Shown here: in pieces, positions 1 to 32,634 of the stretch
Layout of the letters: every line of letters starts with the position of its first letter
Position numbering within the stretch: the stretch's first letter is position 1
NCBI GenBank assembly: GCA_945862235.1
Contig: CAMAYU010000057.1
Coordinates: 1 to 32,634 of the forward strand
Length of the DNA: 32,634 nucleotides
Reading direction: 5' to 3'
Source: Schlesneria paludicola DSM 18645
GTDB taxonomy: Bacteria > Planctomycetota > Planctomycetia > Planctomycetales > Planctomycetaceae
Made by a program: the position numbers and the translations under genes
Notes under the pieces: model-generated
Told to the model about the DNA's origin: nothing
The model's database searches: none
Seen by the model: the letters and a program-made list of their open reading frames with translations, nothing else

Positions 1-20
1 AGCAGGCACGAAATGAAATA

Positions 21-40
21 ACCCGCTCGATTGAGCGGGT
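21..40 (-). terminator. Putative intrinsic terminator
   Basis: An 8-bp perfect stem (ACCCGCTC paired with GAGCGGGT) has a 4-nt loop. On the minus strand it is followed by a T-rich stretch (TATTTCATTT). It lies about 27 nt past the stop of the small minus-strand gene at 67-276, as expected for its terminator. The T-run is interrupted, so efficiency is uncertain. Confidence 0.6.
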
Positions 41-66
41 TTGGACAACGTGCAGCAGCATTCGAG

Positions 67-276
67 TCAGCGTCCAAGCACGCCACGCACAAGTCTCGCA
101 CCTGGGTGGATATTCAAGGCATAAGCCACGAGTCGCCCCTGACCCGGAGCCGGTACGGCCCTGATTTCAGCACGTGACGGAAGAATCGTGGCCGGACCAG
201 CAGCCGACGCCTCACTTTGGCAAAAACACACGAACGTCACAGCGACAGTAAACAGCACGCCAATTCGCAGCTTCAT
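67..276 (-). CDS. Small secreted protein of unknown function (69 aa)
   Basis: I do not recognise this protein. The frame is open much further upstream, but the ATG at 276 is chosen because GAGGAG sits 7 nt before it and because it starts a typical signal peptide: MKLR, then a hydrophobic core (IGVLFTVAVTFVCFC), then small residues ending in ASA near residue 25. The mature part would be only about 44 residues, rich in Ala, Gly, Pro and Arg, with no recognisable domain. A hairpin terminator lies just downstream. Such tiny exported proteins are common in planctomycetes and mostly uncharacterised. The coding call rests on the ribosome binding site and signal peptide together; export is an inference. 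Confidence 0.55.
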   Translation of the reverse strand: MKLRIGVLFTVAVTFVCFCQSEASAAGPATILPSRAEIRAVPAPGQGRLVAYALNIHPGARLVRGVLGR

Positions 277-376
277 GGATGCACTCCTCATTGTTGACCA
301 TAGATTCAAATTGACCAACTCAGCGTTTAAGTAATAGCAGGTCCGAGAGACCTTGAAAGTCCATAATTCAATTCTG

Positions 377-763
377 TCACCGCCGTGAACCAATAGCGTC
401 CCGACCAAATGATTCTTTGGTTTGTACCGGTTCTTCCACGAAGCTGTGGGAGACTGTCTGCTGCCGTTCGTTCTGTTCGGTGGCCAGTTGCACAGCCTGA
501 TCGACCAACACCTGCAGATCCTCAACCGTCAGCCGTGGCCAGCACCCGATCAGACGAGCCAGTGGGGGATCGTGTGCATACAGGGACGCATACAACTCGG
601 CTCCAACAACGGTTTCCGCCTTAAGGGCCATGTCGCTCGTCGTGGCTTCCATCGCATTGCGATTCAAGGATGTTTCAGGGCGGACGACAAACGAACGGCT
701 GCACCGCGACACTGCCACCTCATCGGACTGCTGTCGACCTCTTGGCGAACCTTTCACTATCAT
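377..763 (-). CDS. Hypothetical protein (up to 128 aa)
   Basis: Product not recognised. The minus frame is open from 763 to 377. The central part (DPPLARLIGCWPRLTVEDLQ and the following LVDQAVQLA) reads like a compact helical protein with normal amino-acid use. The N-terminal 40 residues are Arg/Ser-rich and less convincing, so the true start may be the internal ATG at 652 or 631; none of the candidates has a good Shine-Dalgarno. A plus-strand ORF over the same bases is Arg/His/Cys-rich and looks like a shadow. The gene would be divergent from the AsmA-like gene starting at 883. It may be real or spurious. Confidence 0.35.
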   Translation of the reverse strand: MIVKGSPRGRQQSDEVAVSRCSRSFVVRPETSLNRNAMEATTSDMALKAETVVGAELYASLYAHDPPLARLIGCWPRLTVEDLQVLVDQAVQLATEQNERQQTVSHSFVEEPVQTKESFGRDAIGSRR

Positions 764-882
764 CGCGCGCGGCGAGGTGACTCGCAGAGCAGTTTCGTGA
801 GTGATGGATGTTCTCCGATCTGCTGGGTCTCTTTTGGGCAGACCATTCTTTCGATGGCAGCATTGTGCAAGGTGGCGCGATC

Positions 883-3800
883 ATGGCGAACACGATTTCT
901 TCGACCTCCAACAAACCCGATTCACCGAGTGCCGGAACGGCGCAGCGACGCGGCGGCGGGCGATGGTTGATGTTTGGTTTTCTGTTGCTGGCGATGTTGG
1001 CGACGACGGTTTGGTTTGCCCCTGCCATCGTGGCCAAGACCGAGTTGCGGCAACGGATTCCCGGGCTGATCTTCCCGACTTATCCCGGCAAGGTCGAAGT
1101 CGGGGAGACCTCGATCGGTTGGTTCTCGCCTATCGTGGTCAAAGGCTTGCGGGCGGAGGATGAGACCGGGCATTTGCTGCTCGATGCGAAAGAGTTCTCG
1201 ACGGTGGAGACGCTGTGGACGCTGGCGACTCGCCAAACCAATCTCGGTCGGATGAGGCTCGTCGATCCGGTGATCTCGGTGACGATCCGGCCGGACGGAT
1301 CGAACCTCGAAGACGTCTACGCGAAGTTCATGTCCGGTCCCGCGAGTACCGCGCCCATACCGGCGTTTGAATTTGAGATGGTCAATGCGCGGGTTGAACT
1401 GGCCAACACATCGGCCAACCGCGAATCGACGATCACACCGGTGTCGCTCCTCCTCGCCTCGACCAAAGGGGGCGTGGACGACATGCAGGTCACAGTCGGT
1501 GACGTTCCCGAGTCGGATGCTCCGAATCGCGACAAACCGAATGCAGTGGTCTCGGATTGGCTGGCCATTCGGTTTGGTAACAAGCCGAGTGATGATGCCG
1601 CCGCGACGACGGCCGACGCGCAGCATGTGCGACTCAAGGCGCGGGGTTGGAATCTGAACAAGCTGCTTCCGGCCCTCGCGCGATTCGAGCCAGCAGCCGA
1701 ACTGGCGGGTCAGTTCGATGCCGACGTGAAGGCTTCGCTGCGATCGACGGCCGAGGCGTTCGATTGGACTTGGGATGGGGATGTTTCGTTGCGGGAGTTG
1801 GCGGTGTCAGGCTTGGCGGCGCTCAAGCAGGACAAGGTGGCGCTCAACGCGATCTCGGCGGGAGGCCGCTTCACGAGCCAAGGGGGTCGCCTGTCGATGG
1901 TCGATGCGAAACTGACAACCGATGTGGGCGAATTGACCGCGACGGGAGACCTCCCGCTCGCAGGACTCACATCCTCAGCAGGGCTGAACACCGTGCAGTC
2001 GATCATCGGTGAAGAGGACTTCCAACTGAACGGCCAAGTCGATCTGAAGCGACTCGCCGCGCTGTTGCCGCAAACCTTGCGAGTCCGCGAAGGGACTCAG
2101 ATCACGGCCGGGCGAGTCGATGTGTCGCTCACGGGTGAAGAGGCCGCAGGGACTCGACGCTGGAAGGGGAACGCGACTCTGGCTGGTTTGACCGCCGTCA
2201 ATCAGGGTGAGTCGATTGCGTGGAAGACGCCCTTTAAGACGGCGTTTCAGGCGCATCGGCAAGACGGCACGATCATCGTCGATCAACTGACGTGTCAGTC
2301 CGACTTCCTGCAAGTCTCGGGAGGCGGCACGCTGACAGATGCACACTTCACGGCGAGCGGCGATCTCAACAAGCTCGAACAAAACTTGGAACGGTTCGTC
2401 GATCTCGGACTGGAGAAGATCGCGGGACGGCTGAAGGTGGACGGTTCGATCAAGCGTGAGGGAGCCGACCGGGCATCGCTCATCGCAGCGGTGAACCTCG
2501 ATAACTTTCAGTGGAACGTCTCCGCCGACAACGTCTGGCACGAAGACCATTTGGAACTGATCGCGACGGCGGGAGCGGTGACCGACGGCGCGACGACGAT
2601 CAATCGGGTCGAAGCAGCATCGCTGAAGATGACGAGCGGCGGTGACTCACTCACCGCGAAGTTGCTCGCGGCGGTCGATCTTCCGGCCGCATCAACCGCG
2701 ACCGACGCGGCTGCGACATGGCCGGTGACGGCAACGCTGACCGGCGGCATGGGGACGTGGCAGAACCGGTTGAAGCCGTTCTTCGTGCTGAAAGGCTGGC
2801 AGTTGGGAGGCGAAGCCCACATCGACGCGACCGTGGCGGCGGGGGCGAAGCAAATTGATCTCGAACACTTGGCGATCAACATCGAGCAGTTGCAGGCGCG
2901 CGGACTCGACTGGTTCGTGCAGGAACCGCAGCTCAAACTGGAGACCGCCGGTGTGTGGAAGGTGGCCGAGATGGAATGGTCTTCGCCGCAATCGACACTC
3001 GTCGCGAGTGCCGTTTCCTGCCGGATCGACAACCTCGCGGTGGCACTGACGAAGGCGGGTGGTCTCGCCAAACTGGAAGGTGATGCGGCGTACCGCGCCG
3101 ATCTCGACAAACTCTCCCGCTGGAAGAACCAAGCGATCGAACAGCCTATGTACCATCTCGTCGGTGCGTTGAACGGCAGTGCGAACGTGACCGCGACGGA
3201 CGGGGGGACGCTGATGACGGCCGATCTCGATGCGAACGTTGAGAAGCTGGTCGTCGCGGGGCTGAACGCGCCCGCCGGGGAACAGCCGCGTTGGGAAGCG
3301 TTGTGGCGCGAACCGAAACTCCATCTGACCAGCAAGGGAACCTACAGCAGCACGCGCGACGACCTGAAACTCGACGCGGCGTCTGTCACGGCCGACGGCT
3401 TGAGCGTTGCGACACAGGGAACGATGCAGAAGCTCTCGACCTCACAACAACTCGATCTGACGGGTGAGATCGCTTACGACTGGGAAGTGTTGGTCCAACG
3501 GTTCGGCGCGCAACTCGGCAAGGACATCCAACTGACGGGGAAGGACAAGCGGTCTTTCGCGGCGAAGGGGTCGCTGGCCAGCTGGTCGTCGCTGACAGCC
3601 ACGGCCTCCTCATCCGGGACGATCGCCAACGCGGGGGCTTCCGCACCGACGAAGGTTCCCACGACAAATGTCTCGTTCGCGAATGACCCTGCCAGTCTCG
3701 TGGCGACACCCACTGTGACGGCCTCCGGTGCGAGCGGGCTGACAGACTTGAGCGGTCAAGCGGGACTCGGCTGGCAGTCCGCAGTGATCTATGGATTGAC

Positions 3801-4674
3801 GGCCGGGCCGGGTGATGTGTCGGTGAAGCTCGACAAAGGAATTTGCGTGTTGACCGTTCCCGAGATGACCGTCAACGAAGGCAAGTTGCGATTCTCGCCG
3901 CAGGTCCGTCTGGATCAATCGCCCGCCATGATTGTGCTGACTCAAGAAAAGGTGATCGACCAAGTGCGACTCTCACCCGAGCTGTGCGGATCGTGGCTGA
4001 AGTTCGTGATGCCACTCTTGGCCGATGCCGCTCAAGTGGAAGGCAAGTTCTCGGTGGACCTTGCAGGCGGGACGCTGCCGCTGCTGTCTCCTTCAACGGG
4101 CGAGTTCAGCGGTGCGATCGGAGTTCACACGGCGCAGGTTCGACCGGGACCGTTGACGATGCAGCTCCTTGGAGTGATTGACCAAGTGCGTTCGGTACTC
4201 CGCCAGCGTGCCGCAACGGGGCCGCAGCGCGAACGCGTATTAATGGAAATGCCCGAGCAGTCGGTCGATTTCAAACTGGCCGACGGTCGGATGCACCATC
4301 AGGGGCTGACGTTCCAGTTTCAAGATGTCACGCTCCGCACGAGTGGTTCCGTGGGCATGGACGAGACGCTGAATCTGATTGCGGAAATCCCCGTCCCCGA
4401 TGAATGGGTGGCTGGCAAGAAGTTGCTGGCCGGTTTCAAAGGGAAGTCGATCAGCATTCCGATCGGCGGCACGCTCAAACAACCTCGCCTCGACAGCCGC
4501 GTTCTCGGAGACCTTACCAAGCAAATGGGAGGCTCCGCGCTGGAAGGGTTCCTCGGGGATAAGTTGGGCGGATCACTCGACAAGCCGCTTGAGGGGCAGC
4601 TCGAAAAGAAGTTGGAAGGTGCGTTCGACGGCCTGTTCAACAAGAAGAAGCCTGCCAAGCCCGCGCCGAAGTGA
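883..4674 (+). CDS. AsmA-like membrane-anchored protein (1263 aa)
   Basis: This is a large protein with one N-terminal membrane segment (about residues 28-50, after a Ser/Pro/Gly-rich cytoplasmic tail with RR) and a very long extracytoplasmic region. That region is built of repeating beta-strand-like segments typical of the AsmA/TamB/YhdP group, which bridge the inner and outer membrane and are linked to lipid transport or outer-membrane biogenesis. After the helix, the motif around TSIGWFSPIVVKGL matches the usual AsmA N-terminal pattern. The C-terminal part (LKLADGRMHHQGL-like, then GTLKQPRLDSRVLGDL) matches the AsmA C-terminal pattern, followed by a Gly/Lys-rich tail. The ATG at 883 is preferred over the in-frame start at 808 because AAGGTGG lies about 7 nt before it and the upstream 25 residues look untranslated. 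It appears monocistronic, ending in a palindrome and a strong terminator. The family call is firm; the substrate is unknown. Confidence 0.8.
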   Translation: MANTISSTSNKPDSPSAGTAQRRGGGRWLMFGFLLLAMLATTVWFAPAIVAKTELRQRIPGLIFPTYPGKVEVGETSIGWFSPIVVKGLRAEDETGHLLLDAKEFSTVETLWTLATRQTNLGRMRLVDPVISVTIRPDGSNLEDVYAKFMSGPASTAPIPAFEFEMVNARVELANTSANRESTITPVSLLLASTKGGVDDMQVTVGDVPESDAPNRDKPNAVVSDWLAIRFGNKPSDDAAATTADAQHVRLKARGWNLNKLLPALARFEPAAELAGQFDADVKASLRSTAEAFDWTWDGDVSLRELAVSGLAALKQDKVALNAISAGGRFTSQGGRLSMVDAKLTTDVGELTATGDLPLAGLTSSAGLNTVQSIIGEEDFQLNGQVDLKRLAALLPQTLRVREGTQITAGRVDVSLTGEEAAGTRRWKGNATLAGLTAVNQGESIAWKTPFKTAFQAHRQDGTIIVDQLTCQSDFLQVSGGGTLTDAHFTASGDLNKLEQNLERFVDLGLEKIAGRLKVDGSIKREGADRASLIAAVNLDNFQWNVSADNVWHEDHLELIATAGAVTDGATTINRVEAASLKMTSGGDSLTAKLLAAVDLPAASTATDAAATWPVTATLTGGMGTWQNRLKPFFVLKGWQLGGEAHIDATVAAGAKQIDLEHLAINIEQLQARGLDWFVQEPQLKLETAGVWKVAEMEWSSPQSTLVASAVSCRIDNLAVALTKAGGLAKLEGDAAYRADLDKLSRWKNQAIEQPMYHLVGALNGSANVTATDGGTLMTADLDANVEKLVVAGLNAPAGEQPRWEALWREPKLHLTSKGTYSSTRDDLKLDAASVTADGLSVATQGTMQKLSTSQQLDLTGEIAYDWEVLVQRFGAQLGKDIQLTGKDKRSFAAKGSLASWSSLTATASSSGTIANAGASAPTKVPTTNVSFANDPASLVATPTVTASGASGLTDLSGQAGLGWQSAVIYGLTAGPGDVSVKLDKGICVLTVPEMTVNEGKLRFSPQVRLDQSPAMIVLTQEKVIDQVRLSPELCGSWLKFVMPLLADAAQVEGKFSVDLAGGTLPLLSPSTGEFSGAIGVHTAQVRPGPLTMQLLGVIDQVRSVLRQRAATGPQRERVLMEMPEQSVDFKLADGRMHHQGLTFQFQDVTLRTSGSVGMDETLNLIAEIPVPDEWVAGKKLLAGFKGKSISIPIGGTLKQPRLDSRVLGDLTKQMGGSALEGFLGDKLGGSLDKPLEGQLEKKLEGAFDGLFNKKKPAKPAPK

Positions 4675-4706
4675 GGCACGTCCTCCAGAGCGCTTGTGAA
4701 CCGAGA

Positions 4707-4760
4707 GTAGACCGGTCGCTCCGTGACCGGAATCGTCGAGTCACGGAGTGACTCGTCTAC
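4707..4760. repeat. Imperfect inverted repeat, GTAGAC...GTCTAC type
   Basis: The arms at 4707-4730 and 4737-4760 pair as GTAGACCGGTCGCTCCGTGA against its near-complement, with a few mismatches and a 6-nt loop. It lies between the AsmA-like stop codon and the terminator at 4815, so it would form a hairpin in the 3' untranslated RNA. No second copy was seen in this window. Confidence 0.65.
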
Positions 4761-4814
4761 TTTGGGCCAGAGAGTTGCCGGTCGCCCAATTGGGGGCTTG
4801 ACGCATTCCTCCGC

Positions 4815-4863
4815 AAACGACAGAAGCCCGGCATCCATCGGATGGCCGGGCTTCTGTCGTTTT
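4815..4863 (+). terminator. Strong intrinsic terminator
   Basis: An 18-bp perfect stem (AAACGACAGAAGCCCGGC and its complement) is followed on the plus strand by a run of T. It terminates the AsmA-like gene. Because the stem starts with AAA, it may also act weakly on the minus strand for the convergent L24 gene ending at 4924. Confidence 0.9.
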
Positions 4864-4923
4864 TTAATTCGCCGGTTCGCAATCACGCTCTGCTGAGCGG
4901 GATATCGCGACTGTCGTCATCGA

Positions 4924-5280
4924 TCAGCTATCGGCTGGCGTCGCGGAAGGATCTTTACCGATCCGGCGCAGCACCGCGCCCGACTTGGCGACCAACAGCT
5001 TGGGCTCATCTTTGGTCTTGGGAAGCTGAATCCGAGTCCGAGTCGGCTTATCCGTCGTGGGATCGATCAGCATGGCGTTCGAGGCGTTGATCGCCATTTC
5101 GATCGACAGCCGTCCACCTTGAGGAGCCTTCGGATGCCCGCGCTTCACATGCTTATAGGCGCGATTCACGCCTTCCACGACGATCTTGTTCTTCTCGCGA
5201 TCCGTTCGCACGATCTTGCCGCGCGTTCCCTTGTCGTCACCCGCCACAACTTGGACAACATCGCCAACTTTCAAACGCAT
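4924..5280 (-). CDS. rplX: 50S ribosomal protein L24 (uL24)
   Basis: This 118-residue protein has the KOW motif at the start (MRLKVGDVVQVVAGDDKGTR, residues 1-20), then IVVEGVNRAYKHVKRGHPKA and a region (AMLIDPTTDKPTRTRIQ) that match the classical L24 pattern. L24 binds 23S rRNA near the exit tunnel and initiates large-subunit assembly. The length is slightly above the usual 100-105 residues because of an Ala/Pro/Ser-rich tail. The start is supported by GGGAGAG a few nt upstream of the ATG. The location is odd: rplX normally sits between rplN and rplE in the spc operon, yet here it is flanked by an AsmA-like gene and a PQQ-like protein gene, with no other ribosomal protein gene in the window. 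It is either a relocated sole copy or a second copy. Confidence 0.92.
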   Translation of the reverse strand: MRLKVGDVVQVVAGDDKGTRGKIVRTDREKNKIVVEGVNRAYKHVKRGHPKAPQGGRLSIEMAINASNAMLIDPTTDKPTRTRIQLPKTKDEPKLLVAKSGAVLRRIGKDPSATPADS

Positions 5281-5534
5281 GATCTCTCCCGAATTCCCAA
5301 TAACTTCTTAACTTGATCGTCCCGGCGCGGCACGCCAGAAGCTTCCCTGCGACCCCAAAATGAGTTCGATCCAACGAAGCGGTCATCCGAAACGCCGGCC
5401 TCATCAAGCGGGGCGATCGCCAGCCAAGGCTGGAAGGGGGCGGGAGAATGGCATTTTTGCCGCGACTTTGCAACGGCAGCGGCTCTGTGCCGGAGCTTTT
5501 CCCGGTTTCCTACGAGGGTCGCCCGCATTCCGAG

Positions 5535-6956
5535 TCACTTCGTCGCGAGTGGCGGTTCGGCACCGACGCAATAGAGCGCGGAACTGGACCGAATGAACAG
5601 GTCTCCGTCGCTGATGGCGGGGGTCGAATTGAAGATGCTCTCGTCCGATTCCGCGGAGACGCGGTTCACGGCGAGCAGCTTGTACTCGGCCCCTAACTCC
5701 ACGACGTAGGTTTCGCCCGAGCGGCCGACGAAATACATGCGACCGTGCGACGCCACCGGCGAGGCGTAATCTTGGCCACCTCGACCGCCACCACCGCCTC
5801 CCAATCCCCCGCCGCCGCGACGGCCTCCTTGAGTTGGACGATCATCGGCAGGAGGAGCCGCTTCGGCCGGACTGCCATCGCTCTTCAAACGCGCCTGATA
5901 GACGCGCTGGCCGGTCTTCGCATCAAGGGCATTCGCGACGCGGTCAGAAATCCAGTGCAGGCGACCGTCGTGATAGATCGGCGTGCTAATGCGGCCCCGA
6001 TCGCGCCCCGACCAGACAACGTGCGACTTCGTCACGTCGTCTTTCCCGCCAGCTTTCACCGCGATGGAACCGCCGCTGCGACCTTCGATCGCGTAGACGA
6101 TCCCGTCGTGAGCGATCACGCTCGAACACATCGACTCAGAATCGGCCGCTTCGCAGTACCAGCGCAGCTTGCCGGTATCGGGATTGAAGCCCCAGACTTC
6201 GTAAGGGACGCCCACCACAAGATCGGTTCGGCCCGCATCAACCTCCACCAGAATCGGCGTCCCCCACATGCTGCCGAATCCGTCGGCGGGCTGATTCCAG
6301 ACTTCCTTGCCGGTCTCCCGGTCCAGCGCTACGAGCGCATGGCTTTCGATCGACGCAGTCACGATGACGAGGTTCTTGTACAGAATCGGACTCGACGCCG
6401 TGCCCCAGCCGCGCGGGTCCGAATCCTTGCCGACCTTGGTTTGCCACAGCTTCTTGCCGTCCATGTCGAACGCGACGACACCCGTCTTGCCGAAAAACGC
6501 GAAGATGTTCTTGCCGTCGGAAACGGGTGTATGCGAGGCGTAGCCGTTCTCGGTGAACATGCCGCGATAGCTGTCTTCGGGCAACTCGGGATCGATCACG
6601 GTGTTCCAGAGTTGCTTCCCCGTTTGGCGGTCCACACAAACGAGGTGCCGCTTGAGCTGATCCTGCTTCGCGTCGCGTGCTGTCGTCGTGCCATATCCCG
6701 ACCAGCAAGTGACGATGACCTTGTTCCCCACCACGATCGGGCACGACAGGCCCGGCCCCGGCAGCTCGAACTTCCACTTCATGTTCTTCGTTTCGCTCCA
6801 CTCGACCGGCGGAGCTTTGTCGTCGAGTGAGACTCCCGCCCCGTTCGGGCCTCGAAAGCGAGACCAATCTCCCGCTGAGACCGGAGCCATTTCGTTCAAG
6901 CCGAGCATGCCAACAACAATCGCCAGCGAAGCACATCCTCGAAGAACACGATTCAT
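5535..6956 (-). CDS. Secreted PQQ-like beta-propeller repeat protein (473 aa)
   Basis: The protein begins with a Sec signal peptide (MNRVLRGCASLAIVVGMLGL, cleavage near PVSA about residue 28), then DWSRFRGPNG, the hallmark opening of planctomycete PQQ-binding-like propellers. Blades with the repeated pattern ALD-x-x-TGKEVW, CVDRQTGKQLWNT, FDMDGKKLWQTK and NPDTGKLRW follow through most of the length. These repeats form an eight-bladed-like propeller; enzymatic PQQ dehydrogenase activity is not implied, and many such proteins are structural or bind polymers. Residues 377-394 form a Gly/Arg low-complexity insertion (12+ Gly in 18) between two blades. The ATG at 6956 is chosen over the longer frame (to 7196) because AAAGGTG precedes it and the signal peptide begins there. 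Expected location is the periplasm or cell surface. Confidence 0.85.
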   Translation of the reverse strand: MNRVLRGCASLAIVVGMLGLNEMAPVSAGDWSRFRGPNGAGVSLDDKAPPVEWSETKNMKWKFELPGPGLSCPIVVGNKVIVTCWSGYGTTTARDAKQDQLKRHLVCVDRQTGKQLWNTVIDPELPEDSYRGMFTENGYASHTPVSDGKNIFAFFGKTGVVAFDMDGKKLWQTKVGKDSDPRGWGTASSPILYKNLVIVTASIESHALVALDRETGKEVWNQPADGFGSMWGTPILVEVDAGRTDLVVGVPYEVWGFNPDTGKLRWYCEAADSESMCSSVIAHDGIVYAIEGRSGGSIAVKAGGKDDVTKSHVVWSGRDRGRISTPIYHDGRLHWISDRVANALDAKTGQRVYQARLKSDGSPAEAAPPADDRPTQGGRRGGGGLGGGGGGRGGQDYASPVASHGRMYFVGRSGETYVVELGAEYKLLAVNRVSAESDESIFNSTPAISDGDLFIRSSSALYCVGAEPPLATK

Positions 6957-7203
6957 TTGCGACACCTTTCGCGAGCGGTAATGACGGGGGTGAAACGGCC
7001 ACCGCGAGGCTGGCCCAGCCGAAGTCGGCGGGATCGTAGCGAGGCAAACGTGAAGTGGAACTGAATCGCCGCGATCGAGTGAGTGGCTCGGCATTATTCG
7101 TTTGGCAGCGCAGTGGTTCCCGTTTAGAAATGTCGCCTCGGTGACGTTGTCTAGCTGGGGCAAGCCTGTGGCCGTTCTACTTCGGTCCGGCAGCACTCAA
7201 CGA
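6957..7203. other. Intergenic leader region of the PQQ-like gene
   Basis: About 250 bp lie between the PQQ-like start codon and the cysC terminator. The minus frame stays open here to 7196, but the translation is low-quality and lacks a start with a ribosome binding site. I see no repeat or clear promoter. Confidence 0.4.
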
Positions 7204-7239
7204 AAACACCCCGATCGCCGCGTGGCCACCGGGGTGTTT
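7204..7239 (-). terminator. Intrinsic terminator downstream of cysC
   Basis: A 10-bp stem (AAACACCCCG with CGGGGTGTTT) has a 16-nt loop. On the minus strand it is followed by TTTTCGTTG. It lies about 60 nt beyond the cysC stop codon. Confidence 0.75.
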
Positions 7240-7298
7240 CTGTTTGATTGAGAACGAGGATTCTCACCGCTGACAGGTCTGCATTCGCCGCTCGAACG

Positions 7299-7910
7299 TC
7301 AGGCGTTGAGGTAGCCGTTCTTCTCAAGGTACGCGATCACTTCGTTGGTCAGTTCTTCAATTCCCTTGTTGTTGGAATCAAGGACCAACTCGGGCTTTTC
7401 GGGGCCTTCGTACGGATCGCTGATGCCGGTGAAGTTCTTGATCTCGCCCGCGCGGGCCTTCTTGTAGAGACCCTTCGGATCGCGTTGCTCACACGTTTCG
7501 ACAGTGGCATCGACGAGGATTTCGATGAACTCACCCGGTTGCAGCAACGCGCGGACGGCATCGCGGTCGGCGCGGTAGGGCGAGATGAACGCAGTCAGTG
7601 TGAAGTTGGCGTTGTGAGCGAACAGCTTGGCCACTTCACCGATGCGACGGATGTTCTCGGCACGGTCTTCGGCCGAGAAGCCGAGGTTCTTGTTCAGGCC
7701 CATGCGGATGTTGTCGCCATCCAGCACGACACTGTGCTTGCCCGCGAGGCTCAGCCGGTGATCGACCGCGTTGGCGATCGTGCTCTTACCGCAGGCGGAC
7801 AGTCCGGTGAACCACAGCACGGCCCCCTTGTGTCCATTCAACTTGGATCGTTCGTCCTTCGTCACTTTGTGTTCGTGCCAGGTGACGTTGGTGGCCTTTT
7901 GCTCGGTCAT
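7299..7910 (-). CDS. cysC: Adenylylsulfate (APS) kinase
   Basis: CysC phosphorylates APS to PAPS with ATP, the sulfate-activation step used for sulfation or assimilation. At 203 residues it is a normal stand-alone CysC. Visible motifs are the P-loop GLSACGKST at residues 36-44 (the common form is GLSGSGKST, so the Ala-Cys pair is a variant), DGDNIRMGLNKNLGFS (APS-binding region), the ENIRRIGEVAKLF segment, the ISPYRADRDAVR segment, and DPKGLYKKARAGEIKNFTGISDPYE, all diagnostic. The ATG at 7910 is preferred because AAGGAG lies about 10 nt upstream; the frame extends 20 residues further without support. It stands alone here without cysN or cysD. In planctomycetes, rich in sulfatases and sulfated polymers, PAPS may serve sulfotransferases, but that is inference. 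Confidence 0.95.
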   Translation of the reverse strand: MTEQKATNVTWHEHKVTKDERSKLNGHKGAVLWFTGLSACGKSTIANAVDHRLSLAGKHSVVLDGDNIRMGLNKNLGFSAEDRAENIRRIGEVAKLFAHNANFTLTAFISPYRADRDAVRALLQPGEFIEILVDATVETCEQRDPKGLYKKARAGEIKNFTGISDPYEGPEKPELVLDSNNKGIEELTNEVIAYLEKNGYLNA

Positions 7911-8191
7911 GGACAGAAAACTCCTTGCGATGTTTGAGTCAAAACAATTGGCATTTCCGACCCAAACCAAAGGGGCCGAAGCGTGAGGCCGAGTTTAGGG
8001 AATGCCGTGATCGGTGGAAAGGCATTCCAAAAGGAGGCGTTTCGGCGGGCCGACAGCGTTGTTCTCGATACGAGCAGTCACTCGATTCGGGTGAGTGTCA
8101 GGAGTGATCGCGGTCACTATGATCCCGCTCCCTGTTTCTGATCCTTGCCGAGGACGGGGTTCCGCCTTTCTGACCGGAGTGGCTCGCGCGC

Positions 8192-9901
8192 ATGTCCTAT
8201 CGCAGCGTCAAACGACTGCTGGGTGAAACCAGCCTCGAACGGAAGTGTCGCCTGCTGTTTGGCGGCGGTCTGTTGCTGTTGATCTCGGGCAGCTTCTGGA
8301 TTTACGCGAGGCAGATGCAGCAACTCGTGTTCGATCAGAACACAGACCTCGCGCGGTCTCTGGTCGCGAAAGTCGTCCTCGAAAAACACGCCATGCGGTT
8401 TGAGAAGGACAACGGCAAGGAACCGCATATCGAGCGCATGTCACACGACCTCAAGCCGGATGACCTCAAGGGAGGCAAATGGGCGCTGCTCAACCCCAAC
8501 CCGAGCGACGCCGCCTCGAGATTCCTCAACGACAACGACTTCGATGCCTACGCCGAAATCTCGAAGGGGAAATCGGAGTTCAAACAAATTGACCGCAAGT
8601 CGCAGGAGTTTCGGTTCTATGCCGAAGTCCGCGCCACGGAAGCGTGCCTCGATTGCCACCGCGGACTGGAGCACGGTTCCGACAACAAATCGGGTGAAGC
8701 ACTGCAACTCGGTGCCCGGCTGGGATTGGCCAAGATTACGATCCCGCTCAAGAAGACCTACAGCTCGCTGTCGTGGAACAACGCGATCCTGCTCTCGACC
8801 GCAATCGTCACCGCGTTCCTGGCGATGCTCGCCGCGTACACGATCGTGAGGTACGTCATCGTCAAGCCGGTGCTGCATCTGAAAGAGGTCAGCGACGCCA
8901 TCACGCGCGGCGATCTCGACCAGCGGGCCGACATCCGCACAGGCGACGAGTTCGAGGAACTCAGCCACGCCTTCAACCGCATGCTTCGCCATCTGACGAC
9001 CGTTCAAGAAGACCTCAAGAAACTGAACAGCGGGTTTGGTGCGAAGGTGGACGAATTGGCTCAGGCCAACCTCCAGCTCTACGAGATGAACAATCTCAAG
9101 AACGATTTCTTGGCGACGATGAGCCACGAACTGCGGACGCCGCTCAATTCGATCCTCGGTTTCAGTGACGTGTTGCTGTCGAACGCACAGGTTCTGAACG
9201 ACAAGCAACGCCGCTACGTGGGACACATCCAGTCGTCGGGCCGCACGCTGCTGAACCTCATTAACGACGTGCTCGATCTGGCGAAAATTGAGAGCGGGAA
9301 AATGGAGCGGCATCCGGTCGAGTTGTCGCTCGCCGACCTGATCGAACGGACGGTCGGATCGATGACGGCGCTGGCCGACAAGAAAAACATCGACCTCAAC
9401 TGGCAAGTCGATCCGGAATTGCCCGTCTTGCTGCAAGACCTCGGCAAGCTTCAGCAAATCCTCAGCAACCTGCTCTCGAACGCGATCAAGTTCACACCGG
9501 AAGGCGGCCGAGTACAGGTCCGCGCCGAGCTGCGCGAACCCGGCCGCTTCGCGCTCATCGTCGAAGACACCGGCATCGGCATCCCGCTCGAAGATCAAGA
9601 ACGGATCTTCGAGAAGTTCCGTCAGGGAGCGGCGATCTCGGGCCAGCGCGACTCACTGACCAGAGAGTTCGAAGGCACCGGACTCGGGCTGTCGATCACC
9701 AAGGAACTGTCGAAGTTGCTCGGTGGTGAGATCAGCTTGCAGAGTGAGTTTGGCAAGGGGAGCGTCTTCACGATCAACTTGCCACTGCGAGTCGAGTTCG
9801 TCACGGCCGTCGTCGAATCTCGAACCCGCCCTGTCGCGGAGGCCGTCGATCTACAAGCCGAACGCCCATCGTCGATCACTCGACCACCCACGGCAACGTG
9901 A
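8192..9901 (+). CDS. Haem-sensor histidine kinase (Tll0287-like sensor, HAMP, HisKA, HATPase)
   Basis: A 569-residue membrane sensor kinase. A first membrane helix lies at about 22-38, an extracytoplasmic domain at about 40-190, a second helix at about 196-224, HAMP at about 220-275, HisKA with the phospho-acceptor H312 in SHELRTPLNS, and HATPase with N box NLLSNAIKF (about 426-434), G1 DTGIGIP (459-465) and G2 GTGLGL (495-500). The sensor domain resembles the DUF3365/Tll0287-like haem family and contains ACLDCH, a c-type haem attachment motif (C152, C155, H156), close before the second helix as in that family. The ligand could be redox state, NO or O2, which the sequence cannot tell. There is no response regulator nearby, so it is an orphan kinase. 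It is divergent from cysC and followed by a palindromic element. Confidence 0.92.
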   Translation: MSYRSVKRLLGETSLERKCRLLFGGGLLLLISGSFWIYARQMQQLVFDQNTDLARSLVAKVVLEKHAMRFEKDNGKEPHIERMSHDLKPDDLKGGKWALLNPNPSDAASRFLNDNDFDAYAEISKGKSEFKQIDRKSQEFRFYAEVRATEACLDCHRGLEHGSDNKSGEALQLGARLGLAKITIPLKKTYSSLSWNNAILLSTAIVTAFLAMLAAYTIVRYVIVKPVLHLKEVSDAITRGDLDQRADIRTGDEFEELSHAFNRMLRHLTTVQEDLKKLNSGFGAKVDELAQANLQLYEMNNLKNDFLATMSHELRTPLNSILGFSDVLLSNAQVLNDKQRRYVGHIQSSGRTLLNLINDVLDLAKIESGKMERHPVELSLADLIERTVGSMTALADKKNIDLNWQVDPELPVLLQDLGKLQQILSNLLSNAIKFTPEGGRVQVRAELREPGRFALIVEDTGIGIPLEDQERIFEKFRQGAAISGQRDSLTREFEGTGLGLSITKELSKLLGGEISLQSEFGKGSVFTINLPLRVEFVTAVVESRTRPVAEAVDLQAERPSSITRPPTAT

Positions 9902-9915
9902 TGTGGCTGTTGTTC

Positions 9916-10080
9916 AGGGCCAATGCCTTTTTGAAGCTGGGCTGGATGTAGGGTGCGACCAGCTCGCTTCGAGCGCCGGCCTAACATCCGGAAACACCGA
10001 GAAATCATGGTGGGCCGGCGCGGCGAAGCGCCGCTGGTCCCTCCCTACAACTTTCGCCGACACAACAAGGCGATGGCCCT
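9916..10080. repeat. MITE-like palindromic element, long copy 1
   Basis: A 165-bp element bounded by imperfect terminal inverted repeats: AGGGCCAATGCCTTTTT on the left against AACAAGGCGATGGCCCT on the right. The core holds two arms that pair, ACCAGCTCGCTTCGAGCGCC and GGCGCGGCGAAGCGCCGCTGGT-like. The same architecture and much of the same sequence recur at 15615-15768, and the ends alone recur at 14560-14613. It contains no ORF of note, so it would be a non-autonomous element or a large REP-like structure. Confidence 0.75.
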
Positions 10081-10226
10081 TACTTCTGGCCGCGAGTGGT
10101 TTCGCTAATCCTCGGTGGGTTTGCATGTTTGCAGATGCAATCTCCTCGAAATTGTGGGTGCCGATAGGGGGGGGCGTTCGGTGCTGAGTCGTGTCATTCT
10201 TGTCTCAGACCGCGTGTTCGCAACCC

Positions 10227-10255
10227 TTTTCAACCGCAACACGCCCCCCTAGAAT
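10227..10255 (+). promoter_or_regulatory. Probable promoter of tRNA-Ala
   Basis: TTTTCA (10227-10232) and TAGAAT (10250-10255) are separated by exactly 17 nt, matching 4 of 6 and 5 of 6 sigma-70 consensus positions. Transcription would start near 10262, leaving a 36-nt leader before the tRNA. The -10 box abuts a C-run that is complementary to the G-run at 10167-10174. Confidence 0.45.
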
Positions 10256-10297
10256 GCCGCCCGCTCAGCGGGAATGCCGAGCGACACTGTTAGTATT

Positions 10298-10370
10298 GGG
10301 GCGGTAGCTCAGTTGGGAGAGCGCTGCGTTCGCAATGCAGAGGTCGGGGGTTCGACTCCCCTCCGCTCCA
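10298..10370 (+). tRNA. tRNA-Ala (anticodon CGC)
   Basis: A 73-nt cloverleaf. The acceptor stem GGGGCGG pairs with CCGCTCC, including the G3:U70 wobble pair that is the identity element for alanyl-tRNA synthetase. The D-arm GTAGCTCAGTTGGGAGAGC, the anticodon loop TTCGCAA with CGC at 10331-10333, and the T-arm GGGGGTTCGACTCCCC are all intact. The discriminator base is A, and the 3' CCA is not encoded. It reads GCG codons. A promoter-like sequence lies upstream and a strong terminator immediately downstream, so it is a single-gene unit. Confidence 0.97.
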
Positions 10371-10373
10371 CTG

Positions 10374-10412
10374 AAAAAGCCTTGTTCGCAAACACTGCGG
10401 ACAAGGCTTTTT
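10374..10412 (+). terminator. Intrinsic terminator of tRNA-Ala
   Basis: A 12-bp perfect stem (AAAAAGCCTTGT with ACAAGGCTTTTT) has a 15-nt loop and starts 4 nt after the tRNA. Confidence 0.9.
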
Positions 10413-10595
10413 CGCTTGAAATCATGGGGCGTCAGTTGCTCTTCTCAACATCAGTTCAAAGGGGCGCGTTCGGGGTTAGTTGTTGTCACGTGTGTCGTTG
10501 GAGCAGACCTGCGGTTGGCCGTGGGGTTAATGTGCCGGCCAGTCGGAGGCGTTGATCAACTTGGATTTGCTATACACAGGCACTCAAATTGGGCG

Positions 10596-10739
10596 AGCGC
10601 CGTGCCGGACATTGACCAGTTCATTCAGAAGCACGTCGTCAAGGAAGCTCAGACCTCCAGCCGCATCGAGGGGACGCAAACCGACATCGCCGAAGCGTTG
10701 ATGTCCGAGCAACAGATCCAACGGAAGTGCGCGAATTAG
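10596..10739 (+). pseudogene. Fic-family protein, N-terminal fragment
   Basis: About 45 residues in this frame resemble the N-terminal part of Fic/DOC adenylyltransferase-type proteins: IDQFIQKHVVKEAQTSSRIE followed by GTQTDIAEALMSEQQIQ. This segment carries the S/TxxxE/R-IEGT pattern found in Fic proteins, where the SSxIEGT helix is linked to autoinhibition. The catalytic HPFxxGNGR motif and everything else downstream are missing; the frame stops at 10739, where hsdR-like sequence in another frame takes over. The upstream part of the frame (from 10335, through the tRNA and terminator) is not coding. No product is expected. Confidence 0.6.
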
Positions 10740-11191
10740 CGGCGACTCAGGGCAAGCGGTTCGCGGTGATCGCGGATGAGACTCATAGTTCGCAGACGGG
10801 CGAAACCGCCGCCAAATTGAAGGCCGTGCTGTCAGCGGAAGAATTACAGGAACTCGGCGACGGCGGAGAAGTCCGCACCGAAGACATTCTGGCCGCTCAG
10901 ATGGCGTCAGGGGCGGAAGACGCGGGGATCACGTTTGTCGCATTCCCCGCGACGCCAATGATCAAGACCAAGACTGTGGAACTGTTCGGCACTCACCCCG
11001 ATCCCCGCCAACCGGCCAGCAAGACGAATCTACCGACGCCGTTCCACGTCTATTCGATGCGGCAGGCGATTGAAGAGGGTCTCATTCTGGACGTGCTGCG
11101 GAACGACACGACGTGCAATCCGGCCCTCAAACTGGCTCAGACAACTGAGCGGCAAGGCGTTCACAGGAACACGGCTCAAACCGGGAAGTGA
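10727..11191 (+). pseudogene. hsdR: Type I restriction enzyme R subunit (HsdR), internal fragment
   Basis: About 150 residues correspond to the helicase core of HsdR. The block GKRFAVIADETHSSQTGETA holds the Walker B/motif II region (normally DEAH, here DETH), then KLKAVLSAEELQELGDGGEV, TEDILAAQMA, GITFVAFPATPM (motif III, normally TATP, here PATP), TVELFG, and PFHVYSMRQAIEEGLILDVL. Intact HsdR proteins are about 1000 residues with a nuclease domain, Walker A and further helicase motifs, none of which is present. The C-terminal 30 residues after LRNDTT no longer fit the family. The only start is a GTG created inside the Fic remnant. It is almost certainly a dead fragment; substitutions in two helicase motifs agree with decay. 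Confidence 0.75.
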
Positions 11192-11260
11192 TTGCGGCCC
11201 CGTTCCTCAATGAGTTCACCGAGCACGGGTGAGGTTCGATTTCTCTTGGCGTATCAAACG

Positions 11261-11290
11261 AACAAAGCCTGTCACAGGACAGGCTTTGTT
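11261..11290. terminator. Bidirectional hairpin terminator
   Basis: AACAAAGCCTGTC and GACAGGCTTTGTT form a 13-bp perfect stem with a 4-nt loop. The outer pairs are A-T rich on both sides. It could end transcription of the minus-strand 30-residue ORF (stop at 11382), or once served the broken hsdR region. Confidence 0.7.
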
Positions 11291-11381
11291 GATTGATCCA
11301 GAGACTTCCAACGCCGAGCCCGCAGAGCCACACGTTCAGGTGACTGGCTTCCACAGCGTGGTCATTCTCAAGCGAGGCGGC

Positions 11382-11474
11382 TCACATGCCGGTCTTGGCG
11401 CGGCGCAGTTTTCGGCGTTTGATCTTCCATCGTCGATCTCGCTTCTGCTTGGTCGTCAGGTTCTTTTCTTTCAT
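11382..11474 (-). CDS. Very small, highly basic protein (30 aa)
   Basis: The ORF reads MKEKNLTTKQKRDRRWKIKR followed by RKLRRAKTGM and a TGA stop: 16 of 30 residues are Lys or Arg. GGAAGA lies about 10 nt before the ATG, and the hairpin at 11261-11290 lies about 90 nt past the stop. Size, charge and the pattern RxWKxKRRKLRR recall the short AURKAIP1/COX24 (mS38-like) ribosome-associated family or other tiny ribosomal proteins; that likeness is an impression, not a demonstrated match. RNA binding is the most natural guess. An overlapping longer minus-strand frame (11368-12873) is a shadow of the dus gene and does not explain this ORF. Confidence 0.5.
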   Translation of the reverse strand: MKEKNLTTKQKRDRRWKIKRRKLRRAKTGM

Positions 11475-11686
11475 CGTGAATCGTCTTCCATCTGAATCTG
11501 AGGTTCATGCGGCCCGGTTCGGCCTGTAGGTCGAGGAATGAGGGGTCAGAAGATAGCAAGCGAACCCTGCTCCGCAAAGCCAACGCCGTCAAATGTTCTT
11601 TTCTGCCGCCGCCTCCGCTAGAGTGGGCCGCACTGAAACGACTTTTATAGGCTTGGTTCAAGTCGAGGTAATAGCCAAGCAGAAGG

Positions 11687-11729
11687 CCCCTCACCCTAAC
11701 CCTCTCCCCGCAAAGCCGGGGCGAGGGGA
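11687..11729 (+). repeat. CCCCTCACCC hairpin, copy 1 (upstream of dus)
   Basis: C-rich left arm CCCCTCACCCTAACCCTCTC, loop GCAAAG, and G-rich right arm CGGGGCGAGGGG. The end is 43 nt before the dus start at 11773. Related copies are at 13137, 16010 and 21597, all in this orientation. Confidence 0.75.
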
Positions 11730-11772
11730 CAAGAGCAGGCAACTGATACCCAAGGCCGCACCCATTTGAACC

Positions 11773-12909
11773 ATGCCCTTTTATGGACTGCGAACTCTTC
11801 CCCACATGCCCGTTCTTTCTGAATCGTCTCCCACCGTCCGCGATCGACTCCTGAGCCTGCCTCCGCTCCTTTACGGCGGATTGAAGCTGGAGTCGCGGTA
11901 TCTGCTTTCGCCGTTGGCCGGGTACACGAATCTGCCGTTTCGCCGGATCGTGCGTGAGTTGGGCGGGGTTGGATTGGCGACGACTGATTTGGTGAACGCA
12001 CGCGGGTTGCTCGACCGCAGTCCGAAGACGCTGCAACTGATCGAGACCTGCCTGGCGGATCGTCCCTTCGCGGTGCAAATCTTTGGCGGCGATCCCGTCA
12101 TCATGCGCGATGCGGCTCAGTTGCTGGAGGCACGCGGCGTCGATTCGATCGACATCAACATGGGCTGTCCGGTCAGTCGCATCACGAAGGTGGGAGCCGG
12201 TGCGAGCCTGATGTGCCAGGCCGATCGCACGATTGATCTCGCGCGGGCCGTGGTCGAATCGGTCAAGATTCCGGTCACCGTGAAGATGCGACTCGGCTGG
12301 GACAGCACGCAACTGACGGCCCCGGCGTTCGCGCGTGAGTTCGAACAAGTCGGCGTGGCGGCCGTTGCCATTCATGGTCGCACGCGCGAGCAGGGCTTCA
12401 GCGGGGTGGTCGATCGGACGGGAATCCGCAAGGTGGTCGAGGCGGTCGAGCGGATTCCGATTATCGGCAACGGCGACATCCGCACGGTCGAAGAGGGCGA
12501 GCGGATGTTCGCGGAAACCGGGTGCCATGCGATCTCGATGGGACGCGGTGCGTTGGCTAATCCGTGGCTGTTCCGGCAGTTCGTCGAGTGGGAGGCGACG
12601 GGTGAGTACTCGCCCGCAGGGACATTCGATGATCGCCTTGTGCTGCTTAAACGTCAGTTCGAGTACGCCGTCGAGCAGCGCGGGATCGAGCGGGCGATCA
12701 CGTCGTTCCGTAAGATGGCCCATTGGTATTTGAAAGCGATGTGTGTCTCCGCCAGCTTGAGAAACCAACTGCAAGAGGCGCGGACTCGATTGGAATTTGA
12801 TACGGCTCTCGACGACATCGCCTCGCAGGGACCGACACGCGGCTCGCGTTCGGGACTGCTCCCGAGTCTGCACATCTCTGTTCCGGCCGGCCCCAATGCG
12901 AACTGGTGA
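11773..12909 (+). CDS. dus: tRNA-dihydrouridine synthase (Dus family)
   Basis: An FMN-dependent enzyme that reduces uridines in the tRNA D-loop. The 378-residue frame shows the TIM-barrel opening LLSPLAGYTNLPFRRIVREL (about 44-63), FAVQIFGGDPVIM (about 99-111), the active-site block DINMGCPVSRITKVGAGASL with catalytic C132, TVKMRLGWD, the HGRTREQGFSG motif and IPIIGNGDI, followed by GRGALANPWLF. All are diagnostic of the DusB-like branch, though the exact position specificity cannot be read from sequence. The start is uncertain: neither the ATG at 11773 nor that at 11806 has a clear Shine-Dalgarno, and the first 30 residues are extra relative to most Dus proteins. The C-terminal 25 residues (Ser/Gly/Pro-rich) are also beyond the family core. 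A C/G-rich hairpin lies in its presumed leader. Confidence 0.93.
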   Translation: MPFYGLRTLPHMPVLSESSPTVRDRLLSLPPLLYGGLKLESRYLLSPLAGYTNLPFRRIVRELGGVGLATTDLVNARGLLDRSPKTLQLIETCLADRPFAVQIFGGDPVIMRDAAQLLEARGVDSIDINMGCPVSRITKVGAGASLMCQADRTIDLARAVVESVKIPVTVKMRLGWDSTQLTAPAFAREFEQVGVAAVAIHGRTREQGFSGVVDRTGIRKVVEAVERIPIIGNGDIRTVEEGERMFAETGCHAISMGRGALANPWLFRQFVEWEATGEYSPAGTFDDRLVLLKRQFEYAVEQRGIERAITSFRKMAHWYLKAMCVSASLRNQLQEARTRLEFDTALDDIASQGPTRGSRSGLLPSLHISVPAGPNANW

Positions 12910-12931
12910 TCAGCCGCACGTGGGAGAAGCT

Positions 12932-12998
12932 GACACTAACCCGAAGCGTAAGCGAGGAGGCAACACCAGTCCTCGCTTACGCTTCCGGTTAGTGTGAA
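12932..12998. repeat. CACTAACCC-GAAGCGTAAGCGAGG inverted repeat
   Basis: Two arms of about 25 bp (12934-12958 and 12970-12995) are nearly perfectly complementary, with an 11-nt loop. They lie 25 nt after the dus stop. Related sequences are at 15434-15497 (both arms) and 27007-27035 (one arm). Confidence 0.8.
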
Positions 12999-13136
12999 AT
13001 GTGCCATCCGCACTCGTCAGCGGTATAAGCCGGGGTCCGGTGATTCAAAATTCAGTTTTCGCCGCGAAAAGTGAACTTTGAACCACCGGACTCCGGATCG
13101 TCTGAGTTTTCGAGGTTGGTATTGTCGATCGAAGAA

Positions 13137-13181
13137 CCCCTCACCCCGGCCCCTCTCCCCCGTAAAGCCGGGGCGAGGGGT
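13137..13181 (+). repeat. CCCCTCACCC hairpin, copy 2 (upstream of fhcB)
   Basis: CCCCTCACCCCGGCCCCTCT, loop around GTAAAG, and right arm CCGGGGCGAGGGG. It ends 27 nt before the fhcB ATG, with no other obvious ribosome binding site in between. Confidence 0.75.
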
Positions 13182-13207
13182 GAAATCTTGAAACAGCAGT
13201 TCCACCT

Positions 13208-14518
13208 ATGACCACGAACAGACTCAACACGGCAACGGCTGATACGGGCGCGGATCGTGTCATTGAAGACGTGGCGTGTACGGTCTGCGCGTGTGTGTGC
13301 GACGATTTGAAGATCACCGTGCGCGGCAATCGCATCGTCAAGGCGGAACGGGCGTGCGGGTTGGCTGAGCCGTGGCTGCTCGGTCAGAACGCGATCGAGG
13401 TTCCCGAGGCGACGGTTCGGGGGCGCGAGATTTCGTGGAACGAAGGCGCGCGCGCGGCGGCCGACATCTTGCGTGACGCACGCGCGCCGCTGATCTATGG
13501 CTTGTCGCGCAGCAGTACGGAGGGACAGCGTGCGGCGGTCGCCTTGGCCGATCGACTGGGGGCGACGATTGATTCGACCGCATCGGAAGGGCACGCGCCG
13601 TCGATTCTCGCCATGCAGGAGTCGGGTGAATCGACCTGCTCGCTCGGTGAAATTCGTAACCGTGCGGACCTCGTCATTTACTGGGGTTCCGATCCGGTCG
13701 AGTCGCATCCGCGGCACATGGAGCGGTACTCGATGGAGCCGACCGGGCTGCACATTCCGCGCGGTCGAGCCGACCGGACATTGATCGTCGTGGATACGAA
13801 ACGCACTGCCACTGCGGAACTCGCCGACTGGTTCCTGCCGATCGAAGAGGGTCGCGATCTGGACGCCTTTTGGACACTGCGCGGCCTCTTGCGTGGGATC
13901 GAACCGGCACCGAACTCACATACGGGACTGCCACTTGACGATCTGAGACTACTGGCGGAACGAATGAAGTCGTGTCGGTGCGGAGTCATCTTTTTCGGAT
14001 ACGGTGTCGCCCGCTTGCCGCTCGGAAATCGGAACGTCGAAGCGCTACTGAGACTGGTCATCGACCTCAACCTGTTCACGCGGTTCCATGCACGGCGGAT
14101 GCGCGTCATGGGTGATGTGACCGGTGCCGACAGCGTGCTCTGCTGGCAGACTGGTTACCCATTCAGCGTCAACCTGGCGCGAGGCTATCCGCGCTACAAT
14201 CCCGGTGAGTTCTCAGCGGGCGATCTGCTGACTCGGCGCGAGGCGGATGCCGTGGTGTTGATTGGCTCGGCTCGCGTCTCAACCTTTTCGCCCGCCGCGT
14301 TGGAGCATCTGCGATCGGTCCCCACGATCCTGCTCGATCACGCGCAAGCAGACTGCCCCATCGAACCGACGGTCCGGATCACGACGGCGGTGTATGGCGT
14401 TCACTGTCATGGCACGGCCTACCGCATGGATGAAGTTCCGATCCCGCTGCGTCCGGTCCTCACGTCGAATGCTCCGACCGACGGCGACGTGCTGCGGGCG
14501 GTGGATGGCTGGTTGTGA
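13208..14518 (+). CDS. fhcB: Formylmethanofuran dehydrogenase subunit B homologue (FhcB)
   Basis: This 436-residue protein is homologous to archaeal FwdB/FmdB. In bacteria with tetrahydromethanopterin-linked C1 metabolism, FhcB belongs to the formyltransferase/hydrolase complex that releases formate from formyl groups. The N-terminus holds the iron-sulfur-type cysteines C24, C27, C31 (plus C29) and C50 in ACTVCACVCDDL and ERACGLAEPWL. The segment CSLGEIRNRADLVIYWGSDP with ESHPRHMERYS is diagnostic. Where archaeal FwdB has CHGPS with the metal-ligating (seleno)cysteine, this protein reads EGHAPS (127-132), with Gly in the Cys position; this fits a non-redox bacterial FhcB. No fhcA, fhcC or fhcD is in the window, so the complex genes are scattered. 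A C/G-rich hairpin sits just upstream of the ATG, and no canonical Shine-Dalgarno is seen. Confidence 0.88.
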   Translation: MTTNRLNTATADTGADRVIEDVACTVCACVCDDLKITVRGNRIVKAERACGLAEPWLLGQNAIEVPEATVRGREISWNEGARAAADILRDARAPLIYGLSRSSTEGQRAAVALADRLGATIDSTASEGHAPSILAMQESGESTCSLGEIRNRADLVIYWGSDPVESHPRHMERYSMEPTGLHIPRGRADRTLIVVDTKRTATAELADWFLPIEEGRDLDAFWTLRGLLRGIEPAPNSHTGLPLDDLRLLAERMKSCRCGVIFFGYGVARLPLGNRNVEALLRLVIDLNLFTRFHARRMRVMGDVTGADSVLCWQTGYPFSVNLARGYPRYNPGEFSAGDLLTRREADAVVLIGSARVSTFSPAALEHLRSVPTILLDHAQADCPIEPTVRITTAVYGVHCHGTAYRMDEVPIPLRPVLTSNAPTDGDVLRAVDGWL

Positions 14519-14559
14519 GGGAGACGGACGCTGTGTGGGAGTTCCTCGACCGCATCCGC

Positions 14560-14613
14560 AGGGCCATCAGCTTGTTGGGTCTGCACACCCTACGTAACAA
14601 TGGCGATGGCCTT
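14560..14613. repeat. MITE-like palindromic element, core-deleted copy
   Basis: AGGGCCATCAGCTTGTTGGG on the left and AACAATGGCGATGGCCTT on the right match the terminal repeats of the elements at 9916-10080 and 15615-15768, but the internal palindromic core is missing. It lies between the fhcB stop and the convergent flgG-like stop. Confidence 0.6.
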
Positions 14614-14619
14614 GCCGCG

Positions 14620-15372
14620 TCAGCGGATGGTGTCGAGCGCTGAAGAGATCAGTTGATCGGACGCGCGGACCACTCGCGAGTTGACTCCGTACGCGCGTTG
14701 AGCCGCAATGAGAGTCGTCAGTTCCGTCGTGACATCGACGTTGGACTGTTCCAAGGCGCGTTGCCTCACCACACCAGCGGCATTGGTTCCGGGAACCGCC
14801 GTGATGGGCAATCCGGAAGCGTCGGTCTCGCTGTAGCGGTTGTTTGCCTCGGTGCGCAGACCCGCCGGATTGGTGAAGCGTGTCACGGTGACCTGACCGA
14901 GGATCACCGGCGTCGTGGGCGAAGAGCCGGTCAGAACGGAGACCACTCCGGTGTCATCAATCGTCGTGGCAATCGTGTCCAACGGAAACGTGATCGGCGG
15001 TTGGAGAATCGATCCGTCGTCCGTCACCATTCGGCCAGTCGAATCGCGACGAAAGGTCCCATCGCGCGTGTACTGCGTCGTGCCGTCAATGGCTTTCACG
15101 GCGAAGAACCCTTTGCTTTCGATGAGCAGGTCCAAGTCCTTGCCGGTCAGGACTGAGGGACCTTGATTGAAGTCGCGGAGCGAAATGTCGGAGACCCGCA
15201 CCCCGCGTCCGACTTGAAGATTGCTCGGACCGTCATAGATCAGGTCTTGAAAATCGACGACGCTCCGTTTGAACGAGGTCGTGTTGACGTTGGCCAAGTT
15301 ATTGGCCGACGCATCGAGCTTCGTCTGGAAGGCATCGAGTGCCGTCGCGGCGGTGTACATCCCGGGCAGCAT
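14620..15372 (-). CDS. FlgG-like flagellar rod/hook protein, second paralogue
   Basis: A 250-residue protein of the FlgE/F/G family. The N-terminal rod motif is SANNLANVNTTSFKR, followed by VDFQDLIYDGP. The middle has VGRGVRVSDISLRDFNQGP and LLIESKGFFAVK; TQYTRDGTFRRDSTGRMVT matches the FlgG core; and the C-terminus LEQSNVDVTTELTTLIAAQR with AYGVNSRVVRASDQLIS is the classical terminal helix. It clearly resembles the FlgG encoded at 16781-17569, with which it shares block order and the QPPI-x-FP/IP segment, but it is shorter and on the opposite strand. Structurally it could replace or extend part of the rod. Transcription runs away from flgF, with about 700 bp of repeat-rich DNA between them. 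The ATG at 15372 has only a weak, distant AAGG. Confidence 0.88.
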   Translation of the reverse strand: MLPGMYTAATALDAFQTKLDASANNLANVNTTSFKRSVVDFQDLIYDGPSNLQVGRGVRVSDISLRDFNQGPSVLTGKDLDLLIESKGFFAVKAIDGTTQYTRDGTFRRDSTGRMVTDDGSILQPPITFPLDTIATTIDDTGVVSVLTGSSPTTPVILGQVTVTRFTNPAGLRTEANNRYSETDASGLPITAVPGTNAAGVVRQRALEQSNVDVTTELTTLIAAQRAYGVNSRVVRASDQLISSALDTIR

Positions 15373-15433
15373 CGCGTGGTCTCAGTGAGTTGCCTTGGAG
15401 TGAGAGCGGAAACTGTTTGAGAAGGCTGGCCAA

Positions 15434-15497
15434 TACCAACCCGCAGCGTGAGCGAGGGCCGGAAGCCAAGCCGACTCGCTCACGCTGCGGGTTGGTG
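15434..15497. repeat. CCAACCCGCAGCGTGAGCGAG inverted repeat
   Basis: Arms at 15434-15456 and 15475-15497 are almost perfectly complementary, with an 18-nt loop. It is the same family as 12932-12998. It lies in the 5' region of the flgG-like gene. Confidence 0.8.
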
Positions 15498-15614
15498 TGG
15501 CGGTCGTATTGATAAGGTCGAACAGGCGGGACATCCGCCATGATGTGCGAGCCGTTGCCGTCACACGCCGTTCACAACAGGCACGCCAATCACAACTGAT
15601 ACGGCTTCGCGCGC

Positions 15615-15768
15615 AGGGCCATCGCTTTTTTCAACGTACGGTGGGACCAGCTCGCTTCGAGCGCCGGCCCACCATTGGCAAGCATCGAGAAATCATGGTG
15701 AGCCGGCGCGGCGAAACGCCGCTGGTTCCACCCTACAGGTTACGCAGACCCAACAAGGCGATGACCCT
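15615..15768. repeat. MITE-like palindromic element, long copy 2
   Basis: This 154-bp copy has terminal inverted repeats AGGGCCATCGCTTTTTTCAA and CCCAACAAGGCGATGACCCT. Inside it shares 24 identical bases with copy 1 (starting ACCAGCTCGCTTCGAGCGCC) and the CGAGAAATCATGGTG core segment, followed by the complementary right arm. Confidence 0.75.
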
Positions 15769-16009
15769 GCTTCGCGCGGGTGCGAGCCTCGATTCGCTGA
15801 CATTTCTCGTCGCGAAGTGCCGTCCAATCCACGTCGCTGCGGACACCGCGACCCGCAAGCTTGGGAAGTTGGATAAAGACGGCATGGCCCGCGCAGTGCG
15901 AGTAATCGTCCTGTCCGTCAGAGTCCGATGGTAGAGAGACGAGACTTTGTGTGAGGTCTCGAAACCAACTTCGGCGACAACTGCCGTTGGGAGCGCGGGT
16001 AGCCAAGAA
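15769..16009. other. Intergenic region between element copy 2 and the flgF leader
   Basis: Overlapping frames exist on both strands here but none has a convincing start, ribosome binding site or protein character. I see no recognisable sigma-28 or sigma-54 promoter for the flagellar genes, although the main flagellar promoter is expected hereabouts. Confidence 0.4.
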
Positions 16010-16052
16010 CCCCTCACCCCCGACCCCTCTCCCAACAAAGCTGGGGCGAGGG
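16010..16052 (+). repeat. CCCCTCACCC hairpin, copy 3 (upstream of flgF)
   Basis: CCCCTCACCCCCGACCCCTC, loop ACAAAG, right arm CTGGGGCGAGGG. It ends 22 nt before the flgF GTG start, and AGGAA lies between the hairpin and the start. Confidence 0.75.
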
Positions 16053-16074
16053 AAGAAAATGACAGGAACACGCG

Positions 16075-16773
16075 GTGATTCGAGGGCTGTACAGCGCTGC
16101 GGGCGGAATGCAGGCGACATCGCTTCAACAGGATGTCACCGCGCAGAACCTCAACCACGCCGTGAAGCCCGGCTATCAGCGCGAGGTCTTGCGGTTCCAA
16201 GCCAGTGGGCCGATGGAGGCACTTCAGGGGCCGGAGACTTCACTACACACCGACTTCAGTCCGGGGACTCTCGAACACACCGGCAGCTTTTTGGACGTGG
16301 CTCTGGATGGGCCGGGCTTCTTCTCGATTGATGGTCCGAGCGGCCCGCTGTATTCGCGGTGCGGTACGTTTGCACTCAACGGTGCCGGGCAGATCGTCAC
16401 ACAAGAAGGTCGCACTGTGCGCGGGACTGGGGGACCGATTGAGATCCCGCCCGGGACTTCGCAGATCGAGATTCTCGACGATGGCACGGTCGTCGCCGAC
16501 GGGGCGGAACTAGATCAGCTTAGCGTCGTGGCCTTTCAGAATCCGCACGAACTGCGGCGCGTCGGCACGACCTACTTCGAGGCTCCTCCGAACGCGGCTC
16601 GCGACACCACGGGGCCGAACGTCCGGCAGGGTTATCGCGAGCAAGGAAACACGACGATCGTCCACGAGATGGTGCAGATGATCTCGGGACTCAGGCAGTT
16701 TGAAGCAACGCAGCGTGCGTTGCGGTCACTCGGCGACGCCATCGGTTTGAACACGCGACCGCTCAATAGGTGA
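16075..16773 (+). CDS. flgF: Flagellar basal-body rod protein FlgF
   Basis: A 232-residue proximal rod protein of the flagellar basal body. It starts with GTG (AGGAA about 9 nt upstream), giving MIRGLYSAAGGMQATSLQQD, the usual FlgF/FlgG N-terminus. The following motif is unusual: AQNLNHAVKPGYQREVLRF in place of the common NNLANxxTxGYKR. The middle contains DVALDGPGFFSIDG and LYSRCGTFALNGAGQIVT, and the C-terminus (NTTIVHEMVQMISGLRQFEA) is the conserved terminal helix. It opens a tight series: the flgG start follows its stop by 8 nt. FlgF and FlgG both belong to this family; I call this one FlgF from its shorter length, the weaker N-terminal motif and its position before the canonical flgG. 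Confidence 0.88.
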   Translation: MIRGLYSAAGGMQATSLQQDVTAQNLNHAVKPGYQREVLRFQASGPMEALQGPETSLHTDFSPGTLEHTGSFLDVALDGPGFFSIDGPSGPLYSRCGTFALNGAGQIVTQEGRTVRGTGGPIEIPPGTSQIEILDDGTVVADGAELDQLSVVAFQNPHELRRVGTTYFEAPPNAARDTTGPNVRQGYREQGNTTIVHEMVQMISGLRQFEATQRALRSLGDAIGLNTRPLNR

Positions 16774-16780
16774 CACGATC

Positions 16781-17569
16781 ATGATGAAAGCCTTGTTCAC
16801 AAGCGCGACTGGAATGCAGGCCCATTCGACGGTCGTCGATACGACGGCGAACAATCTCGCCAACGTCGACACCACCGGCTTCAAGCGCAGTCAGGTCGAG
16901 TTCCAAGACCTGATGTATCAGACCGTCCGCGCTCCCGGTACGCAGGGGGCGAATGGCCTCGAAGTCCCGACGGGGATTCAAATCGGTAGCGGTGTTCGCA
17001 CTTCGGGGATTTCCAAAATTTTCTCGCCGGGTGCGTTTGAAAATACGAGCAACCCGAACGACGTTTCGATTCAGGGGCAGGGCTTCTTCCAAGTGGCAAT
17101 GCCCAACGGCGACTTCCGCTATACGCGTGACGGTTCGTTCCGTCAGAACTCAGCCGGACAGTTGGTGACGGCTGATGGCTTTCTGTTGCAGCCGCCCATC
17201 TCCATCCCCAGCGACGCCCAAGAGGTGACGATCGGTACGGACGGCACGGTCTCCGTGGTCACCGCTTCGACTCCAACAGCGACACCCGTGGGGAACCTTT
17301 CGTTGACGCGATTCCCCAATCCCGGTGGTCTCTCGTCCGAGGGACGCAACCTCTTTGCCGAGACATCCGCATCGGGGGCCGCAGCACAAGGGACACCCGG
17401 TGAGAACGGCCTCGGCACGTTGCAGCAGGGATTTTTGGAGCGATCCAACGTGCAGGTCGTGACCGAACTGATCCGGCTGATCACGGCACAACGCGCGTTT
17501 GAAGCGAGTCAGCGAGCCGTTTTGACGAGTGACCAGATGCTTCAAACCACCAACGCGATGGTGAGGTAA
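16781..17569 (+). CDS. flgG: Flagellar distal rod protein FlgG
   Basis: At 262 residues this is the standard FlgG length. The N-terminus MMKALFTSATGMQAHSTVVD is followed by TTANNLANVDTTGFKRSQVE, the canonical rod motif, and FQDLMYQTVR. The FlgG-specific region lies between about residues 45 and 75 (GLEVPTGIQIGSGVRTSGIS), then FQVAMPNGDFRYTRDGSFRQ, and the C-terminus LERSNVQVVTELIRLITAQR with AFEASQRAVLTSDQMLQ. FlgG forms the straight distal rod that passes through the P- and L-rings. The ATG at 16781 comes 8 nt after the flgF stop, with AGG in the flgF tail, so translation is likely coupled. The flgG-like gene at 14620-15372 is a divergent relative. Confidence 0.96.
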   Translation: MMKALFTSATGMQAHSTVVDTTANNLANVDTTGFKRSQVEFQDLMYQTVRAPGTQGANGLEVPTGIQIGSGVRTSGISKIFSPGAFENTSNPNDVSIQGQGFFQVAMPNGDFRYTRDGSFRQNSAGQLVTADGFLLQPPISIPSDAQEVTIGTDGTVSVVTASTPTATPVGNLSLTRFPNPGGLSSEGRNLFAETSASGAAAQGTPGENGLGTLQQGFLERSNVQVVTELIRLITAQRAFEASQRAVLTSDQMLQTTNAMVR

Positions 17570-17576
17570 CGCCGCT

Positions 17577-18704
17577 ATGCAAGTCTCTCGCGATCACTTC
17601 GTTCGTCTCTTGATTGCCTCCACGTTCTGCGTCGTGGGGCGAGACGGCGTTGTCGTGGCCGGTCCGCCGGTGCCTGTTGTTGCGAGTGCAAAGAGTTCGT
17701 CGCCATTGGTTCTCGCGTTGCGGTCGCGCGTGCAAGTTGCTGGTCGTGAAGTTCTCATCGGCGACGTGGCTGCGGTGTCGGGCGGCAATGCGGAGCAACG
17801 TAAGCGAGTTGAGGAACTCGATCTGAACGATGCGCTCGCCACGGGTGAGTCGATCGAGATCGCGCCGCCTCAGATTGAATTTCGGTTGAGGCTAGCAGGC
17901 GTCGATCCGGACGATGTTTCGATTCGCGGTACGGCGGTTCGAGTCACAGCAGGCCGCGCGGTCTCGTCGCCGGGGCGAGTCACTGGGGTTCGCGAAGCGT
18001 CAGCCCAAACTCTCTCGCAACCCGTGCGTTCAAATGACGTGGCATCCACACTGGAACAACTCGTCGTTCAAGCGGCTGAGGACTGTGTGCGAGGCAAACT
18101 GCCGTGGTCGGCTGACGATGTGACGGTTCGCCTTGCCGTGCCGCTGCCGCACGAGGTGACTCAGGCAGTTGCGGCCTCGGGCTACGTCTGCCGGGCGTCG
18201 TTGCGAACAAATGGGCCAGCGGTCGGTCGCATTCAAGTTCAAGTCGTGGCGGGAGCTACCGGCAAACGGTCCTTCGATGTCGCCGTCCATCTCGATGTGC
18301 GGCATTTCGATGGAGTGGTCTTGGCCGCGAAAGCACTCGAACGAGGACACACGATTCAAACGTCCGACGTTTACGTCGATCGGCAAGACGTGACGACGCT
18401 GAGTGACTATTGCTCGAACGCGGACCTGCTGGTCGGTGCGACGGTCAAACGATCCGTTCGCCCCCTCATGCCCGTCAAATTGAGCGACGCGGAGTCGAGT
18501 CGTTCGACCGCCAACGCGGTGCTCGTCAAGCGGCGTGATCGAGTCCGCATGGTGGCCAAGATCGGCTCGCACAGCATCAGCACGACTGGCGAAGCGCAGC
18601 AGGAAGGTCGCTTGGGAGACACGATCCGGCTGCAAAACATCGAATCCAAAACGTTCGTTCAAGGTCGCGTGACCGCCGCGAACGAAGTCGAGATCACGTA
18701 TTGA
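17577..18704 (+). CDS. flgA: Flagellar P-ring assembly chaperone FlgA
   Basis: FlgA is a periplasmic chaperone that helps FlgI polymerise into the P-ring. The 375-residue protein is longer than the enterobacterial one (about 220) because of a longer N-terminal half. It starts with a signal-peptide-like segment (VRLLIASTFCVV in the first 20 residues). The C-terminal half has the FlgA/SAF pattern: VVLAAKALERGHTIQTSDVY, a DRQDVTTLSDYC segment, LLVGATVKRSVRPLMPVKLS, then VRMVAKIGSHSISTTGEAQQ and the closing GRLGDTIRLQNIESKTFVQG. It starts 7 nt after the flgG stop and is followed at 12 nt by flgH, so it belongs to the flgFGAH run. N-terminal residues 50-120 could be a second beta-rich domain not found in E. 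coli FlgA. Confidence 0.9.
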   Translation: MQVSRDHFVRLLIASTFCVVGRDGVVVAGPPVPVVASAKSSSPLVLALRSRVQVAGREVLIGDVAAVSGGNAEQRKRVEELDLNDALATGESIEIAPPQIEFRLRLAGVDPDDVSIRGTAVRVTAGRAVSSPGRVTGVREASAQTLSQPVRSNDVASTLEQLVVQAAEDCVRGKLPWSADDVTVRLAVPLPHEVTQAVAASGYVCRASLRTNGPAVGRIQVQVVAGATGKRSFDVAVHLDVRHFDGVVLAAKALERGHTIQTSDVYVDRQDVTTLSDYCSNADLLVGATVKRSVRPLMPVKLSDAESSRSTANAVLVKRRDRVRMVAKIGSHSISTTGEAQQEGRLGDTIRLQNIESKTFVQGRVTAANEVEITY

Positions 18705-18716
18705 AGGGAAATCGCG

Positions 18717-19343
18717 ATGACACGGCGAGAATGGGTGCAAGCGTGGTTGTTCGGGGCGATCCTCACGCCCACTCTGACTGCCCGCGCGGATTCGATCTGG
18801 GAACGCCGCGAGCAGCGCAGCGCGTTCCTGTTCGTCGATAATCGGGCGCGGCGGGTTGGTGATCTGCTGACAGTCACCGTGAAAGAATCAACCGGCGCGA
18901 AGAACAATGAGGAACGGACGCTCGATAAGGGAACATCGGCGGCCGGAAAGATGGACTTCTCAGGGAAGACGGGTTCGGACGGCGCGAGTCGCTCTGCAAC
19001 GGCGGCCGTTAGCGCGAAACAAAGTTCGGATCGCTCCTTCCAAGGAAGCGCGGGCTACGAAAGCGATCGCCTGCTCGTGGATCAGATGACCGTCACCGTG
19101 ACCGATGTTCTGCCGAACGGCAATCTGGTGATCGAAGGTTATCGGAAGCGAGTCGTCTCGAACGAAACGCGGCTGCTCCGTGTGACAGGCATCGTGCGGC
19201 CGAACGACATCGAAGGCCCCAACGTGATCGAGTCCAAATACATCGCGAACTTCAACCTCGTGTATGAGGGAGCAGGCGTGGAGACGCGGTTCACCAATCA
19301 AGGTTGGCTCGGCCGGACCACGAACCGCATCTGGCCGCACTGA
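18717..19343 (+). CDS. flgH: Flagellar L-ring protein FlgH
   Basis: FlgH forms the outer-membrane L-ring bushing. The 208-residue protein has SIWERREQRSAFLFVDNRAR at about 26-45, then VGDLLTVTVKESTGAKNNEE, the Ser/Gly/Ala-rich centre, the LLVDQMTVTVTDVLPNGNLV region, VIEGYRKRVVSNETRLLRVT, and GIVRPNDIEGPNVIESKYIA, all diagnostic. The N-terminal hydrophobic segment (WLFGAILTPTLTARA) looks like a Sec signal cleaved after ARA. There is no lipobox and no cysteine anywhere in the protein, whereas the enterobacterial FlgH is a lipoprotein; anchoring must differ. It starts 12 nt after flgA and is separated from flgI by a hairpin. Confidence 0.93.
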   Translation: MTRREWVQAWLFGAILTPTLTARADSIWERREQRSAFLFVDNRARRVGDLLTVTVKESTGAKNNEERTLDKGTSAAGKMDFSGKTGSDGASRSATAAVSAKQSSDRSFQGSAGYESDRLLVDQMTVTVTDVLPNGNLVIEGYRKRVVSNETRLLRVTGIVRPNDIEGPNVIESKYIANFNLVYEGAGVETRFTNQGWLGRTTNRIWPH

Positions 19344-19374
19344 GTCGAAAGAGGGTTGTCGGGAGCGTGGAGTT

Positions 19375-19472
19375 TTCCAAGTAGTCGTCATCGCTCCGCG
19401 TGACGAGTCTTTCACAATCGGACGACTGAACTCACGAGGCTCATCACGCGGAGCGATGATGGCTACTTGGAA
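19375..19472. repeat. TTCCAAGTAGTCGTCATCGC inverted repeat between flgH and flgI
   Basis: Arms at 19375-19407 and 19440-19472 are complementary over about 33 bp with a few mismatches; the loop is about 32 nt. The right arm ends directly at the flgI Shine-Dalgarno (AGAGGAA, about 19472-19478). In RNA the hairpin would separate the flgH and flgI messages and might shield or expose the flgI site. Confidence 0.8.
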
Positions 19473-19485
19473 GAGGAACTGAGTG

Positions 19486-20703
19486 ATGGCGGTCTGCATT
19501 CGATCTCTCTCGCTGCGTCGGAAGTGTCTGTGCTTGAGCCTGCTGGCTCTGCACGGACTCGTCCTGTTTGGCAACGCCGCATCGTGTCGGGCGGAAGTAC
19601 GGATCAAGGACATCACGGAAGTCGAAGGTGCTCGCAGCAATCAACTCTATGGAGCGGGTCTCGTTGTCGGGTTGAACGGAACGGGGGCGAGAACGCTCTC
19701 CACGCAACAAATGGCCATCGACATGCTCCGCAAGATGGATGTCACGTCCAAATTGGCGCGGCAGTCACTCCTCGACAATGTTTTCAAATCGACGAGCATT
19801 TCCACGGTGATGGTGACGACCGAGATTCCGCCGTTCGCACGCAAGGGGAGCCGGTTGGATGTCGTGGTTTCGGTCATTGATGACGCGATCAGTCTGGAAG
19901 GGGGCACGCTGCTGCTGAGTCCACTCAAGGGAGTTGACGGCGAGGTCTACGCGGTCGCCCAAGGGCAGTTGACGATCGGCGGCGTGCGGGTTCGCAGCAC
20001 AGGGACTGGTGGCCAGCAGAACCATCCGACGGTGGCCCGCTTGCAGGGGGGGACGATCGTCGAACGGGAGGCGCTCGGAAAGATCGACCAGGGCGGAATG
20101 GTGCGGCTGCTGCTGCGGGAAGCCGATTACTCAACGGCCAAGTCCATCGTGGAAGCGATCAATCAGAAGTATCCCTCGACAGCGCTGGCCGTCGATGAGG
20201 GGACGATTCAGATTCGAGTCCCGCTGACTTGGTCGCGTAATCTGCCCGACTTTGTCAGTGAGATCGGACGACTCAAGGTGACCCCCGACACCATCGCCCG
20301 CGTCGTCATCAACGAACGCACGGGAACGGTGATCGTCGGCCATCAAGTCCGCATCTCCTCGGTCGCCATCGCGCATGGAAATCTCGTCATCAAGCCGAAC
20401 GTGACACTCCCGCCGTCGCCCGGCGCGGAGGGCTTGTCGCCGTTCCCCGGCGCACCGCCTGCGTTCGGTGAGCGCTCGGGCGATGATGTCGATGACATTT
20501 TGGAGGCACTCAAACCCCGCGACTTGTCACGACCACCACAGCCCACGTCGCCGGTGTCGATTCACAATTTCGATCAGACTTTTACGGTGGCCGAACTTGC
20601 CCGCGTGCTGAACGCGCTGGGAGTCTCGCCCCGCGATTTGATCGCCATTTTTCAGGCATTGAAGGAGTCGGGAGCCATGCACGCGGAGCTGGTGGTCATG
20701 TAG
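19486..20703 (+). CDS. flgI: Flagellar P-ring protein FlgI
   Basis: FlgI forms the peptidoglycan-level P-ring. The ATG at 19486 is preferred over the GTG three bases earlier; AGAGGAA lies about 8 nt upstream. The 405-residue product starts with a signal peptide (LRRKCLCLSLLALHGLVLFG in the first 30 residues) and then VRIKDITEVEGARSNQLYGA with GLVVGLNGTGA, the canonical mature N-terminus. It continues with MAIDMLRKMDV, NVFKSTSISTVMVTTEIPPF, VDVVVSVIDD-like and IARVVINERTGTVIVGHQVR. It is about 40 residues longer than usual because of a Pro/Ser/Asp-rich insertion near residues 305-365. The end, FTVAELARVLNALGVSPRDL with IAIFQALKESGAMHAELVVM, is the standard FlgI C-terminus. Inverted repeats flank the gene on both sides. 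Confidence 0.95.
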   Translation: MAVCIRSLSLRRKCLCLSLLALHGLVLFGNAASCRAEVRIKDITEVEGARSNQLYGAGLVVGLNGTGARTLSTQQMAIDMLRKMDVTSKLARQSLLDNVFKSTSISTVMVTTEIPPFARKGSRLDVVVSVIDDAISLEGGTLLLSPLKGVDGEVYAVAQGQLTIGGVRVRSTGTGGQQNHPTVARLQGGTIVEREALGKIDQGGMVRLLLREADYSTAKSIVEAINQKYPSTALAVDEGTIQIRVPLTWSRNLPDFVSEIGRLKVTPDTIARVVINERTGTVIVGHQVRISSVAIAHGNLVIKPNVTLPPSPGAEGLSPFPGAPPAFGERSGDDVDDILEALKPRDLSRPPQPTSPVSIHNFDQTFTVAELARVLNALGVSPRDLIAIFQALKESGAMHAELVVM

Positions 20704-20739
20704 TAGTGAGGCGAATACGAGGAGCGACATCAGGTGCAA

Positions 20740-20822
20740 CCCCGGATTTCACGGAGAACACGGAGAAGGCAGATCAGGATTCGTGGTCTGTGTCTCATCT
20801 GTGTCCTCCGTGAAATCCGGGG
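20740..20822. repeat. CCCCGGATTTCACGGA inverted repeat
   Basis: CCCCGGATTTCACGGA (20740-20755) pairs perfectly with 20807-20822. Inside, ACACGGAGAAGGCAGAT and ATCTGTGTCCTCCG-like sequence extend the stem imperfectly. It lies between flgI and flgJ, the first of two palindromes there. Confidence 0.8.
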
Positions 20823-20871
20823 TCAGGATTGTTCGTGTCGGGGCATCGTGAGTGGCAAGAGCTGGTTGACC

Positions 20872-20945
20872 CGTAGGATGGACGCCTCGTCCGTCCGAGT
20901 CGCAGCCGTTCGTGACGGACGGACGGACGAGGCGTCCATCCTACG
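20872..20945. repeat. CGTAGGATGGACGCCTCGTC perfect inverted repeat
   Basis: Two 26-bp arms (20872-20897 and 20920-20945) are exactly complementary, with a 22-nt loop. It is the second palindrome between flgI and flgJ. A weaker related inverted repeat, also starting CGTAGGA, is at 29074-29160. Confidence 0.85.
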
Positions 20946-20999
20946 AGTTCGCGATGTTTGTGAGATTTGATTCGGACCGAACTGATTGAGGAGTTGGCC

Positions 21000-21368
21000 A
21001 TGTCGGCGATCAGTAGTTCCGTGATGTCGGGTTCGTTGCCGATGACCTCGGTGGCCGAACGAGGTCAGATGTCGTCAATGAACGGGAATGCGATGTTGAA
21101 GGCGGGTGGCTCGACAACACCGGATTCGACGGATCAGAACGCGCGCGTGGCGAAAGACTTCGAGGGGGTATTCGCCTCGCTGTTGCTCAAGGAAATGCGG
21201 AAGACGTTGGAGCCGGGGACACTGTTTGGCGAGGACTCGGGAGACGTGTATGGCGGCATGTTCGACTTGTACCTTGGCCAGCAGATGACACAGTCGGGTG
21301 GATTCGGTTTGGCGAAGATGATTCGCGAGTCGTTGGACCCAAAACAGAAGGTGAACACGGCAGGGTAG
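21000..21368 (+). CDS. flgJ: FlgJ-type rod-binding protein without muramidase domain
   Basis: The 122-residue product contains only the rod-binding (rod cap) half of FlgJ: VAKDFEGVFASLLLKEMRKT, LFGEDSGDVYGGMFDLYLGQ and QMTQSGGFGLAKMIRES match the family. In enterobacteria FlgJ has a C-terminal peptidoglycan hydrolase domain of about 150 residues; here the frame ends straight after the rod-binding part, so another enzyme must cut the peptidoglycan. The ATG at 21000 is chosen for the strong GAGGAG about 7 nt upstream; the frame opens 11 codons earlier at a TTG. The N-terminal 40 residues are Ser/Met-rich and probably disordered. It is separated from flgI and from flgN by palindromic DNA. Confidence 0.87.
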   Translation: MSAISSSVMSGSLPMTSVAERGQMSSMNGNAMLKAGGSTTPDSTDQNARVAKDFEGVFASLLLKEMRKTLEPGTLFGEDSGDVYGGMFDLYLGQQMTQSGGFGLAKMIRESLDPKQKVNTAG

Positions 21369-21373
21369 GCACT

Positions 21374-21524
21374 GTTTTGAAACTCGCCCCACCGGGCTGG
21401 TCCCGATGGAATCAGGTTTTGCACTACTCGATGACTGCCGGATATTGAACTCGATGACTGCCGGATATTGAAGTAGTGCAAAAACCTGAAAACCACCCAG
21501 GCAAGCGGGGTGGGGTTTCAAAAC
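21374..21524. repeat. Large nested palindrome downstream of flgJ
   Basis: Outer arms GTTTTGAAACTCGCCCCACC (21374 onward) and the complementary TGGGGTTTCAAAAC-type end (to 21524) flank an inner stem, TCAGGTTTTGCACTACT at 21412-21428 with AGTAGTGCAAAAACCTGA at 21472-21489. The loop is made largely of a tandem 23-bp repeat. Confidence 0.8.
21426..21471. repeat. Tandem 23-bp duplication in the palindrome loop
   Basis: Two perfect adjacent copies of a 23-bp unit (starting ACTCGATGACTGCCGGATAT) at 21426-21448 and 21449-21471. It sits at the apex of the 21374-21524 palindrome, where replication slippage is likely. Confidence 0.9.
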
Positions 21525-21596
21525 ACAACCGAGTGCAAACGATTTGTGGAACACTCGATTCATTGCAGAGCAAGCCAAGTGTGATTGAAGAGGAAG

Positions 21597-21627
21597 CCCC
21601 CCTCTCCCGCTGAGCCGGAGCGAGGGG
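21597..21627 (+). repeat. CCCC-CTCTCCC hairpin, copy 4 (upstream of flgN)
   Basis: A shorter member of the family at 11687, 13137 and 16010: CCCCCCTCTCCC, loop GCTGAG, CCGGAGCGAGGGG. It ends 34 nt before the flgN ATG and has the same orientation. Confidence 0.65.
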
Positions 21628-21661
21628 ACTGGAACAGAACTGAAGCAGGAACAAGTCACAC

Positions 21662-22201
21662 ATGAATGCCGTCCCCTCATCACTGATGGAACCGCCGCAC
21701 CTAGACGGTCCGGTGGCAGAGCTGTTGCTGTCGCATCTGAGTGCGGAAGAGTCGTCACTCGCAGCCATGCTGCACGCGGTGCAAAACGTTCACAACGCGC
21801 TGCGTCATTTGAATGACGATCAGTTGCGTGAAGCCTTAGAAGAAGAGTCGCTCGCGATTGCCGGCGCCAGCGAATTGCAGCAGCAACGCTGGGACTTGCG
21901 AGTTGCATTGGCTGCGGCGCTGGGGGTCGAGCGAGACGAAGCCACATTGGGGCGCGTCCTGACGGTGGCCACGGGGGCCTTGCGGGAGGGGGTCGCGCGA
22001 TTCCGAAAGTCATTGGCCGAGATGTCCACTGAGTTGGAGCGGCTCAACCGGCAGAACGGGGCCATGATTCGGCAGTCGTTGTCACTAACGCGAGGCATCA
22101 TTGGCCGACTGACGGGGCAGCGGACGGCGGGTGACACGTACAACGCGGAGGGCAACCGCGACGAGGTCCATGTGGGATCTCTGGTTCAGTGGGGTGGCTG
22201 A
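21662..22201 (+). CDS. flgN: FlgN-like chaperone for hook-filament junction proteins
   Basis: A 179-residue, largely helical protein. Helices include VAELLLSHLSAEESSLAAML, a long central coil around QQQRWDLRVALAAALGVER and the segment GVARFRKSLAEMSTELERLN with RQNGAMIRQSLSLTRGII, similar to FlgN-family coiled-coil chaperones that escort FlgK and FlgL to the export gate. Sequence similarity within this family is low, so the call rests on length, helical character and position: it ends 2 nt before the flgK ATG, the usual flgN-flgK arrangement. The C-terminal 30 residues beyond the helices look unstructured. Confidence 0.78.
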   Translation: MNAVPSSLMEPPHLDGPVAELLLSHLSAEESSLAAMLHAVQNVHNALRHLNDDQLREALEEESLAIAGASELQQQRWDLRVALAAALGVERDEATLGRVLTVATGALREGVARFRKSLAEMSTELERLNRQNGAMIRQSLSLTRGIIGRLTGQRTAGDTYNAEGNRDEVHVGSLVQWGG

Positions 22202-22203
22202 TC

Positions 22204-24177
22204 ATGTTGAAACTTTCCGTCGGTTCATCGGCGCTCCAAGCCGCTCAAAAAGCGTTGGAAATCACCGGCAACAATATTGCCAACGCGAGTACACCCGGCT
22301 ACCACCGTCAGGTGCCGATTCTGTCCAGTCAACCTGCGATGCAAGCCGAAGGGTTCTCGATCGGGCGCGGCGTTGAGTTGAGCGACATCACGAGGGCGGT
22401 CAACGAAGAACTGGAAGCCTCGCTGACGCAGCAGTCTTCCCAGAACGGTTCGGCACAAGCGAAGTTGACGGTGATGAATCGCTTGGAATCGCGTTGGTCC
22501 ACCAACGAATCCTCGCCGATCGGACGGCTGGAGTCCCTCTTCAACACGCTCGAACAGCTTTCGACACGGTTGCAAGACGGTGCGTCGCGGCGTGTGGTCA
22601 CGTCCACGGCTTCGGCGACCGCCCGCGAGTTCAACTCGCTCTCCACCGACATGTACCGCATGCGTGAGGGCCTCGATCGCTTGATCATCACGGCGGCCAA
22701 TGAAGTGAATCCGCTCACCAGCCGCATCGCCGACTTAAATCGCGAAATTCAAAGGCTAAACGGGCAGGGAGTGAAACCGAACGACCTTTTGGACCGGCGC
22801 GGCGAACTGCTCAATCAACTGGCCGAACGGTTGCCGATCGAGGTTCACAACAGTGGGCAGGGGCAGTTGACGGTGTTGTCGTCGGGATTCCCGCTCGTCA
22901 TCGGAAACAAAAGCCATGACATCGCGATGTCAGTGAGCGATGCATCAGAAATTGCCGTGAAGGTTGTTGGTACCGATGCGCCGTTGCCCATCGAAGAGGG
23001 AAAACTCGGTGCGCTGCTTGAGATGCGCAACACAGGATTGAAAGGCTATCAAGACAAGCTCAACACGCTCGCTCGCGAAATCTCTCGAACTTTTGATGCC
23101 ATTCAAACGACGGGCGTCGGCCAGGGCGGAGGTTTTCAACAACTGAACGGGCAGCGCGGCACTCAGAACGTCCTCGCGAAGTTGAACGCCGCCGGACTCT
23201 CGTTTCCACCACAAGCCGGTTCGCTGTACGTCACGATGACCAACTCGACGACCGGGGAACGGACAATGACCGAGGTGGCCATCGACCCGGCATCACAAAG
23301 CCTGAGTGATGTCGCGAACGCGCTGAGTGCCTCGGTCCCAAACTTGAGCGCCTTCGTTAACAGCCAAGTCGGAACGCTCTCGCTGATTGCGGCCCCCGGC
23401 TACAAGTTCGATTTCACAGGCGGCATCGATCCCCAAATCGCGACCAGCTTTTCCGCCGGCACGACGACCACGGCCACGCCCAGCGGAACGTTCACCGGCA
23501 CGACGAATGACTCGTACAAAGTGACGTTTCTGGGGACGGGCACGATCGGAGTCACGCCGGGTCTACAAGCCCGCGTCACCGATCTAGCAGGCGATGCTGT
23601 GGCGACACTCGACATCGGACAGGGATACGAAGCGGGGCAACCGCTTAGCCTAGTCCACGGTGCCAAGATCACACTCACGCCGGGAACGGTCGCGATAGGG
23701 AACTCGTTCACGACAAAAGTCGCCGGACAACCGGACTCCGCCGGAATCCTCACGGCATTGGGATTGAACACGTTTTTCAGCGGAGACGACGCCGCAACGA
23801 TGCGGGTGAACGACGATCTGCTTGCGGATCCAGATCGGCTCGCCACGTCACGCTCCGGGCTTGTCGGCGATTCTTCCAACCTGCAACGCATGATCTCACT
23901 GCGCGACGGACAGTCCATAAACGGACAGTCCACGTTTACCGAGTCTTTCAACCAAACGCTCGGTGAGATCGGGTCCGACGTCAGCTTCTTGAAACAGCTC
24001 GACGAAACCAACCAACTGTTGACGGGTCGAATCAGCGACGAGATTCAGAGCGTGTCGGGCGTCGATCCGAATGAAGAGATGGTCCAAGTGCTGAAGTACC
24101 AGCGGATGTTTCAAATGGCGGCCAAATACATCAACACCGTCAACCAAACCCTGGATGAGTTGTTGCGACTGCAATGA
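22204..24177 (+). CDS. flgK: Flagellar hook-associated protein 1 FlgK
   Basis: FlgK caps the hook and forms the first hook-filament junction layer. The ATG at 22204 (GGTGG about 7 nt upstream, 2 nt after the flgN stop) gives a 657-residue product starting MLKLSVGSSALQAAQKALEI followed by TGNNIANASTPGYHRQ, the canonical FlgK N-terminus. Residues 60-300 hold helical D1 segments (NRLESRWSTNESSPIGRLES, TSRIADLNREIQRLNGQG). The centre, around 400-540, is Thr/Gly-rich and beta-like (FSAGTTTTATPSGTFTGTTN), the variable surface domain, making the protein about 110 residues longer than in Salmonella. The C-terminus SGVDPNEEMVQVLKYQRMFQ with MAAKYINTVNQTLDELL matches the family end. Confidence 0.95.
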   Translation: MLKLSVGSSALQAAQKALEITGNNIANASTPGYHRQVPILSSQPAMQAEGFSIGRGVELSDITRAVNEELEASLTQQSSQNGSAQAKLTVMNRLESRWSTNESSPIGRLESLFNTLEQLSTRLQDGASRRVVTSTASATAREFNSLSTDMYRMREGLDRLIITAANEVNPLTSRIADLNREIQRLNGQGVKPNDLLDRRGELLNQLAERLPIEVHNSGQGQLTVLSSGFPLVIGNKSHDIAMSVSDASEIAVKVVGTDAPLPIEEGKLGALLEMRNTGLKGYQDKLNTLAREISRTFDAIQTTGVGQGGGFQQLNGQRGTQNVLAKLNAAGLSFPPQAGSLYVTMTNSTTGERTMTEVAIDPASQSLSDVANALSASVPNLSAFVNSQVGTLSLIAAPGYKFDFTGGIDPQIATSFSAGTTTTATPSGTFTGTTNDSYKVTFLGTGTIGVTPGLQARVTDLAGDAVATLDIGQGYEAGQPLSLVHGAKITLTPGTVAIGNSFTTKVAGQPDSAGILTALGLNTFFSGDDAATMRVNDDLLADPDRLATSRSGLVGDSSNLQRMISLRDGQSINGQSTFTESFNQTLGEIGSDVSFLKQLDETNQLLTGRISDEIQSVSGVDPNEEMVQVLKYQRMFQMAAKYINTVNQTLDELLRLQ

Positions 24178-24257
24178 CGAACGAATGGTTGTGATCGGTC
24201 ACTGAGACCTCACGCTGTCCCGTTCAGAAGTTTTATCGCCGCCCACGGAGGCCGATC

Positions 24258-25715
24258 ATGCGAGTCACTTCGGAAATGCAGAGCAATCAGTCGCTGCGTT
24301 TCATTCAATCAAACTACGCCCGCTTGGCGAAGCTGCATGAACAGCTCGCGTCGGGAAAACGGATTCAGCGGCCATCCGATTCACCCGCCGAGATCGTCCA
24401 AATCCGACAGAACAGCGCCGAGAACCTGCGGCTCGACACGCACCTCAAGACGATTCGCGATGTGGGCGTGGTCCTGCAAAACAGCGTCGATGCACTGATC
24501 GAATCGCGTGGAGTTTTGACGCACGCCAAGGACATCGCCATCGAGGTGAACAGCGCCGCACACGACGCTGCTTCTGACAGCGCGTTCGCCCACCAGATCG
24601 ACGTGGTGATCGATCAGATGCTGCGCGTTGGCAACCGCCAGCTTCCCGATGGACGCTACCTGTTCGGCGGGACGGCGAGCCACGCACCGCCATTTGAAGT
24701 CACTGCCGTGGACAGCGCCGAGCGCCCTACAGACGTGGCCTACCGAGGCAGCGATCAGGCCTCGGAAGCGGTCGTCGGCAAAGAGATCCGTGTCGGAACG
24801 CTCATCCCCGGCAGTGAGGTCTTTCAGATGCGGCATCGCGCCACCACGATCTTCACTGGCACCACGGGAGCGCGTCCCGGGACCGGAACCGATAGTGCGG
24901 TCGAGCCAGGATCGCTCGTGGTGAAGCACACACTGACCTCGATTGCGGGTGCGTCGGGAGTCAGCACGGGAACGTCCTCGGCCTCGGGCGACACGATCAT
25001 TGGGCCTAGCGGCGCACACACGCTGAACATCATCGACACCAGCGGGACCGGGGCCAGCGGAACGGTGTCGCTGAATGGCGGCCCACCCGTCGCGTTCACC
25101 AATTCGGGAGCCGATCTGCGCGTCACCGGACCGAACGGCGAAGCGGTGTTCCTCAACACGACCTCCATCACGCCGGGATTCAGTGGCACGGTGTCACTGA
25201 CGGCCACGGGAACAATGTCGGTGGATGGCGGTACCACGTCACAGCCGATTGACTTCAGCGCGAATCAGGTCATGACGGACGGCGGCACCGGTGAGATGAC
25301 TAACGTCGATAGCACACAGATTCGCCGTGCCGGCACCGACCGACTCGATTACCAAGGGGCGACCGACGCTTTCCAAGCCCTGATCGCGCTGCGCGACGAC
25401 ATTCGCAACGTCCACGGTCTCAGCACGCTTGACCGTTCCAAGGCGCTCGGTCGTCACATCGCAGCCCTCGACAGAATCAACAACGACGTGATCGACGCCC
25501 TCGGCGGTCAGTCGGTGCAAGCCGAATACCTGACCAAGCTGGAAGAGCGCACGGCCGATGTGCAGCTCGATATTCAAAAAGCCACCGACGGCATTGAAGC
25601 CATCGACGTGGCCGGGACCATCGCCGCCGTCCAGAAACAAGAGAACCTGTACCAGATGAGCCTCCAGCTCACGGCCCGGATGAACTCGCTCTCATTGGCC
25701 GACTTCTTGAACTGA
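24258..25715 (+). CDS. flgL: Flagellar hook-associated protein 3 FlgL
   Basis: FlgL forms the second hook-filament junction layer. It has 485 residues (about 317 in E. coli). The N-terminus MRVTSEMQSNQSLRFIQSNY with LHEQLASGKRIQRPSDSPAE is the flagellin-type helix with the PSD motif. Helices run to GRYLFGGTAS at about 140. The middle (about 215-370) is a Gly/Ser/Thr-rich beta region with recurring SGTVSLN and GTVSLTATGT strings, the expanded variable domain. The C-terminus (VQAEYLTKLEERTADVQLDI, then AAVQKQENLYQMSLQLTARM and NSLSLADFLN) is the conserved return helix. GGAGG lies about 7 nt before the ATG. It is the last flagellar gene here; its stop faces the convergent MFS gene 11 nt away, so there is no downstream csrA or fliW. 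Confidence 0.93.
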   Translation: MRVTSEMQSNQSLRFIQSNYARLAKLHEQLASGKRIQRPSDSPAEIVQIRQNSAENLRLDTHLKTIRDVGVVLQNSVDALIESRGVLTHAKDIAIEVNSAAHDAASDSAFAHQIDVVIDQMLRVGNRQLPDGRYLFGGTASHAPPFEVTAVDSAERPTDVAYRGSDQASEAVVGKEIRVGTLIPGSEVFQMRHRATTIFTGTTGARPGTGTDSAVEPGSLVVKHTLTSIAGASGVSTGTSSASGDTIIGPSGAHTLNIIDTSGTGASGTVSLNGGPPVAFTNSGADLRVTGPNGEAVFLNTTSITPGFSGTVSLTATGTMSVDGGTTSQPIDFSANQVMTDGGTGEMTNVDSTQIRRAGTDRLDYQGATDAFQALIALRDDIRNVHGLSTLDRSKALGRHIAALDRINNDVIDALGGQSVQAEYLTKLEERTADVQLDIQKATDGIEAIDVAGTIAAVQKQENLYQMSLQLTARMNSLSLADFLN

Positions 25716-25726
25716 CGGCCGAAACT

Positions 25727-26968
25727 CTACGAGGCTTGCTGCTCACCCGATCTTGTTCCCGCCGAACGAAGGCCGAACACCATCACGAGTCCCACGGCCA
25801 TCAAGCCGGTCGCCATCCAATACGGCAGACTGCGGCCGTATTCCAACAGCGACAGCCCGGCGATCGGTCCCAAGATGCGAGCCAGCGACGAGACGCTCTG
25901 CCCCACGCCCAGCACTTCGCCTTGCTGATCGTCGCGCGTGTTGAGCGACAGCAACGAGTTGAGCGACGGCGTCGTACACGAGAACCCGACGACGCACACA
26001 GGTAGCACGTACCACAACAGCGACATCCCACCGCTCGTGGCCGCGACTCCGATCAGCCCCAAGCCGATCATCATCAGGAACGTCCCGATCAGAGCCATGC
26101 GGAACTCACCCAACTTGGGCAGCAGCCTCCGCACGAGCAGCCCCTGCGCCAGCGTGAGAATTAGCCCGATGTATGCGAAGACGTAGAAGTTCGACTTGTC
26201 GCCCACGTTGAGCTCCTTCGTGAGCAACGACAGCGTGGTCTCGAACTGCGCGAAGGCGAACGTCGTCAGGAAGATCGTTGCCAACAGCAAGCCGACATGC
26301 GGACGACTCATCGCTTTCGAGAACGCTCCCGCGTCGAACCACTTCCGCGCGGGACGACTCGCCGCGTCGGACTTGAGTGACTCGGGCAACAGGACGATCG
26401 CCGCCAGTGTCGCCAAAGCCGACAGCGCGGCGGCGACGTAGCCCGGCGCGGGACTCGGCACGCCACCGGCATCGTTTGAAACGAACCACGCGCCGAGCAA
26501 CGGCCCAAACGTGAAGCCGATGCCGAACGCCGCACCGATGATCGCCATCCCCTTGCCGCGCGACTTTTCATCCGTCGAGTCGGCGATGTACGCCTGAGCC
26601 GTCGGGATCGTCGCTCCCGCAATCCCGGCTCCACTGCGCGTGATGAACAGCCAGATCAGTGGACTGAGGCCCAAGATCGGACCCGCGTTGCCGTACTGAG
26701 TCACCAGCGCGAACAGCGTGTAGAAGATCGTCGATCCGGCCAGCCCCACGATCAGCACCGGCCGCCGACCGATTCGATCCGACAGTCGTCCCCACAACGG
26801 CGCGAACAGAAACTGCATCGCCGAGAACGACGCCATCAACAGCCCGAGGACTGGCTTCGTCGCCTCGAAGTGCCGCCCGTACCGAGGCAACAACGGCAGC
26901 ACAATCGCGAACCCGAGCAGGTCGATGAAGACCGTAATGAAAATGATCAGCAATGGTTTGCGAGACAC
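25727..26968 (-). CDS. MFS transporter, drug:H+ antiporter (TetA-like) type
   Basis: A 12-helix major facilitator of about 413 residues. It begins with LLIIFITVFIDLLGFAIVLP, very typical of the DHA1/tetracycline-efflux-like group, where an Asp in helix 1 is conserved. Motif A between helices 2 and 3 reads GRLSDRIGRRPVLIVG. Further helices include FITRSGAGIAGATIPTAQAY and IGAAFGIGFTFGPLLGAWF (motif C-like). The frame opens to 27016, but a GTG at 26968 with AGGA about 6 nt upstream starts directly before the first helix and is preferred. The substrate cannot be told; family members export drugs, sugars or metabolites. The stop lies 11 nt from the convergent flgL stop, with no clear terminator in the gap. 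Confidence 0.88.
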   Translation of the reverse strand: MSRKPLLIIFITVFIDLLGFAIVLPLLPRYGRHFEATKPVLGLLMASFSAMQFLFAPLWGRLSDRIGRRPVLIVGLAGSTIFYTLFALVTQYGNAGPILGLSPLIWLFITRSGAGIAGATIPTAQAYIADSTDEKSRGKGMAIIGAAFGIGFTFGPLLGAWFVSNDAGGVPSPAPGYVAAALSALATLAAIVLLPESLKSDAASRPARKWFDAGAFSKAMSRPHVGLLLATIFLTTFAFAQFETTLSLLTKELNVGDKSNFYVFAYIGLILTLAQGLLVRRLLPKLGEFRMALIGTFLMMIGLGLIGVAATSGGMSLLWYVLPVCVVGFSCTTPSLNSLLSLNTRDDQQGEVLGVGQSVSSLARILGPIAGLSLLEYGRSLPYWMATGLMAVGLVMVFGLRSAGTRSGEQQAS

Positions 26969-27006
26969 GGGATTCCTACGGTTGCAGTTCAAACGAGCAG
27001 AGACTT

Positions 27007-27035
27007 CCAATACCAACCCGCTGCGTAAGCGAGGG
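27007..27035. repeat. Single arm of the CCAACCCGC-AGCG repeat
   Basis: CCAATACCAACCCGCTGCGT with AAGCGAGGG is one arm of the repeat at 15434-15497; I see no matching second arm here, so it is half an element. It lies just upstream of the MFS gene. Confidence 0.65.
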
Positions 27036-27070
27036 CGAAGTCGTCACGACAGTGATCGACGGTGCCGACT

Positions 27071-27181
27071 CTACGGCAGTGTCAGCCAGCGCCAAGACAG
27101 CCAGCACAACACGGGAAACAACACGAACACCAAGAGGAGAGCGATCAGATTGGTTCTCCGTTCGTCGGGCCAGCGAGCCAT
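27071..27181 (-). CDS. Small single-span membrane protein (36 aa)
   Basis: ATG at 27181, TAG at 27071-27073. The product begins MARWPDERRTN and continues with a hydrophobic stretch (LIALLLVFVLFPVLCWLSWR), ending WLTLP. GAGGAG lies about 9 nt upstream of the ATG. A charged N-terminus followed by one 20-residue hydrophobic segment suggests an inner-membrane microprotein with its N-terminus inside. It is upstream of and on the same strand as the MFS gene (about 100 nt apart), so it could be transcribed with it. No family recognised. Longer frames on both strands over this region look non-coding. Confidence 0.5.
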   Translation of the reverse strand: MARWPDERRTNLIALLLVFVLFPVLCWLSWRWLTLP

Positions 27182-27256
27182 GTTCGTGATGCTCCTCAAA
27201 CACAAAGGCCGCGACTCAGCGAGATCGCTCGCACCGGGTCGCGGCTCGGGTCAATA

Positions 27257-27439
27257 CAAAGACAAAATGATGTTTCACAGAATGATGAAGAGCAGGAGGG
27301 TTTGATTCATGACGCGAGACATCTGGGTCGGTGCATCAGTCACTGACGGGATTCACCTGTTTGGTTTTGGTGAGGCGGGGCCTGAAGGCACCCGGCTCAC
27401 CTTAACCCTGTTCGTCTTCATCATTTTGCCCAAGATCAT
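27257..27439. repeat. 183-bp inverted-repeat element, CAAAGACAAAATGAT ends
   Basis: Left arm at 27257-27303 begins CAAAGACAAAATGATGTTTC; right arm (27404-27439) is the complement of CAAAGACAAAATGATCTTGG and continues with AATGATGAAGA and the GGGTT end. The loop includes a smaller hairpin, GGTGAGGCGGGG with a GGCTCACC-type return. It covers most of the gap between the Gfo/Idh/MocA stop and the 36-residue ORF. Confidence 0.75.
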
Positions 27440-27462
27440 TTTGTCTTTGACCTAGTTCTGTC

Positions 27463-29049
27463 CTAACCCACCAATTCCGGGTCTGTCTCAGGGGCCGCGT
27501 CGCTGTCGGCGTCGAACCATTCGGGTTTAAAGACGATCCGTTTGCGGCTCTTCATCGCGATGTTGGACGACAGCGCCATGATGGCATCCTTCATTCCCTG
27601 TTCACCCGGACAGCGGAGACCACCGTCGGCGATCTTGCCGAAGTTGTTGGTGCGGATGCAGTGGGCGAAGTGCTCCATCTCTTCGGTGTAGCCGCGACTG
27701 ACCTTGCCGATGTCGGCGACGGCCGATTGCTTGGACGGGCCGAGGCTCGCGCTGGCACTGATCGCCGGTTGGCCGTCGTTGCCGTTCAAAACGTACAGCC
27801 GCTGATCGGCGCTGGTCGTCGAAGAACCAACGCCCTCGCGATACAGCATCGCTTCGGTCTCTTGCTTCATCACGAGCGTGGCGCGGCTGCCGAAGACGGT
27901 CTCACCATACGGGTCGCCGCTGAACGAGTTCGAGTTGATCGATGAGTACGTCACGATGCAGACATCGTTCTTGTCCTCAGCGTAGTGCGGGCCGGGGAAC
28001 TCGAACGTCATGTAGACGTGATCGTCCACGTCACGGTCGTCGCCCATTTGGTCGGCGGTGCCGATCCCCTTCACGCCGTAATAGTTCTTGCCGCCGTAAC
28101 CGAAGCAGGCAATCGGCTGGACCTTGTTGAGGAAGATGCTCGCCGCATCGAGCTGGTGGCTGCCCAACTCGGCCATCAGTCCGCCGCCGGTGTTGTTGTA
28201 CAGTCGCCAGTTGATGAGCCGGTCCATCGACGGATAGCCGAAGTCTTTCTGGAGGAACTCGTCGATCGACAGGTTCTTCTCCTTCGCACGGGCCGTCAGT
28301 TCTTCGATATCGACCGCGAACTTCTTCTGGAACGATTCCTTCGTGTAGCCGCCCGGTCGCCAGCCATCGACACCGGGGAAGCTGTTGTTGCGATGCCACT
28401 GCGCCCGGATGAACTTCAGGTCGCCCATCAACCCGCTACGCATCAGCGAGTTGGCGTTGTCGTAGAGGACGTTGTAGTGACGCTGATGTCCGACGGCGAG
28501 CAGTTTCTTCTCGGCGCGGGCGACGCGGATCATCTCCTTGCACTGCGTGACGGTGTGCGCCATCAGCTTCTCGGTCAGGACGTGCTTGCCCGCCTTGAGG
28601 CAGTCGATCGCGACCTGTGCGTGCTGGCAGAGTGGCACCGCGATGACGACCGCTTCGATCTCGGGATGCTTCGCGAGCAGTTCCTTGTGGTCCTTGTAGA
28701 TTTTCACTTTGAGAGCCGATTCGCGCCCGAGCTTGCGAATCAGACCCCAGCGTACTTCGTTGCCGTCTCCGTTGAGTGCCCGCACTTGGTTCTTCGGTCG
28801 CAGGTCGGCACACGCGACAATGTCCATGTATTCGGGCGGATGCTGCGTCAGCAGGACCGAGCCTTCGTCACCCGTCCCGATGAAGCCGACCTTCACCGGG
28901 TTCCCTTGAATGGCCCCGTAGCCAAAGTAGGCCGCGCCGAGTGTCGGCACGGCGGCCGCTGCTCCGACGAGAAACTGGCGTCGCGTGAACGACACCGCTT
29001 CATGAAAGTTTTCCCTGCCGAGCTGTTCTTGTTCTGGTGTCAGTTTCAT
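27463..29049 (-). CDS. Tat-exported Gfo/Idh/MocA-family oxidoreductase
   Basis: A 528-residue NAD(P)-dependent sugar or inositol dehydrogenase-like protein. A twin-arginine motif TRRQFLVGAAAA (22-33) precedes a hydrophobic stretch, so it is probably exported folded with its cofactor. The Rossmann motif VGFIGTGDEG (54-63) is followed by CADLRPKNQ, VVIAVPLCQHAQVAIDCLKA and HVLTEKLMA (E160-K161, the family EKP-like motif). The C-terminal domain shows GGGLMAELGSHQLDAASIFL, where GGG and H-x-x-D are typical. The substrate is unknown; such exported members are very abundant in planctomycetes and are thought to act on polysaccharide-derived sugars. AAGGAG lies 7 nt before the ATG. The DoxX-family gene lies upstream on the same strand. 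Confidence 0.92.
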   Translation of the reverse strand: MKLTPEQEQLGRENFHEAVSFTRRQFLVGAAAAVPTLGAAYFGYGAIQGNPVKVGFIGTGDEGSVLLTQHPPEYMDIVACADLRPKNQVRALNGDGNEVRWGLIRKLGRESALKVKIYKDHKELLAKHPEIEAVVIAVPLCQHAQVAIDCLKAGKHVLTEKLMAHTVTQCKEMIRVARAEKKLLAVGHQRHYNVLYDNANSLMRSGLMGDLKFIRAQWHRNNSFPGVDGWRPGGYTKESFQKKFAVDIEELTARAKEKNLSIDEFLQKDFGYPSMDRLINWRLYNNTGGGLMAELGSHQLDAASIFLNKVQPIACFGYGGKNYYGVKGIGTADQMGDDRDVDDHVYMTFEFPGPHYAEDKNDVCIVTYSSINSNSFSGDPYGETVFGSRATLVMKQETEAMLYREGVGSSTTSADQRLYVLNGNDGQPAISASASLGPSKQSAVADIGKVSRGYTEEMEHFAHCIRTNNFGKIADGGLRCPGEQGMKDAIMALSSNIAMKSRKRIVFKPEWFDADSDAAPETDPELVG

Positions 29050-29073
29050 GGTGGTCTCCTTACATGTGTCAGT

Positions 29074-29160
29074 CGTAGGACGCGCACTCTTGCCCGTCCG
29101 AATTTGATTGCAATGCGACGCTTGCGGATCAAGCAGGACGGGCAGGAGCGCCCATCCCGC
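29074..29160. repeat. CGTAGGACGCGC inverted repeat
   Basis: Arms at 29074-29099 (CGTAGGACGCGCACTCTTGC) and 29136-29160 are imperfectly complementary, strongest at TGCCCGTCC with GGACGGGCA. It lies between the DoxX-family stop and the Gfo/Idh/MocA start and could attenuate or process a shared transcript. Confidence 0.65.
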
Positions 29161-29171
29161 AAATCATTTGA

Positions 29172-30485
29172 TCATTTCTTCTCAGACTCATTCTTCGGTC
29201 GTCGTGTGAACAGCACCGACACCGCCGCATCCAGTCCGAACCACTTCCCGCTCGGCATCGCGGCGATGGCGAGCAGCGCGACCATCTCGACGAAGTTTTT
29301 GTTCACGAACAGATTGTGCTCGATGCTCGGGATCTCTTGCACGCCGGGCCAAGGTGGCATCGCGAGATAAAACAGAGTCAGCAGCGCGGCACCACCGAGG
29401 GCAGAGAGTCTCGTGAACAGACCGAGCATCAACAGCAGGCCGAAGATCGTCAGCCCCCACATCGTTCGCAGATTGATGCTGCGGATCGGGCTGGCGGCGG
29501 GGGCAACCGGTCCGGTCGCGAGTTGCTCGACACTCAGCAGTTCTTCCGCCGAAGTGAACAACTCTTGTTCGAGAGCCTGCACTGGCCCCACCAGATCGCG
29601 GCGAAGCTGCTGGACCTCGATCCATTGCTTGCCGAGATGATCCCAATCGGACTTCGTCTTCGCCTTCGCATACTGTTGTTCGTAGAAGGCGAGATAGTTT
29701 TTGTATTTGTCCACGTCACCGATCACGACGGGCGTTTGTTTTGAGGCCGAGTCGCCTGCCGATGCATCGCCGTCGTCGCCTCCTTTTCCCCCCGCATTGG
29801 CCTTCAGCATCACACCAACTCGCTCGGGGTCCTGCTTCAACAACGCGGTCAGTCGCTCGTGGAACGAGAGTCGCGACGACAGCTTCGCGACCTCTTTCAC
29901 CGCCTTGATGAAGTCGTCAAACGGAGCCTGCGCCGCTTTGTCCTCGGGCTTGGCTTTTTCGGCAGCATCGACAAGTCGATCTCGTTCAATGGGGAGCAGG
30001 TGCAGCTTGCCATCGACGATCAACCGCTTGGCTTTCGCGTCAAACTTGATCGCCTTCTTGCTGACACCGCCAACGTTGGCGAGATCGAAGTCGGGCGGAA
30101 GCGACTCCAATGCGGCGGCAAACGAATCCTGTCCGTCCATCAGGCGGTTGAGTCGATCTTGCACCGGCTGCTTGCTGACGCTGTTCGGCTGATCGACTGC
30201 GGGATAGTGAGCCAAGAATCGCTCACGCCAGCCATCCCATTTGGCCGTCATGTGACCATGATCGAGCCACTTTAAATCGTTCGGATCGCCGGTCATCTCA
30301 CGAAACGTGCCGCGCATCGGCCCGGTCGCGTTTTTGAGATAGCCCTCGGCCGACCACGGCGTGGAGGTCTTGAGCGTGCTCAGTTTCCACAGCCCCTCGT
30401 ACATCAAATGCCACCCGATCGAGATGCGGAGCAGCACGAGCAAGACCACCGCCAACAGCGAGATTTTTCGCAAATCACCAGACAC
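29172..30485 (-). CDS. DoxX-family membrane protein with a large inserted domain
   Basis: The 437-residue protein starts at GTG (GAGAG upstream) with a first membrane helix (residues 8-28, SLLAVVLLVLLRISIGWHLM) followed by YEGLWKL, the DoxX signature. Then come about 285 residues of hydrophilic, mainly helical sequence (Asp/Lys/Ala-rich, including a Gly/Asp linker GGKGGDDGDASAGD), and finally three hydrophobic segments (WGLTIFGLLLMLGLFTRLSA, ALLTLFYLAMP, FVEMVALLAIAAMPSGKWFG). DoxX proteins are normally about 130-180 residues with four helices, so the loop after helix 1 is expanded by a whole domain. DoxX/DoxD proteins are linked to quinone-dependent redox or thiosulfate oxidation; the role here is unknown. 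Adjacent to the Gfo/Idh/MocA gene on the same strand. Confidence 0.8.
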   Translation of the reverse strand: MSGDLRKISLLAVVLLVLLRISIGWHLMYEGLWKLSTLKTSTPWSAEGYLKNATGPMRGTFREMTGDPNDLKWLDHGHMTAKWDGWRERFLAHYPAVDQPNSVSKQPVQDRLNRLMDGQDSFAAALESLPPDFDLANVGGVSKKAIKFDAKAKRLIVDGKLHLLPIERDRLVDAAEKAKPEDKAAQAPFDDFIKAVKEVAKLSSRLSFHERLTALLKQDPERVGVMLKANAGGKGGDDGDASAGDSASKQTPVVIGDVDKYKNYLAFYEQQYAKAKTKSDWDHLGKQWIEVQQLRRDLVGPVQALEQELFTSAEELLSVEQLATGPVAPAASPIRSINLRTMWGLTIFGLLLMLGLFTRLSALGGAALLTLFYLAMPPWPGVQEIPSIEHNLFVNKNFVEMVALLAIAAMPSGKWFGLDAAVSVLFTRRPKNESEKK

Positions 30486-30561
30486 TCGATCACTCTCTTC
30501 CTACGTGGGGCGGGTTTGTCACCTGCCTGATTTTTCGTCATCGATTGAAGTTCGTCGTCTC

Positions 30562-30585
30562 ACCGCGGGGCGTTGCCCACGCGGT
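30562..30585. repeat. Small GC hairpin between apbE and the DoxX-family gene
   Basis: ACCGCGGGGC pairs with GCCCACGCGGT (one bulged A) around a short loop. No T-run follows on the minus strand, so it is more likely a palindromic repeat than a terminator. Confidence 0.5.
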
Positions 30586-30607
30586 AAAACGATTGAGCCA
30601 GCCAATC

Positions 30608-31687
30608 TCACCCCGCCACAAACAGCCGGTCCACCGCCACATTGTGAACGATCGGTTCGAGCATCTGCCCCTGATTCGGCGGCGGGAAAAAGATCGCACC
30701 AACGAGCGGGAAATTGTGACAGCAGGCGAGGGCTTTTTCGACTCCGAGAACAAAAAAGGCCGTCGAGAGGGCATCTGCCAGTGCGGCATCCGGCGCGATC
30801 ACGCTGACCGACAACATCGTCTCGACCGGCCAACCTGTGCGCGGATCGAGAATGTGTCCGTACCGTTTCCCTTCGTGCCGGAACCATTGCACCGCCGTGC
30901 CACTCGTGGACAGAGCCGCATCTTTCAAGAGCAACGTTGCGAAGGGCCGGTCGGGCAGGAGCGGGTTGCGAAGGCCCACCGGCCAGCCATCGTGTCCCGC
31001 GTGAGTCCCCTGCGCCCGGACGCTGCTCCGTCCGCCATGCACCAACCAATTCGAGACGTCTCGTTCTAGCAGCAGTTCCCCCGCGCGATCAACCGCATGC
31101 CCTTTGCCGATCGCGCCGAGATTGAACTCGACTCCGCTCTCGTCAAACTGCACGGTGCGGCGCGCATCATCAAACAGAACGTGACGGAGGCCACTCTTGG
31201 CGAGACCCGCTTCGATTTCGTCTCCCGTGGGGATGCGGTCTTCACTTCGACAGCGACGCCACAGCGCGACGAGTGCGCCTGCCACCGGATCGAATGCGCT
31301 GTCGGTCTGGCTCGCGATCAGTTCGGCCCGACGTAGTAGCAAGAACAGTTCGGCATCGACCTCGACCGCCGCCGTCGGCGCCAGGCGATTGATCGTCGCG
31401 AGATGCGCGTCCTCGCGGTAAACGCTCATCAACCGTTCGAGTTCGTGAACGTGTTCCAACGCTGCCGATGCGGACTCAATCTGCGAATCAGGACCATCCG
31501 GGTTGAGCATCACATCGAAGTCGCACGCCATCGCGGTGGTTTGCAGCAGCAGCGTCGGTCCGCGCCCAGGCGTGACTCGCGGAGCTGCGATCTCATCAGC
31601 GAGCCGGTTTTGAACCTGCTCCCACTCAGCACGCACGGCTTGTCCGGTGAGAAAGTCGCGGCGGTTCGAGGGTGTTGGCCCAGACAT
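30608..31687 (-). CDS. apbE: FAD:protein FMN transferase (ApbE family)
   Basis: ApbE attaches FMN from FAD to Thr or Ser of target flavoproteins (NqrB/NqrC, RnfD/G and others). The 359-residue protein has TTAMACDFDVML near 65-76, HVHELERLMSVYREDAHLAT, a DSAFDPVAGALVALWRR segment, VEFNLGAIGKGHAVDRAGEL (the conserved NLGAIAKGY-type block), NWLVHGGRSSVRAQG, and STSGTAVQWFRHEGKRYGHI with LDPRTGWP. The ATG at 31687 is chosen because GGTGAG lies about 5 nt upstream and the longer frame would overlap the TPR gene. Residues 8-14 read NRRDFLT, like a Tat motif, but no hydrophobic region follows, so export is doubtful. It follows the TPR gene by 5 nt. Confidence 0.93.
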   Translation of the reverse strand: MSGPTPSNRRDFLTGQAVRAEWEQVQNRLADEIAAPRVTPGRGPTLLLQTTAMACDFDVMLNPDGPDSQIESASAALEHVHELERLMSVYREDAHLATINRLAPTAAVEVDAELFLLLRRAELIASQTDSAFDPVAGALVALWRRCRSEDRIPTGDEIEAGLAKSGLRHVLFDDARRTVQFDESGVEFNLGAIGKGHAVDRAGELLLERDVSNWLVHGGRSSVRAQGTHAGHDGWPVGLRNPLLPDRPFATLLLKDAALSTSGTAVQWFRHEGKRYGHILDPRTGWPVETMLSVSVIAPDAALADALSTAFFVLGVEKALACCHNFPLVGAIFFPPPNQGQMLEPIVHNVAVDRLFVAG

Positions 31688-31692
31688 GGAAC

Positions 31693-32634
31693 TCACCGTT
31701 TCACATCCGGAGCATTGATGAAGTCTTCGTGAGCCTTCAGTTCCTGAACTTTCCGCTTGAGGCTCTTGCGCAGCGCGGACCATTGGTACATCGACGTGCG
31801 GAAATTTTCGGCGGCGACGGGAAGCGTGTAAGCGGCATCGTCGCCTTGCGCCATGGCCCGCTCGACTTCCATCACGGCCGGCTCCATCTTTTGCTTGAGG
31901 TACTCGCAGCAGCCTTTGGCGAGGCGTTCGATTTCTTCGGCGAGACTCTTCACGTGGGCACGTTCTTCCAATCGCTCGGCATCGCTGAGCTTGCGACCAG
32001 CGGACGACGGAGCCTTGCTCGAAGCGGACTTAGTATTCACATCGACCAAGCGTCCGAACGGGTTGGCACCAGCCTTCGTTAGAGCTAACTGAGCTTCGGC
32101 ACTCTCTAACCCGTGACGCGCTTTTTCAAAGTTCGGCTTGATCTCCAACGCCTTCTTGAAGTTGACGATCGCCATCTGAAGGTTGCCCATATCGACGTAG
32201 GTGTTGCCGAGGTTTTGGTAGGCCTCGGCCAGACTCGGATTCAGGCGAATCGCTTCCTTGTATGCCGAGACCGCCATCGCGTTCTGTTTGAGCTTCCGCT
32301 GGGCAATCCCCAAGTTGTAGTACGACTCGGCACACTTCTTGTCGCGCTGGATCGCTTTGCGTAAGGCTTCGCACGCCTTCTGATGTTCGCCGAGTCGGTT
32401 GTAGATGGCCCCGATGTTCGTGTGGAACCGGCCTTCCATCGGCTTGAGCATCGTCAGCTTCGTGTAGTGCTTGATCGCATCGGGTAAGTCGCCATCGAGA
32501 TAGGCCACCGCCGCCAAGCCGTCGTAAGCGTCGATGCAGTCCGAATCCAAAGCCACCGCACTCTCGAAGGCATCATTGGCCGAGGCATGATCGCGGGCCT
32601 TCAACGCCGCTCGACCCGCCTCGCAGAAGGCTTC
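31693..32634 (-). CDS. Tetratricopeptide-repeat protein, 5' end beyond the window
   Basis: The frame is open to the right edge, so the N-terminus is missing; at least 313 residues are present. Four clear TPRs are visible: one around DAYDGLAAVAYLDGDLPDAI, then FHTNIGAIYNRLGEHQKACE, AESYYNLGIAQRKLKQNAMA, and LAEAYQNLGNTYVDMGNLQM, with the usual 34-residue spacing; a partial repeat lies before them at the edge. The C-terminal 130 residues are a separate helical region (Lys/Glu-rich, LEERAHVKSLAEEIERLAKG and beyond) not recognised. TPRs mediate protein-protein contacts. apbE starts 5 nt after its stop, so the two are probably co-transcribed, although no functional link is known. Confidence 0.85.
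   Translation of the reverse strand, partial: EAFCEAGRAALKARDHASANDAFESAVALDSDCIDAYDGLAAVAYLDGDLPDAIKHYTKLTMLKPMEGRFHTNIGAIYNRLGEHQKACEALRKAIQRDKKCAESYYNLGIAQRKLKQNAMAVSAYKEAIRLNPSLAEAYQNLGNTYVDMGNLQMAIVNFKKALEIKPNFEKARHGLESAEAQLALTKAGANPFGRLVDVNTKSASSKAPSSAGRKLSDAERLEERAHVKSLAEEIERLAKGCCEYLKQKMEPAVMEVERAMAQGDDAAYTLPVAAENFRTSMYQWSALRKSLKRKVQELKAHEDFINAPDVKR

Follow-up and report, generated by a model that had tools for sequence, protein, structure and literature searches.

Within the window, the whole stretch of 32,634 nucleotides of Schlesneria paludicola DSM 18645 that was analysed, four C/G-rich hairpins stand on the plus strand shortly before start codons of plus-strand genes. This raises the question of whether they are leader structures dedicated to those genes or copies of a repeat which came to rest there.

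Four hairpins of a known class

The four hairpins are located, where coordinates and strand had been given, just as the sequence-only reading proposed: copy 1 at 11687..11728 (+; nhmmer E 3.7e-15), copy 2 at 13137..13180 (+; E 9.8e-9), 27 nt 5' of the fhcB ATG at 13208, copy 3 at 16010..16052 (+; E 5.3e-10), 22 nt 5' of the flgF GTG at 16075, and a degenerate copy 4 at 21597..21627 (+; E = 0.013), 34 nt 5' of the ATG at 21662 of a gene which is called flgN by position and has no NCBIfam match. The uniform arm sequence which that reading described did not hold, as copies 1 and 2 carry the arm GGGGCGAGGGG unchanged but copy 3 has GGGGCGAGGGA and copy 4 has GGAGCGAGGGG. Its layout with one C-rich arm also needs amending: copies 1–3 contain two tandem C-rich arms, CCCCTCACCC and a CCCTCTCCC-like arm, which had not been told apart, and their single G arm can pair with either of them. 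Copy 4, a weak member, has no first C arm. That the hairpin core is beyond chance was confirmed, since strict core matches numbered 2 in the window vs 0 in 100 shuffles, and 132 genome-wide vs 0 with a reversed control pattern. Rfam at gathering thresholds gave a single match in the window, a tRNA.

Judged by their arms, the hairpins are copies of the BoxC repeat, also described as the PIT element or TM_ECO (Holder et al., 2015, PMC4666352), a class II intrastrand-triplex motif of E. coli, and they comprise three full copies and one degenerate half. The earlier surmise that the sequence class may already be known was thus correct. Both CCCCTCACCCTAACCCTCTCCCC and GGGGCGAGGG are common to copy 1 and the copies of E. 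coli MG1655, and the arms are identical to those of E. coli TM type A mm. The arm order is C, C, G on one strand (C, G, G on the other), making a three-part stem possible, in copies 1–3 but not in copy 4. Copy 1 (CCCTAACCC) is of type A and copy 2 (CCCCGGCCCC) is type B-like; the arms, the arm order, the types A (TTA) and B (CCG) of the second loop, and the occurrence of copies as inverted pairs are all as in E. coli BoxC (PMC4666352). The loop before the G arm differs, being about 8 nt here (GCAAAGCC) and about 3 nt in E. coli BoxC. It is longer than the 1–6 nt accepted in the ITxF search, which is a limit of that program (PMC4666352); Hoyne et al., as recounted in the same paper, permitted loops of 0–10 nt. 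Overall, the core is conserved over about 54 nt and ends sharply (AAGAA-CCCCTCACCC..CCCTCTCCCC-GCAAAGCC-GGGGCGAGGGG-ACAAGA), its conserved flanks being about AAGAA and ACAAGA.

Lineage-specific expansion and a 129-nt carrier

The copies in this genome, a 377-contig draft for which genes were called with an in-house script, represent a recent lineage-specific expansion as judged from copy counts. A wider pattern found 133 copies here and, among 14 congeners, 21 in one, 4 in another, and none in the remaining 12. Copies of the loop subfamily NCARRGNN number 107 in this genome and 0 in the other 391 genomes drawn from the phylum; a few occur in G014 and G098, which were outside that draw. In G014, 3 of 21 copies lie in predicted genes, few are near starts, and the genome offers little training material for the gene caller. 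Placement was studied in a sample of 1.44 Mb with 140 copies (5 of 145 nhmmer hits, with E above 0.02, were dropped), which contains 100 of the 132 strict genome copies, the other 32 lying outside it. In this sample 80 of the 140 copies have flank sequence in common with some other copy; judging from the best-scoring rows, we take these flanks to belong mainly to partner copies of pairs.

Orthologous places in the congeners checked do not carry the window hairpins. The hairpin is absent upstream of dus in all 13 congeners checked, upstream of fhcB in all five that keep dus and fhcB adjacent, and upstream of flgF and between flgN and flgK in seven of seven each, and a conserved leader element was accordingly rejected. 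The 75 fhcB loci contain a single element, found in L183 at a distance of about 3 kb downstream of the gene.

Copy 1 is carried in a 129-nt MITE (11649..11777, +) with terminal inverted repeats of about 13 nt (about GGGCATGGTTCAA), between 7-nt target-site duplications CTTTTAT at 11642..11648 and 11778..11784, which have no strand and were read by eye from the flanks. Six hits span both MITE flanks, but two of these (L047 and L082, E about 2e-5) lack the MITE ends and were disregarded. The three others outside the window (L075, L048, and L098) each have their own perfect 7-nt duplication, and thus inverted ends and target duplications, the latter by eye, occur in 4/4 copies of the unit. The distances of 22–43 nt to the named start codons that were first reported are correct, but the supposed dus start, ATG 11773, falls within the right inverted repeat of the MITE. 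Of 13 congener matches to the longer dus ORF, 9 start no earlier than residue 12 and 4 start at residues 1–3; given this majority, it is more likely that dus starts at ATG 11806, 77 nt from the hairpin.

The likeness to MITEs ends with this unit, as the other copies show no excess of flanking direct repeats: among 125 copies tested, 42 repeats were found at intergenic copies vs a shuffled mean of 33.0, and 86 vs 84.5 at in-gene copies, after 15 of the 140 copies with missing anchors or short flanks had been left out. The core may therefore move by a route other than the MITE. Mobilization by a RAYT found no support: at E up to 1, the element is missing from all 6 Y1_Tnp places in the genome.

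Copies within predicted proteins

In E. coli, BoxC is reported to be always intergenic and without strand bias, which describes its distribution and is not part of its sequence definition (PMC4666352). Our pattern recovered 16 of the 23 E. coli copies (missing 7), and 0/16 were in genes. In contrast, 85 of the 140 copies sampled here lie in predicted ORFs with the frame open (48 ORFs; 59 copies sense, 26 antisense), and there is a sense bias at starts. The position of four of four hairpins upstream of starts is therefore local to the window, most sampled copies being inside ORFs, while the sense orientation near starts holds more widely. Our literature search, with most subscription papers outside its reach, met no report of BoxC within proteins or from Planctomycetes; the class is known and the distribution is new.

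The ORFs carrying copies include uvrA (8 copies), polA, mfd, and an aldehyde dehydrogenase (ALDH). Pfam matches at E up to 1e-5 were obtained for 42 of the 47 host ORFs scanned, and the 48th, scanned with NCBIfam instead of Pfam, is UvrA. The inserted peptide is absent from UvrA of 13 congeners (3/4 sites aligned) and from ALDH, PolA, and Mfd of 11 congeners each, and the insert region of ALDH has 26 residues vs 2 in the solved relative 6dbb_A. Five of the in-gene copies fall no further than residue 15 of their ORF and could be extragenic.

Open frames, likely functional host genes, and orthologs without the insert, the last from four genes, suggest in-frame insertion of the kind known from Rickettsia palindromic elements, which likewise enter likely functional proteins in frame, as told by Di Nocera et al. 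(2013, PMC3733652), but belong to another phylum; the Rickettsia elements are compared here by description. GTAG/CGTC-tagged REPs (Di Nocera et al., 2013, PMC3733652) are similar in that they, too, are short palindromes, single or as dimers, found in ORFs such as those of uvrA and DNA polymerase I. They differ in that the GTAG/CGTC tag is absent here, where AAGAA and ACAAGA flank the stem foot, and in that our element is not at Y1 transposase loci. A pure frame filter predicts an in-gene fraction of 0.69–0.78 and a sense share of 0.60, and we observed 0.61 and 59/85; it was rejected as the sole cause of placement on the in-gene fraction.

Orientation near start codons

The sequence-only reading staked its case on a genome-wide bias in orientation or distance to start codons, and such a bias is present. 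Sense and antisense copies upstream of starts number 20:4 within 50 nt and 31:7 within 100 nt. Against a null of collapsed intervals, which left out 2 of the 55 intergenic copies at stretch ends, 19 sense copies stand within 50 nt of starts vs 9.3 ± 2.6 expected (0/2000 draws reached this), and 4 antisense copies vs 9.4.

The counts are 31:7, 21:8, and 31:8 under three ways of calling starts. Within 100 nt, p is 0.02 for best-score, 0.0001 for intermediate, and 0.0003 for longest-ORF starts, and the same gene calls give no bias near stops (17:15). It is very unlikely, in view of this, that the four hairpins agree by chance and that the genome-wide bias is an artefact of gene calling, even if four copies would share one orientation by chance in 1 of 8 cases and start calling is uncertain, as dus shows. 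Moreover, the commonest kind of copy (69/140) leaves two sense frames open and one antisense frame, and genes cut short by a copy would thus shift the ratio towards antisense, not sense. N-terminal fusion was rejected as the cause of the sense bias, as longest-ORF starts alter it little.

Termination of upstream transcription, one of the roles first suggested, is highly improbable. The stems are G+C-rich and stand in intergenic DNA; antisense copies are in slight excess within 50 nt after stops (14 vs 9.4 expected, P 0.053); and in G021, a genome of another genus, 30 copies of one orientation vs 3 of the other lie within 50 nt after stop codons, among 64 (of 69 copies, 5 were left out by choice). 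However, no T tract follows the stem in any of the four copies, the called gene 5' of copy 3 runs the opposite way, most sampled copies are in ORFs, and the 7 terminator-like sites in 11500–22000 (shuffle mean 9.2) include 0 at the hairpins.

The sense copies near starts could instead be functional 5'-leader elements, stabilizing mRNA or binding a protein, which arrived as mobile copies and were retained because they help. The doubling of sense copies over the null speaks for this, as do the many gaps to starts of 15–46 nt and the start-near copies of G021, which are sense only (7:0 within 100 nt). We nevertheless consider it unlikely. The four window copies are absent in the congeners checked, the four downstream genes differ in function (flgN by position), the recovered E. 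coli copies (16/23) show no orientation bias, with 2:1 within 100 nt of starts and none within 50 nt, and earlier work, as recounted in PMC4666352, found neither promoter nor terminator activity. With 85 of 140 copies in ORFs, the first suggestion of a dedicated 5'-leader element was not upheld. We hold it to be quite improbable, too, that an active protein-insertion element works in frame here and that its sense copies near starts were domesticated as leader hairpins which raise expression. The element adorns the nucleotide-excision-repair and repair-polymerase proteins UvrA, Mfd, and PolA, a class in which REPs of no relation to it are found in Opitutus and Thioalkalivibrio; this hints that bursts of palindromes may repeatedly go together with altered repair.

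The reading we prefer, with a probability of roughly 0.7, is a recent burst of a selfish BoxC palindrome, whose copies were retained where harmless and whose antisense copies were presumably purged from leaders. BoxC/PIT/TM would be a non-autonomous insertion element that multiplied lately in this genome, some copies being carried, at least four times, in the 129-nt MITE, and insertion was probably near indiscriminate as to site. Copies persist between genes and, where host genes were checked, in loops and linkers of length-variable proteins, through which the core runs as an open frame that is presumably translated. Near starts, the C-rich strand may be tolerated in mRNA. The reverse orientation places a GGGGAGAGGGTTAGGGTGAGGGG run in the leader; close to the ribosome site this run could give rise to a stronger hairpin, a G-quadruplex, or a purine-motif triplex, such that antisense copies would be lost. 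The consensus is predicted to fold at -20.3 kcal/mol in the sense and -26.6 kcal/mol in the antisense orientation.

Several observations weigh against this burst-and-purge account. Antisense copies make up 26 of the 85 in ORFs, and mRNA rich in G is therefore not excluded in general. Near starts the counts depart from the null on both sides, sense copies lying above it and antisense copies below, a pattern that retention of useful sense copies would also explain. The G-quadruplex option of ViennaRNA chose no quadruplex on the antisense strand, and the unenriched direct repeats and the empty Y1 transposase loci count on the same side.

For annotation, the dus case is a warning that ATGs may lie inside repeats and that peptides such as EEPLTLTLSPQSRGEGTR are repeat-derived. 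A repeat of unsettled role, reported as intergenic and unoriented in E. coli, is here found in frame inside many predicted proteins with an orientation filter at starts. One core is thus placed differently in this genome, in another planctomycete genus, and in E. coli, which makes a natural experiment on what determines where palindromic repeats persist.

Four BoxC copies and their sites in the window

The sequence-only reading had placed four hairpins upstream of the starts of dus, fhcB, flgF and flgN, and all four are present in the window on the forward strand (11687-11728, 13137-13180, 16010-16052 and 21597-21627, respectively). Copies 1-3 consist of two tandem C-rich arms followed by a single G arm, and copy 4 retains the second C arm only. 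The class is that of the E. coli motif TM_ECO, earlier named BoxC or PIT (Holder et al. 2015, PMC4666352). As the accessible part of that paper describes it, TM_ECO type A mm, read on its opposite strand, is CCCCTCACCCTAACCCTCTCCCC-loop-GGGGCGAGGG, with the same arms as copy 1, and copy 2 resembles type B (PMC4666352). Across this genome (6.83 Mb in 377 contigs) the strict pattern CCTCTCCC-N4-14-GGGGCGAGGG has 132 matches, 64 forward and 68 reverse, and the reversed control pattern has none. A loop variant carries a second small palindrome (GACCACCGAAGCGGCGGTGCCC) within the BoxC core, mostly in ORFs (L069:6499-6567, L078:7965-8030, L059:318-385 and others; L numbers denote fetched genome stretches).

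A wider pattern finds 133 copies in this genome, 21 in the congener G014, 4 in the congener G002 and none in 12 further congeners; any copy at all occurs in 24 of the 99 genomes covered, this one included. The loop subfamily of this genome is absent from all others of 392 phylum genomes drawn, and G014 and G098, both outside that draw, have a few copies. The nearest named relatives of the window's fhcB lie mostly in Schlesneria genomes, which marks the host as a planctomycete of the Schlesneria type. No BoxC was found around dus in 13 congeners, nor around flgF or flgN-flgK in seven each. Still adjacent in 5 of the 13, dus and fhcB have matches there 10-23 nt apart; in the window the distance is about 300 nt.

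Copy 1 sits within a 129-nt unit (11649-11777) with further copies at L075, L048 and L098. Because its ends are inverted repeats and each of the four copies has its own perfect 7-nt duplication, read by eye (CTTTTAT, GAAAATA, AGAAATT, TCCCATT), this unit is a MITE. The profile of the unit was built from these four copies, so that its scores follow by construction, and the duplications are independent of it; the two other matches that span both flanks, at L047 and L082, are weak and have no MITE ends. The ATG at 11773, taken by the sequence-only reading as the dus start, falls in the right repeat of the MITE, and 11806 is the likelier start; in the ORF that starts at 11806 the DusB profile begins only at residue 24, so this start costs no part of the domain. 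For BoxC copies in general, no excess of flanking direct repeats was found. The dus-fhcB gap holds two more palindromes, at 12934-12999 (ACACTAACCCGAAGCGTAAGCGAGGA...) and about 13036-13101 (CCGGTGATTCAAAATTCA...), so that three palindromes appear to be stacked in the fhcB leader. Sequence from this part of the gap is found again next to BoxC copies at L050 and L044.

Copies within predicted ORFs

Placement was analyzed in 1.44 Mb, comprising the window and 80 fetched stretches (64 picked for listed copies, 16 background), which cover 100 of the 132 strict copies. A profile built from the sample copies gave 145 matches, of which the 140 with E <=0.02 were used, and our own hexamer-based caller predicted 933 genes (78 percent coding). 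Within predicted ORFs lie 85 of the 140 copies (59 sense, with the C-rich strand in the mRNA, and 26 antisense), compared with 110.5 +- 4.8 expected at random positions, and the remaining 55 are intergenic. Five of the 85 are at residues 1-15 of their ORF and may be extragenic. The reading frame is uninterrupted across the inserts, the predicted peptides being EEPLTLTLSPQSRGEGTR-like or EKTPHPNPLPAKPGRGDK-like for sense copies and LAPALRGEGPGVRGS-like or VPSPRLCGERVRVRGS-like for antisense copies. The copies occupy 48 host ORFs; 42 of the 47 scanned match Pfam at E <=1e-5 (the exceptions are L055:9495, L058:8217, L067:6077, L071:10411 and L039:7488), and the 48th is UvrA by NCBIfam, which also confirmed PolA, Mfd and an L-piperidine-6-carboxylate dehydrogenase-like ALDH. 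The eight copies in UvrA (L083:11104-18936) form four inverted pairs, and this inverted layout holds for 22 of 26 close neighbours in the sample. UvrA, PolA (L038:8218-11310) and Mfd (L081:7754-11530) all carry BoxC inserts; in other phyla, unrelated REPs occupy the same kind of genes, according to the part of PMC3733652 available.

Orthologs were compared for these four genes. The BoxC peptide is absent from all 13 aligned congener UvrA sequences at the three of four sites covered; the third site has no extra residues in eight, one to about eleven unrelated residues in four and about forty in one. At the fourth site, outside alignment coverage, the congener match blocks break. None of 11 congener sequences each of ALDH, PolA and Mfd has the peptide, and their insert sites are stretches whose length varies anyway; ALDH residues 396-421 stand opposite two residues of 6dbb_A.

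In-frame insertion of short palindromes is already known for REPs, a class different from BoxC, in ORFs of several species, for example in uvrA of Opitutus and Thioalkalivibrio and in DNA polymerase I (Di Nocera et al. 2013, PMC3733652), and intragenic cases are described for enterobacterial repeat units (Delihas 2007, PMC2759123), both as far as the accessible portions of these papers go.

Orientation at gene starts and stops

With intermediate starts, a rule that returns the four starts of the sequence-only reading, sense copies in the sample outnumber antisense ones by 20 to 4 in the 50 nt before a start and by 31 to 7 in the 100 nt before it. Best-score starts, which move the four window genes to 11806, 13295, 16108 and 21662, give 14:4 and 21:8, and longest-ORF starts 20:5 and 31:8. 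Within 100 nt of stops there is no orientation bias (17:15, 17:17 and 16:15 for intermediate, best-score and longest-ORF calls, respectively). When 53 intergenic copies were each re-inserted at random, in random orientation, in their own collapsed interval, none of 2000 draws reached the 19 sense copies observed within 50 nt of a start (null 9.3 +- 2.6); antisense copies numbered 4 there against 9.4, and 14 against 9.4 within 50 nt past a stop (P 0.053). In view of these counts and draws, the same-orientation placement before starts noted in the sequence-only reading is a real tendency, but it is no rule for where the element is located.

The accessible part of the E. coli study reports BoxC as always intergenic, without strand bias, and upstream of ORFs more often than downstream at no fixed distance, and recounts earlier work in which it had no promoter or terminator activity (PMC4666352). 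Of the 23 MG1655 copies of that study, our pattern recovered 16; none is in a gene or within 50 nt of a start, two sense and one antisense are within 100 nt of a start, and each orientation has 8 copies within 100 nt of a stop. For G021, from another genus, 64 copies from 40 stretches were placed: one is in a gene, those within 50 nt of a stop comprise 30 antisense against 3 sense copies, and all 7 within 100 nt of a start are sense. Many G021 copies are right behind stop codons with the G arm facing the stop, and most fall within about a quarter of the 5.5 Mb chromosome (contig C1, about 1.05-2.4 Mb, L258-L292); the G021 copy may form the right-hand end of a unit some 200 nt long. In G014, 3 of 21 copies are in predicted genes. 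Placement therefore varies from host to host, which argues against one fixed function.

Proposed reading: a mobile palindrome kept where harmless

The bias at starts, with none at stops, suggests that leaders lose antisense copies, each of which would add a long G-rich stretch to the mRNA leader. The consensus has predicted folding energies of -26.6 kcal/mol in antisense and -20.3 kcal/mol in sense orientation, and the folding program did not choose a G-quadruplex for it. The main rival is that sense copies near starts are useful leader hairpins, with which their excess over the null is compatible. At six Y1 transposase loci in the genome, no copy of the 54-nt BoxC core was found. We found no published report of large-scale BoxC insertion in ORFs or of its start bias in the literature searched, and both appear to be new. 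We favour the view that BoxC in this genome is a mobile palindrome, kept where it is harmless.
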